The position numbers and the translations under genes were made by a program. A stretch of 64,000 nt of DNA from Prochlorococcus sp. MIT 0603 (GTDB taxonomy: Bacteria; Cyanobacteriota; Cyanobacteriia; PCC-6307; Cyanobiaceae). This document shows positions 1 to 64,000 of this stretch, one piece after another. The stretch covers positions 342,300-406,299 of the forward strand of contig NZ_JNAW01000002.1 of assembly GCF_000760215.1 (NCBI RefSeq). Direction: 5' to 3'. The notes below the pieces were generated by a model that was not told the DNA's origin, made no database searches, and saw nothing but the letters and a program-made list of their open reading frames with translations. Numbering within the stretch: position 1 is the first letter of the stretch; every line of letters starts with the position of its first letter.

Positions 1-291
1 TAATCTAACTATTAGGATGAGTAATATTAGCTTGAAAGCACCTGTTATTCCTTCATTAAGTCCATAAACAGTTCTTTGAATAGCTAACACCTTCCATGCA
101 GCAAAAGCACTTATAGATAAACCCAAGGGTTTAATTGTTTCTAGCAAAACTTGAAGTATATAATCATCTGTCTTGCTTTTTGTTCGCAAAGTTATTCTCT
201 TGAAAATGCTCTTTAAAAATCTCGAACCTATAAGTGTAAAGATGTAACCGATTATAAAAACACATACTGAGCTAATTAGTCTCGTGTACAT
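1..291 (-). CDS. MscS-type mechanosensitive channel, N-terminal part (truncated by window edge)
   Basis: An open frame runs from an ATG at 291 off the left edge, giving 97 residues. It opens with a hydrophobic helix (about residues 5-23), followed by a basic stretch and the segment TKSKTDDYILQVLLETIKPL, which resembles the cytoplasmic linker before the pore domain of small MscS-family channels. A second hydrophobic stretch begins near residue 85. The pore-lining helix and the C-terminal beta domain lie outside the window. The family opens under membrane tension to release solutes on hypo-osmotic shock. Family assignment is by resemblance of a fragment, so it is moderate only. Confidence 0.6.
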   Translation of the reverse strand, partial: MYTRLISSVCVFIIGYIFTLIGSRFLKSIFKRITLRTKSKTDDYILQVLLETIKPLGLSISAFAAWKVLAIQRTVYGLNEGITGAFKLILLILIVRL

Positions 292-407
292 TTTTAACAA
301 ATAAAGTTTCTATTTTGATTATGACATCAGTAAGCTGCTTTTGCTAATGATTTTTTAAAACAATTATCTAGCTTAGATTTATTAGTTTCAAAAAATATCT
401 CATTTAG

Positions 408-1007
408 CTATATTTCCCTCTTTATCACCGCACTTATCCTCTTGAACTCTTTATGATTAGCTGTCTTGCACATTTCAAATATTGCCATCTCAGTAGAAGT
501 AATTGTTATGCCTAAACTTCTTAATCTTTCTATTGCAATATTATGATCAAACTCTTTTCTGCTTCCAGATGCATCAGCTACAACATGAACATTAATGCCC
601 TTTGAATTTAGCATTATAGCACTTTGAAAAATGCATACATGTGTTTCAACTCCACATAGTAATAGATTTATGATTTTATTTTCTTTTAATTCTCTTATAA
701 GTTCATCAGATTGGGTGCAGGAAAATCCCATTTTGGAATACTTTCTAAACTTATCTACACCTAGAACTTCTGAAACTGTCTTTCCTAACTTATCGGGATT
801 TTGCTCTGTAATAAATATCTCTAAATCAATAATTTTAAATATATCAATTAGTCTATTTATGTTAAAGAGTACCTTATCTTTATTATTTACGCCTTGTATT
901 AGCTTCTCCTGGAAATCAATTAAGACTAAAGCTGTTTTATTGGAGTCTAGTAATTTGGAACTCATTTGATTTAGCTCTTTTGCAGAAAGCCTTTTTAAGC
1001 TAGCCAT
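408..1007 (-). CDS. isochorismatase-like cysteine hydrolase
   Basis: 199 residues, full length for the family. The core shows ALVLIDFQ with the acidic catalytic residue D31, a lysine at K92 (KMGFSC) and the nucleophile-bearing motif GVETHVC with C125, which together form the D-K-C triad of isochorismatase-fold hydrolases. It most resembles the YcaC/ISOC subgroup, whose substrates are mostly unknown amides, rather than true isochorismatase or nicotinamidase. It ends in a basic tail and is transcribed away from the Fur-family gene. No neighbour indicates a substrate. Confidence 0.85.
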   Translation of the reverse strand: MASLKRLSAKELNQMSSKLLDSNKTALVLIDFQEKLIQGVNNKDKVLFNINRLIDIFKIIDLEIFITEQNPDKLGKTVSEVLGVDKFRKYSKMGFSCTQSDELIRELKENKIINLLLCGVETHVCIFQSAIMLNSKGINVHVVADASGSRKEFDHNIAIERLRSLGITITSTEMAIFEMCKTANHKEFKRISAVIKREI

Positions 1008-1161
1008 TTTTTACATATAATGTGTGATCAAATTTTGTAAGTTATATATAAATGCAGGGCATTTATATATTCAAATTGCCAAGACTAGATCATATTTAGA
1101 TAATAAGGGATTTACTGCGCTCGCATTAGCTGTTATTATTGAGAATATCTAAAGTGTAGAT

Positions 1162-1614
1162 GTGAAAACTGATCTTGGTTATTCATCTTTATCTTCACCC
1201 TTAGAACTAGGGCTGCATAAAACTGGCCGCCGATTGACTCCTCAAAGGAAAAAGGTACTTGATTTGTTTCAAAGAATAGGTAGTGGCAATCATTTAAGCG
1301 CCGAAGAAGTACATGGGCATTTGCTTCAAATTAAGTCACGAGTTTCACTGGCCACTATTTATAGAACGCTTAGATTATTAGTAAGGATGGGTTTTTTACA
1401 TGAACTTGAATTGAGTGAAGGTGGACATAGGTTTGAACTCTTAAGCAAAGACCATCCTGATCACCACCACTTGGTTTGCATAAATTGTGGGAGAACAGAA
1501 GAATTTGAAAGTGAAGAAGTCGTTTTTGCGGGTCGCAAAGCTTCTGAGTCCAAAGGATTCAAGTTGATCGAATCAACCTTAAATGTAAGAGGCCTTTGCC
1601 CCCAATGCATATGA
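1162..1614 (+). CDS. Fur-family metal- or peroxide-responsive regulator
   Basis: 150 residues with a GTG start. The N-terminal winged helix contains RLTPQRKKVLDLF and the recognition region SLATIYRTLRLL. The dimerisation part has the His-rich motif DHPDHHHLVC, a first CxxC (CINC) and a C-terminal CPQC, so both structural zinc pairs are present. The family includes Fur, Zur and PerR, and sequence alone does not separate them here. A 154-base gap divides it from the divergent isochorismatase-like gene. It converges on arsS with 17 bases between the stops. Confidence 0.9.
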   Translation: MKTDLGYSSLSSPLELGLHKTGRRLTPQRKKVLDLFQRIGSGNHLSAEEVHGHLLQIKSRVSLATIYRTLRLLVRMGFLHELELSEGGHRFELLSKDHPDHHHLVCINCGRTEEFESEEVVFAGRKASESKGFKLIESTLNVRGLCPQCI

Positions 1615-1631
1615 GCCAGCCTGAACATCAA

Positions 1632-2561
1632 TTATGTTAGTGCCCCGCCACAGCTTGACCCATTGCCTGCGGTGCAACCAAAGCAGTGATCCCCAACTTT
1701 AATTTCTTGTTCTTTTGAATTAATAGTGCCTTTAGAGAGACCCTTAAGAGTATTAGGGCTAAACTGACTCTTTATACCTAGCTGTTGGTTGAAATCACAA
1801 TCATATAAATTACCTTTCCAATCAACACTTATTGTACTCTTACACATAACAGATTTTAAATTTGCTTCATTGTGATTTTCTTTTAAAAGCGATTTATAAC
1901 TTTCAAGTTTACCCTCTTTCTCTAAAGCCAAGGAGAATCTATTAATAGGCATATTTGCCAAAACAAGTAGTTTACTAAACTCTATACTGTACCTTCTTTT
2001 TAGCTCATCTCTATATCTTTTTTCAAGATCAACTTGTGAAGGAGGAAGTATTGGACCTATGGGATTGTATACAAGATCTAAAGTTAATCTATCTTTCTGT
2101 TTGCCATAGCCCAATCTGTTTAACATTTGCAAGGCATATATGCTTTTCTGAAATACATTTTTACCTCTTTGAGCATCTACATTTGATTCTTCATAACATG
2201 GTAATGAAGCTATTATAGAGACATTATTTTCAGCAAGGGTTTGGGCAGTATTTTCATGTCCAGACTCTAAAAGAATTGTAAGGTTACATCTATCAATTAT
2301 CTTTATATCTAAACCAGATACTTTTTGTATTAAATCTATAAAAAGTGGGTGCATTTCAGGAGCACCACCTGTTATATCTAAGACCTTAATATTGTAAAGC
2401 CTAATAACTTCCGGTATTAACGAAATATTGTATTCATCCATCATCTCTGTTCTCAAAGGGCTTGCATTAACATGACAGTGAAGACATGCTTGATTACATT
2501 TATAACCTAGATTTACCTGTAGTGTTTCAAGTGTATCTCTTTGAATTTTAGGAAAATTCAT
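1632..2561 (-). CDS. arsS: radical SAM protein ArsS (arsenosugar biosynthesis type)
   Basis: 309 residues. The radical SAM cluster motif is CNQACLHC (C22, C26, C29), followed by a DITGGAPEMHP segment typical of the SAM-binding region. The C-terminus is Cys-rich (CDFNQQLGI, then CFGCTAGNGSSCGG), matching the 'radical SAM/Cys-rich' family, in which ArsS is proposed to transfer the adenosyl group to methylated arsenic. The reaction is iron-sulfur dependent and cytoplasmic. No arsM methyltransferase or ars operon gene is adjacent, so the arsenic role is inferred from family only. Confidence 0.88.
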   Translation of the reverse strand: MNFPKIQRDTLETLQVNLGYKCNQACLHCHVNASPLRTEMMDEYNISLIPEVIRLYNIKVLDITGGAPEMHPLFIDLIQKVSGLDIKIIDRCNLTILLESGHENTAQTLAENNVSIIASLPCYEESNVDAQRGKNVFQKSIYALQMLNRLGYGKQKDRLTLDLVYNPIGPILPPSQVDLEKRYRDELKRRYSIEFSKLLVLANMPINRFSLALEKEGKLESYKSLLKENHNEANLKSVMCKSTISVDWKGNLYDCDFNQQLGIKSQFSPNTLKGLSKGTINSKEQEIKVGDHCFGCTAGNGSSCGGALT

Positions 2562-2598
2562 CTTTAAACTTATACCTATTATAGTTTAACCTATCCAT

Positions 2599-3828
2599 TT
2601 ATAAAAGACTATCTTTAGGAGTGTGTTTTCCCGTTCTTGCTTGGCTAAATTTTATAAACCACTCTTTGTATTCATCAGGGCCATTACTCATGACTAAGTT
2701 GAATTTTAAATCATCAGCAGAATCTGTAATTCCTTCGAAACCACTTTTATTTACAGATGGTCTGTCTACTTCACCAGAACTACTATCAACAAATATGATT
2801 TGGTTGTTCTTCTGATACTCTTCTCCTAATCTTTGAATAAGAGTTAAAAACCCTCTATCACTTCCTCCTCTTAACCATGATTTTGTATTAATATCTTTTG
2901 TTGATGTAATAGTGTCACCTACTCCTATTAATGTTGGCATTTCATCATTCCCGATATTTTTCTTGCAAAGCTCTATCAGACCTTCAATACTTTTAGGTGC
3001 TTCCCTTACATTGAAATTCATTCCTAAGGGGCTTTTACCTGTTTTTGAAAATATATATTTATTGATAAGTACTAACAATCCAGCTTCTTTTAAAGCTCCA
3101 TTTATAATTAACTGTATGTCAGTTGAACCTATGTCTTGCTTTGTTGCGAACTTTATAATTTCCCTTCCATTCTTTGAACCTAAATTGGGAGAGATGTGTA
3201 AATAGAATGACCTTTTTAACCCTGCATTCTTTGAAATAATTATTATCTTATCCATAACAGTTTGCATTATTTCTTGTAATCTAATCTTTTTGGTTATATC
3301 TTGTTCAAAAAACTTAAAAAGATTATTTAAATTAATTGCAGGTGAAAATCTTGTATCACAAATTGCTATTTCAACTTGTCTTTCAATTTCCTTTTCTTCT
3401 ATGTCTGGCATAAAAGTAAGCAATTCTTCTTTTAATAAACTTCTCATCTTAACTGGAACACCCTTAAGGAATAATTCCTCTCTTTCGTCTAACCCAAGTA
3501 ATTCTATATTTCCAAATCTATCTTGATATTCTATTCCACATGCGGCAAGACCAGGCAAATATAGACCATTTTCCCTTGGGATCCTTTTGGATTGTAATGA
3601 TCTTTCTACTATTCTATTCACTCCTCTTCTTCCCTCGTGTTCACCGCATGTTAGAACAGAAAAAGAATTACCGAGTTTTGAGGCTGCTTTTACATAATCT
3701 CCATTAATCTCTCTTTTAAGGGGATTCTCTACTAGTGGTATACAAACTCCATCTATATCTTGAACAATTAAGAGCCTTTCACAATTTAAAATTTTATTTA
3801 TTAAATTAATATTATTAGCACCTACCAT
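2599..3828 (-). CDS. ggpP: glucosylglycerol-phosphate phosphatase homologue (StpA/GgpP family)
   Basis: 409 residues, the usual size for GgpP/StpA. The N-terminal HAD-like motif is IVQDIDGVC with candidate catalytic aspartates D24 and D26. Later segments (LTCGEHEGRRG, SPNLGSKNGREI, LIGVGDTITST) match the salt-tolerance phosphatase family. That family dephosphorylates glucosylglycerol-3-phosphate made by GgpS to give the osmolyte glucosylglycerol. No ggpS or gpgS lies in the window. Prochlorococcus is known for glucosylglycerate, so the true substrate may be a related phosphorylated glucoside. It is divergent from the GpsA-like gene. Confidence 0.85.
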   Translation of the reverse strand: MVGANNINLINKILNCERLLIVQDIDGVCIPLVENPLKREINGDYVKAASKLGNSFSVLTCGEHEGRRGVNRIVERSLQSKRIPRENGLYLPGLAACGIEYQDRFGNIELLGLDEREELFLKGVPVKMRSLLKEELLTFMPDIEEKEIERQVEIAICDTRFSPAINLNNLFKFFEQDITKKIRLQEIMQTVMDKIIIISKNAGLKRSFYLHISPNLGSKNGREIIKFATKQDIGSTDIQLIINGALKEAGLLVLINKYIFSKTGKSPLGMNFNVREAPKSIEGLIELCKKNIGNDEMPTLIGVGDTITSTKDINTKSWLRGGSDRGFLTLIQRLGEEYQKNNQIIFVDSSSGEVDRPSVNKSGFEGITDSADDLKFNLVMSNGPDEYKEWFIKFSQARTGKHTPKDSLL

Positions 3829-4005
3829 CGATTTTCGATTAAAAATATACTTGCCTTACCATTTTAACACTCATCGCATTCTATCACTGATAATTATAAT
3901 TTTTCCTGTATAAATTATAATCACTATAGACCAAATCAAACAGCACCCTATAATCAAATAGATAATAATTTATTTTAACCCTGAATTCTATTGTCTCCAC
4001 TTCCG

Positions 4006-5526
4006 ATGAAAAATAATTTTTTTGAAAAATCATATGATAAGCAATCTATTGAATTAAGGCTTAAGCAACTTAATTCTGGGAAAGTAGGTTTTTATAGTGT
4101 TGGGTTATACCCAGCATCCTTGGCCTATAACTGTGCAATGCAAACAAATCAGAATAACCTTCTTCTGGCACCTAGGCCTGGAAGGGATTTGCTTGGAGCA
4201 TTTTCTTCTGAATTAAAGGAAACACTTGATAGTCATTTTGTTCAAAAGATGGAAAAAATGGCTTGTCATTTTGAAGGCTCAAGAAAAATAACGTATACAT
4301 TAAAAGATCTATTGTTAAATTGCGAATTGGTTGTTTTAAGTTCTAATAGTAAACATATTGAGAATGATTTAAAAGAAGCATGTTCTCTTAGGGAAGAGCT
4401 AAATAGAGAGTCAGTTTTGATAGCCTGCCTGGTTGGTTCTTTTACTTACGATAAGAATAGCAAGTCACCTACTCTTTTATGTCAACAATATATTAATCTA
4501 GCTTTTTTCTCTGGTTTTCATAGACATGGAGCATTGCGGAATCCTTTGGATAGTTTTACCGCAAACTTTTGCCATCCAGACCCTTTAAATGCTCTATTGG
4601 GCGCCAGATTATTAGATACTTTATCACCTAATATTCAAGTTTCTGCGGGAGTGCATAATGTTGAAGGTCAATATATAAAAGCTTCAAAGAATATTTCATC
4701 TATATTTGCTGGATTTGGCCATACATTCCATAGTAATAACCCAGGATTATTGCCAACGCTACTGACTTTGCTATTACATCAATGCTTAGATCAAGCCGCT
4801 ATTGTCTCTATGAGTAGGTCGGATCGAGACGAAATATATTCTAAAAACAGACTTCCACTTACAGAGATTGGATATGGAGTTCAGATGATAGAAGCTGCCC
4901 TTTCTAGAGAAGGAACTATGCATAAGGTAAGAGATCATACCTTTAGTCAATTGACAGCAATGATTGCAGATGTAAAAGGCAGTATGATGTTGCCAATATC
5001 AGGCAAGCCAACAAGAAATTTTCAAGTTGGTCAAATACTTGCGCGTAAAATGAAAGAGTATGAGCGTTGCCCAATTAGCCTTGATGAACTTATCAATTGG
5101 TGTGAATTAGAGAATTTGTCACTTGGAGCATTGGAAGGGATAAATTCACTTAAATACTGGCCAGAGATTATTAAGAAGTATTCAATATCTTATCAAGATT
5201 CATCAATGATAAATCTGCTTTATATGGCAATATTTTCAACTGAGATTATAAAGGATAAGATATATAATATAATGACAAATAGCAGAGAGCTCACAAAATT
5301 CTGCCAAGAATCTGTGAGGCCTATTACTTCTTTAAGATTAAACAATGTTTTGTCAAGGTTTAATGATAGGGAAGTGGTTGATTTTATTTCTGAAATTGTG
5401 CTTCATAAAAGATTTGATTCTATGAGCCTTGATGGCTTAATTAAAAACACTAAAGATAAAGAAGCCTCTTCTGAAGATTATTCATATAATGAATTTAGGA
5501 ATATTTTCTATAATCTTGTAAAATGA
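4006..5526 (+). CDS. GpsA-like NAD-dependent dehydrogenase paralogue, function unknown
   Basis: 506 residues from the ATG at 4006; a TTG at 3991 would add five. The N-terminus has a degenerate Rossmann turn (FYSVGLYPASLA) and a second strand ending ELVVLSSNSKHI. The middle has GQYIKASKNISSIFAGFG, matching the lysine-containing GxxKN region of glycerol-3-phosphate dehydrogenase GpsA, and later SGKPTRNFQVGQ, resembling the GpsA SRNRRFG loop. It is about 170 residues longer than GpsA, with an unassigned C-terminal extension. The glycine pattern of the NAD loop is weak, so activity is uncertain. Its neighbours suggest a link to glycerol phosphate or osmolyte metabolism. Confidence 0.6.
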   Translation: MKNNFFEKSYDKQSIELRLKQLNSGKVGFYSVGLYPASLAYNCAMQTNQNNLLLAPRPGRDLLGAFSSELKETLDSHFVQKMEKMACHFEGSRKITYTLKDLLLNCELVVLSSNSKHIENDLKEACSLREELNRESVLIACLVGSFTYDKNSKSPTLLCQQYINLAFFSGFHRHGALRNPLDSFTANFCHPDPLNALLGARLLDTLSPNIQVSAGVHNVEGQYIKASKNISSIFAGFGHTFHSNNPGLLPTLLTLLLHQCLDQAAIVSMSRSDRDEIYSKNRLPLTEIGYGVQMIEAALSREGTMHKVRDHTFSQLTAMIADVKGSMMLPISGKPTRNFQVGQILARKMKEYERCPISLDELINWCELENLSLGALEGINSLKYWPEIIKKYSISYQDSSMINLLYMAIFSTEIIKDKIYNIMTNSRELTKFCQESVRPITSLRLNNVLSRFNDREVVDFISEIVLHKRFDSMSLDGLIKNTKDKEASSEDYSYNEFRNIFYNLVK

Positions 5527-5599
5527 CTTTTATTAGAAATTATTCAGTATACGAATATACTCCTGTTGTTGTATCTAGTTTTTCTTAGACACTAATCTT

Positions 5600-6739
5600 T
5601 TGACTATAGATATTGATCATCTACGAAGAATAGCATTTACTTTTGTAAATGTTGATTGTAATCTTGATATTAAAGAAATAACTAATGGTTTGATTAACAA
5701 GACTTATTTAGTGTCTCAATCAGGGGAATCGGAGTTTAGCTCTTTTATACTTCAACGGGTTAACCAAAGAATATTTTCAAGACCATTAGATGTTATTTCT
5801 AATTATTTAATTATAGAGGAATCTATACTATTAAACACTATTGAGAAAAAAGCGGAAGTCAAATGTCCTTTGGTTCTACCTAAGTTGCTTTTAAATTATC
5901 AAACAAATAATAAATACCTGAAGAAAGATAATTGTTTTTGGAGAGCATTTGAATATGTCCCATCTTCAATTAGCTTCAATAATGTTAACAACTCTACTCA
6001 AGTCTCCCAGTGTTTAGAATCCTTATGGCAATTTCATTGTCTTACATCTAGTGTTAAGCTAGAAAACCTAAAAGTAGCTATACCTAATTTCCATGATACG
6101 CCCTATTATTTAAATCAATTTAATATTATATTAAAAAATTTCTTACTAGATAAAAAACTTACTTTTAAAACCAATAGGTCTTTATTAGATGTAATTAATT
6201 ATGCAAAAGAAAATCACAATGAGGCTAATCTTATACAGAAATACTTCCCAAATGCTAAGCTTAAATTTGGTGTTACTCATGGCGACCCAAAATTTAATAA
6301 TTTTCTTTTTAACACCAACACTTGTAATATAGTCTCATTGATAGATCTAGATACATGCCAGCCTGGTTATATTATATATGACCTCGCGGATTGCATTAGA
6401 TCATTATGTAACCCAGCAGGAGAAGAATCTCATTCGATTGGTAAAGTTGAATTTAATTTAGACTTTTATTATCATGCTATTAATGCATATTTTATTCAAG
6501 ATTCTCTATCTTCTTCTAGGCAAGATCTTATATGTCTTCCTTATGCAATTAGGACTATTACGTTTGAACTTGCAATTCGATTTTTAACTGATTACTTACA
6601 AGGAAATCCTTATTTTGATATTACTTATCCAAATCAGAACTTAAATAGGTCTGAAATTCAGTTTAATTTATTAGAGAGTATCAAGTCTAAATGGGCTAAT
6701 ATCATCATGATTACCAATGATTTAGCCAAGAAGCTATAA
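5600..6739 (+). CDS. APH/NahK-like sugar kinase
   Basis: 379 residues from a TTG start 73 bases after the GpsA-like gene, probably cotranscribed. The phosphotransferase core shows GVTHGDPKFNNFLF (catalytic loop with H, D and N) and LIDLDTCQPGYIIYDLADC (metal-binding segment), then RSLCNPAGEES. These match the N-acetylhexosamine 1-kinase branch of the aminoglycoside phosphotransferase superfamily. Such enzymes phosphorylate a sugar at C1 or a small alcohol using ATP. The substrate is unknown; next to a GgpP homologue, a role in recovering a sugar from a compatible solute is a reasonable inference. Confidence 0.75.
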   Translation: MTIDIDHLRRIAFTFVNVDCNLDIKEITNGLINKTYLVSQSGESEFSSFILQRVNQRIFSRPLDVISNYLIIEESILLNTIEKKAEVKCPLVLPKLLLNYQTNNKYLKKDNCFWRAFEYVPSSISFNNVNNSTQVSQCLESLWQFHCLTSSVKLENLKVAIPNFHDTPYYLNQFNIILKNFLLDKKLTFKTNRSLLDVINYAKENHNEANLIQKYFPNAKLKFGVTHGDPKFNNFLFNTNTCNIVSLIDLDTCQPGYIIYDLADCIRSLCNPAGEESHSIGKVEFNLDFYYHAINAYFIQDSLSSSRQDLICLPYAIRTITFELAIRFLTDYLQGNPYFDITYPNQNLNRSEIQFNLLESIKSKWANIIMITNDLAKKL

Positions 6740-6839
6740 GCAATAAGACTACTTTAAATGTTCTAAAATCACTATTACATAAAATATTAGTTGCTTTCTT
6801 GCTTATTATTCTTTATATGTAAAAATCCTGTTTTTCAAA

Positions 6840-7544
6840 GTGGCAAAGGAATTAACTCATCGTGGAGATGATCTTAAGCAGCTTGGTTGGTCTCAGCAGG
6901 ATGTTCTGCGATATATCGACCTTTGGGATTACCGTCAACGCTGGGGTGCTATTAACTTAGAGAGAGAGGACCGCAGGTTCTTAAGAAAAGCGGAGGCTGC
7001 TCTTCCTGAAATCAAAACTTATAAAACTAGTGTTAAAAAGCCAATAAGACAAAAATCATATTACTGCAGGTTGCTTTTTTTCCTTGATCAAATGAGGAGA
7101 GCAGAGGAATCTTTTCAAACTTCTTCTTCCTCTACTGGTTTATGGCCAATCGTTTTGGAGGAGGAATTAAGAGCTCTTGATTATTTTCAGCCTGTTTTGG
7201 GTTTACCAGACACTCTTAAGGCAAAACTCCTTATCCCTTTTAGAGAGGAACTCCTCTCTTCTCTCCAAACTAAATTTAAGGTTAATATTCAAAATTTCGA
7301 GTTTGACTTCAATGTTTCACTTGATGCCTACAATGCTTCAGAAAAGAAAAATTGGAAGCCTTTACGAGACGGTGTGGAAAAAGACTTAAATCTATATCCT
7401 GTAATATCTTCTGAAGTTATTTCAGAATGTCGATCTTTTATCAGAAAAGAGTTAGTGCAGATGATTAGAAAGACTTTTCCTTCTTTGGCGGAATTTGACA
7501 AACCAGATCCATCTGACGAATGGATTCCAGAATCGAATTCTTGA
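6840..7544 (+). CDS. conserved-looking cyanobacterial protein of unknown function
   Basis: 234 residues, GTG start. No signal peptide or membrane segment is visible. The N-terminus has an amphipathic region with GWSQQDVLRYIDLWDYRQRWG, rich in aromatic and charged residues. The middle is Lys/Arg-rich and Ser-rich, and the C-terminus is acidic with KPDPSDEWIPES. I recognise no catalytic motif. It lies 33 bases before metY in the same direction and may be cotranscribed with the methionine genes, but nothing shows a direct metabolic role. Confidence 0.7.
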   Translation: MAKELTHRGDDLKQLGWSQQDVLRYIDLWDYRQRWGAINLEREDRRFLRKAEAALPEIKTYKTSVKKPIRQKSYYCRLLFFLDQMRRAEESFQTSSSSTGLWPIVLEEELRALDYFQPVLGLPDTLKAKLLIPFREELLSSLQTKFKVNIQNFEFDFNVSLDAYNASEKKNWKPLRDGVEKDLNLYPVISSEVISECRSFIRKELVQMIRKTFPSLAEFDKPDPSDEWIPESNS

Positions 7545-7565
7545 GCTAAAAGTAAATGTATATAA

Positions 7566-8903
<1,338 letters not shown>

Positions 8904-8922
8904 TGATCATAGGAGATTTTTA

Positions 8923-9816
8923 ATGGCTCTGATTTTGCCGCGTGGTTATCACAAAATCTCTGCTGTTGAGCGTAATCACATTTCTTGGATTGAGCCAGAG
9001 CTAGCGAAGAGACAAGATATAAGACCACTAAGGATTGGAATACTTAATATCATGCCTTTAGGAAAGCAATATGAATTTAATCTTCTTCACCCATTAGGCT
9101 TATCACCCTTACAAATTGAACCAATTTGGATTCGTTTAACTACACATAGTTATAAAACATGGGACTTACATCATTTATCAGAACATTATGTTGGATGGGA
9201 TGAGGCAATGTCACCTTCGCCTTTAGATGGACTAATAATTACTGGTGCTCCAGTTGAACACCTCCCTTTTGAAGATGTTAAATATTGGCCGGAATTAGTT
9301 GAACTAATTAAAGAGGCTCGAATGAGATGTGCAAGTACATTAGGTCTATGTTGGGCAGGCTTTGCACTGGCCTATCTTGCTGGTGTTGATAAGAAAGTCT
9401 TTGACAGGAAGCTTTTTGGGGTGTATCCCATGAAGAGCCTTATACCTGCTCACCCAATAATGGGTACTCAAGACGATACTTTCTTTTGTCCACAAAGTAG
9501 ACATGCAGGCTTGCCAGATGATGAAATGGAAAAAGCCCAAGAGAAAGGCTTATTGAGGTTGCTTTCCTATGGTGAAAAAGTTGGATATACAATTTTTGAA
9601 ACCACTGATCAACGTCAGCTTATGCATTTAGGTCATCCTGAATATAATGTTGGGAGGTTAATTTCTGAGATGGAAAGAGATAAATTGAGAGGTGATGTTC
9701 CTCCTCCAGATAACTTCAATGCAAATAAACCCCAAACTCCATGGCGCTCACATCGTAATTTAATGTTTCAACAATGGCTTTGGTTCTGTTATCAAAGAGT
9801 AAGTCTAAATAATTAG
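8923..9816 (+). CDS. metA: homoserine O-acyltransferase, probably acetyl-CoA specific
   Basis: 297 residues. The glutamine-amidotransferase-like fold is shown by the catalytic cysteine C143 in LGLCWAGFALAYL and the histidine in LGHPEYNVGR. The acyl-specificity loop reads TGAPVEHLPFE with E112. In this family a glutamate here goes with acetyl-CoA use and a glycine with succinyl-CoA, so acetylation is predicted despite the usual 'succinyltransferase' name. This fits the adjacent metY, which needs O-acetylhomoserine. An ATAGGAG-like sequence about 10 bases upstream of the ATG is a plausible ribosome binding site, unusual for this window. Confidence 0.93.
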   Translation: MALILPRGYHKISAVERNHISWIEPELAKRQDIRPLRIGILNIMPLGKQYEFNLLHPLGLSPLQIEPIWIRLTTHSYKTWDLHHLSEHYVGWDEAMSPSPLDGLIITGAPVEHLPFEDVKYWPELVELIKEARMRCASTLGLCWAGFALAYLAGVDKKVFDRKLFGVYPMKSLIPAHPIMGTQDDTFFCPQSRHAGLPDDEMEKAQEKGLLRLLSYGEKVGYTIFETTDQRQLMHLGHPEYNVGRLISEMERDKLRGDVPPPDNFNANKPQTPWRSHRNLMFQQWLWFCYQRVSLNN

Positions 9817-9848
9817 ACTGATTTACATCAATAATCTCGATTTTAAAC

Positions 9849-10418
9849 TTGTCTAATATACCTTTAATATTAATCCATAGTTGGATTAGTACTAAAAACT
9901 CAAAAAAGCTAATTAATCAGTTATTAGATGAAATCCAATGGGAGCAAACTAAATTAAGAGTTTTTGGCAAGGAATATTTATCACCTCGTTTAACTTCCTT
10001 TTTAGGAACTAAAGGAATTACTTATAGTTATAGTGGAACAAAGCATATTGGTAAAGGATTTCCAGATTGGTTTACCCCATTGTTAAAGGATGTCCAAAAT
10101 TATTGCAAGACAGAGTTTAATGGATGTTTACTTAATTTATATCGTGATGGTCAAGATTATATGGGCTGGCATGCTGATAATGAATATGAACTAGACAAAT
10201 CAAAACCTATTGCATCTTTATCATTAGGAGCAAAAAGAGATTTTTTTTTGAAACATAAACATAGTCTAGAAAAACATTGTATAGAAATTAAAAATGGCGA
10301 TCTTCTAATAATGAAAGTACCTTGCCAAGAAGAATGGATTCACTCAATTCCTAAAAGGATGAGAGTAAATCAGATAAGGATAAATTTAACGTTTAGAAAA
10401 TATAGATTTACTAATTAA
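9849..10418 (+). CDS. alkB: AlkB-like 2-oxoglutarate/Fe(II) dioxygenase
   Basis: 189 residues, TTG start. The iron-binding HxD is in MGWHADNEYEL and the distal histidine in EEWIHSIPKR; the C-terminal RINLTFR supplies the arginines that bind 2-oxoglutarate. SYSGTKHIGKGFPDW resembles the nucleotide-recognition lid of AlkB homologues. The family oxidatively removes alkyl groups from nucleic acid bases, but this short cyanobacterial form could act on DNA or RNA. It follows metA by 32 bases in the same direction. Confidence 0.87.
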   Translation: MSNIPLILIHSWISTKNSKKLINQLLDEIQWEQTKLRVFGKEYLSPRLTSFLGTKGITYSYSGTKHIGKGFPDWFTPLLKDVQNYCKTEFNGCLLNLYRDGQDYMGWHADNEYELDKSKPIASLSLGAKRDFFLKHKHSLEKHCIEIKNGDLLIMKVPCQEEWIHSIPKRMRVNQIRINLTFRKYRFTN

Positions 10419-10457
10419 GTAATTAATTAGGTTTGATATTACATTGAAAAGTAAACC

Positions 10458-10724
10458 CTACTCTGATTCTGGCTCGGCTGCTAATTGGGCAGCGGCTGCT
10501 GCTGCTGCTGCTTTTTTCTTAGCGTCTGCTTCTGCTTGTATAGCGGCATCAGCAGCAGCTTTTTCAGCAGCTTTTTGCTCTTTCTCAAGTTGTATAGCTG
10601 CCGCTTTTGTTTTATTTAGCTTAAGAGTTTTACTATCTGCAAATTTTAAGGCTGTAATAAGAATAGGAACATGAGCAATTCCACCAGCTAAAACCAATGC
10701 TTGACTGTAAGCCATTTGCTTCAT
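10458..10724 (-). CDS. small Ala/Lys-rich protein with N-terminal hydrophobic segment
   Basis: 88 residues. The first 30 residues form a hydrophobic stretch (QALVLAGGIAHVPILITALKF), then a charged helix of Ala, Lys, Glu and Gln including a run of eight alanines near the C-terminus. This looks like a membrane-anchored or membrane-associated helix with a cytoplasmic coiled tail. The opposite strand is also open at 10444-10674, but its product is a low-complexity Ala/Ser sequence that mirrors this one. I prefer this strand because its N-terminus is normal protein-like sequence. Function unknown. Confidence 0.6.
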   Translation of the reverse strand: MKQMAYSQALVLAGGIAHVPILITALKFADSKTLKLNKTKAAAIQLEKEQKAAEKAAADAAIQAEADAKKKAAAAAAAAQLAAEPESE

Positions 10725-10862
10725 ACATATAGCTAGTTAAAAGTATTACATTGATAAGTGCTGGATTTCGTGACCTAGTTGTAAATTGTTTTATTAATTT
10801 GTATCAAATGCAATAAAGGTCATATTTGCTTTATGTTTTAGGCTTTTATCTATGATCAATTA

Positions 10863-12440
10863 TTATCCATGAGAAGGCTCCTGACCTCCTAATCTATCAA
10901 ATAAATCAAGACTTTCTTTATTGAGTCCAATTACATCAACGTTTGATCCTCCAATACTAAGCTTTCTTATGATTTGATCTAAGGCTGCTACACCACTTTG
11001 ATCCCAGATATGTGCTTTGCTCATATCTATAGTTATTTTTTGAGGATGGTTATGTGTGTCAAATCCTTGTAGGAAATATATTTTACTTACAAAAAACAAC
11101 TGCCCAGTAACTTCATATACTATTTCATTTTCATTAATTATTTTAGAGGAAACTTTAATTACTTTGGCTACTTTCCTGCTAAATAGTATTCCTGCTAATG
11201 CAACTCCTGCTATCACTCCTAAAGCAAGATTATGAGGTGTAGTTAGCATTGTCACGGAAAAAGTCATCAGCATCACAGCAGAGTCACTTCTAGGTATTTT
11301 GGAAATATTTTTTAAACCTTTAGTGTCAGCAGTGCTTACTGCAATAGTTATCATTACTGCAACTAATGCAGCCATTGGGATTTGTTCAAGCCAAGGTTTG
11401 CATAATAAAATCATCGCCAGTAGACTTATTCCAGAAGAGAATGTTGATAGTCTAGATTTGCCTCCATTTTCTGTATTCATTACAGACTGACCTACTAGTG
11501 CACAACCTGCCATTCCTCCAAATAATGAAGAGATTATATTTGCAATCCCTTGCCCTCTAGCTTCTCTATTTTTATTTGAATTTGTATCCGTTATATCATC
11601 AAGAATATCCTGAGTTAGAAAAGTTTCCATCAACCCTACTAGTGATATTGCAAGGGCAGTTGGAAGGACAATCCCAAATGTTTCCAAGCTAAATGGTATT
11701 TTCCCATCTGTAATTGAACCAAATGGAATCTGAAAAGTTGGCAAACCTGTTGGCAATTGACCAAGGTCTTTAACAGTCGGTATATCTATATTAAAAGCTA
11801 TAGTTATCATTGTTAGAATTAATATTGCAACCAATTGAGAGGGGATTAATCTGGTTATTCTTGGTAGGCCATATATAATAATTAATCCTATAATTACTAA
11901 TATCCAAACTATCGGTATTTGCATCCCAACAGGAAGAATTTGATGGCCCTCTCCTTTTGTAATTGTCTCTCCATAATGAAAATTCAAACCTAACTGTGGA
12001 AGTTGCGCCTGAAAAATCAATAAAGCAAGCGCATTAACGAATCCACTGAGAACTCCAGTTGGGACAAAACGCATTTGGTACGCGAGTCGCAAATATCCCC
12101 AGAGAATTTGGAATACACCTGTTAATAGTCCTGCTGCAATTAGATAATAAAGGCCTAGACCATCACCTTTTGCATTCCCTATGGCTACAACGCCTGTCAT
12201 TAGAAGTGCAGTTGAACCAGTAGCTGAGGTGATCATCCCTAATCGCCCTCCTACTAAGGCAATTGTTATGGATAGACAAAAAGCGCCGTAAAGACCAACT
12301 TGAGGATCTACTCCTGCTATTCCAGAAAAGGCAATTGCTTCTGGAATCATTGCAAATGCAACAACAAGACCCGATAGAATATCTCTCCTAGGGCTGGTAA
12401 ACCATTCTTTATAAATAGTTGAATTTGTTTGACTTAACAT
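10863..12440 (-). CDS. SulP-family anion transporter with STAS domain (BicA-like)
   Basis: 525 residues from the ATG at 12440. An upstream TTG at 12473 would add 11 residues and overlap the preceding stop. The SulP signature region is at the N-terminus ([20 protein letters not shown]), followed by about 10-12 membrane helices. A C-terminal STAS domain starts around residue 420, with [20 protein letters not shown]. Cyanobacterial members include the Na+-dependent bicarbonate importer BicA, and others carry sulfate. BicA-like bicarbonate uptake is the likely role in a phototroph, but sulfate cannot be excluded. Confidence 0.85.
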
Positions 12441-12469
12441 CAATAGAATATTTCTTTTGAGACCGTATC

Positions 12470-13747
12470 TCAAAGTGGTGGCAAATTACCCTTTGGATCA
12501 TATTTTGATTTTAATTGCTGTAGTTCAGGCAACCAATTTTTAAAGGCAAGATTGATTTCTTTCTTGTGCCAACTTAAATGAGGGTGTATTTGAGCTAAAT
12601 GAACTCCAGGGAAAAAATCTTCAAGTTTTTCCCAACTCTCTTCAATCCATTGAAGACTCTTTTCTCTTCCAATAGGATCCTCGGCATCCCATGCCCCAGT
12701 TATCCAAGGTTTCCACATTGAATCTCTATAGATAAATGATGAGATATTATCTTGGTTTGCAAAAGTTTTTCCTCCTAACTGTTGAGCAGCAATATATGAA
12801 CTTTTGTTTGGCCTATTATCCATCAACTTCTTAATAACTTCAATTACATCTTTTGCTTTATTCTTTAATGATGGCCCAAGTAATCCTAAAACCTCAGAAT
12901 ATTCCTTTGGACTATCCGATGTTTTTTCTATAGGTAGTTTAAAATTCTTTAATTCATTCATATTTGATACTGTATATCTAGAGAAATCATTTGACTTGGG
13001 CAATTTAATTAATAGTTCTTCGAACTCATCTGAACCATTGATTAGATCAACTTCATAAACCCCATAAGCTTTTATTCTATCACCCCAAACCCAGTGTAAG
13101 CTTATACTTCTTGGCCACTTTTCTGCTAGTTCAATTGTTTTTAATAATTGCATAGGTGTCAATGATGTTTCCCATAAGACTAGAGGCTTTAATTGATATG
13201 TTTTTAGTTTTAAACTTGTTACGATTGCAATAAATGGGGCTGCACCTAAAAGGGCTTTCCATTCTTTAATGTTATTATTAATAGATGAATTTGGTTTAGA
13301 TAAATGAAATTCATTGCCATTACCCCAAAAGCCACTTATTTCTAAAATCTGATCAATCGCTAAACCATATCGTCTGCTTAAAGGGCTAATCCCACCTGTT
13401 AAAATATATCCAACACCGGTCATGCTAGATACTCCTATAGGGAAAGATCGACCAAATGTTGTTACTTCCTCAATGAGCTTTTTCATGCTCACACCAGCTT
13501 GAATTAGCAGTTCTTTCTTTTGATGATCAAAGTTAATTCCTTGAAAATTCTCTTTTAGGTCTAAAGTCCAATGCCCTTCTGCGGCACAACTGCTTGAAGT
13601 TCCTCCACTGCAAACCATTAGAGGCTTTGGTTTTAGCTGACCTGTTTGAATAAGCTTTAATAAATCAGGTTCAATATCTTGATAGATTCCAGCAATTTGA
13701 AGGTCTTGAGCTTGTGGATTAGGAAATATCTTTTTAATATTAGGCAT
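12470..13747 (-). CDS. FAD-linked oxidase (PCMH/GlcD-like)
   Basis: 425 residues. The FAD-binding PCMH domain occupies the first half, with CSGGTSSSCAAEGHWTLDL, GVSMKKLIEEV and SSMTGVGYILTGGISPLSRRYGL, the last resembling the glycine-rich FAD loop. The C-terminus PHLSWHKKEINLAFKNWLPEL resembles the substrate-domain end of BBE/GlcD oxidases. The electron donor is unknown; sugar, aldonolactone or hydroxyacid oxidation are family options. It ends next to the transporter start and the two are probably cotranscribed. Confidence 0.75.
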   Translation of the reverse strand: MPNIKKIFPNPQAQDLQIAGIYQDIEPDLLKLIQTGQLKPKPLMVCSGGTSSSCAAEGHWTLDLKENFQGINFDHQKKELLIQAGVSMKKLIEEVTTFGRSFPIGVSSMTGVGYILTGGISPLSRRYGLAIDQILEISGFWGNGNEFHLSKPNSSINNNIKEWKALLGAAPFIAIVTSLKLKTYQLKPLVLWETSLTPMQLLKTIELAEKWPRSISLHWVWGDRIKAYGVYEVDLINGSDEFEELLIKLPKSNDFSRYTVSNMNELKNFKLPIEKTSDSPKEYSEVLGLLGPSLKNKAKDVIEVIKKLMDNRPNKSSYIAAQQLGGKTFANQDNISSFIYRDSMWKPWITGAWDAEDPIGREKSLQWIEESWEKLEDFFPGVHLAQIHPHLSWHKKEINLAFKNWLPELQQLKSKYDPKGNLPPL

Positions 13748-13838
13748 GAATAAAATTGTTGTTATATGAGATTAATTAGCTTTCTTTTTAGATTTTTGGT
13801 CGTTCTCACGATATTGTTTTTAAAAAGGAAATAAGATT

Positions 13839-14894
13839 TTGATTACTGGGCTTTTAGATAAAATCGATGCCAATGTAGGAATACTCATTATTGGCCATGG
13901 GAGTAGAAATGTCTATGCATGCAATGAATTTGCGGAATTGGCTCAGTCTATAAAGTCTTTATTGCCTTCAATTCCGGTTGAATATGGATATTTAGAATTT
14001 TCTCGTCCAATTATTTCTGATGCCTTAGAAACGCTTAGACGACAATCAGTTAGGAAGGTCATTGCTATACCTGCAATGTTGTTTGCTGCTGGACATGCTA
14101 AAAACGACATACCTTCAGTTTTGAACGCTTATGCCGCAAAGACTGGAATAGAAATTCTATATGGAAGAGAGCTTGGTATTGATAATTCTATGATTAGTGC
14201 TGCTGGGCAAAGAATTAATCAGGCGATTAGTCCTATTGATGATTTCAATTTAAATGAGAGTCTTTTAGTTGTTGTTGGTAGAGGCTCATCAGATCCAGAT
14301 GCAAACTCTAATGTTTCTAAGATCACAAGAATGCTTGTTGAATCTCTAGGATTCGCTTGGGGTGAAACCGTTTACTCAGGGGTTACGTTCCCTCTTGTGG
14401 AACCTGGGTTGCGTCATCTTGTGAAACTAGGTTTTAGAAGGATAGTTGTATTCCCCTATTTTCTCTTCTCAGGTGTTCTTGTAAGTAGAATCAGGAGATT
14501 TGTTGATTTGGTTGCTAAGGATTTTCCTGAGGTTGAATTTGTTCATGCAGGATATTTGGGAAATCATAAAAAAGTCAGAGAAACCTTTTTGGAAAGAATC
14601 AGTGAGGCTATTTCAGGTGATAGTGCAATGAACTGCTCTCTTTGCAAATACAGATCGAATTTGTTGGGCTTTGAAAATGATGTAGGGCTGCCTCAGTCAA
14701 GCCATCACCACCATGTAGAGGGTTTGCTTAATGGCTGTGATTTATGTGAGGGGGAATGTAGTGGGAAGTGTGAGTCTTTAGGTTTGAGCTTGTCTGATCA
14801 AAAGGATCATGTTCACTCTCATAGCAACTACCCTCATGCCAATCACCCCTTTGGCCCTGTCACGCTTCGCACGTTAAATCAAGACCAAATCTAA
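13839..14894 (+). CDS. CbiX/SirB-type sirohydrochlorin chelatase with His/Cys-rich tail
   Basis: 351 residues, TTG start. Two CbiX half-domains are seen: LIIGHGSRN with the metal-binding histidine near the N-terminus and AMLFAAGHAKNDIPS, then VVVGRGSSDPDANSN and VFPYFLFSGVLVSRI in the second half. The last 75 residues are rich in Cys and His (SLCKYRS, SSHHHHVEG, CDLCEGECSGKCES, HVHSHSNYPHANH) and probably bind metal. The family inserts Co2+ for cobalamin or Fe2+ for siroheme. Both are relevant here because a B12-dependent reductase and a siroheme sulfite reductase lie in the same window. Confidence 0.85.
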   Translation: MITGLLDKIDANVGILIIGHGSRNVYACNEFAELAQSIKSLLPSIPVEYGYLEFSRPIISDALETLRRQSVRKVIAIPAMLFAAGHAKNDIPSVLNAYAAKTGIEILYGRELGIDNSMISAAGQRINQAISPIDDFNLNESLLVVVGRGSSDPDANSNVSKITRMLVESLGFAWGETVYSGVTFPLVEPGLRHLVKLGFRRIVVFPYFLFSGVLVSRIRRFVDLVAKDFPEVEFVHAGYLGNHKKVRETFLERISEAISGDSAMNCSLCKYRSNLLGFENDVGLPQSSHHHHVEGLLNGCDLCEGECSGKCESLGLSLSDQKDHVHSHSNYPHANHPFGPVTLRTLNQDQI

Positions 14895-15279
14895 AAATAA
14901 TATTTTATCTCGCTGGCTCAACAGTCTCTTTCTTGAGTAAGTCGCATTAGACTCGTTATATATAAGCAGGGCTTATCTTTATTGATTCATTGTTTTTCCC
15001 TAGTTTTCTCCACAGGTTTTGATAGGTTTTTCCACCGACTAGGCATGAAAACAGTATAAATACTTACTTTTGTGGAGTTTCTTATTGCTGTGATGCCGAC
15101 TTTAGGATCTTGATAATTGTTGATTATAACCACAGGCTTTCTTAATGTTCCTCGAACTCCTTTTCAAGCAAATGAGTCTCACGATGTCTCGCTCGTTGGT
15201 ATCAAATCTTTTGTTCCTTTGACGATTTGACCGATTATGTAGATATTGGTCTGGTAAAGATTTTTGGAATGCTCTCAGG
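14895..15279. other. 385-base gap without a convincing gene
   Basis: No frame gives a credible protein; the best is a 25-codon plus-strand frame starting near 15143. The stretch holds a promoter-like pair (14933-14962) and four CCACA/TGTGG cores in about 130 bases: TTCTCCACA at 15006, TTTTCCACC at 15028, TGTGGAGTT at 15071 and ATAACCACA at 15126. It is unusually long for this compact sequence. It may be a long 5' leader of the DUF2811 gene, hold an unannotated small RNA, or be a DnaA-type protein-binding region. Confidence 0.4.
14933..14962 (+). promoter_or_regulatory. sigma70-like promoter candidate
   Basis: TTGAGT at 14933-14938 and TATATA at 14957-14962 with an 18-base spacer. Transcription from here would give a leader of about 310 bases before the DUF2811 gene, or a separate small RNA. 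Match by eye only. Confidence 0.35.
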
Positions 15280-15597
15280 ATGGATCAAGCACAATTAAAG
15301 GCAATTGATACAAAAGCAAAGCAAAGCTTTCGTTCGGATCAATCTCTAATAAACCTTGATAATGATTTATTAAAAATAGAACAGGCTGGAGATATAGCTT
15401 CTTCAGTTAGCATTGAAACTGAGATTCCAGAAGTGCTCTATAGGGGCATGAAGCAATTTATTTCTACAAATTCTAAATGGGACCAATATCGATTAATGAG
15501 TTCAGCATTGGCAAACTTTCTTTTTCAAAATGGATGTGATGATAGAGCTATAACCGAGAGGTATCTTGACGACTTGTTTAATATGGCTGATTCTTAA
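15280..15597 (+). CDS. DUF2811-type small protein
   Basis: 105 residues. The second half (ETEIPEVLYRGMKQFIS, WDQYRLMSSALANFLFQNG, ITERYLDDLF) resembles the cyanobacterial DUF2811 domain, a short helical unit of unknown function. The N-terminal 40 residues are charged and lack motifs. Its 3' end overlaps the convergent GMC oxidoreductase gene by 20 bases. Assignment rests on recalled family pattern. Confidence 0.65.
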   Translation: MDQAQLKAIDTKAKQSFRSDQSLINLDNDLLKIEQAGDIASSVSIETEIPEVLYRGMKQFISTNSKWDQYRLMSSALANFLFQNGCDDRAITERYLDDLFNMADS

Positions 15598-17218
15598 TTG
15601 CTTGCATACACGCTCTTCTGGTGATAGCCATCATTGTCAATGTAGGACTTTGCCAGGCAGAAGTTGGCCAACAGGCCCCATCAACAATTTGAACATTTTT
15701 GCATTTCCAAAGTCTATTCCATTTATCTAATACACTGTTATCTTCTTTACTGCCCATTGGAGCTCCACCTACTTCGTGAATGTAATACCCAGGTGGGGGA
15801 GGGCTATTTTGCAATGCAAATGCTTTCTCACTGATTTGGGATAGAAATGGAATTCTTACAAGATCTTTGAAAGGGGTCACCTCACCACCAGAGCATGAGA
15901 TGCATTTTTCTATGGTTTTATTCATATGATTGACCATTCTCAATTCATTTTCTTTCCATTTACAATTTATATGAGGAATGGGCAAGCCAAATTGATCTGA
16001 TTTATTAGTTAGGGTTACTTTATTCTCTTCGTATGCCAATACCTCACCGTGCCCTATTAGGAAACCTGTTTTAGTTTTAGGCTTCCTTTTAAGAAGGGCT
16101 GGTGGCTCGAAACGATCAATCCCTCCCCAAAGACCATATCCTCTTATGAAGTCTATTGTGTTACTCGAATCCAATTTTGATCCAAATGGTATAAAGAAAC
16201 TACCTGCGCCTGAGAGTTCATTTTTCCCATTAGCATTTATTTGATTGTCATCATGAAGAGAAAAAAAACGACATGTAGAAATATGATCCATTAAATAGCA
16301 ACCCAGCTTTCCAGATGGATCAATTAACCCATTATTCCTGACATTTTCAGATGAGTTTAGGAGGATCTTTAAAGTCTGAATTGTAGAAGCGCATAATATT
16401 ATTAGCTTGCACTTAATTCTTGCTCTCTCTTTATTTAATCTATTAATAATCACTATTTCTTCTGCTAGATTTTGGTTTTTATTCATTACTAAATGCTCTA
16501 CAATATGATTTGATAGTATTTCTACTTTTCCTGTTGAAAGGGCTTTCTTTAAGCTGCTTCCTACGCTACTTGATGTAGGCCAATCATTATCATTTAATTT
16601 CCTTGGTCCAAAACCTCTTGAATGAATCATCTTATAGTTTAATCCTTTAAATATTTTTTCTTTAAATATTTTTTCCGAATTTGTAAAAGGTAAATTTTTT
16701 ATGAATTCACCATCTGGTAATTGCTCTAAATTATCTTTATTTCCGTGGACTTTAAAAAATCTCTCTAAATAATTATAATGTTTTTCTAGATCTAAATAAT
16801 TAATTGGCCATTCAGGACCATATCCATCAATAGAAGCGGCTTTAAAATCTTTTTGAGAAAGTCTTAATGTAATACCACCCCAAGTTAAACTTCTGCCACC
16901 AACTTGTCTGCCTTGTGTCCATATAAATGGATGATTTTTAGGATATGAATATTGATTTTCTTTTTCATTTATATATAAAGAAGGGTTTGATTTCCAATAG
17001 CCAGGATGTTGTGCTTGCTGACTATTCTCTCCATTAATAAGTCCTTTTATTCTTTTAAATGTATTGAGAGGCTCATAACCTAATGCATCTGATGGATTAA
17101 GATTAGGACCAGCTTCTATAACGAGAACTCTTATCCCTAGTTCTGCAAGAGTAAGGGCAGCTATTCCTCCAGTTGCACCTGAACCAATTACTACAGCTTC
17201 GAACGGATAATTAATCAA
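15578..17218 (-). CDS. GMC-family FAD oxidoreductase
   Basis: 546 residues. The N-terminal dinucleotide-binding motif is VVIGSGATGGIAALTLAE, followed by VLVIEAG; TQGRQVGGRSLTWGGITLR is the GMC FAD loop. The C-terminus has IHEVGGAPMG and a final ACWPTSAWQSPTLTMMAITRR that carries the active-site end of glucose-methanol-choline enzymes. These flavoproteins oxidise alcohols or sugars, but the substrate is not evident. No signal peptide is seen, so it is probably cytoplasmic. Confidence 0.87.
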   Translation of the reverse strand: MINYPFEAVVIGSGATGGIAALTLAELGIRVLVIEAGPNLNPSDALGYEPLNTFKRIKGLINGENSQQAQHPGYWKSNPSLYINEKENQYSYPKNHPFIWTQGRQVGGRSLTWGGITLRLSQKDFKAASIDGYGPEWPINYLDLEKHYNYLERFFKVHGNKDNLEQLPDGEFIKNLPFTNSEKIFKEKIFKGLNYKMIHSRGFGPRKLNDNDWPTSSSVGSSLKKALSTGKVEILSNHIVEHLVMNKNQNLAEEIVIINRLNKERARIKCKLIILCASTIQTLKILLNSSENVRNNGLIDPSGKLGCYLMDHISTCRFFSLHDDNQINANGKNELSGAGSFFIPFGSKLDSSNTIDFIRGYGLWGGIDRFEPPALLKRKPKTKTGFLIGHGEVLAYEENKVTLTNKSDQFGLPIPHINCKWKENELRMVNHMNKTIEKCISCSGGEVTPFKDLVRIPFLSQISEKAFALQNSPPPPGYYIHEVGGAPMGSKEDNSVLDKWNRLWKCKNVQIVDGACWPTSAWQSPTLTMMAITRRACMQAIKNQPY

Positions 17219-17370
17219 ATTTTAAATATTACATTTTATTCAATCTATATTTTACTATCTGAAATGACATTAGATGATAAAATATTGTTATTAAAAAAAG
17301 GGATTAAACATAGAAATTGGTTCATATCCTAAGCGATTTTTCCAGCTAGATTTTACTAATAGAAAAACTT

Positions 17371-17673
17371 TTAGCTTCTTGCAACCCATGAAGGTGCACC
17401 TGAAAACCAATTGCCTAGCTCTTCAGGAGAAGGCTTATGAATAGGATTTACTTCAGTTGATCCTAGATCTAGTTCATTCAATAATTTACTTATTGCATCA
17501 TTACATTCATTAGCTTGTTGGAGCCTTTTTGCCTGTTTCAACCAAGAACTAACCTTTTGGTCTTGATCAGCAGCTTTTTGTATATATATTCTTTCATTTA
17601 AACTAACCCCATTTCCCTTGGACAATCTACTAAGTATCTCTTGAATATGTTTGATAGTGATTGAAGAAAACAC
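17371..17673 (-). CDS. small protein of unknown function
   Basis: 100 residues, mostly helical and charged, without membrane segment or cysteine motif (one Cys). The end is distinctive: KPSPEELGNWFSGAPSWVARS, a Pro/Trp-rich tail that looks conserved rather than random. It lies 152 bases upstream of the GMC gene and 175 bases from the divergent pentapeptide gene. I do not recognise the family. Confidence 0.6.
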   Translation of the reverse strand: MFSSITIKHIQEILSRLSKGNGVSLNERIYIQKAADQDQKVSSWLKQAKRLQQANECNDAISKLLNELDLGSTEVNPIHKPSPEELGNWFSGAPSWVARS

Positions 17674-17848
17674 TCTTTTTGAATAGCTTATTTATTTTTA
17701 GCTAGCTTTTAGCAAATGAGCTATTATTCAATAGAAACATTTTATTAAATTTTTAGCTAGAACACTTTCGCTTGGACAAAATAAAGAAGAGTGTTTTACT
17801 TTTAATTGATATTAAATTATCTCACTCGTATTGATTCAGTAGTAATCT

Positions 17849-18325
17849 ATGCTATCAAGAATTCTCTTTTTCTTCATTTCTTTATTTTTGTTTTTGATTA
17901 CTGAAATCCCTGGTTTTGCAGCAATTGATTATGGGAAGCAAACTTTAGTAGGCAATGATTTCTCTAAGTTAGATTTAAAAGGAGCTACGTTTTACCTGAC
18001 AAATCTACAGAATGCAGATTTATCCGATAGTGATTTAGAAGGAGCAAATCTATTTGGGGCCAAATTATTAAATACTAACTTATCAAATACTAATTTAAAA
18101 AATGCAACTCTAGATTCTGCTGTTTTTGATGGAGCTAATCTGGAGAATGCAGTTTTAGAGGATGCATTCGCATTTAATGCAAGGTTTAATAATGTAGAAA
18201 TTAATGGGAGTGACTTTACAAATGTTATTTTGAGAGATGAAGATCTTCGTTATCTATGCTCAATAGCCATTGGTGTAAATCCAGTAACTCAAAGAGATAC
18301 TAAAGAAACACTGGAATGCATTTAA
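17849..18325 (+). CDS. secreted pentapeptide-repeat protein, probably thylakoid lumenal
   Basis: 158 residues. A signal peptide is clear (hydrophobic core LFFFISLFLFLITEIPGFA, cleavage likely after FAA). Residues 35-125 hold pentapeptide repeats of the A(D/N)LxX type, such as NADLSDSDLEGANLFGA. The C-terminal cap LRYLCSIAIGVNP plus a final Cys could form a disulfide. The product is similar in plan to the one at 60045-60557. Such proteins form a right-handed quadrilateral beta helix, and their lumenal function is not known. Confidence 0.85.
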   Translation: MLSRILFFFISLFLFLITEIPGFAAIDYGKQTLVGNDFSKLDLKGATFYLTNLQNADLSDSDLEGANLFGAKLLNTNLSNTNLKNATLDSAVFDGANLENAVLEDAFAFNARFNNVEINGSDFTNVILRDEDLRYLCSIAIGVNPVTQRDTKETLECI

Positions 18326-18359
18326 TAATGATTCAATAGCATTAAGTTAAATTTGATGT

Positions 18360-18740
18360 TTATTTAGAATAATACTCTTTTTTAAACTTCCCAATTGGAC
18401 TGTTTAGGTATCCAAGAGTATTTAGATTCTTGATTAGATTTTTACTGAAATTATAGTTATTACTTTCGGTTAGATAATTATGACCAAATTCTTTTAATGT
18501 AAGCTTTACAAGGTTCAACTCCCTTTCAGAGCCTAGTTTCTTCCCTATTGCTTGATAGGATTCGTTCATTGCAATCTTCGTTCTTTCCTTTTCAAGTACT
18601 ATTCTTATCTTATTATCTAAATTGCTAAATAAAACATATATAAAACTTTTTGATTGATTATTCCTGATAGATTTATTCGAAATATAATCTCTTATTCTTA
18701 TTGGATTTGGGTAAATCTTTTTTTTAATTTTGCAATTCAT
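18360..18740 (-). CDS. Lys/Asn-rich protein of unknown function
   Basis: 126 residues, very rich in Lys, Asn and Ile, with no recognised motif. It starts three bases after the stop of the ribbon-helix-helix-like gene and is almost certainly cotranscribed with it. The segment ERTKIAMNESYQAIGKKLGSERELNLV looks helical. The composition follows the AT bias and could indicate relaxed constraint or a recent gene. Pairing with a putative DNA-binding protein allows a toxin-antitoxin reading, but there is no direct support. Confidence 0.5.
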   Translation of the reverse strand: MNCKIKKKIYPNPIRIRDYISNKSIRNNQSKSFIYVLFSNLDNKIRIVLEKERTKIAMNESYQAIGKKLGSERELNLVKLTLKEFGHNYLTESNNYNFSKNLIKNLNTLGYLNSPIGKFKKEYYSK

Positions 18741-18743
18741 TTT

Positions 18744-19253
18744 TTATAAGGTGTTATTTTTTGCAGATAGTGTTTCATATTCTTCCCAAATACTATTAAC
18801 TTCAGCCAGAGCTATTCTTTTCTTGCATGCATCATCATATCTTTGTATTGCAACATTTGGAATTGATCCTTTGCTTTTCATCGCTCTTAACCCAATTTCA
18901 AGACATTGCAATGCAACACTTGAAAGGTCTCTGCCTTCAGCGGCAGCCCATACTTTCATTAAGTAATTAAGACTTGAGGGAACTGATACTTGTAATTTTG
19001 ATGAATTTGCTGCGTTTAAACTTAGGTCGTCAAGGCTATTATCTTTTTCAATTAATCCGGCTTTAATAGTTTTTCTTGTGGCTTTTATTTGCTGGTCCAG
19101 TTCACTCGTAGATATTTTGGGATCTAGGCTTTCTAAAGCATAAATAGCCCTTTCATTTTTATTTAGAGACTCAATTGCCCATAGCGATGTCTCCTCGGGG
19201 AGAGAGGTGGTCTTAATCCATTGGTCTCTGAAGTCGCTCCAGGTCTTTTTCAT
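18744..19253 (-). CDS. protein with ribbon-helix-helix-like segment
   Basis: 169 residues. The centre, SKLQVSVPSSLNYLMKVWA followed by AEGRDLSSVALQCLEIGLR, has the strand-helix-helix pattern of ribbon-helix-helix DNA-binding or plasmid-type regulators. The N-terminal half is a charged helical region and the C-terminal end is helical. It precedes the Lys/Asn-rich gene by three bases. Imperfect inverted repeats lie just upstream (19287-19340), so autoregulation is plausible but untested. Confidence 0.55.
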   Translation of the reverse strand: MKKTWSDFRDQWIKTTSLPEETSLWAIESLNKNERAIYALESLDPKISTSELDQQIKATRKTIKAGLIEKDNSLDDLSLNAANSSKLQVSVPSSLNYLMKVWAAAEGRDLSSVALQCLEIGLRAMKSKGSIPNVAIQRYDDACKKRIALAEVNSIWEEYETLSAKNNTL

Positions 19254-19286
19254 GCTGAATATGATCTACATGTATTCTACTAATAT

Positions 19287-19340
19287 CTGTATGCATTGTC
19301 TACAGAGTGAGTATAGATTCTAAATAACTCTATAAAGAGT
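19287..19340. promoter_or_regulatory. inverted and direct repeats upstream of the RHH-like gene
   Basis: CTGTA (19287-19291) and TACAG (19301-19305) form an interrupted inverted repeat. ACTCT (19327-19331) and AGAGT (19336-19340) form a second. GAGTATA occurs at 19309 and again at 19337 in direct orientation. Located 34-87 bases upstream of the start at 19253, this is a candidate operator. Confidence 0.3.
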
Positions 19341-19520
19341 ATATGCTGTGTCTATTCCCTCTTTCTAGCTAACCGCTTTTTGGCACCCCACCTCATGTTC
19401 AGTCGACTTCTTTTAACTGGCTTTTTGCTTGCCAGGTGAAAGTTTTTTAATATTTAACCTGCCCTTCATTTGTTAGAACTATTGTTATTCATATGGGCTT
19501 GCCATCTTTATAGTTTTTAA

Positions 19521-19727
19521 ATGAAAACTTTATTGCTTCTTTCCCCAATTGTATTTTTTGTTTTGCCAACAGCTGTCTTATCAGAGAACTATTATCTGAT
19601 ACTTACAAAAAGGGGGACTGGCTTAGAAAGAATAGAGATGGATAATAAGGAAGATTGTGATCAATTAGGAAAACAATGGAGCGAGGTGTCTGGATCTCAT
19701 ACCTATGCATGCCTTCAAATTGAATAA
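19521..19727 (+). CDS. small secreted protein
   Basis: 68 residues with a clear signal peptide (LLLLSPIVFFVLPTAVLS, cleavage likely after LSE or LS). The mature part is about 48 residues, with two cysteines (C45 and C65) that could pair outside the cytoplasm. YLILTKRGTGLERIEM and CDQLGKQW look like a small compact domain. The start is a good ATG. Family not recognised. Confidence 0.65.
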   Translation: MKTLLLLSPIVFFVLPTAVLSENYYLILTKRGTGLERIEMDNKEDCDQLGKQWSEVSGSHTYACLQIE

Positions 19728-19734
19728 AGCTATC

Positions 19735-19845
19735 TCACTTTGAATTCTTTTTATCATAAGTGAATATGTAATACAAACACCAGCAGACCCCAAGAATGAG
19801 TAGAGCAACCATTAAGTTAACTGACCATACGAATTCGCTATTCAT
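19735..19845 (-). CDS. 36-residue single-pass membrane protein
   Basis: An ATG at 19845 opens 36 codons ending in TGA at 19735-19737. The product starts MNSEFVWSVNL, has one hydrophobic helix of about 20 residues (LMVALLILGVCWCLYYIF) and ends in a charged tail (TYDKKNSK). The plan (short N-terminus, one helix, positive tail) is that of the small subunits of photosynthetic and NDH complexes, but I match none by name. No Shine-Dalgarno site is seen. It converges with the secreted protein gene. Confidence 0.5.
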   Translation of the reverse strand: MNSEFVWSVNLMVALLILGVCWCLYYIFTYDKKNSK

Positions 19846-20035
19846 CACAAAATAATTGTTTTGGAAATAGTTAAACTAAATAGCTCATTACTTGATTGTT
19901 TTAGAATTGAATGCAAACACCTGCCATTAACTATTTAGAGCGTTATTTAAGCTAATAACCATTGAACTAAATTATTAATTCAATGAGTAATTAGTACTAT
20001 CTTCTGGAAAAGCTCTGTGTTTAGAACTATAGAAG

Positions 20036-20120
20036 CGGAGGGGGTGGGATTCGAACCCACGGATGCTCTCACATCGCTGGTTTTCAAGACCAGAGCCATC
20101 AACCACTCGACCACCCCTCC
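20036..20120 (-). tRNA. tRNA-Ser (anticodon UGA)
   Basis: On the minus strand the gene begins GGAGGGG and ends CCCCTCC plus discriminator G. The anticodon stem-loop CTGGTCTTGAAAACCAG contains TGA, and the T arm is GTGGGTTCGAATCCCAC. A long variable arm lies between, as expected for a class II serine tRNA. The CCA end is not encoded. Confidence 0.96.
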
Positions 20121-20381
20121 AAGTTGGGCAGTTTGTTATCTGCCATTTTTATTCTACCAACTGCCACTTACTTGGCCTGTTTGAAGTGACCTTATGTCTG
20201 AGGCCAACGACTAGCAAAAAATATGACAAATCCAAAGTGTTCTAAAATCCTTTACTTATAGAATATTTGGAGTATTTCTAAGTCTTGCAAGCAAAACTTT
20301 TCTTTATGAGTTACAAGCCAAATATTTTCATCTAATTTGCTGTTAGAATGTGCCATAATTTAAAAGATTAACAAACTTTTC
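20121..20381. other. 261-base gap, no gene seen
   Basis: No convincing open frame on either strand. CATAAT near 20354-20359 could be the -10 element for the 64-residue gene that follows, with a leader of roughly 15-20 bases. Otherwise I see nothing to report. Confidence 0.3.
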
Positions 20382-20576
20382 ATGGCCAGCTCAAAGAGTG
20401 ATCAATCTCGTTTTTTAGGCGATCTGCCTATGTCAGGTGAAATATCTGAAAAAGAAAAAGTTCGCTATATTTCTCACCTTATGTTTTTCATAGGATGCGC
20501 ATTGTTCTCTTTTGGGATATGGGCTTTGTCTGGATTTACTCCATCATCAGGAGCTACCGGGCCTTTCCCTTTCTAG
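20382..20576 (+). CDS. small single-pass membrane protein
   Basis: 64 residues, ATG start. The N-terminal half is hydrophilic (SSKSDQSRFLGDLPMSGEIS). A membrane helix runs from about residue 31 to 51 (SHLMFFIGCALFSFGIWAL), followed by a short Gly/Pro tail ending GPFPF. This resembles small thylakoid proteins of picocyanobacteria, but I do not recognise the family. It stands alone between the tRNA and a convergent gene. Confidence 0.6.
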   Translation: MASSKSDQSRFLGDLPMSGEISEKEKVRYISHLMFFIGCALFSFGIWALSGFTPSSGATGPFPF

Positions 20577-20633
20577 CTCTAAAGCTTAAAATTTAATTTT
20601 ACGTTGATATTTGTAGTTTGATATCTCTAAATT

Positions 20634-20888
20634 TTATAGATCCTTTAGTTTTTCATCTCTATTTTTCAGTAGGGTTTCAAACCATTTTGAAGCAGTCCCT
20701 CTTGAAATAGATCTATTCCTAAGCAAGTCGCATATCACTGAATAAAGAGGCCCTACCTGAACAGTTTTGTTGAACCAATTCTCAAATGCGAGAATTTCAG
20801 CAGGTGTATGACAAGCCCTCAATTGATCAACAATTGCATCATGGGTATCTTTATTGAAAACCTCAATTTGTTTTTGTGTTGAAGTCAT
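20634..20888 (-). CDS. small soluble protein of unknown function
   Basis: 84 residues, helical, with no membrane segment. Features are AIVDQLRACHTPAEILAFENW and a C-terminal helix, SRGTASKWFETLLKNRDEKL, that could contain a helix-turn-helix-like piece, too weak to assign. A TTATCCACA sequence lies 49 bases upstream of its start. It is 142 bases downstream of nrdJ in the same direction, so cotranscription is possible. Confidence 0.55.
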   Translation of the reverse strand: MTSTQKQIEVFNKDTHDAIVDQLRACHTPAEILAFENWFNKTVQVGPLYSVICDLLRNRSISRGTASKWFETLLKNRDEKLKDL

Positions 20889-21030
20889 TTCTATTTCTTG
20901 GGAAAAAGGTTTTCGCCTTTCTCTACCATTAGCTATTTATCCACAACCTGCCAGCGCTGCTGCTATATCTTTGTAACAAAAAAGGATATCACTTTTATGA
21001 TATTTCCATAGATAAGTTGCTTTTCTATAG

Positions 21031-23376
21031 TCAGTTTTCTGGTTGAGCTAGTGGTAGCAAGCATTTATCAGAGTCGCACCCTGCAGGTCCGGCTTCAGTT
21101 AATTCGCCTTGATCATATTTACTAAGTGCTTCAAAAAAGTCACTAGTTACTCTCCTTTCTAGAACTTCTGATTGAAGTTTCTCAAAAGTTTTTTGATCAA
21201 TAGGTTCAAAAGGCAATCTTGGGAAAGTTGCATTTGAATCAAATCGTGCAAGCAAGGCTGCTGAAATATAGCCTTTGTTTTCCTTTATCGTTTTATATAT
21301 TGCTTCTGACAAGGGAACTATTTCATTTTTTCTAAATTCAATTGTTGCTGATGTGTTGTGTTCAGTGTAATGACTTTGAACTTGCATATAGAAATCAAAT
21401 TGAGCTAGGGCCGAAAAATTGTTTATTTCAATCTCGTCTGCTCCAGGAACATTAGCCCAGCTTACCTCTGTAGGTATTTCTACTAGCCATTCAGTGCACC
21501 TTGGGTCGAATGGGTTGTCAAGAAGCATGCCGTTTTCGTCCTTGTCAGATTGTGAGGGGACAATCGTGTAGCCATAGTCCATGCAGGCCATTGCTACAGG
21601 ATCACTTTTTCTAAAGGTTATTCTTCTGATAAATCTTTGTGCTTTAGGTGGATGCCATCCTGGGGCTGCCCCAGTTAATAGGCTTTTAGTTCCAGCAGGT
21701 TGAACAGTAGTGCATCTGTTTGGCCTGCGAAGATTGTGCTTATCGCAATATTCCCAAACAGTTTTGTTTACTATGTCTTTCCAGCCTTTTAAGTACTCTG
21801 CTTCTTGTGATTTGAAGGCCTTGCCTTCTTCAGATTCGGGTCTACCTGCTTCCCACCATTTGAGCCATGGTGTGCCAAAAGCGTGAACAAAAAAGTCGAA
21901 TAAGCCTGTGAAGCTAACTCCTACAATCGGATCTAAATCTCTACTATTTCTATAACGGTCTACTTCAAAACGATGGTTTAAGAGACAGGCTACTGATAGA
22001 CCTGCAGCTTTAAAAGCTTTGTTTTGAGATTCTTTGTCTGAAGGGCTTATTTGGTTTAAATGTACCTCTGCGAGATTGCAATGAAAATCTGCTCCAAGAA
22101 TCTCACCACATGGATTAAGGCCATATCTACTTAGACGATGCTCAAGCTCAATTGAATTTATCGGCCCATATTGCTTTTGAAGCCATTTGGCTGCTTCCTC
22201 TTTCCCTTGGTCGCAGTAGATTTCTATAAATTCTTCCCTAAGTTCTTTAGATGTAAGAATATCTGAATTCGAACGTGCTATAGCTTCTGGAGCAAATTGA
22301 ATAGCTCCTTCTCCAGAATGGAACTGTTTTAGTACGGCATCGTTTATTTCTTTTAGTGTTGGACGAGTGTGATAGACACGCGTATGGTTAGCCATGCGAA
22401 GTGCATCTCTCTCAGGGTCAATTCGCCAATTTCCACTTGAATCTTGTTGCCATAAGTTCTCTTTTGCAGAAGATGCAAGGGAATCATCTGAAGAGAATTG
22501 ACGCATTCCAGCGCTTCGACGAATATTTCCAGCAACGATAGTTACAGCAGCTTCATCTATAAGTAGACAGCATTCAATAGAAGTAAGTTGCCTCCCTAGC
22601 CCTTGCGAAAGAATCTTCGCTACACGTGGGTACAAATCTTTTAGTTTTACTGGGTTCGCCATTCCTCCAAACCCTTTTAGTGATTCACCTGCTGGCCTTA
22701 CATCGTTTAGATCAATATTGACTTCGACTGTGCTTCCGTTGAAATTAGGATCACTACTCAGTTCAAGAAGAGTTTGGTAACTATCTACCCAGCCTCTGCG
22801 GCTATCTCCCACCTTTATCAATGCTTTATTGCCTTTAATATTTAAGGTTGTTATATCGCTACGGTTGGCAGCTGGCGTTACTCCTATCTGAGATACAGAA
22901 TTTATTTTTATTGGATTAAGAATAACTGGGAGCTTATTTATTAGATGAGGCTCGATAATTGCTCCTGTTCCGCATCCCATCATTGCTAAGTCCATCATTA
23001 GACCAAAGGCTTCCCAATCAACAAGATTTGTTGAGGTGCAATTATATGCACCAGAGAAGTTCTTTTCTTTATTTATCCACTCTGTTCCACCTATCCATAG
23101 CCAACGGCCTGAAGGTAGTGCTTTCTTTTCGGCTTGCATTTGAGCCATTAGGGCCACTTCGCCTTTGGTCAGGTTCCCTAACTCGAAAAGGCCTTGTAGA
23201 TTTCTCCCGCTTACTTGATCCCAACTTTCGCGCCCTGAAGGTGTCTTTCGGCTATAAGTCCTATAAAAAACGGGATTTGCAGCAGGGGCTGTTGAAGGGA
23301 AGGCCTGCGAATTCTCTTGATCAATTGAAGACTTAGTCTCAATTTCTTGTTTGCTAGCTGCTAGTGACAAAATCAT
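21031..23376 (-). CDS. nrdJ: adenosylcobalamin-dependent ribonucleotide reductase (class II)
   Basis: 781 residues from the ATG at 23376; the frame extends to 23424, but the added 16 residues are a hydrophobic stretch unlike the family. The ten-stranded barrel shows LNPCGEILGADFHCNLAEVH, GNIRRSAGMRQFSS and the PAGTKSLLTGAAPG loop. The C-terminus ends with CDSDKC, the cysteine pair that re-reduces the active site. It makes deoxynucleotides in a B12-dependent reaction without an NrdB partner, so DNA synthesis here depends on cobalamin. Confidence 0.94.
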   Translation of the reverse strand: MILSLAASKQEIETKSSIDQENSQAFPSTAPAANPVFYRTYSRKTPSGRESWDQVSGRNLQGLFELGNLTKGEVALMAQMQAEKKALPSGRWLWIGGTEWINKEKNFSGAYNCTSTNLVDWEAFGLMMDLAMMGCGTGAIIEPHLINKLPVILNPIKINSVSQIGVTPAANRSDITTLNIKGNKALIKVGDSRRGWVDSYQTLLELSSDPNFNGSTVEVNIDLNDVRPAGESLKGFGGMANPVKLKDLYPRVAKILSQGLGRQLTSIECCLLIDEAAVTIVAGNIRRSAGMRQFSSDDSLASSAKENLWQQDSSGNWRIDPERDALRMANHTRVYHTRPTLKEINDAVLKQFHSGEGAIQFAPEAIARSNSDILTSKELREEFIEIYCDQGKEEAAKWLQKQYGPINSIELEHRLSRYGLNPCGEILGADFHCNLAEVHLNQISPSDKESQNKAFKAAGLSVACLLNHRFEVDRYRNSRDLDPIVGVSFTGLFDFFVHAFGTPWLKWWEAGRPESEEGKAFKSQEAEYLKGWKDIVNKTVWEYCDKHNLRRPNRCTTVQPAGTKSLLTGAAPGWHPPKAQRFIRRITFRKSDPVAMACMDYGYTIVPSQSDKDENGMLLDNPFDPRCTEWLVEIPTEVSWANVPGADEIEINNFSALAQFDFYMQVQSHYTEHNTSATIEFRKNEIVPLSEAIYKTIKENKGYISAALLARFDSNATFPRLPFEPIDQKTFEKLQSEVLERRVTSDFFEALSKYDQGELTEAGPAGCDSDKCLLPLAQPEN

Positions 23377-23483
23377 TATTGCTGTAAGTATTAGGAAGGC
23401 TAACGCCATCGCTAGCGTTAGCAAGTATTCTTTACCACCATTGACAGTGTCCGTATTAACTTGTTTGAAGAACAGTTAATTAT

Positions 23484-24191
23484 ATGAAACGTATAAGAGA
23501 ACCAGAGCTAATGATTGACCCTGATCAGGCAAAGGCTTACGCCGAATCAGACTTTTCAATTAGTGATAAAATGATGGTATCCACCCTAGTTGATTTTGTT
23601 AAAAAATCTGGGGGGAATATCAATGCATCTTCTGTGATACTTGATTTGGGGTGTGGACCTGGGAATATTACTGAGAGAATCGCTTCTCATTGGCCTAATG
23701 CAACGGTTACTGGAATTGATGATTCATTTGAGATGCTCAAAGTTGCTAGAAAAAGAAAAATCCTTGATAAAAAACTCTCTAAATTAGAAGGTTTTTCGTA
23801 TATCAAAACTAATATTTCAGCAATAGGAAGAGGTGCCTCTATGTTTTTTGAAAGCGCTGACTTGGTTGTTAGCAATAGTTTGATGCATCACATTCATGAC
23901 TTCAGTGATTTCCTTAGAGCGTTGAAAAGTGTTTCCAAAAAAGGAGCGTTACACTTTCATAGGGATTTGCGTAGACCTTCTACAAAACAAGAAGCTTTAG
24001 CTATTCAAAAGAAATATATCCCTGATGCATCTCCTCTAATGATGAGAGACTTCATGGCTTCTTTAAATGCTGCCTACACTGCCAAAGAAATAAAAAACAA
24101 ATTAGAGCACTCTGTTTTTAAGAATTTTGAGGTGCTGGAAATAGATGATAGATATGTAGATGTTTTTGGTATTATTCCTATCTCATGCTAA
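23484..24191 (+). CDS. class I SAM-dependent methyltransferase
   Basis: 235 residues. Motif I is VILDLGCGPGN near residue 53, motif II the acidic VTGIDDSFEML, and motif IV DLVVSNSLMHHIHDF. These place it in the class I Rossmann methyltransferases (ubiquinone/small-molecule type). The start region REPELMIDPDQAKAYAESDF is typical of the UbiE/TehB-like 'methyltransferase type 11/12' proteins. The substrate cannot be told. It is divergent from nrdJ with about 107 bases between starts. Confidence 0.83.
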   Translation: MKRIREPELMIDPDQAKAYAESDFSISDKMMVSTLVDFVKKSGGNINASSVILDLGCGPGNITERIASHWPNATVTGIDDSFEMLKVARKRKILDKKLSKLEGFSYIKTNISAIGRGASMFFESADLVVSNSLMHHIHDFSDFLRALKSVSKKGALHFHRDLRRPSTKQEALAIQKKYIPDASPLMMRDFMASLNAAYTAKEIKNKLEHSVFKNFEVLEIDDRYVDVFGIIPISC

Positions 24192-24232
24192 TTAATTAAG
24201 GTTTTATGTAGTTAATTGGCTCCTTATACGAT

Positions 24233-25483
24233 TTAGAAGTCCTTAGTCCAGTAATCAGAAAGTTTATTAATAACTTCAATTGGACCACATAAGCTAAGAA
24301 TGGGATCCTTTAAATATAATTGTGCAACCCGAAGAATCTCTAAGTTGTCGATATGTTCGATCCTTTTTAGATTCTGTAAATCATAATCCTCATTAATTTG
24401 CAAGCCAATTAGATGAGCTTTCCTTTCAGCTCTTTGAGAAATTGTTTGTGAATTATGAGCAATATTCCCTTTAAATTTTGCTTTTGCTAACTCCAGTTCG
24501 GATTCTGATATTAATTTCGTTTGTGAATTCATCCAACATTCTTTAATGTTGATTAGTGTTTCCATTGCCTTCTCTTTCGTTGAAGATGCATGAATTAAAA
24601 AAGGTGCATCAAACTCTCTTACTGGTTGATAAATACCTACATCATAAGCTAAACCCTTCTCCTCTCTTAGCCTTTGAAATAGGACACTTGACATGCCACA
24701 TCCCAAATGACAATTAAGTATTCTTAATGCTAAGTCGTCGGGATTGGAATGTGATGTTGTAACTTTCCCTAGAAGTAATACAACTTGATTCGTAGTTTGA
24801 TTAGTTAAAGAGATTAAATTCGATTTATTTCTTGTATTAATACTGCCTTTATAAATAGGATCTTCCTGATTTCTTTTCGAATTTGAGCAAGTTTTCTTAA
24901 GATCTTTGAAGTAATCATTAATATTAGCAGGTAATGAGCCTGAAATGATTAATGCTTTTTGCCTATAGAGAATCTTTTTCGATAGATTGAAAACATCATT
25001 TGTTGATATATTTTCAAGATCTTCTTTTATACCAAGAGTTTCTTTACTATATGGATGGTTATGATAGGCAAGTCTTTTCCAGCCTTTTAAAGCTATTTGA
25101 AAAGGATTCTCGCGCTGTCTTTTAATTGCTTTAATTGATAAACTTCTCTCCAGTTTTACTTGATCATCATTTATAAGAGGTTGCGTAATCATTAAAGATA
25201 AAAGAGGTAGTAAATCACTACTTCTTTGCTTTGTGCACTTTAGTGAAAGCATTAGACCATCCTCATATGTCTCACATACCAGGGAAGCACCACTCCTTTC
25301 TACTAGATCTGCCATTTCGAGATTATTATATGGACCACAACCTCTAATTAATAATGAACCTAAAAGATTATGAAGGCCCTGCTTTTTATCCGGGTCTGCT
25401 CTACTACCTTCTCTAATCCAAAGTTTGGCAGATAATATTCCTGGAGATAAACATGGGCTTAATATAATTTTTAATGATTGCAT
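24233..25483 (-). CDS. M16-family protease-like subunit, probably inactive
   Basis: 416 residues with the M16 (pitrilysin/processing peptidase) fold: AKLWIREGSRADPD, then HNLLGSLLIRG where active members have HxxEH, so the zinc ligands are missing. LRILNCHLGCGMSSVLFQRLREEKGLAYDVG in the second domain is the conserved R/Y-containing region that closes over the substrate. Bacterial M16 proteins often work as an active plus inactive pair, and the gene upstream (three bases away) has HFLEH. Proteolysis of peptides or cleaved signal peptides is the family role. Confidence 0.85.
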   Translation of the reverse strand: MQSLKIILSPCLSPGILSAKLWIREGSRADPDKKQGLHNLLGSLLIRGCGPYNNLEMADLVERSGASLVCETYEDGLMLSLKCTKQRSSDLLPLLSLMITQPLINDDQVKLERSLSIKAIKRQRENPFQIALKGWKRLAYHNHPYSKETLGIKEDLENISTNDVFNLSKKILYRQKALIISGSLPANINDYFKDLKKTCSNSKRNQEDPIYKGSINTRNKSNLISLTNQTTNQVVLLLGKVTTSHSNPDDLALRILNCHLGCGMSSVLFQRLREEKGLAYDVGIYQPVREFDAPFLIHASSTKEKAMETLINIKECWMNSQTKLISESELELAKAKFKGNIAHNSQTISQRAERKAHLIGLQINEDYDLQNLKRIEHIDNLEILRVAQLYLKDPILSLCGPIEVINKLSDYWTKDF

Positions 25484-25486
25484 CGT

Positions 25487-26761
25487 TTAATTAATACTCC
25501 TTGAAGGCTTTGCAATTAATGTGAAACTATTCTCTGGTTGGATATGAGCAAATATTTCTTTTTTGATATTAACTTCTTTCCAGGTATCTAAATATTTTAA
25601 AGGTTGTAATAGAGGTTGCTGACGTTCCCAAAGGGCTTGTGAAGCAGAAATTGAAGCGATATTTGAAGGCAACTCTAAACCAAAACAAAAACTGCTTCTA
25701 ACTAATTCTTTGGCACGTTCCATTTCTTTCTTTGTTGGGGGAACTGTGAGGCAACTTTTTAATACTTGTCTGATTTCTATTTCTACTCTTTCCAAATCTT
25801 TCTCCAAGCAATATGCCTCTAAAATCAATATTCCACTTAATTCCAAGGATGTTATATCTATATCTATTGACTCGACAATTCGTAAGTCTTCTTTTAAATG
25901 CTTTACTAGACGACTATTTCGACCTTCAGACAGTAATGATGCGGCTATATCAGCCCCGATAAGAGATGACTGGTCTTTAGCAGGAGGTAGACTCCATGCC
26001 ATCATTATTCGAGCAGATTCTAGTCTTGGAAACTCTATTTCTTTTCTTCCTGAAGAAAAAGTAAGTTGGCTTGATTGTTCTTTAATAGATTTGTTATTAC
26101 AAAAATTAGAAGTTCTTTTTGCTAAAAGATTTTCATTTAGGTACTCTTGAATATTTTTTGGAATATAGCCAGCTATCCCTATCGACATATTTTCTGGTTG
26201 ATATTGTCTGGAATGAAATAACCTCATATCCTCAGGTGTTCTGGAAAGTAGTGATTCTTCAAACCCTAAAATAGATCTTCCATAAGGATGATTGAGGAAG
26301 CAATTTTCAAGAAGGGCTTGAAAGACCTGTTCCTCAGGTTGGTCTTTATATTGTGCAATTTCTTCTAAGACAACATTTCTTTCTAAAGAATATGACTTCT
26401 CATTTAATAAAGGTGTTAATACAAGGTTCGATAAAAGGTCGATTGCAGTAAATAAATGCTTTGGAGGAATTAGGGCATAGTAATGAACGTCATCTAGCCC
26501 TGTGGCAGCATTGCTACTACCGCCTAAGGACTCTATCTTCTTGTCAAATTCTCCCTCTTTTAACTTACTGCTTCCTTTAAAGATCATATGTTCTAGGAAA
26601 TGAGCTAGGCCTTCTTCGCCTTCTTTCTCAAAAGCACTTCCTCCTTTGCACCAGATATCTAGACATGTCAGTGGTGCATTGGGAACATTGGCAACTACAC
26701 AGTTGGTTTTGTTTGGGAGCTGAAAATGGAGAGATTTTGGAGCTTGGATGGATTTTTCCAG
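25487..26761 (-). CDS. M16-family zinc metalloprotease, start uncertain
   Basis: 424 residues if a CTG at 26761 is the start. The zinc motif HFLEH (positions about 26594-26608) lies upstream of the first in-frame ATG (26587), so that ATG cannot be the true start. In-frame sequence upstream gives SLHFQLPNKTNCVVANVP and LDIWCKGGSAFEKEGEEG, the normal N-terminal domain, back to a TGA at 26771-26773, with no ATG, GTG or TTG. Either CTG starts translation, or the ATG frame at 26822 joins it by a shift at the A5 run (26753-26757). The downstream gene is the inactive partner. Confidence 0.8.
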   Translation of the reverse strand: MEKSIQAPKSLHFQLPNKTNCVVANVPNAPLTCLDIWCKGGSAFEKEGEEGLAHFLEHMIFKGSSKLKEGEFDKKIESLGGSSNAATGLDDVHYYALIPPKHLFTAIDLLSNLVLTPLLNEKSYSLERNVVLEEIAQYKDQPEEQVFQALLENCFLNHPYGRSILGFEESLLSRTPEDMRLFHSRQYQPENMSIGIAGYIPKNIQEYLNENLLAKRTSNFCNNKSIKEQSSQLTFSSGRKEIEFPRLESARIMMAWSLPPAKDQSSLIGADIAASLLSEGRNSRLVKHLKEDLRIVESIDIDITSLELSGILILEAYCLEKDLERVEIEIRQVLKSCLTVPPTKKEMERAKELVRSSFCFGLELPSNIASISASQALWERQQPLLQPLKYLDTWKEVNIKKEIFAHIQPENSFTLIAKPSRSIN

Positions 26762-26833
26762 GGTTGAATATCAAAGTTCCATTGTGATCCTTTTTCGCAT
26801 AGTGTTGGGTAAATGTTTTCATAATCTTTTCCT

Positions 26834-27547
26834 CTGAATCTCCTTTTAGAGTTAGTTGCAGATCGGATTAGGGATCGAGCTAAAGGCCTGACAAATGTTG
26901 CGCCATTAGAGCTTGAGCCTGATTTGAAAAATATTTATGGAAAATCAGAAGGGGATGATTTATTCATTGTCAATGAACTTAATCAAGCAAGAGGGTTTAG
27001 AAAGCTTCATTTGGAAACAGCTAAGCTTGGTTCATCTTTAGAAGTCTTGCATGCAGTGTTTTTCCCAGACCCGCTTTTTGATTTGCCAATATTTGGAGTA
27101 GATCTTGTTGCTGTCCCAGGCATAATCTCTGCTGCAATAGTTGACTTATCACCTGTTAGCAAATCACTCCCTAGTGCTATTGATTATGACTTGTCAAAAT
27201 TAAAATTCCCTTCTTTTAAGATAGTTAGAGAATTACCGGAATGGGGAGATATCTTTTCCCCATATGTTCAATTTGTTAGCCCAATGAATTCAAACGAAAA
27301 TAAGTCTTTTTTGAATTTGGTAGATTCTTATTTAAATATTCTTATTTGTTATTCTGCTTCGATTGATCCTCAGCTCCATGATGATCCACGAGTTAGTGAT
27401 AGATATAATAGACAAAAATATTATTGCCTTCAGCAAAAACGTAATGACAAGACACGTAACGTCTTGGCTAAAACTTTCGGAATGCCCTGGGCTAATCAAT
27501 ATATTGATAAGGTCCTTTTTGATTTACCAAGTAAATCGGAATTATAA
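26834..27547 (+). CDS. pcyA: phycocyanobilin:ferredoxin oxidoreductase, start uncertain
   Basis: 237 residues if a CTG at 26834 is the start; a TTG at 26924 would remove about 30 conserved residues. GFRKLHLETAKLG, then the catalytic histidine in VLHAVFFPDP and the aspartate in PIFGVDLVAVPG correspond to His88 and Asp105 of the Synechocystis enzyme. It reduces biliverdin IXalpha to phycocyanobilin in two steps with ferredoxin. Prochlorococcus keeps it although its phycobilisome is reduced. An ATG at 26813 in the same frame is followed after two codons by TAA (26822-26824). The following export genes start six bases after its stop. Confidence 0.93.
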   Translation: MNLLLELVADRIRDRAKGLTNVAPLELEPDLKNIYGKSEGDDLFIVNELNQARGFRKLHLETAKLGSSLEVLHAVFFPDPLFDLPIFGVDLVAVPGIISAAIVDLSPVSKSLPSAIDYDLSKLKFPSFKIVRELPEWGDIFSPYVQFVSPMNSNENKSFLNLVDSYLNILICYSASIDPQLHDDPRVSDRYNRQKYYCLQQKRNDKTRNVLAKTFGMPWANQYIDKVLFDLPSKSEL

Positions 27548-27552
27548 GTAAA

Positions 27553-28446
27553 TTGAAACGTTTTTTATACCCTGCCTTTATTTGTCTTTCGACTATATCT
27601 TGGCTTATTTTTGCAAGAATATCACCAATAGAACAAGAGAAGGATTCTTCACCTCTTGTTGTTAGACCCATTGAAGCTGTTGCAGCTTTAGGGCAATTAT
27701 CTCCTTCAGGAGAAGTTAGATTATTAGCAGCACCAATAACAGGCTTTGGTGGCACCCCTAGGATTTCTAAATTATTTATAACTGAAGGTGATTCCGTTAA
27801 GAAGGGTGATGTTCTTGCAATATTTGATAATAAACCTAAAATCCTTGCTGACTTAGATATTAGTAATGCACGTTTAAATATTATTAATAATAAGATAATA
27901 TCTCAAAAAAGAGAGATTAGTAGATATAAAGAATCGGTTCTTCAAGGTGGATCTCCAAAAGTTATTTTGGATGAGAGAAATGATGATTTATTGGAGTTAA
28001 TTGGAAACAAAAAAGAGGTGCTGGCCGAAATCAAAGCTCTTGAAATTGATCTTTATGATAGTGAGCTGAAAAGTCCAATTGACGGGATGATCTTAAAAGT
28101 TAATTCCCGAGAAGGAGAAAGACCTGATTCAGATGGTGTACTTGAAGTTGGATCCAGCCAATTAATGGAAGCACTTATAGAAGTTTATGAATCAGATATA
28201 AACAGAGTAACCATTGGTCAGGCTGTAACTTTGACCAGTGAAAATGGGGGTTTTAATGGAACTCTTAGAGGTCAGGTTAGAGAAATAAGTCCTCAAGTCA
28301 GACAGAGAAGAGTATTGGCAACTGACCCTACGGGAGATGCTGACGCAAGAATAGTTGAGGTTCGTGTGTCACTTGAACCCTCTTCAGCATTAAGAGTAGA
28401 ACGCTTTTCAGGAATGAAAGTAATAGCTCGATTTGTACCATTATGA
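27553..28446 (+). CDS. devB: HlyD/DevB-type membrane-fusion protein
   Basis: 297 residues, TTG start five bases after pcyA. It has an N-terminal membrane anchor (FLYPAFICLSTISWLIFA), a biotinyl-lipoyl half-motif (ISKLFITEGDSVKKGDVLA), a coiled-coil hairpin with many charged residues around 95-150, and a second lipoyl half (SPIDGMILKVNSREGE). It acts as the periplasmic adaptor of a DevBCA exporter. The overlap ATGA with devC indicates translational coupling. In heterocyst formers DevBCA exports glycolipid; the cargo in a unicellular Prochlorococcus is unknown. Confidence 0.87.
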   Translation: MKRFLYPAFICLSTISWLIFARISPIEQEKDSSPLVVRPIEAVAALGQLSPSGEVRLLAAPITGFGGTPRISKLFITEGDSVKKGDVLAIFDNKPKILADLDISNARLNIINNKIISQKREISRYKESVLQGGSPKVILDERNDDLLELIGNKKEVLAEIKALEIDLYDSELKSPIDGMILKVNSREGERPDSDGVLEVGSSQLMEALIEVYESDINRVTIGQAVTLTSENGGFNGTLRGQVREISPQVRQRRVLATDPTGDADARIVEVRVSLEPSSALRVERFSGMKVIARFVPL

Positions 28447-29615
28447 AACTTGATTTTTGGAAACGTAGAGGGATTCCTTTGGCTTGGCTTTTGCTAACAA
28501 GGCAACCTCTTCGTTTACTGGTTGCAATAGCGGGGATCTGTTTTGCTGGGATACTTATGTTTATGCAATTAGGTTTTCGGGATGGCTTGTTTGATGCAAG
28601 TGTCACTGTTCACAAATTATTTGATGCCGATTTGGTTTTAATCAGTCCTCGTTCCATGAGTTCAATCAGCATGAGTGGTTTCCCTCGAAGAAGACTTGTT
28701 CAGACAATGGCTCATAAAGATGTTGTAGGTACAACCCCTGTGAATTGGAATTTCTTGCTTTGGCGTAATCCAAAAACTCTTTCAACAAGAGCAATTCTTG
28801 CTTTGGGATTTGAACCAGGAAATGCTCTTTTGGTTGATAATGACTTTCCTCGCAAAGCGCAAAAATTAAAAAATTCTGGCCGTGTTTTATTTGATGAGCT
28901 TTCCAGAGAAGAATTTGGACCTATATCTCAATGGCTTTCTGAAGGTAAAATTGTAGAAACTGAAGTGGCTGGGAAAAGAGTTCGAGTTGCAGACTTGGTA
29001 AGCCTTGGGCCTTCTTTCGGAGCAGATGGGAATTTAATTACTAGTCGAGAAACTTTTCTTAAATTAATGCCGAGTACGCCTCCTGGGAGTATTGAAATAG
29101 GTTTGGTTCGCTTGAGAAAAGATGCAGATCACCAAAGGGTTCTTCGCTCATTGAATTCAAGCTTGCCAAACGATGTCAAAGTCCTCACCAGGAAAGATTT
29201 CATTGATTTTGAGAAGAATTATTGGAGAAACAGCACTTCTATAGGTTTTATATTTACTTTAGGTGCTGGAATGGGGTTCGTTGTGGGCTGTGTAATTGTT
29301 TATCAGATTCTCTATAGCGATGTAAGTGACCATTTGGCTGAATATGCAACATTAATGGCAATGGGATATCGGTTGAAAACCTTGTTAGGAGTAGTTGCGA
29401 GAGAAGGGTTGTTTTTAGCAGTTATGGGTTATCTGCCTGCATATATTTCAGGGGAGGCTTTATATGCGCTTGTCAGAACATCTACAAAACTTCCAGTAGC
29501 TATGGATCCTTATAGAGCTTTACTTGTATTCTTTTTGATCCTTTTTATGTGTATGGTGTCAGCTTCTGCTGCAATGCGAAGGTTGGTGGATGCAGATCCT
29601 GCTGATATTTTTTAG
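28443..29615 (+). CDS. devC: DevC-type ABC transporter permease
   Basis: 390 residues. The N-terminal helix LLVAIAGICFAGILMFMQLGFRDGLF is followed by a large extracytoplasmic domain of about 200 residues, then three C-terminal membrane helices (starting GFIFTLGAGMGFVVGCVIV). This is the FtsX/MacB permease plan. Its start overlaps the devB stop by four bases and devA follows after 30 bases. Confidence 0.87.
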   Translation: MKLDFWKRRGIPLAWLLLTRQPLRLLVAIAGICFAGILMFMQLGFRDGLFDASVTVHKLFDADLVLISPRSMSSISMSGFPRRRLVQTMAHKDVVGTTPVNWNFLLWRNPKTLSTRAILALGFEPGNALLVDNDFPRKAQKLKNSGRVLFDELSREEFGPISQWLSEGKIVETEVAGKRVRVADLVSLGPSFGADGNLITSRETFLKLMPSTPPGSIEIGLVRLRKDADHQRVLRSLNSSLPNDVKVLTRKDFIDFEKNYWRNSTSIGFIFTLGAGMGFVVGCVIVYQILYSDVSDHLAEYATLMAMGYRLKTLLGVVAREGLFLAVMGYLPAYISGEALYALVRTSTKLPVAMDPYRALLVFFLILFMCMVSASAAMRRLVDADPADIF

Positions 29616-29645
29616 TGAAGCTTAGATTCTGCATACTTAAAAACT

Positions 29646-30338
29646 TTGACAAATAATTTCCCAACTGTTGAGATTGAAGAACTAAGTCATTGGTATGGGA
29701 GGGGTTTAACAAGAAAGCAAGTGCTTTATTCTATTTCGATGAAAATTAATCCAGGAGAAGTTGTTCTTTTAACTGGTCCTTCAGGGTGCGGAAAAACTAC
29801 GTTGCTTACTCTGATAGGCGCATTAAGAAAAGTTGAAAAAGGTAAATTATCTGTTCTTGGTTATCAGCTTAGAAATTCAAAAAGAAAAACCAGGCAAGTT
29901 CTTAGAAAGAATATCGGCATGATTTTTCAAGGTCATAATCTTTTAAGGTGTCTTACCGCTGAGCAGAACGTACAGATGGGGACGGATTTATTGAAAGGAC
30001 TGTCTTATAGGGCCAGAAGAGAATGTGCTAGAAAATGGTTGACAGCAGTTGGGCTTGAGTATGAAATGAATAAACTCCCTCATGATCTATCTGGAGGACA
30101 GAAACAAAGAGTTGCTATTGCTAGAGCCCTTTCTGCACAACCAAAATTACTACTTGCAGATGAACCAACTTCCTCACTTGATAGTGTTACAGGAAGAGAA
30201 ATCGTTTCTTTACTTAAGCGTTTAGCAGTAGAACAGAATTGTTCAGTCCTAATGGTTACTCATGATCCAAGAATTCTTGATGTGGCAGATCGTCTATTAA
30301 AAATGGAAGATGGACGGATCCTACCGATTATTCAGTAG
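29646..30338 (+). CDS. devA: DevA-type ABC transporter ATPase
   Basis: 230 residues, TTG start. Walker A is GPSGCGKTT, the signature LSGGQKQRVAIARAL and Walker B LLLADEPTSSLD, with the switch histidine in VTHDPR. It is the LolD/MacB class that pairs with FtsX-like permeases. It completes the devBCA exporter. Confidence 0.92.
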   Translation: MTNNFPTVEIEELSHWYGRGLTRKQVLYSISMKINPGEVVLLTGPSGCGKTTLLTLIGALRKVEKGKLSVLGYQLRNSKRKTRQVLRKNIGMIFQGHNLLRCLTAEQNVQMGTDLLKGLSYRARRECARKWLTAVGLEYEMNKLPHDLSGGQKQRVAIARALSAQPKLLLADEPTSSLDSVTGREIVSLLKRLAVEQNCSVLMVTHDPRILDVADRLLKMEDGRILPIIQ

Positions 30339-30366
30339 GCTATGTTAAGAATAAAATTTTTATCGT

Positions 30367-30516
30367 ATGTCAAAGCGAAGAAATCTCAAGAAAGAAAAGC
30401 AAGAAAGAAATCGTGCTTATGCAAGGAAGTTTAAAAAACGTAAACTTCGTGAAAATGGTTCGGGGGCAGGTAATGGAGTTACTGGAACTGCTAATAATGG
30501 AGGAGCAGCTGATTAA
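30367..30516 (+). CDS. 49-residue basic protein
   Basis: ATG at 30367 to TAA at 30514-30516. The first 30 residues are almost all charged (MSKRRNLKKEKQERNRAYA, then RKFKKRKLRE), and the rest is Gly/Asn/Ala-rich and flexible (GSGAGNGVTGTANNGGAAD). Composition and plan suggest a nucleic-acid or ribosome-associated peptide; I infer this only from charge. It sits 28 bases after devA on the same strand. The codon pattern is clean and no competing frame is open. Confidence 0.6.
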   Translation: MSKRRNLKKEKQERNRAYARKFKKRKLRENGSGAGNGVTGTANNGGAAD

Positions 30517-30611
30517 GACGATTGATTACTCTCTCTACTTAGGATTTTGGTAACTTAACCATAGTGCTCTGATATGAATTAATTGTTTTTCAATCTTGGC
30601 TTCTATTTAGC

Positions 30612-31538
30612 ATGTTCATAAGTGTCGTCATACCCACATATAATCGATTGCAAATTCTTGAGAAGTGTCTAACTGCCCTTGAGAGTCAAAAATCATCAAA
30701 TTCCTTCGATGATTATGAAGTAATTGTTGTAGATGATGGTTCCACAGATGGAACATATCAATGGCTGGAAAGGAATTCAGAATTATTCCCTCATTTAATT
30801 TTAACCAAGCAAGATCATGGAGGTCCTGGATTAGGGAGGAATAAGGGTGTCGAGCAATCTAGGGGAGATGTCATAGTTTTTATTGATAGTGATTTGGTTG
30901 TTACAGACTCTTTTCTTGCAAACCATGCTTTCTGTCTGCAGAGAGCATGGCGAAGGAGAGGGGATAGGCTTTGTTTTACTTATGGTGCAGTTATAAATAC
31001 TGCTGATTTTCAAAACCCCACATCAGAAAGAAAAAAAATAAGAGATCTTTCATGGGCTTACTTTGCTACTGGGAACGTAGCTATTGATAAAAACTTATTA
31101 GAAGAATCTGGCCTTTTTGACCCTGCATTTAAATTATATGGTTGGGAAGATTTGGAATTAGGGGAACGCCTTCGACAATTTGGTACAGAATTAATCAAAT
31201 GTCCAAAGGCAGTCGGATATCATTGGCACCCGCCTTTATCACTTGATCAGATCCCTTCGTTAATTCAAGTTGAGATTGAAAGAGCCAAAATGGCTATGGT
31301 CTTTTATCGAAAACATCCTAGTAATCGGGTACGTTTTATTATCCAATTCACTTTGTTCCATAGATTTCTTTGGGAGACTTTGTCTTTAGGTGGGATTATA
31401 AATGAGGTAACACTTAGGCCGGTATTGAAGTATTTGATTCGGAGAGGTTTCTCAGGATTTGCGATGGAATTATTACGAATCCCCTTAAACCTTATTGGTG
31501 TGAGGCAGATTTTCCGGGAAGCCAGATTGAAAAGATAA
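30612..31538 (+). CDS. family 2 glycosyltransferase
   Basis: 308 residues. The GT-A fold is shown by VVIPTYNRLQILEKCL at the N-terminus, VVDDGSTDGT, GRNKGVEQSRGDVIVFIDSD carrying the DxD-like metal site, and FKLYGWEDLELGERL as the acceptor-side acidic motif. The C-terminal part has amphipathic or hydrophobic helices that may touch the membrane. The sugar donor and product are unknown; envelope polysaccharide is likely. It is followed by the rpsB leader. Confidence 0.88.
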   Translation: MFISVVIPTYNRLQILEKCLTALESQKSSNSFDDYEVIVVDDGSTDGTYQWLERNSELFPHLILTKQDHGGPGLGRNKGVEQSRGDVIVFIDSDLVVTDSFLANHAFCLQRAWRRRGDRLCFTYGAVINTADFQNPTSERKKIRDLSWAYFATGNVAIDKNLLEESGLFDPAFKLYGWEDLELGERLRQFGTELIKCPKAVGYHWHPPLSLDQIPSLIQVEIERAKMAMVFYRKHPSNRVRFIIQFTLFHRFLWETLSLGGIINEVTLRPVLKYLIRRGFSGFAMELLRIPLNLIGVRQIFREARLKR

Positions 31539-31586
31539 TTTTGTAGATCATTTGCTAAATTACCTAAGTAAATAAATCTCCGCACA

Positions 31587-31658
31587 TCTGACTGTTTCGG
31601 GTGATCAGACTTTTATAAAAAGCTTTGATTCCCTGTCAGATGGAGGCAAACCCGAAAC
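31587..31658 (+). promoter_or_regulatory. rpsB leader with crossing inverted repeats (possible pseudoknot)
   Basis: TCTGAC (31587-31592) pairs with GTCAGA (31635-31640), and GTTTCGGGT (31594-31602) pairs with ACCCGAAAC (31650-31658). The two pairings interlock in the order A, B, A', B', as in an H-type pseudoknot, and the last arm ends nine bases before the rpsB ATG. rpsB leaders in other bacteria carry an S2 autoregulatory structure; a cyanobacterial equivalent here is an inference. Confidence 0.4.
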
Positions 31659-31667
31659 CCTTTAAAA

Positions 31668-32381
31668 ATGGCTGTTGTTACTCTTTCAGAGATGATGGAG
31701 GCTGGTGCACACTTTGGTCACCAGACTCGAAGATGGAATCCTAAAATGTCACGCTATATATATAGCGCTAGAAATGGAGTTCATATTATAGATCTAGTTA
31801 AAACAGCAATATGCATGAATAATGCATATAAATGGACTAGAAATGCAGCCAAAAGTGGAAAGAGGTTTTTATTTGTTGGGACTAAAAAGCAAGCATCAGA
31901 AGTTGTAGCTCAAGAAGCTGCAAGATGTGGAGCTTCTTACGTAAATCAACGATGGCTTGGTGGAATGCTCACCAATTGGACAACAATGAAGGCTCGAATA
32001 GATCGTCTTAAGGATCTTGAGCGGATGGAATCAAGTGGAGCGATAGCAATGAGACCTAAGAAAGAAGCATCTGTCTTAAGGCATGAGTTAGAAAGACTTC
32101 GGAAGTATCTTGGTGGTTTAAAAGGTATGAAGCGCTTGCCAGATGTTGTTGTTTTAGTTGATCAGCGTAGAGAAACAAATGCTGTGTTAGAAGCTAGGAA
32201 ATTAGACATCCCCCTTATCTCAATGCTAGATACCAATTGTGATCCAGATTTATGTGAGGTGCCTATTCCTTGTAATGATGATGCAGTTAGATCTGTGCAG
32301 CTTGTTTTAGGTAGACTCGCTGATGCTATCAATGAAGGTCGACATGGTTCAAATGATCAAAGAGGAAGACAGAGATATTAA
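31668..32381 (+). CDS. rpsB: 30S ribosomal protein S2
   Basis: 237 residues, full length. The classic S2 start [20 protein letters not shown] is followed by [17 protein letters not shown], the segment [11 protein letters not shown] and [13 protein letters not shown], ending [20 protein letters not shown]. It binds the 30S head and S1. The chain rpsB-tsf is the common bacterial operon. Regulation by the structured leader upstream is possible. Confidence 0.98.
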
Positions 32382-32391
32382 GAGAAAAGCT

Positions 32392-32421
32392 TTAGGGTTT
32401 ATATCTGTGCTGTTACCCTAA
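32392..32421 (+). promoter_or_regulatory. hairpin between rpsB and tsf
   Basis: TTAGGGT (32392-32398) and ACCCTAA (32415-32421) form a 7-base-pair stem with a 16-base loop, with A-rich sequence and no long T run after it. It may slow transcription or protect mRNA between the two genes rather than end it. Confidence 0.35.
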
Positions 32422-32464
32422 TTTCAAAAATAACGACAGATTTTTCACCCTTCACATTAAAAAA

Positions 32465-33118
32465 ATGGCTGATATCACAGCAAAACTTGTTAAAGATCTT
32501 AGAGATAAGACAAGTGCAGGAATGATGGATTGTAAAAAGGCATTGGCAGAGTCTGATGGAGATATGTCAAAAGCAATTGAATGGCTTCGTCAAAAAGGCA
32601 TAGCTAGTGCCGAGAAGAAGTCCGGCCGTGTTGCCGCTGAGGGAGCAATAGGCAGTTATATCCATACAGGTGCAAGAGTGGGAGTTCTTATAGAATTGAA
32701 TTGTGAAACTGATTTTGTTGCTCGTGGAGATTTATTTCAGGGACTTTTAAGAGATGTTGCTATGCAAGTTGCTGCTTGCCCTAATGTTGAATACGTAAAA
32801 GTAGAAGATATCCCAAACGATATAGTTGAAAAGGAAAAAGCTATAGAGATGGGAAGAGATGATTTGGCTGGCAAGCCTGATCAAATTAAAGCAAAGATCG
32901 TAGAAGGAAGAATATCTAAAAGATTAAAAGAACTTGCTTTAATAGAACAACCTTTTATTAAGGATAGTTCTATTACTGTTGAACAACTTGTAAAACAAGT
33001 TGCAGGAAAGCTAGGTGAGAATTTGAGAGTTCGAAGATTTACACGTTATACACTGGGTGAAGGGATCAATGTAGAAGACTCAGATTTTGCAGCAGAGGTA
33101 GCTTCAATGTCTACTTGA
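32465..33118 (+). CDS. tsf: translation elongation factor Ts
   Basis: 217 residues. The N-terminal UBA-like domain has [21 protein letters not shown] and [16 protein letters not shown], and the core motif is [19 protein letters not shown]. The conserved TDFV residues insert into EF-Tu to release GDP. The stop overlaps the start of the next gene by four bases (TTGA). It belongs to a chain with rpsB, the unknown gene and recG. Confidence 0.98.
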
Positions 33119-34341
33119 ATATTTTGGCCTTAAATTCACACAACAAGTCCTCTTTTGATCCCCTAAAGCAGTTAGAGCTTTTGAATACTAAATGTGTATC
33201 TTTATCTTCAGATATATATAAAATTAATAGCTTTTACTTGTCATTGATTAGATCAATGCTTCCTGATGTGGTTAAAGAGGCGGTTCTTCATTTGATTTTA
33301 TCTACACAGAACAATTCAAGATCTTTATCTATTGATAATTCAAATACTTCATTTTTAGAGAAAATAGATGAAACTTTGTCCAAGCATCTATCTTATTTGA
33401 CTCTCCAGAATTTACTACTCTTCTCTGAAAAATTAGAAAAGCAAAAGCAAAAGCAAAAGCAAAAGGATGTAAAGAGATTGCTTCTTTCTAACAAGGATTT
33501 GTTAGAGAAAGATCAATTTGATTCATCATCAAATTCAGAAAATTATAACAGTTCCTTAGATCTTAGCTTGGATTTGCCAACTGAAAATAAAATTGATTTT
33601 ACAAGATGGAATTTATCCAGTGAAAAATTACATTCGTGTAATTATAATTATGAAAATACATTGGATTTATTTGTAGGTGAGGATGAAGAAATTGTAGAAG
33701 TTGAAACGGAGGAAGGAAGCCTAGAATCTAATGATTTATCTTCAAGTGAAAAAGATTTAGACCTTGTAAAGTCTATTTTTCTGGTCGCTAGTAATATGTT
33801 TGCATCGAAGACAAATACAACAAAACATATAAATAAAAATGACTCGTTATTAGATCCCAAAGATAAAAATGTCCAGGTGGAGGATTCTTTACCAAGCGAG
33901 CCAGAGGAACTTTTCAAATGGATGTCTTGTATTGACTTAGCTCTTAACAGGACATTGAGGGATCTCTCTCATTCAATAAATATTGAGTTGATCAAGATAG
34001 GAGTTATTAATAGTTTTATTCCTACGAATCTTTTAGATGCAGTTATTGCAGGGCAAGTGGCATCTGTGCATGCACCTTCTAATATTCTTAGATTACGGTT
34101 GCCTATGTCACCTGCGTTAGATAATGAAATAGATATTGAATGCCTCTTAATTCGACCGTCTGAATTAGAATTTGATCATTTAAAGCTTAAGCAATGTAGG
34201 CAGCAAATCACAGAACAACGTAATAGCCTGATCAAAATGATGCGCCAACAACGTTATTGGCAAAACAGATCCCTTGCAAACGATGTTAGAGAGCAGTGGT
34301 TGAAGAATACTCAGACAAACAAACAGATAAAAAGGTCTTAA
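33115..34341 (+). CDS. protein of unknown function in the rpsB-tsf-recG chain
   Basis: 408 residues from a TTG overlapping the tsf stop. Residues 1-110 are Ser/Leu-rich, then a (KQ)4 run from a six-base tandem repeat near 33439-33465, then an acidic low-complexity stretch. The C-terminal 140 residues look like a domain ([36 protein letters not shown]) ending in a basic coiled coil ([19 protein letters not shown]). It is plausibly a linker with a conserved C-terminal domain. The end overlaps recG by 46 bases. Confidence 0.65.
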
Positions 34342-36827
34342 GGCTTATAAATGAGCTGAAAGATTGGATTAGGCCTTTGCAACAGGCTTTGACAGTGGAA
34401 GCTGAGAATGAATTCAGAAATTTAGATGGAAGAAATGAATGCTTTAATTCTTTCTTGAGTAGAGAAATAAAAGGATTCAAATCATCTCTTTTCTCAGGAG
34501 ATGTCAATAAAGCTCTTATTGATTTGGCCGCATCGTATGAAGACTATTCTTCATTGGAGTTGTCTAAAAGACGTAGACTTGTAATTGATACAAGGAAATT
34601 TCTTCACCTTTTAAGTAATAAGTATGAATCGCCCCCCTCGTTTGCTCCTCCTAAATTAAAAATAGCTAATTCAGTTGACTCAGGACAATTGCAAGATAGT
34701 CGAACTCTCAAGGCTCTTTCTCTTAATAGTTCTATAGGACATATAAAGGGCGTTGGAACGAGAATGATTGAATGTTTTAAGGCTTTAGGAATAATTACTG
34801 TGAAAGATCTTCTTTTGCATTACCCAAGAGATTACGTGGATTATTCAGCCCTTAAGCGAATTATATCTTTGGAGCCTGGTGAAACAGCTACTGTTGTAGC
34901 AACAATAAGACGTACCAGCTCTTTTACAAGTCCACGTAATCCGAATTTGTCTATTCTTGAATTACAATTGGAGGACATCACAGGTCGAGTCAAAGTAACC
35001 AAATTCTTTGTTGGAAAGAGGTTTAGTAATAGATCTTTTCTTAAAAGGCAGGAATCTTTGTATCCCAAAGGATCATTGGTGGCAATTAGCGGCTTGGTCA
35101 AGTCTTCAAGTAGTTTTGGCAAGTCATTTAGTGATCCGTTAATAGAAATCTTAGAAAGCAATTATTCAGTTGTTAAATCAAGAGGTATTGGTAGGATTTT
35201 GCCTATTTATCATTTAACAGAAGGCCTTTCTGCAGAACGAATTCGGGGTTTTGTCTATTCAGTAATTTCATTGTCACGTACATGGGAAGACCCTTTGCCT
35301 ATAGATAGCATTAATTCACTCTCGTTGTTAAAGAAAAGTGATGCCATTTATCAAATACATAAGCCAATAACTCAACAATCTCTGAAAGAGGCAAAAAGAA
35401 GACTTGTCTTTGATGAATTTCTTTTCCTTCAACTTGGTCTTCTCAAACGCAGAAGAGCACTTGAGAGATATAAGGCACCAGTTTTATCAAATCATAATGA
35501 AAAAACTGGATTGGCAAAGAAGTTTTTATCTCTTTTACCTTTTTCTTTAACAAGATCACAACAACATGTTCTTAATCAAATTGAGTCAGATCTCGCCTTG
35601 TCAAAACCAATGTCTCGTTTAGTCCAAGGAGATGTGGGAAGTGGTAAAACTGTTGTAGCAATTGCTGCACTTTTAAAGGCTGTTGAGTCAGGTTGGCAAG
35701 GTGCTTTTATGGCTCCAACTGAGGTCCTTGCTCATCAGCATTATTTAACTCTCTGTAAATGGATGCCGCAATTACATGTCACAGTTGAATTGCTTACGGG
35801 GTCAACCTCTTCCTCTGACAGGAAAAGAATTGAGATTGATTTGGCGACGGGTAACTTGAAAATAATTGTAGGGACTCATGCTCTCATTGAAAACAAGGTC
35901 TCTTTTGCGCGCTTAGGACTTGTGGTTGTAGATGAGCAACATAGGTTTGGTGTCAATCAAAGGAATCTTTTGCTTAATAAAGGGCTGCACCCTCATCTCC
36001 TTACCATGACAGCAACACCAATACCTCGTACATTAGCTCTTTCAATTCATGGCGACTTAGATGTCAGCCAAATCACTGAGCTACCACCAGGTAGAACCCC
36101 AATAAAGACTCTTCTCCTTCGAGATTCAGAAAGGAACAAAGCATATGAAATTATTGAGGAAGAAATTAAGTTGGGACGACAAGCATATGTAGTATTACCT
36201 TTGGTAGACGAATCAGATAAGTTGAAATTACGTTCAGCTATAGACGTATATCATGATTTATCTACAGATATTTTTTCTAATTATGAGGTCGGCTTATTGC
36301 ATGGACGTATGAATAGCCTTGATAAGAAGAATGTCATTAATAGATTTTCAAATAATGCAATCCAGGTACTTGTTTCTACTACTGTTATAGAAGTTGGTGT
36401 AGATGTTCCATTGGCTACTGTAATGGTTGTTGACCATGCTGATAGATTTGGCCTTTCGCAATTACATCAATTGCGTGGCCGAGTTGGGAGAGGATCTGCG
36501 AGCTCTAAATGCATCCTAATTGATACTTCTGCAACAAATGCAACACGAAACAGGTTAGAAGTGCTTGTTCAATCAAATGATGGTTTTGCCATATCAGAAA
36601 TTGATCTACGCTTACGTGGTCCAGGACAAGTTTTAGGCACACGCCAATCTGGCTTGCCTGATTTTGCATTGGCTAACCTTGTTGACGATGAAGGCATACT
36701 TGAATGTGCTCGTGATGAAGCTGCAAGAATTTTAAAAAAAGATCCAAACTTGATTGAAAATAATTTACTTAGAGAGATGTTGGATGAATATTGGGACCGT
36801 CTTGTTTCAAGGACACAACTTAATTAA
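34296..36827 (+). CDS. recG: ATP-dependent DNA helicase RecG
   Basis: 843 residues, GTG start. The N-terminal extension (about 140 residues) is typical of cyanobacteria. Then a wedge/OB domain (LLLHYPRDYVDYS, VKVTKFFVGKRF), Walker A GDVGSGKTVVA, motif II DEQH, the TATPIPRTLALS motif III and GRVGRG motif VI. RecG remodels stalled forks and R-loops. Its start lies inside the preceding reading frame, so translation is likely coupled. Confidence 0.95.
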   Translation: MVEEYSDKQTDKKVLRLINELKDWIRPLQQALTVEAENEFRNLDGRNECFNSFLSREIKGFKSSLFSGDVNKALIDLAASYEDYSSLELSKRRRLVIDTRKFLHLLSNKYESPPSFAPPKLKIANSVDSGQLQDSRTLKALSLNSSIGHIKGVGTRMIECFKALGIITVKDLLLHYPRDYVDYSALKRIISLEPGETATVVATIRRTSSFTSPRNPNLSILELQLEDITGRVKVTKFFVGKRFSNRSFLKRQESLYPKGSLVAISGLVKSSSSFGKSFSDPLIEILESNYSVVKSRGIGRILPIYHLTEGLSAERIRGFVYSVISLSRTWEDPLPIDSINSLSLLKKSDAIYQIHKPITQQSLKEAKRRLVFDEFLFLQLGLLKRRRALERYKAPVLSNHNEKTGLAKKFLSLLPFSLTRSQQHVLNQIESDLALSKPMSRLVQGDVGSGKTVVAIAALLKAVESGWQGAFMAPTEVLAHQHYLTLCKWMPQLHVTVELLTGSTSSSDRKRIEIDLATGNLKIIVGTHALIENKVSFARLGLVVVDEQHRFGVNQRNLLLNKGLHPHLLTMTATPIPRTLALSIHGDLDVSQITELPPGRTPIKTLLLRDSERNKAYEIIEEEIKLGRQAYVVLPLVDESDKLKLRSAIDVYHDLSTDIFSNYEVGLLHGRMNSLDKKNVINRFSNNAIQVLVSTTVIEVGVDVPLATVMVVDHADRFGLSQLHQLRGRVGRGSASSKCILIDTSATNATRNRLEVLVQSNDGFAISEIDLRLRGPGQVLGTRQSGLPDFALANLVDDEGILECARDEAARILKKDPNLIENNLLREMLDEYWDRLVSRTQLN

Positions 36828-36940
36828 TAAAATAATTAAAAAAAATTATTTTTGGTCATTTTACTGATTGTGGATATAACCTGGGTTTAAGCAAAATCTC
36901 CTTTTAAGGGATTAACAACTTACCTCTATAGTTTTGTGTA

Positions 36941-37651
36941 GTGTTAAGAGCATGGAATAAGATCCCTATCCTTTATTCAAAGGAGCCATTAATTAGGTTG
37001 CCTGTTGAACTTTATTGCTTGGAGCCACATTCTTATAAATCTTTAGGTGCCCCCTATGGAGACTCTGTTTCTCCATGGATGTTGAGGGGCAATGTGGTTG
37101 ATCGCTTGTTAGCAGCACAGAAACACCTTAAGGAAATTGATCGCCATTACTCTTTAGCAATTTTTGATGCTTGGCGACCTATAAGAGTTCAACAATTTAT
37201 GTATGATTATGCAATTAATCAAGAATGTCTAGCGCGTGGAGTTAATAGAAAAGAGAATGCTAATTCACTTGAGTTAAAAGAAGTTTTTGAGACTGTTAGT
37301 AAATTCTGGGCGGAGCCTAGCTTGGACCTTGCATCTCCTCCACCCCATAGTACTGGTGGAGCTGTTGACTTGACAATTTCTTGTGCCAAGGGGATCCCTT
37401 TAGATATGGGAGGTGAAATAGATTGTATTGGACCAGTCTCAGAGCCAAATTATTATATTAGGCAAAAAGAATTTATAGATCATCCTGACTATTTGTTATG
37501 GCATTCTAGGCGTGTGCTTTTATCTGATGCTATGAAGAAATCTGGCTTTGTTCAACATCCCCATGAGTGGTGGCATTTTAGTTATGGAGATCAGCTTTGG
37601 GCTTGGGTGAAGAATTTGCAAGCTGCGCATTATGGAGCAGTAGAACCATGA
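36941..37651 (+). CDS. ddpX: D-alanyl-D-alanine dipeptidase (VanX-type, M15D)
   Basis: 236 residues, GTG start. The zinc ligands are in PPHSTGGAVDLT (SxHxxGxAxD) and EWWHFSYGDQ, and IFDAWRPIRVQQ provides the catalytic arginine. The enzyme cleaves D-Ala-D-Ala, recycling peptidoglycan breakdown products. No signal peptide is seen, so it acts in the cytoplasm. The 3' end overlaps the convergent sulfite reductase by 22 bases. No vanHA resistance genes lie nearby, so it is probably for turnover rather than resistance. Confidence 0.9.
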   Translation: MLRAWNKIPILYSKEPLIRLPVELYCLEPHSYKSLGAPYGDSVSPWMLRGNVVDRLLAAQKHLKEIDRHYSLAIFDAWRPIRVQQFMYDYAINQECLARGVNRKENANSLELKEVFETVSKFWAEPSLDLASPPPHSTGGAVDLTISCAKGIPLDMGGEIDCIGPVSEPNYYIRQKEFIDHPDYLLWHSRRVLLSDAMKKSGFVQHPHEWWHFSYGDQLWAWVKNLQAAHYGAVEP

Positions 37652-39426
37652 TTAAGCAATTGCATTATTGTTTTAGAATCCATGGAAGAAATATAATCTC
37701 CAAAACTTTTTGACACTCCAAATTGTTTCCAGTTAACAAATAATGGATTAAGTGTTGATTCTAGGTTGTCTAAATGCATTTTTTGAAGGTAAGGTCTCGC
37801 TAATCTTTTAAGATCAGGACTTCCTCCTAGCCAAAGCTGATATTGATTGATACCACTACCAACTAAAGCCAGCTCAGCCATGTAAGGTCGAGCACATCCA
37901 TTTGGACACCCTGTCATCCTTAGCAGGATCGATCTATTTATCCCTAGACCTTTTAGTTGACTTTCTATTCTTTTGATTATTTTGGGTAAGAATCTCTCTG
38001 CTTCTGTAATTGCAAGACCACATAGAGGTAGTGCAGGACAAGCAATAGCTTGTCTTTTAATAGATTCTTTAAAGGGAGCAATATCTATACCTGCTCCTTT
38101 TAATTCATGATTTATTGATGAACGTTGAAAATCTCCAATATTACAAAGTAGGAGATCTTGGTTTGGAGTCAATCTAATTTCAAGTTGATATTTTTCAATT
38201 AGATGTCTAATTGTTTTCTTTAATGTTCCTGATAAACGACCTGAGTTTAGATGAATACCTAGAAACCAAAGCTGTTTGTTTTGTCTATTCCAGCCAAGGT
38301 AGTCTTTAAGCTTGGCTGGTGGCTCTTCTACAAGGTCATGTACACCTTTAAGGAAATATTTGGTAAAGAGTTTTTCTTTAAACCAATCAATTCCTTTGTT
38401 GTGAAGAAGATATTTCATGCGTGAATTCTTCCTTAACTTCCTGTTCCCATAATCTCTTTGTAGGGCAAGAATTGATTGGACTAATGGTAAAACATCTTTT
38501 CCTTCTATATAGCCAAGTGGATCAGCAATTCTTGCAAAGGTCGTATCGCTATTATGCATTCGTCCCATGCCCCCACCTACGTAGACATTGCACCCTTTTA
38601 ATGTCCCATTGCTTTTCGTGAAGGCTACTAGGCCAATATCATGAGTCAAGAGATCTACTGAGTTATCGCCAGGGATGGTGACGGCACATTTGAACTTTCT
38701 AGGAAGATATGTTTCTCCGTATAAAGGCTCTTTTGACTGTCCACTGAATATGCCCTTGGACATTTGGTGTTTTCTTATTTCATTGACCTTTCTAGAATGT
38801 GAAATCTTGTAAGAAAGATCTCCATCTGCCCAAAGTTCCAGATAAGTGTTTTCGGCTGCTACAGGGGTTAGTAAGTTGGCAATTTCATTAGCTAATTTAC
38901 GGGCAGTAGGATATCCATCATGTTCAAAGGGTGCGGCTGGTGCCATTACATTTCTATTTATGTCTCCACATGCAGCCAGTGTTGACCCCATGGATTTGAT
39001 AATTGTATTTATTACTTCTTTTAGATTCTCTTTGCGAATGCCATGCATCTGAAAGGCTTGCCTTGTTGTAGCTCTAAGCGTTTGGTTCCCAAGACGCTCT
39101 GATAAGTTATCAAGGGCAATAAATAAGGGTGCTTGTATATATCCAGCTGGGCTTCTAAGTCGAAGCATCATTTGCCAATCTTTATCTGAGCCTTTGATTC
39201 TGTTTTCACGATTATCTTGTTGGTAGCTACCATGAAATTTCAGGAGTTGAACGGCATCATTTGAAAAGTGTGTTGATTCATTCTTTAGTTCTGAAAAAAG
39301 AGGTTCTCTAAGAAAATTGCTATCAGCTTTGAATTGTTCGAATTTGGAACGATCTTGTCCATTGGCAATGCAAGGAGACAGCTCAGTCTCCTTGCTCTCA
39401 CAGTTTTTTGTACGTTCAGATGTCAC
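37630..39426 (-). CDS. sir: ferredoxin-sulfite reductase
   Basis: 598 residues. The siroheme/[4Fe-4S] ligand pairs are in CPALPLCGLA and TGCPNGCARPY (C-X5-C and C-X3-C). SKFEQFKADSNFLREPL at the N-terminus and NVYVGGGMGR fit sulfite rather than nitrite reductase, which is about 80-90 residues shorter. It takes six electrons from ferredoxin to make sulfide. That sulfide feeds metY (in this window) and cysteine synthesis. It is divergent from glyS. Confidence 0.93.
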   Translation of the reverse strand: MTSERTKNCESKETELSPCIANGQDRSKFEQFKADSNFLREPLFSELKNESTHFSNDAVQLLKFHGSYQQDNRENRIKGSDKDWQMMLRLRSPAGYIQAPLFIALDNLSERLGNQTLRATTRQAFQMHGIRKENLKEVINTIIKSMGSTLAACGDINRNVMAPAAPFEHDGYPTARKLANEIANLLTPVAAENTYLELWADGDLSYKISHSRKVNEIRKHQMSKGIFSGQSKEPLYGETYLPRKFKCAVTIPGDNSVDLLTHDIGLVAFTKSNGTLKGCNVYVGGGMGRMHNSDTTFARIADPLGYIEGKDVLPLVQSILALQRDYGNRKLRKNSRMKYLLHNKGIDWFKEKLFTKYFLKGVHDLVEEPPAKLKDYLGWNRQNKQLWFLGIHLNSGRLSGTLKKTIRHLIEKYQLEIRLTPNQDLLLCNIGDFQRSSINHELKGAGIDIAPFKESIKRQAIACPALPLCGLAITEAERFLPKIIKRIESQLKGLGINRSILLRMTGCPNGCARPYMAELALVGSGINQYQLWLGGSPDLKRLARPYLQKMHLDNLESTLNPLFVNWKQFGVSKSFGDYISSMDSKTIMQLLNHGSTAP

Positions 39427-39514
39427 GAATTGGCTTTTTTATAAGCTGTATCCAAGTTAATGATACTTTTTAATTGTATTTTCAATAAAGTGTTGTTGAT
39501 CATCTTTTATTTTT

Positions 39515-41686
39515 GTGTCTAAGTTCTTACTTGAGATTGGTACTGAGGAGCTTCCTGCTGATTTTGCTAGATTAGTTGTTTCTCAGTTGGAAGAATTAAT
39601 CTTAAGAGATCTTCAGCAGAATAGACTTGGGTTTAAATCAATTACGTGCTCTAGTACTCCTAGGAGAATTGCCGTAAATATAGACGATTTGGCTAATTGT
39701 TCAGATGATTTTGTAGAAGAACGTAAAGGCCCTCCTGCATCAAAAGCTTTTGAAAAAGGCTGCCCTACTGATGCTGCTAAAGGCTTTGCAAAGCGTTATG
39801 GGTTGTCTTTGGATGACTTGAAAACAAGGGAGACGCCAAAAGGTGAATTTGTTTTTGGGAACATCCTTAAGAAAGGAGAGCAAGCTGTTGATTTGATGGT
39901 TGAACTGATTCCTAAATGGATTAATTGTCTACAGGGAAGACGCTTTATGCGTTGGGGAGTTGGTGATATGAGATTTTCTCGTCCAGTGAGATGGATAGTT
40001 GCTCTTATTGATGACAAGGTATTAGATCTAATCATTACTGATGCAGATCCTCAAATCCGTAGTGGACGTTTAAGTAGGGGGCATAGACTTTATGAAAAAG
40101 AGATTTCTATTTCTTCTGCCACTTCATATGAGGGAACTCTTCGTAAAGCTGGAGTAATAGTTAATCGAAATGAAAGACATAATTTGATTCAAGACTTGGT
40201 AGAGAACTCCTGTGATGAGCTCAGTGCTCGAGCTGGTTTAACAAGTAAATTATTGGATGAGCTTACAGATTTAGTTGAGTTCCCATCTTTAATTATTGGA
40301 CAATTTGACCAATCTTTTCTAGAGCTTCCTGCTGAAGTGCTTAGTACAGTGATGCAGGTTCATCAGCGATACATACCACTTTTTATTAGTAACCCGTTGA
40401 TAGACCCACTTGCGTTAGATGCTAAGGGGATTTTGACCTCAAATTTTATTTGTGTAAGTAATAGTTTGCCAGACTCAAAGATACTTGTTAGGGATGGTAA
40501 TGAAAGAGTGTTAAGGGCTAGATTTTCAGATGCAGAGTTCTTTATAAATATCGATCGATCTATTTCTAGTATTAGTCGAATAGATAAATTGAAGAAAGTA
40601 ACTTTTGCAGATGGATTAGGCTCATTGTTTAATCGGGTGCAAAGAATCCAATGGCTTGCACAAATCTTTATTGATAATTTAGGAGAACAACTATCAGAGC
40701 AAGAATCCAGTGACTTAAAAAGAGCTGCTCATTTATGTAAGCATGATTTAGTTAGTCAGATGGTTGGTGAGTTTCCTGAATTACAAGGAATAATTGGAGC
40801 AAAATACCTTCTTGCTGAAGGAGAATCAAGAGATGTTAGCTTAGCTGTTCTTGAACAATATTTACCACGTGGATCTGGGAGTCAATTGCCTACATCATTC
40901 GCAGGATCAGCACTTTCGTTAATAGACAGATTTGAATTGTTGTTAAGTATATTTTTAAAAGGGGAAAGACCAAGTGGATCCTCAGATCCATATGCCTTGC
41001 GAAGATCTGCAAATGGCCTTCTCCAAATTATTTGGAAACAAGACTGGGATATAAGTTTATGTAATCTGCTTGAATGTTCAATAGATCATTGGCTAAAGCT
41101 TTTCCCTGAGATTAAGGTATCTGCTAAGGCCTTGCTTAATGATTTATTTGATTTCTTTCATCAGAGAATTATTAGTCTTCTTGAAGAGTCAGGTGTTGAT
41201 ATTGATATTGTCCATGCCGTGGCAGGAGAGTCGATATCTAAAGAACGCTTGCTTAACGACCCGACAGATGTTCTTAGAAGGGTAACCTTGTTGGAGGAAA
41301 TGAGAGAGAATAAAATGCTTTCTGCCGTTCAATACGTAGTTAATCGAGCATCAAAACTTGCTGAAAAATCTACATTGGAATCTTCTCTTGTCAGTGCTTC
41401 AGAAGTTGTAAACCCTGACTTGTTTGAAAAGGAAAGCGAAAGAGCAATGTTGAATGTTGTTAATTCTCTTGAACCTATTGCTAAAAGTACTTCTATTGAT
41501 AGGTACAAAAAATTGGCGGATGGGTTGGCTTCTGGCTCAGAAACTTTGTCAGAATTCTTTGATGGTGATCAGAGCGTTATGGTAATGGCGGCAGATGAAA
41601 GTGTACGAACTAATAGATTGAATTTATTATGTGTTTTAACTAATCAAGCTAAATTAATCGCGGATTTTGATCAGATCACGCATTAA
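39515..41686 (+). CDS. glyS: glycyl-tRNA synthetase beta subunit
   Basis: 723 residues, GTG start. The start KFLLEIGTEELPADF is the signature of the beta subunit, followed by RRIAVNIDDLA, QGRRFMRWG and the C-terminal anticodon domain. SDPYALRRSANGLL near 490 fits the HD-like region. It works with GlyQ (not in this window) to charge tRNA-Gly. Confidence 0.96.
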   Translation: MSKFLLEIGTEELPADFARLVVSQLEELILRDLQQNRLGFKSITCSSTPRRIAVNIDDLANCSDDFVEERKGPPASKAFEKGCPTDAAKGFAKRYGLSLDDLKTRETPKGEFVFGNILKKGEQAVDLMVELIPKWINCLQGRRFMRWGVGDMRFSRPVRWIVALIDDKVLDLIITDADPQIRSGRLSRGHRLYEKEISISSATSYEGTLRKAGVIVNRNERHNLIQDLVENSCDELSARAGLTSKLLDELTDLVEFPSLIIGQFDQSFLELPAEVLSTVMQVHQRYIPLFISNPLIDPLALDAKGILTSNFICVSNSLPDSKILVRDGNERVLRARFSDAEFFINIDRSISSISRIDKLKKVTFADGLGSLFNRVQRIQWLAQIFIDNLGEQLSEQESSDLKRAAHLCKHDLVSQMVGEFPELQGIIGAKYLLAEGESRDVSLAVLEQYLPRGSGSQLPTSFAGSALSLIDRFELLLSIFLKGERPSGSSDPYALRRSANGLLQIIWKQDWDISLCNLLECSIDHWLKLFPEIKVSAKALLNDLFDFFHQRIISLLEESGVDIDIVHAVAGESISKERLLNDPTDVLRRVTLLEEMRENKMLSAVQYVVNRASKLAEKSTLESSLVSASEVVNPDLFEKESERAMLNVVNSLEPIAKSTSIDRYKKLADGLASGSETLSEFFDGDQSVMVMAADESVRTNRLNLLCVLTNQAKLIADFDQITH

Positions 41687-41715
41687 CTATTAAAAAATAA
41701 CTTTCTTAACTGAAC

Positions 41716-43059
41716 TTACTTTGATTTTTTAGCACCTACTTTGATTCCTCCTTTTATAGTGCTGATCTCAAGCATTTTGTTGACTTCTTTTTCGTCCCTA
41801 ACTGTGCTAGGAACAGGTTTATAGGTCTTTGGAGCAAGGGCTCTCCCTCTTAAAACAGAGCCTAGAGTCATAAATGTAAGTTTTAACTGTTGTAAGGGTT
41901 TCATCGCTACGACAGTTTTATATAAATAGCTATCAAAAGTGAGACGTTGAACATCAAGGTCATCGCACATTTCGACAAATGCTTCTCTAGCCCCATCATT
42001 TGAATAAAAGATGTTTTGCAGGATTTCAAGAACCTTATAGGTTGCACCATATTTTTTATCCCATTTTTTTATATATTTCTTCAGGTCGTCTTCAGAGGGG
42101 ATCTTGTTTCCTCCTTGACTGGCTTCTACTATCTCTTCTGCGCACATTCGGCCACTTTTAGCTGCGAAATAGATGCCTTCCCCAGAGCTTTTTGTAACAT
42201 ATCCTGCTGCATCACCCACTAACGCCATTCTCCCTACAACACGCCTAGGCCTTGGATGTTCTGGGATCGGGTGTGCCTCTACTTTTATAACCTCACCATT
42301 GACTAACCTTTTTTTTGCTCTTTCTCTTACACCTTCTTGTAGGTCTTTTATCAGAGATTGGTTTTTTTGCATTGTCCCTGTTCCTACTGCTACGTGATCA
42401 TATTTAGGGAAGACCCATCCATAAAAGTCAGGGGAGACATCGGTTCCAACATACATTTCAGCTAAATCCTCGTAATAGCCCATCTCTTTTTCAGGTAGCT
42501 TGATTCTTTCTTGGAACGCTATAGCTACGTTATAGTCTCCTGCATCCATTGCTTTTGCTACTCGGCTATTTGCGCCATCTGCACCAATAATTAGATCAAC
42601 TTCTAAAGTTTTGGGTTCTCCTTTAGATCCCCCATTAGAGTAATCAGAGTAACTTAAAGTATAAGGCCCTTGACGTTGAGAGCCGGTTTCTATTTTTGTA
42701 ACCAGTCCGTTTACTAAGTTTGCCCCTAACTCAGCAGCTCTATCCCTCATAAAAGCATCCATTACTTCCCTTCTACACATACCTATGTATTCGTTGTCAG
42801 TTTCTCCATAAACCTTGTCAAGGCTTATATCAACTTCTCTGTTGGAGGGGGAAATCATACGCATATTCCTAACTTTGCGATCAATTATGGAATCAGGAAG
42901 ATCAAATTCAGAAACCATACATAAGGGTATTGCTCCCCCACATGGTTTTGCATTATCAAGCTTCCTTTCAAAAATCCATGTTTTAATTCCTGCTTTTGCA
43001 AGGATTTCAGCTGCGCAGGAACCACTTGGCCCTCCACCGATTACAGCAACACGCAACAT
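41716..43059 (-). CDS. chlP: geranylgeranyl reductase
   Basis: 447 residues from the ATG at 43059. The frame extends 45 residues upstream, but the FAD motif RVAVIGGGPSGSCAAEILA sits right at this start, as in all ChlP. ADLIIGADGANSRVA and RMALVGDAAGYVTKSSGEGIYFAAKSG are the conserved binding loops. It reduces geranylgeranyl to phytyl for chlorophyll and tocopherol using NADPH, at the membrane. It is divergent from the VanY gene. Confidence 0.95.
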   Translation of the reverse strand: MLRVAVIGGGPSGSCAAEILAKAGIKTWIFERKLDNAKPCGGAIPLCMVSEFDLPDSIIDRKVRNMRMISPSNREVDISLDKVYGETDNEYIGMCRREVMDAFMRDRAAELGANLVNGLVTKIETGSQRQGPYTLSYSDYSNGGSKGEPKTLEVDLIIGADGANSRVAKAMDAGDYNVAIAFQERIKLPEKEMGYYEDLAEMYVGTDVSPDFYGWVFPKYDHVAVGTGTMQKNQSLIKDLQEGVRERAKKRLVNGEVIKVEAHPIPEHPRPRRVVGRMALVGDAAGYVTKSSGEGIYFAAKSGRMCAEEIVEASQGGNKIPSEDDLKKYIKKWDKKYGATYKVLEILQNIFYSNDGAREAFVEMCDDLDVQRLTFDSYLYKTVVAMKPLQQLKLTFMTLGSVLRGRALAPKTYKPVPSTVRDEKEVNKMLEISTIKGGIKVGAKKSK

Positions 43060-43170
43060 TTTTAGATGAAATCTTAATAGTCTTATTTTAAAACCTACAT
43101 CAATAAGATTTACTGTATGAACTAGTTGACTAAGACCGTTACGATCGAAATAGTAAATTAATTTGTTTTT

Positions 43171-43929
43171 GTGCGGAGAGAAGAACGATCTCAAATTAAT
43201 AATGTTGGTGAGATCCCACTTGCAAGAAGGTTTAAGCCGGTTAGAGGACTCTCTTCCACAAGGTTTAGATATCTTTTAGTCGCTCTGGTTTTTGTGACTC
43301 TAACTTCAGTTTTTATTACTATTCGCTCTAAATCTCTTCAGAAATTATCTATTTCTGTGCGGCAAAATCAACTCAATTCCTTGATTTCTGAAGACGGACT
43401 TTTGTTAGGACATTTCCCATATGCTGAAGCGCCTAAAAGCGATCTCATTTCAGTCTATCCAGGCTTAGAAGTTCATTATGATACTTTTGAAGCCTTGAAG
43501 AAAATGCGTGCTGCTGCTGCTGCTGATGGAATTAGCTTGGTTTTTTTAAGTGGGTTTCGTTCTTTAGACCTTCAAGGACAGATTTTTTATGAAAATAAAT
43601 CCATTAGAAATCAAATTGCTATTGAGCGGGCAAAGGTTTCTGCACCACCGGGATATTCTGAACACAGTACAGGTTATGCAATTGATTTAGGTGATGGAAC
43701 TATGAGAGGAACCGATTTTGAAGTTACGTTTGAAGATACACCTGCTTTTAAATGGTTGAAAAAATATGCAGCTAAATACCATTTTGTTCTTTCATTTCCT
43801 AAGGGTAATTCACAAGGTGTGAGCTACGAGCCTTGGCATTGGAGATTTGAAGGCACAGTTGATGCTTTAAGGGAATTTGAACCTGCTAATAACAGGCAGC
43901 GCATGGAAAGAAACTCAAGAAGTTATTAG
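43171..43929 (+). CDS. membrane-anchored D-Ala-D-Ala carboxypeptidase (VanY-type, M15B)
   Basis: 252 residues, GTG start. A single N-terminal membrane helix (YLLVALVFVTLTSVFITI) anchors a periplasmic domain. The zinc motifs are SEHSTGYAIDLGD and EPWHWRFEG, with FLSGFRSLDLQGQIF before them. It trims the terminal D-Ala from peptidoglycan stems. Together with the VanX-type enzyme at 36941-37651, this gives two M15 D-Ala peptidases with different locations and substrates in one window. Confidence 0.9.
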   Translation: MRREERSQINNVGEIPLARRFKPVRGLSSTRFRYLLVALVFVTLTSVFITIRSKSLQKLSISVRQNQLNSLISEDGLLLGHFPYAEAPKSDLISVYPGLEVHYDTFEALKKMRAAAAADGISLVFLSGFRSLDLQGQIFYENKSIRNQIAIERAKVSAPPGYSEHSTGYAIDLGDGTMRGTDFEVTFEDTPAFKWLKKYAAKYHFVLSFPKGNSQGVSYEPWHWRFEGTVDALREFEPANNRQRMERNSRSY

Positions 43930-44013
43930 CTTTTTTGCATAAAGGTGCACATTTTGGGATATTCTTCAATTTCTATGCTTTAAGGTATTTCTTCTTCTTA
44001 GAGCTGTTTTTTC

Positions 44014-45816
44014 ATGATTTCTAATCAACAAGCTCTTAGGAATATTGCAATCGTTGCACATGTTGACCATGGAAAAACAACGCTTGTAGATGCTCTTCTT
44101 GGTCAATCAGGCATATTTAGAGAAAATGAAGAGGTTCCAACATGTGTAATGGATTCAAATGACTTGGAACGAGAAAGAGGAATTACGATACTTTCTAAAA
44201 ACACAGCAGTTATTTACAACGATACAAGGATAAATATTGTTGACACCCCAGGGCATGCTGATTTTGGTGGGGAAGTTGAAAGAGTCTTAGGGATGGTGGA
44301 TGGCTGTTTGTTAATTGTAGATGCTAATGAAGGACCTATGCCTCAAACTAGATTTGTTTTGAAAAAGGCTCTTGAGCAAGGGCTTAGGCCAATAGTATTT
44401 GTTAATAAAATCGACAGAGCAAGGGTTGACCCAGAAACTGCTGTAGATAAAGTTTTAGATCTCTTTATTGAACTAGGCGCTGACGATGATCAATGCGACT
44501 TTCCTTATTTGTTTGGTAGTGGGATAGGTGGTTATGCGAAACCAGATATGTCAACTCAGAGTGAAAATATGAAACCTCTTTTTGATGCCATTCTTCGCCA
44601 TGTACCCCCTCCTATTGGCGATGAAACTAAGCCTTTGCAATTACAAATTACTTCGCTAGATTACTCTGATTTTCTTGGAAGAATTATCATCGGAAGAGTT
44701 CATAATGGTGTCATTCGAAGTGGAGAAAGAGCTTCTCTAATTAAAGAAAATGGGAAACTAAAGCAAGGAAGGATTTCTAAATTGATGGGATTCGAAGGTT
44801 TGCAAAGAATAGAAATCGATCAAGCATACGCTGGCAATATTGTTGCTGTAACTGGCTTTGACGATGTAAATATAGGAGAAACAATAGCTTGCCCTGATGA
44901 GCCAAAGGCACTCCCTTTGATTAAAGTTGATGAGCCAACTCTTCAGATGACATTTGTTGTTAATGATTCTCCTTTTGCGGGAAAAGAAGGGAAATTTGTT
45001 ACAAGTAGGCAGTTAAGAGAGAGATTGTTTAAAGAGTTGCTTACCAATGTGGCTTTACGTGTTGAAGAGACAGATTCCCCTGATCGTTTTGCGGTATGCG
45101 GTCGGGGAGAACTTCATTTGGGTATATTAATTGAGACAATGAGAAGGGAAGGATATGAATTCCAGGTTTCTCAACCCCAAGTAATTTTTCGCACTATTGA
45201 TGAAATTTTATGTGAACCATTGGAAACATTGGTGTTAGATGTGCCTGAAGAATCAGTAGGAACATGTATAGAGAAACTTGGCTCGAGAAAAAGTGAAATG
45301 CAAAATATGTTTAATACAAATGATGGGAGAACTCAATTGGAATTCCTTATTCCTTCAAGAGGCTTGATTGGTTTTAGGGGTGAATTTATTAGAGCAACTA
45401 GAGGAGAAGGTATTATGAGTCATTCCTTCTTTGAATATCGGCCAATGCTAGGAGATTTTGAAACAAGAAGGAATGGCGTCTTGATTTCTTTTGAAGAGGG
45501 TGTTTCTACCTTCTACTCTTTAAAGAATGCTGAAGATCGTGGACAGTTCTTTATAAATCCAGGAACTAATGTTTATAAAGGAATGATAATTGGAGAACAT
45601 AACCGACCTCAGGATTTAGAAATTAACATATGTAAGTCAAAGCAACTTACTAATATGAGATCAGCTGGTGCAGATGAATTAGATAGTTTACAATCACCTG
45701 TTGATATTACTTTAGAACGAGCCCTTGAATACATCGGACCTGGAGAAATGCTTGAAGTTACACCTGAATCAATAAGATTAAGAAAAATGCCAGTAAAGAA
45801 ACATAGTAAGCGCTAA
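44014..45816 (+). CDS. typA: ribosome-associated GTPase TypA/BipA
   Basis: 600 residues. G1 is [16 protein letters not shown]2 RERGITI, G3 [16 protein letters not shown] and G4 NKID. The EF-G-like domains III and V and the C-terminal domain follow, with [18 protein letters not shown] and [11 protein letters not shown]. TypA assists ribosome assembly and stress growth. DUF309 follows after eight bases. Confidence 0.97.
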
Positions 45817-45823
45817 TCTGTAA

Positions 45824-46192
45824 ATGAAGAGATTTTCAGATGATGATCTTGAATTTCAACATGCTGTAGATTTGTTTAATAATCAAGACTGGTATATAGC
45901 CCATGATGCATTCGAGGACATATGGCATAATACACTTGGCTTTGAAAGAATAACAGTACAGGCTATTTTACAAATAGCGGTTGCTCAAATTCATCTCTCA
46001 AATGAGAATCTTTCTGGAGCAACAATCCTATATGGAGAAGCTTTTGGACGTTTAAAAAATAACAAAGCACATGATTTAGGATTAGATATGAAAAGCCTGA
46101 TGAATGTTGTTGAGAAAAGACTTAAATTATTGCAAGAGGGTGAGATGCTAGAGAAATGTTCTGAGCCTAAACTTATTAAAAGAATAATTTAA
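45824..46192 (+). CDS. DUF309 domain protein
   Basis: 122 residues. The segment AVDLFNNQDWYIAHDAFEDIW and ITVQAILQIAVAQIHL match DUF309, a small helical domain of unknown role common in cyanobacteria and Firmicutes. It begins eight bases after typA and is probably cotranscribed. Confidence 0.87.
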   Translation: MKRFSDDDLEFQHAVDLFNNQDWYIAHDAFEDIWHNTLGFERITVQAILQIAVAQIHLSNENLSGATILYGEAFGRLKNNKAHDLGLDMKSLMNVVEKRLKLLQEGEMLEKCSEPKLIKRII

Positions 46193-46375
46193 TATCTATT
46201 AGTTATTTAACTATTCCAATCTATATTAAGTCATTTTTAGTTCTGCTTTAAATAATTAGTTTGATCTAATATATTTTGAACTTTGTTGAATTTATTTCTA
46301 CTTTGATCTTTACTAGGTTCAAAACTATGGCATTTATATATAGGATCGTAAAAACAATAGTTCCAATCTCCTTTT

Positions 46376-47104
46376 ATGAGCCTTGTTCTTGACCATGTTT
46401 CATTAGCTCTGCAAGGAAAGGTGCTCGCTTCAGAAATTTCTTTGCAGGTCAAACCTGGAGAAGTTGTAGGGCTTTTGGGGCCTAACGGAGCTGGTAAGAC
46501 TACTACCTTTAATTTATCTATTGGCCAATTGTCTCCTGACTCTGGACGTGTGCTTTTGGATGATCGTGAAGTCACAGGATTGTCTATGACTTATAGGGCT
46601 CGTTTGGGAATTGGATATCTTCCCCAAGAGGCTAGTGTTTTTAGAAATCTTTCTGTAAAGGAAAACCTTGACATCGCGCTTTCCCAAAGCTTTCCAAATC
46701 GCTTGCATCGTCGAATGCGTAGGGAACAAATAATTAATGAATTCAATTTAACCAACTTCATAGATCGATCTGGCTATAAGCTTTCTGGTGGAGAAAGGAG
46801 ACGTTGTGAAGTCGCAAGAGCTCTAGCCTTAGGACGCAAAGGACCAAAGTTTTTGCTTCTTGACGAACCTTTTGCGGGTGTTGATCCTATGGCAGTCGTT
46901 GATTTGCAGAATCTTATACAAAAATTACGTATGGGGGGAATGGGTATTCTTATTACTGATCACAATGTTCGGGAGACATTGGCAATTACAGATCGTTCTT
47001 ATATTCTTAGTGATGGAAGGATACTTGCTTCTGGTACTTCCTCTCAAATTTCAAATAATCCTTTAGTAAAGACTCATTACTTAGGAGAGGGATTTAAACT
47101 TTGA
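46376..47104 (+). CDS. lptB: LptB-type lipopolysaccharide-export ABC ATPase
   Basis: 242 residues. Walker A is GPNGAGKTT, the Q-loop region YLPQEASVFRNLSVKEN fits LptB, the signature is LSGGERRRCEVARALA and Walker B FLLLDEPFAGVDP. It powers extraction of LPS from the inner membrane with the LptF/G permease encoded next. The permease start overlaps this stop (TTGA), showing coupling. A recognisable LptA is not adjacent upstream. Confidence 0.94.
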   Translation: MSLVLDHVSLALQGKVLASEISLQVKPGEVVGLLGPNGAGKTTTFNLSIGQLSPDSGRVLLDDREVTGLSMTYRARLGIGYLPQEASVFRNLSVKENLDIALSQSFPNRLHRRMRREQIINEFNLTNFIDRSGYKLSGGERRRCEVARALALGRKGPKFLLLDEPFAGVDPMAVVDLQNLIQKLRMGGMGILITDHNVRETLAITDRSYILSDGRILASGTSSQISNNPLVKTHYLGEGFKL

Positions 47105-48312
47105 TTAAGACTAACACTTATAAATATAATTTTGGCTTTTCTTTTTGGAAAACAATCTCGAATTTTATTTTGTCTAAATGGAGATTAATACCATTGCTTG
47201 ATAGGTGGCTGATTAAGGAATTGTTGCCACCTTTCTTTTTCGCAATATCTGCTTTTACGGTCGTATCTTTATCAGTAGGCGTAATGCTTGATTTGGTTAG
47301 AAAAATAGTAGAATCAGGTCTGTCATTAAAATTTGCTGCCCAAGTCTTTCTTCTCAAGTTGCCTAGCTTTCTTGTAATATCTTTTCCAATGGCAATCCTA
47401 ATGTCTACTTTACTTACATATAGTAGGCTTTCTTCTAATAGTGAGATTAAGGCGTTAAAAAGTATTGGTATATCAACAAAGAGAATAATTGCTTCTGCAT
47501 TAGCTCTTGGAATATTGATGACGGGAATAACTTTTCTATTTAATGATTTAATTGTCCCTTCAGCCAATAAAAATGCTCAAGCAACTCTCCGAAAAGGTCT
47601 CGGAGTTTCTATTCATTCGGATTTTGTTAATGACATTATGTATTCCCGTTTTGGCAAGATCGTTGACCCTGTTTCTAATAATTCAATTGAAGGAATGACA
47701 CATTTATTTTATGCAAAGGAGTTTCAGAATGGCCAAATGATTGATGTAACTGTTTTGGATCTTTCTAGGTTGGGTTATAAGCAAATGTTAGTAGCAAGGA
47801 AGGCTTTCTGGAATAATTCTGATGGTAATTGGGAATTTGAGGATGGTAAAATACTTACTATGTCTCCTAATGGTGGTTCTACTTCTATTAGTTTTGAGAA
47901 TTATGTTTATCCTTTGGACTCTGGCCCAAATAAAATAGCGGAAATACCAAAGGATGCTAATTACATGACTTTATCGGATGCTTATAAAGCTGAGGAATTA
48001 TATAGATTATCAGGAAATGTTAAAGAAGCCAGGCGAATGAAAGTTCGTATTCAGGAGAAATTTACATTACCGATGGCTTGCATAGTCTTTAGTTTAATAG
48101 GAGGTTCACTAGCATGTAGGTCAAATGCAAAAGCAAGTCAAAGCCAAGGATTTGCTTTAAGTATAATTTTAATTCTTTTGTATTACATATTAAGTTTTTC
48201 TTTTAGCTCTTTAGGTATTGCTGGGACAATAAGCCCTGTTGTAGGGGCTTGGTCTCCAATAGTTATTTCCATATCAGGGGGGCTTTATTTACTAAATAAA
48301 GCAAGTGTTTAG
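47101..48312 (+). CDS. LptF/LptG family LPS-export permease
   Basis: 403 residues, TTG start. The N-terminal half holds LDRWLIKELLPPFFFAISAFT and helices with FLVISFPMAILMSTLLTYSRLSSNSE, the classic YjgP/YjgQ motif. A periplasmic beta domain of about 150 residues follows, then three helices at the end. It is likely a single protein serving as a homodimer, as in other cyanobacteria. Confidence 0.9.
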   Translation: MIKTNTYKYNFGFSFWKTISNFILSKWRLIPLLDRWLIKELLPPFFFAISAFTVVSLSVGVMLDLVRKIVESGLSLKFAAQVFLLKLPSFLVISFPMAILMSTLLTYSRLSSNSEIKALKSIGISTKRIIASALALGILMTGITFLFNDLIVPSANKNAQATLRKGLGVSIHSDFVNDIMYSRFGKIVDPVSNNSIEGMTHLFYAKEFQNGQMIDVTVLDLSRLGYKQMLVARKAFWNNSDGNWEFEDGKILTMSPNGGSTSISFENYVYPLDSGPNKIAEIPKDANYMTLSDAYKAEELYRLSGNVKEARRMKVRIQEKFTLPMACIVFSLIGGSLACRSNAKASQSQGFALSIILILLYYILSFSFSSLGIAGTISPVVGAWSPIVISISGGLYLLNKASV

Positions 48313-48348
48313 TTATAGAGCTATTTCTTATTACACATTCTGAGCTTC

Positions 48349-49284
48349 ATGAGTTTATTGTTTTTTGAATCATATCTTTCGGATCCAGTAATAGCATTGG
48401 GTTCCTTAGCTTTTTTATTGCTTTTAATATCTTTACCAATAGCTTTATGGAACATTGGAGAAAAAATAAGCTCTCCTGTTATTCGTTTATTTGTTTCTAT
48501 AGCCAACTTTGTTTTAACAGCACAGTTAATTCTCAGATGGTGGCAGTCCGGACACTTCCCCATAAGTAATCTTTATGAATCCTTATGCTTTCTAGTATGG
48601 GGATTTACACTGACCCAACTTTTGATTGAACGAATACTACCCTCTCCTTTAATTCAGGGCATTCTTACGCCTATTTCTCTATTAACAATTGCTTTCGCTA
48701 GTTTTGCTTTGCCTGATGAGCTTCAGGTTGCATCACCTTTAGTACCTGCACTCAAATCAAGTTGGCTGATTATGCATGTAACTGTCATTATGTGTAGTTA
48801 TGCTGCATTAATTCTAGGTTCTTTACTTTCATTTGCAGTTTTAATTACAAATGATGGGAGGGGTCTTCAGCTAAGAGGCAATTCAATGGGGATAGGTGCT
48901 TTACGTGATGGAAATCAAAATAATACTTTAATTGAAAGTGTTGAAAATATTAGCCCAATTGTTTTCTCTCAATCTGAACAAATTGACAATCTAAGTTATA
49001 GAGTAATATCTCTTGGTTTTTTGCTTCTGACTTTTGGGTTAATAAGTGGAGCTGTTTGGGCAAATCAGGCATGGGGAAGTTGGTGGAGTTGGGATCCTAA
49101 AGAAACATGGGCTTTGATTTCATGGCTTGTTTATGCAGCATATCTTCATACAAGATTAAGCAGAGGTTGGCAGGGTAGAAGACCTGCTGTTATTGCTATT
49201 TTTGGTTTTTTTATAATACTTATATGTTATATAGGTGTAAATCTTCTTGGAATTGGTCTGCATAGCTATGGATGGTTTCTATAG
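48349..49284 (+). CDS. ccsA: cytochrome c biogenesis protein CcsA
   Basis: 311 residues with eight or so membrane helices. The haem-handling WWD motif is [17 protein letters not shown], and conserved histidines lie in [10 protein letters not shown] and [10 protein letters not shown]. With Ccs1/CcsB (not in this window) it delivers haem across the thylakoid membrane for c-type cytochromes such as cytochrome f. It lies 36 bases after the permease gene. Confidence 0.94.
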
Positions 49285-49298
49285 CAGAATAAATATAT

Positions 49299-50042
49299 TT
49301 AACTCTTTTCTAAAGTATTGCCATTCTGGGCATCTTTAGCAACTTTCCTAAGTGCATCACAGCCTTCTTTTAGGGATGGATATGCAAACATTCCACTACC
49401 TGCAATAAAGCAATTGGCACCAGCCGCGCAACATTGAGAAATTGTCCAATCTGCTTTAATTCCCCCATCTACTTCAATGTCAATGTCATAGTTATTCTCA
49501 ATAATTATTTTTCTAAGATCCTTTATTTTGTTAATCATTGTTGGGATATAAGCTTGACCACCAAAGCCAGGGTTAACCGTCATAACTAGTACATGATCAA
49601 CCATATCTAATACGTCTTTAACCATTTCCATTGGGGTATGGGGGTTTAGTGCAACAGATGGAGACCCCCCTAGTTGACGGATTCTTCCTAGTATTCGATG
49701 TAGGTGAACGTTTGCTTCGACATGAGCAATAACAACACCAGGCTCGTTATTTGGTCCTTTACTTGCATTTACATAAGCCTCAAGCATTGTCTCGCAGTTA
49801 TATTGACTGACCATGAGTTGTGTCTCAAATGGGACATTGCAGTACTTTCTGCATGCTGAGATCATTTCTGGACCAAAGGTTAAATTTGGTACAAAATTCC
49901 CATCCATTACATCGAATTGAATTCGATCAACTCCTGCGCTCTCAAGGTCTTTTACGCATTGCCCCATGTTTGCCCAATCAGCAGGTAAAACAGATGGAAT
50001 GATCTGTATTTGTCGATGTGCAGCTGTACTTGTTGAACTCAT
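49299..50042 (-). CDS. rpe: ribulose-phosphate 3-epimerase
   Basis: 247 residues from the ATG at 50042; the frame reaches 50135, but the barrel starts at QIIPSVLPADWANMG. RIQFDVMDGNFVPNLTFGP has the catalytic aspartate and metal ligands, and MTVNPGFGGQAYIP and VDGGI are the phosphate-binding loops. It interconverts ribulose 5-phosphate and xylulose 5-phosphate in the Calvin and pentose phosphate pathways. It is divergent from glpX. Confidence 0.95.
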   Translation of the reverse strand: MSSTSTAAHRQIQIIPSVLPADWANMGQCVKDLESAGVDRIQFDVMDGNFVPNLTFGPEMISACRKYCNVPFETQLMVSQYNCETMLEAYVNASKGPNNEPGVVIAHVEANVHLHRILGRIRQLGGSPSVALNPHTPMEMVKDVLDMVDHVLVMTVNPGFGGQAYIPTMINKIKDLRKIIIENNYDIDIEVDGGIKADWTISQCCAAGANCFIAGSGMFAYPSLKEGCDALRKVAKDAQNGNTLEKS

Positions 50043-50245
50043 CACTTTTAAGTTGATTGTCATAGATTCTATTGATTGAACATACAACGCTAAAGGTATC
50101 TCCTCACACTGATAAACTTCTTTTCTCTTAGACAAAAAAGTAACACGGCATATTTTTGGTCAGAATTTTTCTTTGATCATTTATAGTTCTCCGGTTATGG
50201 GTTATTTTTTACCCGTCTTTTATTTCTTCTCAACAAGTTTCAAAA

Positions 50246-51250
50246 GTGGATCGCACTCTAATTCAGGAAATTCTCGAAGTTGTCGAACAGGCAGCTATAG
50301 CTTCTGCCGAACTAACAGGTTTGGGAAAAAAAGATGAAGCTGATGCAGCAGCAGTCGAGGCTATGCGAAAAAGAATGGGGACAATTCAGATGCAGGGGAG
50401 GATAGTTATCGGGGAAGGAGAGAGAGATGAGGCCCCAATGCTTTATATCGGTGAAGAGGTTGGAAGTGGTTCGGGCCCTGGTGTTGACTTTGCTGTAGAT
50501 CCATGTGAGGGCACTAACCTTTGCGCTAATAATCAACGGGGCTCAATGGCTGTTCTGGCTGCTTCAGATAGAGGTGGTTTGTTTAATGCCCCCGACTTTT
50601 ATATGAAGAAGCTTGCAGCCCCACCTGCTGCTAAAGGGAAAGTAGATATCCGCAAGTCTGCTACTGAAAATATCAATATTCTTAGTCACACTCTAGGTAT
50701 GGCTATTAGTGAATTAACAATCGTGGTAATGGATAGGGCTAGGCATAAAGATTTAATTGCTGAAATTCGATCTACAGGTGCACGTGTTCAGCCGATTTCA
50801 GATGGAGACGTTCAAGCAGCAATTGCATGTGGCTTTGCTGGCACAGGTACACATTGTCTTATGGGCATTGGAGCAGCGCCTGAAGGCGTTATTTCAGCTG
50901 CTGCGATGAGAGCACTTGGTGGTCATTTTCAAGGGCAATTGGTCTATGATCCTGCTATTGCAATGACAAGTGAGTGGGCTGATTATACAAAAGAAGGCAA
51001 TATTTCTAGGCTTAATGAAATGGGAATTACAGATATCGACAGGATCTACGAAGCTAATGAACTTGCTTCAGGTGATAATGTTGTTTTTGCAGGTAGTGGA
51101 ATTACCGATGGACTTTTATTTAATGGAGTCAAGTTTGAAAAAGACTGTACTAGAACAAGTAGTCTTGTCATAAGTACTCTTGATGATACAGCGAGGTTTA
51201 CTAATACAGTTCACATTAAAGATGGTGCAAAGAGTATTGCCTTGCATTGA
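50246..51250 (+). CDS. glpX: class II fructose-1,6-/sedoheptulose-1,7-bisphosphatase
   Basis: 334 residues, GTG start. [18 protein letters not shown] and [14 protein letters not shown] carry the metal-binding acidic residues of GlpX-type enzymes. In cyanobacteria this dual FBPase/SBPase is the main Calvin-cycle phosphatase. The context (rpe, hemA, glgC) fits central carbon metabolism. Confidence 0.95.
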
Positions 51251-51283
51251 AAATCATTTAATTGTTATTTGCAGAATTGACTT

Positions 51284-52594
51284 ATGAACATTGCTGTTGT
51301 CGGTCTTAGTCATCGGACAGCACCTGTTGAAGTCCGAGAAAAACTCAGTATTTCTGATGAGCATATAAAAGGATCTTTTGAATCATTAAAATCAAAGGAA
51401 CAAGTTCTTGAAGTGGCTATTCTTAGTACTTGCAATAGACTTGAAATATATGCCTTAGTTAAGAATCAAGAGTTAGGGATTTCTGCAATAAAGGAATTCC
51501 TAACTAAGCATTCTGGCTTAAGTCAGAATAAGTTGTACCCTCATTTATTTAACTTTAATCAATCAGAAGCTGTAAATCATTTAATGAGAGTTTCAGGTGG
51601 ATTAGATAGCTTAGTTTTGGGCGAAGGACAAATACTTTCTCAAGTAAAAAAGATGGTTCGTTTAGGGCAAGAGCATCAATCTATAGGACCTATTTTTAAT
51701 CGTTTACTTACTCAAGCTGTTAGTACTGGGAAAAGGGTTCGTTCTGAAACGAATTTAGGTACAGGTGCAGTATCTATTAGCTCAGCAGCTGTTGAACTGG
51801 CTCAACTTAAGTTAGGGCAATCATTGGGAAAAGATCAGTTGATCACTCTGGAATCTGAGAAAGTCACAGTAATTGGTGCAGGGAGGATGAGTCGACTTCT
51901 CTTGCAACACCTTCAGTCTAAAGGATGCTCTAAATTGACCCTTTTAAATAGAACTTTAAAGAGAGCGCAATCACTTGCTTCTGACTTCCCTGAATTAGAA
52001 GTTACATGCTCGCTTTTAGATGACCTAGAGAATTCACTTCAGTTATCAACTTTGGTTTTTACTAGTACAGCATCTGAATCACCAATTATTAATGCTGATC
52101 TTCTAAGGAAATTCAAAAGAAAAAAAGTTTTGCGATTAATTGATATTGGTGTCCCAAGGAATATTTCATCTGATGTTTCTGAGCTTGATGGCTTTGAGGC
52201 TCATGATGTAGATGATTTGCAAGAAGTAGTTGCCCGAAATCAGGATGCTCGTCAGCAAATGGCTCTTGAGGCAGAGGCTTTGATTAATGATGAGGCAAGA
52301 ATCTTCTTGGAATGGTGGGCGAGTTTAGAGGCAGTACCAACAATCAACCGCTTAAGATCTGGTTTGGAATCAATACGAAAGGAAGAATTGCAGAAAGCTT
52401 TAAGTCGTATGGGACCAGATTTTTCTGCTAGGGAAAGGAAGGTTGTTGAAGCATTAAGCAAAGGCATTATTAATAAGATCCTTCATACTCCTGTAACAAA
52501 TTTAAGAGCACCTCAGTCAAGCTCTCAAAGGAAAGAAGCCCTGAAGTTAGTTGAAGCCCTTTTTAATCTTGGTGTTTCAGAGAAAGATCAATAG
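51284..52594 (+). CDS. hemA: glutamyl-tRNA reductase
   Basis: 436 residues. GLSHRTAPVEVREKL and the catalytic cysteine in STCNRLEIYA at the N-terminus; VGAGRMSRLLLQHL-like NADPH loop near residue 200; the C-terminal dimerisation helix ends normally. It makes glutamate-1-semialdehyde from charged tRNA-Glu, the first committed step to chlorophyll and haem and usually the controlled one. Confidence 0.96.
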   Translation: MNIAVVGLSHRTAPVEVREKLSISDEHIKGSFESLKSKEQVLEVAILSTCNRLEIYALVKNQELGISAIKEFLTKHSGLSQNKLYPHLFNFNQSEAVNHLMRVSGGLDSLVLGEGQILSQVKKMVRLGQEHQSIGPIFNRLLTQAVSTGKRVRSETNLGTGAVSISSAAVELAQLKLGQSLGKDQLITLESEKVTVIGAGRMSRLLLQHLQSKGCSKLTLLNRTLKRAQSLASDFPELEVTCSLLDDLENSLQLSTLVFTSTASESPIINADLLRKFKRKKVLRLIDIGVPRNISSDVSELDGFEAHDVDDLQEVVARNQDARQQMALEAEALINDEARIFLEWWASLEAVPTINRLRSGLESIRKEELQKALSRMGPDFSARERKVVEALSKGIINKILHTPVTNLRAPQSSSQRKEALKLVEALFNLGVSEKDQ

Positions 52595-52606
52595 TATTTT
52601 TTCTTT

Positions 52607-52711
52607 ATGAGAAGCTTAGTTTCTGCATCCCTTGAGTTAACTGTCTATTTAGTGAGTTTTTGTAACCATCTTCAAGTAGGTTTGCAAAGTCTGTTTTTCA
52701 GGTCGGCATGA
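52607..52711 (+). CDS. 34-codon frame overlapping the glgC start
   Basis: ATG at 52607 opens 34 codons ([18 protein letters not shown]...) and stops with TGA inside the glgC start as ATGA, spanning the whole hemA-glgC gap. The arrangement would allow translational coupling or a leader peptide. A frame of this size is not rare in AT-rich DNA, so reality is uncertain. Confidence 0.25.
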
Positions 52712-54003
52712 AGAGAGTACTGGCCATCATTCTTGGAGGAGGAAAAGGGTCACGCCTATATCCCTTAACAAAAATGAGAGCTAAGCCTGCAGTTCCTTTA
52801 GCAGGTAAATATCGTTTGATAGATATCCCCATAAGTAACTGTATTAATTCGAACATCACCAAGATGTACGTTTTAACTCAGTTTAATTCTGCTTCACTTA
52901 ATAGGCACTTAGCACAAACTTATAACTTAAGTTCTCCTTTCGCTCAGGGTTTTGTTGAAGTATTGGCTGCTCAACAGACTCCTGAAAGTCCATCATGGTT
53001 TGAGGGGACAGCAGATGCTGTAAGAAAATATCAGTGGTTATTCCAGGAATGGGATGTTGATGAATACTTGATTTTGTCAGGGGATCAACTTTATAGAATG
53101 GATTACAGCTTGTTTGTAAACCATCATCGTGAAACTGGAGCTGATTTGACTGTTGCTGCCCTTCCTGTGGATTCTATGCAAGCTGAAGGGTTTGGATTAA
53201 TGCGTACTGATCGTGATGGAAATATTAAAGAGTTCAAAGAGAAGCCTAGTGGTGAAGCTCTTAAGGCAATGGCCGTAGATACTTCTCGTTTTGGCCTTAG
53301 CAAAGAATCTGCAAAAGATAGGCCATACTTGGCTTCAATGGGCATATATGTTTTTAGTAGGGCTACTTTGTTTGATCTTCTTAATAAACACCCCTCTCAT
53401 AAAGACTTTGGCAAGGAAGTTATACCAGAAGCATTAAACAGAGGTGATGTTCTTAAGAGTTATGTTTTTGATGATTATTGGGAAGATATTGGAACTATTG
53501 GGGCTTTCTACGAATCAAACTTGGCTTTAACTCAGCAACCTAAACCTCCTTTTAGTTTTTATGATGAGAAATTCCCTATTTATACTCGTGCAAGGTACTT
53601 GCCACCATCTAAATTAGTTGATGCTCAAATAACCGATTCTATTGTTGGAGAAGGATCTATTCTTAAATCGTGCAGCATTCATCATTGTGTTTTAGGTGTT
53701 AGAAGTAGAATTGAGACTGATGTTGTTTTGCAGGATTCCCTCGTAATGGGATCTGATTTTTATGAGTCAGGAGAAGAAAGAGACGCTTTAAGGAAAGGAG
53801 GTGGCATACCTCTTGGCGTTGGAAAAGGAACAACTGTTAAACGTGCGATTTTGGATAAGAACACGCGTATTGGGGATAATGTCACAATAATCAATAAAGA
53901 TAATGTTGAAGAAGCAGATAGATCTGATCAAGGCTTTTACATACGTAATGGAATTGTTGTTGTTGTAAAGAATGCAAGTATTACTGATGGAACTATTATT
54001 TGA
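52708..54003 (+). CDS. glgC: glucose-1-phosphate adenylyltransferase
   Basis: 431 residues. The N-terminal nucleotidyltransferase has [20 protein letters not shown], followed by [20 protein letters not shown] and the C-terminal left-handed beta helix with lysines of the 3-phosphoglycerate activator site ([12 protein letters not shown]). It makes ADP-glucose for glycogen and, through glucosyl transfer, possibly for compatible solutes. It is followed by the two oxidative pentose phosphate genes. Confidence 0.96.
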
Positions 54004-54162
54004 ATTTCTTTATAAGGTAAGAACGTTTTCTTCTAAGAATATTTTCTATTAATTAATTTCTTTGAATGGATGAGGATGGTTTATTCCTGACATTCCTTAT
54101 AAAAAGGCAGCAAATTTGAAAACCTTTCGTCACACTTGTCAAAGTTAAGAAACAACTTTTAT

Positions 54163-55581
54163 ATGGCCAAGGCACATTTTGGGTTGATTGGTCTTGGAGT
54201 TATGGGAGAGAATCTCGTACTTAATGCAGAAAGGAATGGCTTTTCTAGCGTTGTTTATAACCGTACTTATTCAAAAACAGAAGCTTTCCTGAAAGGTAGA
54301 GGCGCTTCCAAATCAATTGCAGGAGCAATTGATTTAAAGGATTTTGTAAACAAATTAGAGCGACCAAGAAGGATTTTGATGATGGTCAAAGCAGGTGCTG
54401 CGACTGATGCTGTTATTCAGCAAATCTCTCCTTTTTTGGAGAAGGGTGACCTTTTGATAGACGGTGGTAACTCTTTGTTTTCTGACACAGAAAGAAGAGT
54501 TGCTGAATTAGAGAGTAAAAGTTTTGGCTATATCGGAATGGGTGTTTCTGGTGGATCAAAAGGTGCCTTGGAAGGTCCAAGTATGATGCCTGGTGGCACA
54601 AAAGCTTCTTATGAGGCTATAGAAAAGTTGTTGACTAAAATGGCAGCACAAGTAGAAGATGGACCCTGTGTTGCTTATATGGGGCCAGGTGGATCAGGAC
54701 ATTTTGTTAAGACTGTACATAATGGAATTGAATATGGAATTGAACAAATATTGGCTGAAAGTTATGACCTAATGAAAAGAGTGTCACGGATTAATTGCGA
54801 TGAAATTTCTAAGGTTTTTGGTTTATGGAATCGCAGTGAGGAACTTTCTTCTTACCTTGTTGAAATCACTGAGATTTGTTTGAAAACTAAAGACCCAGAA
54901 GATGGGTCTGACTTGGTTGAGAAGATAATAGATAAGGCTGGTCAGAAAGGTACTGGCTTATGGACTGTTATAAGTGCACTGGAATTAGGTGCAGCTGTTC
55001 CGACTATTTATGCATCCCTTAATGCAAGAGTTATGAGTTCCATTAAATCTCAAAGAGAAAATGGTGAAATTATTTTGGGCTCTCCAATTGTAAAAAGCTT
55101 TGATTTAGGTTCACCATCAGACGGCATGTCTCCGATTATGGACGCAGTAGTTTTGTCGACTATTGCAAGTTATGCACAAGGCATAGAAATTTTGCGCTTG
55201 GCATCTGAAGAATATAGTTATAGTCTTCAGATCCCTTCCATTGCTCAGATTTGGAAAGGCGGTTGCATAATACGATCTACTCTTTTGAGACGAATACAAG
55301 ATGCTTTTATTGCTGACTCTGAATTACCTAACTTGTTATTAGATCCTTGGTTCAGTGACCAAGTTTCCAGAAGATTGCCAGGTCTTACGAAAGTAGTCTC
55401 TATTGCCGCACAGGCTGGCGTACCGGTCCCATGTTTTAGTAGCACGCTTGATTATATAAATAGTTATAGAACTTCTCGCTTACCCCAGAACTTAGTACAA
55501 GCTATGCGGGACTGTTTTGGCTCACATACATATGAACGTATTGATAAGGAAGGTTCTTTCCATACAGATTGGGTTGAATAA
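54163..55581 (+). CDS. gnd: 6-phosphogluconate dehydrogenase
   Basis: 472 residues from the ATG at 54163; an upstream TTG at 54136 would add nine. The NADP loop is GLIGLGVMGENLVLN, then GGSKGALEGPSMMPGG and KTVHNGIEYGIEQ with the catalytic lysine. It oxidises 6-phosphogluconate to ribulose 5-phosphate and NADPH, used at night. pgl starts four bases after its stop. Confidence 0.96.
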   Translation: MAKAHFGLIGLGVMGENLVLNAERNGFSSVVYNRTYSKTEAFLKGRGASKSIAGAIDLKDFVNKLERPRRILMMVKAGAATDAVIQQISPFLEKGDLLIDGGNSLFSDTERRVAELESKSFGYIGMGVSGGSKGALEGPSMMPGGTKASYEAIEKLLTKMAAQVEDGPCVAYMGPGGSGHFVKTVHNGIEYGIEQILAESYDLMKRVSRINCDEISKVFGLWNRSEELSSYLVEITEICLKTKDPEDGSDLVEKIIDKAGQKGTGLWTVISALELGAAVPTIYASLNARVMSSIKSQRENGEIILGSPIVKSFDLGSPSDGMSPIMDAVVLSTIASYAQGIEILRLASEEYSYSLQIPSIAQIWKGGCIIRSTLLRRIQDAFIADSELPNLLLDPWFSDQVSRRLPGLTKVVSIAAQAGVPVPCFSSTLDYINSYRTSRLPQNLVQAMRDCFGSHTYERIDKEGSFHTDWVE

Positions 55582-55585
55582 TTCT

Positions 55586-56302
55586 ATGGTTTCTTTCAAT
55601 GTAGAAAGGTCAATAGACCAAGACACGTTGGCCAAGTCAGCTTCTGATGTAATCAGTGGTCATATTAAATCTGTTCTAAAGTTCAAGGATCGATTTAAAA
55701 TTGCTCTTTCAGGAGGTTCAACACCGAGGAAGGCTTATAAGCTGTTGAGTTCAACAGATCTCCCTTGGCATCGTGTCGATGTTTTTTTGGGAGATGAGAG
55801 ATGGGTCTCGCATGATGATGAGACAAGTAATGCTTTGATGCTACGTCAAACATTGCTAGCGTCTGATAGTGGATCAAAGGCTTCTTTTCATCCAGTCCCT
55901 ACTACTGAATTTGATTCGCCAGAAAGAAGTGCTCACGAATTCTCTAATCTTATAAGGCAAGTTTTTAAGAATGATTTCCCATGTTTTGATTTGATTCTTC
56001 TTGGGCTTGGAGAAGATGGTCACACCGCTTCATTATTCCCAGGAACTGATTCTTTGAATGTTAAAAATACTCTTGCAACTGTTGGTAGAGGTAAAGGTCA
56101 AGAGCGAATAAGTCTTACGGCTGAAGTGCTCAGTGCAGCCTCCAAAGTTATTTTTCTAGTAAGTGGGGTTTCAAAACAAATAGCATTAAAGCGTTTGTTA
56201 GACCCTAACGAATCATATGAGCGAACTCCTGCAAGGCTGGTGCAACCAAAGTCTGAAGTCTCTTTATTGGTTGATGATGCAGCAGCGGGTTTATTAATAT
56301 GA
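55586..56302 (+). CDS. pgl: 6-phosphogluconolactonase
   Basis: 238 residues from the ATG at 55586, just after the gnd stop; the open frame runs further upstream but is gnd sequence. The motifs are ALSGGSTPRKAYKLL, VFLGDERWV and LGLGEDGHTASLFPG. It hydrolyses 6-phosphogluconolactone. With gnd this is an oxidative pentose phosphate operon. Confidence 0.93.
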   Translation: MVSFNVERSIDQDTLAKSASDVISGHIKSVLKFKDRFKIALSGGSTPRKAYKLLSSTDLPWHRVDVFLGDERWVSHDDETSNALMLRQTLLASDSGSKASFHPVPTTEFDSPERSAHEFSNLIRQVFKNDFPCFDLILLGLGEDGHTASLFPGTDSLNVKNTLATVGRGKGQERISLTAEVLSAASKVIFLVSGVSKQIALKRLLDPNESYERTPARLVQPKSEVSLLVDDAAAGLLI

Positions 56303-56373
56303 TCTAAAGTTATTAATGAGATTAGGTTTGGTCAATTATTAACTTTTAAAATTTCAATAAGGAGACTATTAAA

Positions 56374-56928
56374 ATGTCTACTGAAAACTTTTCAATTACT
56401 AGCTTTGATGATTTTAAAAATTGGAATACAATAAATGACACAATTATGGGTGGCTCTAGTCAGGCCGTATGCAAGCTAACTCCAATTGGACTTTCCTTGG
56501 AAGGAAATTTAATTGAGGAGAATGGTGGTTTTGTCAGTTGCCGCTCCCCATTGATCTCGCCACCGTTAGACATTTCACATTATCTAGGTTTGCAAATTGA
56601 TGTTGATGGACAAGGAAGAACTTTGAAGATAGCTCTCTTATGTTCTGACTCTTTTAGCCGATTAACAGAATTTATTTCAGGGCGCGTTAGATGGGTCGCT
56701 GAGGTTGAAACGGATAATTTAGGTACTACTAATGTTCAAGTCCCATTTTCCGCCTTCTCGCCAACAATAAGGGCAAGACAGCTGCCTTTTCCATTGCAAT
56801 TTAAACCTCATTGTATAACTCAATTTCAACTTCTACATTCAAGGTTTGGTACAAATGGCAACCTGAATCAGGGGTTTTCTCCTGGCCCTTTTCGTATACT
56901 CCTTCGTTCTATAAGTGCATACTCCTGA
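56374..56928 (+). CDS. CIA30-family protein (NDUFAF1-like)
   Basis: 184 residues. TSFDDFKNWNTINDTIMGGSS, NGGFVSCRSPLISPP and LGLQIDVDGQGRT are the galactose-binding-like CIA30 fold. In mitochondria it assembles complex I; in cyanobacteria a role with NDH-1 or photosynthetic complexes is an inference. It has a clear Shine-Dalgarno site (AAGGAG about nine bases upstream of ATG), unusual here, and overlaps the next gene by 14 bases. Confidence 0.85.
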   Translation: MSTENFSITSFDDFKNWNTINDTIMGGSSQAVCKLTPIGLSLEGNLIEENGGFVSCRSPLISPPLDISHYLGLQIDVDGQGRTLKIALLCSDSFSRLTEFISGRVRWVAEVETDNLGTTNVQVPFSAFSPTIRARQLPFPLQFKPHCITQFQLLHSRFGTNGNLNQGFSPGPFRILLRSISAYS

Positions 56929-57313
56929 ACCGGGTCAAAATTTGTTAATGGAAATTGCCCAGGCATGTGATTATTGTCTAAAGCCCTGGAGGCATTCTGT
57001 TATTGATATCTCTTGTGATTCGATATATAAAACAACACCTGAGGCTATGGATTTGACCTTGAGGGTGGAAAGTAGGAGTGTCGAAGGGCAGCGTTATCCA
57101 GAACATGATCTGGAAGTTGAGATCTTCAAAAGTGGCAATGATTTAAGCATTACCTTGTCTTGGGCGGCTTTTCCTGATAAGCCAATCCTTTGGCATGGAA
57201 AGCATTCAATTTGGATGGATTCAATCAGCGGTATGAGGTCTCATGCTCCAGATGGAGGCTCTTCTTTGGAAGCATTGGCAAGAAGACTTAGGTCATCCTT
57301 ATTAATAGAGTGA
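56915..57313 (+). CDS. small cyanobacterial protein of unknown function
   Basis: 132 residues, GTG start overlapping the CIA30 gene. It has a Cys pair (ACDYCLKPW), LEVEIFKSGNDLSITLSWAAF and WHGKHSIWMDSISGM, giving a compact mixed beta fold. No catalytic motif is seen. Coupling to the CIA30 gene suggests a shared role. An in-frame ATG at 56948 is the alternative start. Confidence 0.7.
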   Translation: MHTPEPGQNLLMEIAQACDYCLKPWRHSVIDISCDSIYKTTPEAMDLTLRVESRSVEGQRYPEHDLEVEIFKSGNDLSITLSWAAFPDKPILWHGKHSIWMDSISGMRSHAPDGGSSLEALARRLRSSLLIE

Positions 57314-57319
57314 AGTCTA

Positions 57320-58996
57320 TTATTGCAATTGATCAGTTACAGCGCCTTTGCTTGAACTGCTAACTAAACGAGCATATTTGCCAAGGATTCCTGATGTGTA
57401 TTTGGCTTTAGGCTTAACCCATCTCTTTTTCCTATTGGCGAGTTCTTTGTCGTCAATGTTTAGTTGAATAAGCTTTTTATTTGCATCTACTGTGACACTG
57501 TCGCCATTTTGAATTAATGCAATATTGCCACCTATGGCGGCCTCGGGAGCAACATGTCCTACTACTAAGCCGTAGGTTCCTCCACTGAAACGACCATCTG
57601 TTATTAAAGCAACTTTTTCACCCAGTCCTTGACCGACAATTGCTGATGTTGGTGCAAGCATTTCTCTCATGCCAGGACCACCAACAGGCCCTTCGTTTCT
57701 GATTACAACAACATCTCCTGCAATAATTTCTTTATTAAGAATTGCGGCCAAACAATCTTCTTCACTTTCAAAGATTTTTGCTGGGCCTGTAAGCACGGGT
57801 TCTTTTATACCACTGATTTTGGCAACACTGCCTTCAATAGCAATATTCCCTTTGAGGATTGCTAAATGACCTTTCTTATATATAGGAGAGCTTATTGGTT
57901 TAATAACATCTTGATTTGGTGGAGGGATGGCAGGTATGTCATTGAGTATCTCTTTAATTGTCTTGTCTTCTATAGTTCTACAGTTGCCATGAATCAGGCC
58001 AGCATTTAGAAGGATTTTCATTACCTGAGGTATTCCGCCCGCCTGATGTAGATCGACAGTTACATATTTGCCACTTGGCTTTAAATCACACAATACAGGT
58101 ACCTTTTGTCTGATTGTTTCAAAATCGTCGATAGAAAGCTGAATTCCAGCTGAACGAGCAATTGCTAGCAGATGAAGGACAGCATTCGTTGATCCACCTA
58201 CTGCCATCACCACACTGATTGCATTCTCAAAAGCTTGTTTAGTTAATAGATCCAGGGGACGAATGTCTTTTTTGATTGCATTTACAAGTGCTTCTGCACT
58301 TTTTTCGGTGCTTATTAATTTTTCTTCGTCTTCCGCTGCCATTGTTGAACTGTAAGGCAAGCTTAGTCCCATTGCTTCAATTGCTGCAGACATTGTGTTT
58401 GCAGTAAACATGCCGCCGCAACTACCTGCTCCAGGAATGCAGTGCTTTTCAACTTCTATTAACTTTTCTTTTGTAATTTTCCCACTGGTTAATTGCCCGA
58501 CTGCCTCAAAAGCACTTACAACAGTTAAATCATCACCATTAAGTTTTCCTGGCTTAATTGTTCCGCCATAAACAAATATTGCTGGAATATTCATTCTTGC
58601 CATAGCAATCATTGCACCAGGCATGTTTTTATCGCATCCTCCTATTGCAAGAACACCGTCCATACTTTGAGCATTACAAGCTGTCTCAATAGAGTCTGCT
58701 ATTACTTCTCTAGAAACTAAGGAATACTTCATTCCTTCTGTGCCCATAGAGATACCATCGCTCACAGTTATTGTTCCAAATATTTGAGGCATTGCACCGC
58801 CATCTTTTATTGCCTTCTCAGCTTTTTTTGCTAATTCATTTAAACCAATGTTGCAGGGAGTAATGGTGCTATAGCCGTTAGCAAGTCCTATTATTGGTTT
58901 ATTGAAATCACCATCATTAAACCCGACTGCTCTAAGCATTGCTCTATTAGGTGATCTTTGTACACCTTGTGTTATGGCACTAGATCTAAGCATCAT
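57320..58996 (-). CDS. ilvD: dihydroxy-acid dehydratase
   Basis: 558 residues. [12 protein letters not shown] and [15 protein letters not shown] carry the iron-sulfur cysteines, and [15 protein letters not shown] and [15 protein letters not shown] are substrate loops. It makes the branched-chain 2-oxo acids for valine, isoleucine and leucine. It converges with the unknown gene with six bases between. Confidence 0.97.
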
Positions 58997-59032
58997 TTAT
59001 TTAAGAAGGAATTTAGTATTAATTGCGTTGAT

Positions 59033-59332
59033 TCATTCATTTTCTCCTAGCTCTTCGAGCTGTTTTCTTACATCTGCAATAGCTGCATTTAATTTCTCAA
59101 CGCGATCTTCTAGTTTTTCTTCCTTTTGATTATCTATAGATGTTGATGAACTATCGAATGCTTCTGAGCCATCTTGAATGCGTGGAGCATATAGCATTGC
59201 TTTTTGTTTCCTAGTTTGTTGTCTCCTTTCAGCTTCAGAAAAAAGCCACCAAGCAAGACCAGCTGCTCCTAAAATTGCCCCGCTTATAAGAGACCCTAAG
59301 CTGCTTGCACTTGACTCACGATATGGATCCAT
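59033..59332 (-). CDS. small membrane protein with C-terminal coiled coil
   Basis: 99 residues. A membrane helix lies near the N-terminus (SLISGAILGAAGLAWWLF), then a Lys/Arg/Gln-rich segment and a predicted coiled coil (KEEKLEDRVEKLNAAIADV). Such single-pass coiled-coil proteins often have organising roles. It lies 36 bases upstream of ilvD in the same direction. Family not recognised. Confidence 0.6.
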   Translation of the reverse strand: MDPYRESSASSLGSLISGAILGAAGLAWWLFSEAERRQQTRKQKAMLYAPRIQDGSEAFDSSSTSIDNQKEEKLEDRVEKLNAAIADVRKQLEELGENE

Positions 59333-59366
59333 AGAAAAAAAACTTCCTGCTTTAATACTAATGCGA

Positions 59367-59975
59367 TCAAGTGATTATTGTATTAAGTCGTAGTGATGGA
59401 TTTCCTATTCCAGGTATGATTTCACCTTTCGGAGATAGCATTGAGTCAATGCATGATGAGTAGATTGTGAGATCTGGAAAGCATTCTCCAAGGTTGTTTA
59501 AACCCTTATTAGAAGCAAGACAAGTTATAACTCTTATACGTTGTGATTCAACATTTTGTTCTTTAAGAGCTTTGATTGTCTTTATGAGATTTTCCCCAGA
59601 ATCTATTTGGTCACAAAAAATAATAATTCCAGACTTTTTTTCAATATTTTTTGGGACATCCCCTAGACATATCTTTGCATTTGGCAGCATCTCTCTTGCC
59701 CCTTGCCACATTTGCAATCCACAAGGCAAATTGGGAATAACAAGTAAAGGAATAGATGTTTCTACTAAAATACCCTCTGTTTTACCTTGATTAGTTGTAA
59801 TTTCTTTCTTTGAATTTGGCAGCCAATCTCTTAAGGCTTCATATGTAAGCCATTTCCCTAATTGTTCTAATGCAGTTGCATAGATGGCAGAAGGACTCGA
59901 GTCAATTCTAAGGATTGATAACCAATGGCCAATTAGTGGATGGGGTGGAATTACAACATGTAGTGTCATCGCCAT
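59367..59975 (-). CDS. uracil phosphoribosyltransferase-like protein
   Basis: 202 residues from the ATG at 59975; 59999 and 59969 are alternatives. It has the UPRTase opening HVVIPPHPLIGHWLSILR, an IPNLPCGLQMWQGAREMLP segment and a C-terminal EIIPGIGNPSLRLN, which aligns with the uracil-binding loop of Upp. The PRPP motif is degenerate, reading FCDQIDSGENLIKTI where Upp has a TGGS-type loop. It may have lost or changed catalysis. Confidence 0.75.
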   Translation of the reverse strand: MAMTLHVVIPPHPLIGHWLSILRIDSSPSAIYATALEQLGKWLTYEALRDWLPNSKKEITTNQGKTEGILVETSIPLLVIPNLPCGLQMWQGAREMLPNAKICLGDVPKNIEKKSGIIIFCDQIDSGENLIKTIKALKEQNVESQRIRVITCLASNKGLNNLGECFPDLTIYSSCIDSMLSPKGEIIPGIGNPSLRLNTIIT

Positions 59976-60044
59976 AAGACTTTTTCCTGTTATTTGCAAT
60001 AACGTGAATAAACAAACTACTGTTTTTAACTTTAATTATCTTCT

Positions 60045-60557
60045 ATGACTAAAAATCTTTCTCTTTTATCTCGTTTTCAGATTTTTTTCGCAATACTTCT
60101 TTTTGTTCTGACTGTTGTTATAGGAGCGCCTGAAGTTTGGGCAAAGAGGCCACCTGAAATTAGAAATCAGGATGATTTGAAGATTTCTAAGGACATGCAT
60201 GAAATGGATTTAAGTGGGTATGAATTTGTTAAATTTGATTTAAAAGGAATTGATTTTAGTGGCTCTGACTTAAAGGGAGCTGTATTTAATAACAGCAAAT
60301 TAAATGGAGCTGATTTGCATGGAGCTAATCTGCAGGATGCATTGGCGTACGCAAGTGATTTTGAAGACTCTGATTTATCAGATGCTAATCTCACCAATGC
60401 TTTGCTCATGGAAAGTAATTTTGAGAATACATTAATTGAGGGCACTGATTTTACAGATGCTGTTTTAAGTAGAATCCAGCAAAAACAACTTTGTTCAATG
60501 GCTAGTGGAACTAACTCTTCTACTGGTATAGATACTACTTATAGTCTTGGTTGTTGA
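60045..60557 (+). CDS. secreted pentapeptide-repeat protein
   Basis: 170 residues with a signal peptide (FAILLFVLTVVIGAPEVWA). Repeats run from about residue 55 to 140 (LKGIDFSGSDLKGAVFNNS, LHGANLQDA). It ends with QLCSMASGTN and a final Cys, the same plan as the protein at 17849-18325. Lumenal location is inferred. Its 3' end lies next to the CobW gene, upstream of the chosen CobW ATG. Confidence 0.85.
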   Translation: MTKNLSLLSRFQIFFAILLFVLTVVIGAPEVWAKRPPEIRNQDDLKISKDMHEMDLSGYEFVKFDLKGIDFSGSDLKGAVFNNSKLNGADLHGANLQDALAYASDFEDSDLSDANLTNALLMESNFENTLIEGTDFTDAVLSRIQQKQLCSMASGTNSSTGIDTTYSLGC

Positions 60558-60580
60558 TCAAAAGAAGATTTGATTTTGTT

Positions 60581-61681
60581 ATGCCTAAACGTTTACCAGT
60601 TACTATCATCACTGGTTTCCTTGGAGCAGGGAAGACTACACTCTTAAGACATCTTTTAAAGAACAGTCAACAACGTTTGGCTGTCATGGTTAATGAATTT
60701 GGAAGTGTTGGATTAGACGGTGATCTTATTCGCGGTTGTGGTTTTTGTGATGATGAGGGAATTGAAGGTAGGTTAGTTGAATTAAATAATGGCTGTCTGT
60801 GTTGCACTGTGCAAGATGACTTCCTTCCTACGATTGAGAAATTACTTATACGAGCAGACTTATTAGATGGAATTGTTATAGAAACAAGTGGGTTGGCATT
60901 GCCAAAACCTTTGATTCAGGCGATTGAATGGCCTCAAATTCGCTCTAAGGTATTCGTTAACGCTGTTGTGACTTTGGTTGATAGTGAGGCTTTGTCTCTT
61001 GGAAGTCCCGTAGGAGACATGAAAGCGTTAGAAAAACAAAGATTAGAGGATGAAAGTCTTGATCATTTAACTCCTATCCAAGAGCTTTTTGAGGATCAGC
61101 TTTCTTCTGCTGATATTGTTTTATTAACCAGATCAGATTTGATAGATCACAATGCAATTACCAAGCTTAAACAAAATATTTTCAAGTATTTAAATGATGG
61201 TACATCTGTTATCCCTGTAGCCAATGGTCAAATTGATCCTCCTTTGATTCTGGGGGTACGAAATGAAAATCAAAATAAAGGTAATTTAGATCACCATGAC
61301 CATGACCATGACCATGACCATGACCATGACCATGACCATGACCATGACCATGACCATGACCATGACCATGACCATGTTGAGGCTTTTAGTTGCTCTATTA
61401 AAATGGAACTAAATATTGTTCAGTCTGAAATAGAAGATTTTCTATTATCCCTATCAAAAAAGCATGAAATCCTCAGATTAAAGGGAAGACTCTGGCTCCC
61501 AAAAAAGGCTTTGCCACTTCAAGTCCAAATGGTTGGGCCAAGAATTTCTACATGGTTTGAAAAAGCACCTGACAATGTTTGGAGACCAAATGGAGGAGGT
61601 GGAGTTGAACTTGTTATCTTAAGTCTTAATGAAGACTTGGAAGAGAAGATATCTATACTTTTCGCTAATAGATTTTCTTAA
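60581..61681 (+). CDS. CobW/COG0523 metallochaperone GTPase with His-Asp repeat
   Basis: 366 residues from the ATG at 60581; an upstream TTG at 60551 would add ten. Walker A is GFLGAGKTTLLRHLL, the metal motif NGCLCCTVQDD (CxCC), and TRSDLID is the guanine-binding motif. A 13-unit His-Asp repeat lies before the CobW C-terminal domain (residues about 240-265). The family delivers zinc or cobalt to client enzymes, often under metal limitation. Confidence 0.9.
   Translation: MPKRLPVTIITGFLGAGKTTLLRHLLKNSQQRLAVMVNEFGSVGLDGDLIRGCGFCDDEGIEGRLVELNNGCLCCTVQDDFLPTIEKLLIRADLLDGIVIETSGLALPKPLIQAIEWPQIRSKVFVNAVVTLVDSEALSLGSPVGDMKALEKQRLEDESLDHLTPIQELFEDQLSSADIVLLTRSDLIDHNAITKLKQNIFKYLNDGTSVIPVANGQIDPPLILGVRNENQNKGNLDHHDHDHDHDHDHDHDHDHDHDHDHDHDHVEAFSCSIKMELNIVQSEIEDFLLSLSKKHEILRLKGRLWLPKKALPLQVQMVGPRISTWFEKAPDNVWRPNGGGGVELVILSLNEDLEEKISILFANRFS
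61298..61375 (+). repeat. 13 perfect tandem copies of GACCAT
   Basis: A six-base unit repeats 13 times without mismatch and encodes (Asp-His)13 within the CobW gene; a CACCAT precedes it. Such a repeat can change length by slippage and would alter metal capacity without changing frame. Confidence 0.97.
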
Positions 61682-61717
61682 TAAATAAAATAGAAACTTA
61701 TATGACTTTTTGGTTGT

Positions 61718-61746
61718 TTGATCTATTAAAATAGGCAATGTTATAT
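61718..61746 (+). promoter_or_regulatory. sigma70-like promoter candidate
   Basis: TTGATC at 61718-61723, a 17-base spacer and TTATAT at 61741-61746. A start near 61753 would leave a leader of about 44 bases before the zinc-finger protein gene. Match by eye. Confidence 0.4.
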
Positions 61747-61796
61747 GAAATGAAAGAAGTTTTCATTTTAGCTCTTATTTATTTGCATTCTCTTAA

Positions 61797-61976
61797 GTGA
61801 GTTCTTCAGTAGCTAAAAATCATGAACAAGGATCCCCTTCTCTTTCGTCAAGGACGCTAGAAGTAAATGTATGTGAGCAGTGTGGGGGAAATGGCTATAT
61901 GAAAAGCACGCCAAATTGCTATCACACATGTCTTAACTGTCTTGGCAGAGGCTTAACCCCTCAGACATCTAAGTAA
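61797..61976 (+). CDS. 59-residue DnaJ-type zinc-finger mini-protein
   Basis: GTG at 61797 to TAA at 61974-61976. The second half has two CxxCxGxG-like units, CEQCGGNGYM and CLNCLGRGL, spaced as in the DnaJ central zinc module. The N-terminal part is Ser-rich and unstructured. It is too short to be a co-chaperone; it may bind zinc in a partner complex or with disulfide-handling proteins. It is followed directly by a strong hairpin, so it forms its own transcript. Confidence 0.7.
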   Translation: MSSSVAKNHEQGSPSLSSRTLEVNVCEQCGGNGYMKSTPNCYHTCLNCLGRGLTPQTSK

Positions 61977-61981
61977 TACCC

Positions 61982-62026
61982 AAAACAAGGATAATCAATA
62001 CCCAAGGTGTTGATTATCCTTGTTTT
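61982..62026. terminator. strong bidirectional-type hairpin
   Basis: AAAACAAGGATAATCAA (61982-61998) pairs perfectly with 62010-62026; inside it a T-G pair and ACC/GGT extend the stem to 21 pairs closed by a CAA loop. The right arm ends in TTTT. It lies between the zinc-finger gene and purS. Confidence 0.85.
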
Positions 62027-62057
62027 AGGACTAACCTTAATTAATTTCAATCAGAAA

Positions 62058-62330
62058 GTGCCAGTTTTCAAAGCAAAGGTCACTGTTCAGCTTAGATCTT
62101 CAGTTTTAGATCCAGCTGGGGAAGCTGCTAAATCGGCTGCAATAAAACTTGGAATCAAAGGTGTCACAAGATTAAGGATAGGGAAATCTATAGATATTGA
62201 TGTAGAAGCTTCTGATATGGAAGAAGCAAGACTACAAATTGCTGAACTTAGCGATAAATTATTGGCTAACCCTGTAATCGAGGATTGGGATTTAGAACTC
62301 AATCCTTCTGATTCAGTCCCTAATATTTAA
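62058..62330 (+). CDS. purS: phosphoribosylformylglycinamidine synthase subunit PurS
   Basis: 90 residues from the GTG at 62058. The product begins VPVFKAKVTVQLRSSVLDPAG and has GVTRLRIGKSIDID, the usual PurS core. An upstream GTG at 62007 lies inside the terminator hairpin and adds an unlikely hydrophobic stretch. PurS bridges PurL and PurQ; purQ follows after 12 bases. Confidence 0.93.
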   Translation: MPVFKAKVTVQLRSSVLDPAGEAAKSAAIKLGIKGVTRLRIGKSIDIDVEASDMEEARLQIAELSDKLLANPVIEDWDLELNPSDSVPNI

Positions 62331-62342
62331 ACTGATAAAACA

Positions 62343-62996
62343 ATGACTATTGGTATTGTTGTTTTCCCTGGCTCAAATTGCGATAGAGATGTTTATTGGG
62401 CTACAGAAGGTTGTCTTGGAATGTCTTCACGTTTCCTTTGGCATGAATCAACCGATTTGGATGGGATAGATGCTGTTGTACTTCCTGGAGGGTTTAGTTA
62501 TGGAGATTATTTAAGATGTGGAGCAATAGCTAGATTTGCCCCTGTTCTTTCTTCATTGATTGAATTTGTTAATAAAGGTGGCAAGGTACTTGGAATATGT
62601 AATGGGTTCCAAATACTTACAGAGCTGGGTTTGCTGCCAGGAGCTTTAACTAGGAACAAGGACTTGCATTTTATTTGCGATACAGTTCCTTTATTAATTT
62701 CTAGTCAAAGAACTAAATGGTTCGAGAAGTATCAATCTAAAGAGGATTTTCTTCTCCCTATAGCGCATGGAGAAGGGCGTTATCAATGTAGTGATGACAC
62801 GCTCAAGAAGTTAGAGGACGATGATTCTATAGCAATAAGATATAAAAATAATCCAAATGGATCTATAAATGATATCGCTGGCATAACAAATAAGCAAGGA
62901 AATGTATTAGGAATGATGCCTCATCCTGAGCGCGCAGCTGACAAATCTTTAGATAGACTTGATGGAAGATATATCTTACAGGCTTTGTTGGATTAG
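62343..62996 (+). CDS. purQ: phosphoribosylformylglycinamidine synthase subunit PurQ
   Basis: 217 residues, glutaminase subunit. [15 protein letters not shown], the nucleophile cysteine in [11 protein letters not shown], and MPHPERAA supply the C-H-E triad. It releases ammonia from glutamine for purine synthesis. It converges with fba and is followed by a hairpin. Confidence 0.97.
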
Positions 62997-63000
62997 AGCT

Positions 63001-63047
63001 AATAATGCAACTAGAAAATCTAATTAAAGGTTTTTAGTTGCATTATT
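63001..63047. terminator. hairpin between purQ and fba
   Basis: AATAATGCAACTA (63001-63013) pairs with TAGTTGCATTATT (63035-63047), 13 pairs; the right arm is followed by TT and the reverse arm also precedes T-rich sequence in the other direction. It likely serves both convergent genes. Confidence 0.8.
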
Positions 63048-63057
63048 TTAGACTTAC

Positions 63058-64000
63058 TTATACCCTCACAGTGCTTTTAGGATCTAAACTCCCTTTTGCA
63101 TATAGACCAGAATAGTAATTTGTACTTTCTTGTTTGATCTTACTTGCTTGGCCAGCACACCAGAATTGTTGATATCTATCAAGACAAACTTGTTTCATGT
63201 ATTTCCGTGCTGGTTTATTAAAATGTCTTGGATCAAAGTTGGTTGGATCAGCAGCTGCAGCTTCCCTTACAGCAGCAGTAAATGCCAGCCGATTGTCAGT
63301 GTCGATATTTACTTTGCGCACTCCGTTACGTATCCCTTCTTGTATTTCTTCTACAGGCACTCCGTATGTCTCAGGTATTGCTCCTCCGTATTTATTAATC
63401 ATGTCTAGCCATTCTTGAGGGACAGAGCTTGATCCATGCATTACAAGATGAGTGTTTGGTATGGCCTTATGAATTTCTGCAATTCGACTAATAGCAAGCA
63501 CTTCACCAGTTGGCTTTCGTGTGAATTTATAGGCCCCGTGACTTGTTCCAATAGCAATAGCAAGAGCATCTACTTTAGTTTTTTCAACAAAATCAGATGC
63601 TTCCGCAGGGTCTGTTAAGAGCATGTCTTTTGAGAGTTCACCTTCGAACCCATGACCGTCTTCTGCTTCTCCTTTGCCTGTCTCTAGTGATCCTAAACAT
63701 CCCAATTCACCTTCTACACTTACCCCTACTGAATGAGCGAAATCAACAACCTTTTTTGTTACGGCAACGTTATATTCGTAACTTGATGGAGTTTTGGCGT
63801 CAGCCTCTAGGGAGCCATCCATCATTACTGAGGTAAACCCATTGATAGCAGCGGAATAACATGTTGATGGATCATTCCCATGATCCTGATGCATTACTAC
63901 AGGGATGTTCGGATATGTTTCTGTTGCGGCAATGATTAAATGACGTAGGAAAATCTCTCCTGCGTAGCTACGTGCACCTCTTGAAGCCTGAAGAATAACT
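63058..64000 (-). CDS. fba: class II fructose-bisphosphate aldolase, truncated by window edge
   Basis: Open from the right edge, with 314 residues visible. VVMHQDHGN carries the zinc histidine region, VEGELGCLG and [10 protein letters not shown] are further metal and phosphate sites, and [12 protein letters not shown] is the substrate loop. An ATG at 63894 lies in this zinc motif and is not the start; sequence upstream continues in frame ([14 protein letters not shown]). It serves gluconeogenic and Calvin-cycle flux. Confidence 0.96.

Follow-up and report, generated by a model that had tools for sequence, protein, structure and literature searches.

CTG codons as probable starts of the divergent pcyA and M16 peptidase genes of Prochlorococcus

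Introduction

In E. coli the start strength of CUG is 0.86% of that of AUG, and CUG makes up 0.024% of bacterial starts (PMC11497404). Other non-canonical starts have been described for infC (ATT in E. coli, ATC in Streptomyces) and for Streptomyces sigR (GTC). These starts are repressed by IF3, and under this factor they hold expression low; annotation regularly misplaces them (PMC5472188). Termination-reinitiation coupling uses ATGA or TGATG overlaps (PMC6728339; PMC10666635). Restarting requires such an overlap or a very short gap; in E. coli a small class lies near +10 nt (PMC10666635).

The pcyA gene, encoding phycocyanobilin:ferredoxin oxidoreductase, and a gene encoding an M16 peptidase adjoin each other and are divergent in low-light Prochlorococcus. 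This locus was analyzed in a stretch of 64,000 nucleotides of Prochlorococcus sp. MIT 0603, referred to here as the window. Comparison of related genomes suggests that neither gene is defective and that each is expressed from a CUG start (CTG 26834, plus strand; CTG 26761, minus strand), a reading to which we give a probability of roughly 0.83. As in infC and sigR, a conserved in-frame near-cognate codon is the only plausible start and is missed by annotation based on ATG, GTG and TTG. Unlike in these systems, the codon is CTG and two divergent genes share a spacer of 72 nt. Moreover, pcyA and the M16 gene encode neither translation nor sigma factors, and IF3 dependence is a feature of infC and sigR. 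The rare annotated bacterial CUG starts (PMC11497404) involve the same codon, which is here backed by conservation in many genomes and found twice at one locus. There is also some likeness to termination-reinitiation: a CTGA at pcyA resembles a -4 nt overlap, and the M16 CTG lies 9 nt past the stop of a mini-ORF, near the +10 nt class. However, the upstream ORFs are leaders of 3-11 codons instead of genes, the restart codon would be CUG and the coupling is putative. Finally, prfB (RF2) uses a +1 frameshift at CUU-UGA. A CTT-TGA is likewise present early in the M16 leader, but its +1 frame, unlike that of prfB, is not the frame of the gene.

The two genes and their reading frames

Read from CTG 26834-26836, pcyA spans 26834-27547 on the plus strand and has 237 codons. 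Its product belongs to the PcyA family: it matches the NCBIfam equivalog NF002760 over the length of the model with 314 bits against a cut-off of 206, residues 3-232 of the CTG-started protein aligning with model positions 14-242 of 243. It also matches Pfam PF05996 and the solved PcyA 2d1e (E 6.7e-54). Read from CTG 26759-26761 on the minus strand, the peptidase gene spans 25487-26761 and has 424 codons. Membership of peptidase family M16 follows from an N-domain with HxxEH and an M16_C domain: PF00675 and PF05193 both exceed their cut-offs and the zinc motif HFLEH is present in the translation. The spacer between the two CTGs occupies 26762-26833.

The sequence-only reading had held that both genes lack a normal start at their conserved N-termini. 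This is true and is not due to sequence error, and the positions it gave for starts, stops and CTGs were all verified on the sequence. The pcyA frame is shut by a TAA at 26822-26824, four codons 5' of the CTG; an in-frame ATG at 26813 lies 5' of this TAA, and the first canonical start past it is TTG 26924. The M16 frame is shut by a TGA at 26771-26773 (minus), with three codons between TGA and CTG; a stop recurs at this position in the genus and in other genera, where some relatives have TGC or TGT instead. Between this TGA and the first in-frame ATG, at 26587 and inside the zinc motif HFLEHM, no ATG, GTG or TTG is found. An ATG at 26822 (minus), in another frame, and a T5/A5 run at 26753-26757 are both present. 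Such long start-free leads are exceptional in the window and exceed chance. Among its 44 stop-to-stop frames of 200 codons or more, scored by the number of codons before the first canonical start, M16 (61 codons) and pcyA (33 codons) rank first and second, and the third has 27. The next three frames appear ordinary (geranylgeranyl reductase, glpX-type fructose-bisphosphatase and tsf), with family homology from or just past an ATG or GTG.

The stretches 5' of the first canonical starts are under protein-level selection in both genes. Within the genus, pN/pS is 0.38 from CTG 26834 to TTG 26924 compared to 0.26 in the next stretch of pcyA, and 0.28 from CTG 26761 to ATG 26587 compared to 0.26 in the next stretch of the M16 gene.

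Several features of the surroundings were recorded as well. Region 24233-26761 (minus) harbours two consecutive M16-family genes, a YfmH-like one with HFLEH and a YfmF-like one, both scoring below NCBIfam cut-offs. The second gene (24233-25483, minus) lies next downstream of the first, starts with ATG, carries PF05193 and PF00675, and has its below-cut-off match with NF047422. The two are probably a catalytic/non-catalytic pair, with the YfmF-like protein as the non-catalytic partner. Just downstream of pcyA, region 27553-29615 (plus) was noted for a gene encoding a membrane-fusion protein of the DevB family (TIGR02971), apparently with a TTG start. It is followed by an apparent membrane component, which would place an exporter operon beside the bilin reductase.

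Conservation of the CTG codons

The locus was recovered in eight genomes of the same genus, two of which are single contigs at 99% completeness. The M16 frame is shut in all eight, by TGA in seven and by TAA in L005, and the distance from this stop to HxxEH is invariably 56 codons, with CTG at codon -53 relative to the motif. The pcyA frame is shut by TAA four codons before the CTG in 7/8; in the exception, L006, the TAA is AAA and an in-frame ATG lies three codons further upstream. Both CTGs are fixed at one codon, at the edge of the conserved N-terminus, in all eight genomes.

For pcyA, 133 genomes of the family have a readable N-terminus; being related, the genomes counted here and below are not independent observations. 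In 122 of these, the frame from the first upstream stop to the aligned codon contains an ATG, GTG or TTG, mostly GTG or TTG 9-14 codons upstream. Orthologues do not begin at the equivalent of TTG 26924: conservation extends upstream of it, and the majority of orthologues have a canonical start further upstream still. The remaining 11 genomes show no upstream canonical start, and in every one of them the aligned codon is CTG. These belong to four related genera (seven genomes of g1, G104 of g16, G045 of g33, and G051 and G114 of g39). Within g1, g16, g33 and g39 the codon is CTG in 15/15 genomes, including four with an open upstream start; the closest genera outside these four mostly have CTT, TTT or CTC there. 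In the window, 4.2% of leucine codons are CTG. The 13 other conserved leucine columns of pcyA use 2-6 codons each and none is fixed, CTG reaching at most 3/15.

The M16 gene could be aligned in 56 genomes, which were called closed when no ATG, GTG or TTG occurs upstream of codon -45. The closed arrangement extends beyond the genus to many other genera. It was found in 22 of the 56, all 22 of which have CTG at codon -53, while other leucine columns are mixed. Of the 34 open genomes, 21 carry the same CTG, and its conservation may partly be older than, or independent of, its use as a start. Genomes of g16 and g39 without CTG at -53 (L034-L037, L040 and L041) have TTG at -49/-50. ATT, ATC or ATA was rejected as M16 start, the ATC at -49 not being conserved (CTC in L005, AGC in L009), unlike the CTG. 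In many genera the M16 gene can begin at ATG-(GAA/GGN)-CTT-TGC/TGT. Elsewhere codon four reads TGA, ATA replaces the ATG, or the ATG has been shifted out of frame by an indel. The open/closed state changed at least 11 times on an M16 tree that was built without the start region and has strong support on few branches.

At codon 4 of this upstream region (26771-26782, minus) TGA alternates with TGC or TGT (L043, L048, L058, L072 and L094), a pattern that looks like selenocysteine/cysteine, yet occurs in genomes without SelB. Independent indels in L034, L035, L036, L087 and L136 shift the conserved ATG motif out of the M16 frame. In L036 and L087 the TGA of the shifted ORF overlaps a TTG of the M16 frame (TTGA).

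For both genes, then, no in-frame ATG, GTG or TTG separates the upstream stop from the conserved N-terminus, and one near-cognate codon is kept at a fixed place beyond synonymous drift (15/15 genomes in the pcyA clade; 22/22 closed M16 genomes). The sequence-only reading had named two facing CTG starts as one of three options. This option is well supported, the CTGs being fixed in all genomes of the genus and in each further lineage that has no canonical start; the other two found no support. The locus fits best among conserved non-canonical starts, of which it adds a new pair. What counts against CUG initiation is the weakness of this codon in E. coli, and that no Shine-Dalgarno sequence is found beside either CTG. 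A literature search found no work on CTG starts in Prochlorococcus or on transcription start sites of pcyA, and no Prochlorococcus proteomic or ribosome-profiling papers bearing on these starts.

On this reading fMet would be the first residue at both CUG starts. In other genera each gene would start further upstream, the M16 gene at ATG-GRN-CTT-TGY and pcyA at a GTG or TTG about 11 codons upstream. Time and again these upstream starts may have been cut off by stops or indels, after which the downstream CTG would have taken over. If CTG is the start, its never having changed to ATG, GTG or TTG in 15 genomes would require selection for weak initiation.

Alternative explanations

The transcripts could be leaderless, with 5' ends at the CTGs; the pcyA TAA would then belong to a -10 box (CATAAT, 26820-26825), and the stop would be mere promoter DNA. 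In the genus, an A/T-rich -10-like sequence does lie 8 nt 5' of the pcyA CTG, and the highly conserved spacer and the missing Shine-Dalgarno sequence would fit as well. However, a search for a consensus promoter was negative, and in GC-richer genera the M16 side lacks a -10-like sequence at this place. Leaderless initiation is generally AUG-dependent. We consider this explanation unlikely; it would allow for CUG starts and competes only with the leader ORFs discussed below.

Less likely still is initiation upstream combined with recoding, by readthrough of the M16 TGA (as Cys, Trp or selenocysteine), by a prfB-like +1 shift at CTT-TGA, or by a -1 shift into pcyA from GTG 26802. The TGA/TGY alternation, the conserved ATG with AAGGA upstream, the likeness of CTT-TGA to the RF2 frameshift site, and the fact that the pcyA GTG frame ends exactly where the pcyA frame takes over are all in line with it. 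However, each variant meets with contrary evidence. SelB scores above the TIGR00475 cut-off in 0/61 family genomes and the alternation is therefore not selenocysteine; the selenoprotein reading of the M16 TGA was rejected. Readthrough is contradicted by a tandem TGA-TAG in L043 and a TAA in L005, and upstream initiation by the ATA that replaces the ATG in L043, L050, L055 and L140. The +1 shift was rejected on account of the frame entered. A -1 shift into pcyA would fail in L004, where 1 nt is deleted, and an in-frame TAA occurs in L036, L037 and L047. Recoding also leaves the fixation of the CTGs unexplained.

It is very improbable that the genes start at their first canonical codons (TTG 26924; ATG 26587), with the upstream conservation reflecting regulatory DNA, or that they are decaying. 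Standard ORF calling does yield these two codons, and the first 30 codons of pcyA show slightly less synonymous divergence (pS 0.44 compared to 0.65). However, ATG 26587 sits within HFLEHM, the upstream pN/pS values of 0.28-0.38 speak for coding sequence, and there is no common downstream start, the canonical codons being absent or differing in place among the same-genus genomes.

A sequencing or assembly error, or a recent strain-specific nonsense change plus frameshift (A4 at 26753-26757 and a sense codon at 26822), can practically be dismissed: a single base change would join the ATG 26822 frame to M16, but identical stops and the 56-codon spacing recur in all eight same-genus genomes, including the two single contigs. 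As this spacing is constant, the A5 run has not lost an A, and with two single-contig genomes at 99% completeness one assembly artefact cannot account for the architecture. A local sequence error, as considered in the sequence-only reading, is ruled out by these independent genomes, and its nonsense change plus frameshift is unsupported. The ATG 26822 frame is itself disrupted in L004, by the 1-nt deletion, and its ATG is absent from L005. For the same reasons a small protein in this frame (MKTFTQHYAKKDHNGTLIFN) was rejected, although its DNA is conserved. Overall, the evidence excludes or disfavours selenocysteine, RF2-type frameshifting, a pseudogene and sequencing error.

The spacer and possible leader ORFs

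Within the genus (L004 left out) the mean pairwise identity of the spacer is 0.89, compared to 0.66-0.76 in the adjoining coding DNA. A motif CA(G/C)AATGG(G/A)ACTTTG, often with AAGG 5' of it, is conserved in nucleotides across genera regardless of the M16 frame; it is kept with its ATG in frame, followed by TGA, mutated to ATA, or frameshifted. A regulon motif was rejected: exact matches of CANAATGGNACTTTG occur only at the pcyA/M16 locus of the same-genus genomes listed, and with at most one mismatch allowed, each genome has no more CANAATGGNACTTTG sites than the few expected by chance. Rfam offered nothing credible for a structured RNA in the spacer region, RNA folding on either strand did not surpass that of shuffles (z -0.39 and -0.64), and no sigma-70 promoter or terminator was found at the locus.

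On the M16 side the spacer holds the mini-ORF ATG GAA CTT TGA (M-E-L-stop; 26771-26782, minus) with AAGGA 5' of it. The mini-ORF, M-E/G-L-stop in its general form, belongs to the conserved motif, and the distance from its stop to the CTG is 9 nt in nearly all closed genomes. On the pcyA side a short out-of-frame ORF (26802-26837, plus) runs from GTG(-TTG) to a TGA that overlaps the CTG as CTGA. The GTG at -32 (ATG in L008) and the end at +3 relative to the CTG are found in 7/8 same-genus genomes; L004 has no such overlap because of its 1-nt deletion. The CTGA overlap is common to the genus, and variable or not shown in L036, L037, L040 and L047. The GTG-TTG pair of other genera survives in this genus, but out of the pcyA frame.

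Both ORFs have a putative role only in the most tentative part of the proposal, in which reinitiation after a leader ORF possibly feeds the CUG. The old start regions might still load ribosomes, which would translate the short leader (M-E-L-stop for M16; the ORF ending in CTGA for pcyA) and then reinitiate at the CUG, 9 nt past the stop of the M16 mini-ORF, holding expression low. Against a strict need for leader ORFs count the ATA for the motif ATG in L043, L050, L055 and L140, and the lack of the overlap in L004, L037, L040 and L047. It is a speculation, and one that we regard as rather doubtful, that in marine picocyanobacteria the pcyA/M16 spacer acts as a conserved element of translational control, with weak CUGs fed from leader ORFs (AUG-GRN-CUU-UGA; GUG-UUG...CUGA).

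Implications

CUG starts are considered nearly absent from bacteria, while here two appear to be conserved at a single locus. If this is true, automatic annotation truncates real genes, as programs do not normally consider CTG; at this locus annotation would cut the peptidase inside its zinc motif and take about 30 N-terminal residues from PcyA. The repeated change between open and closed states would also provide a phylogenetically replicated case for studying why a weak start is retained when ATG is one base change away. If the spacer is indeed a control element, it would have persisted through many losses of in-frame upstream starts, and it would keep the output of the bilin reductase and the peptidase low, or responsive to the levels of initiation or release factors.
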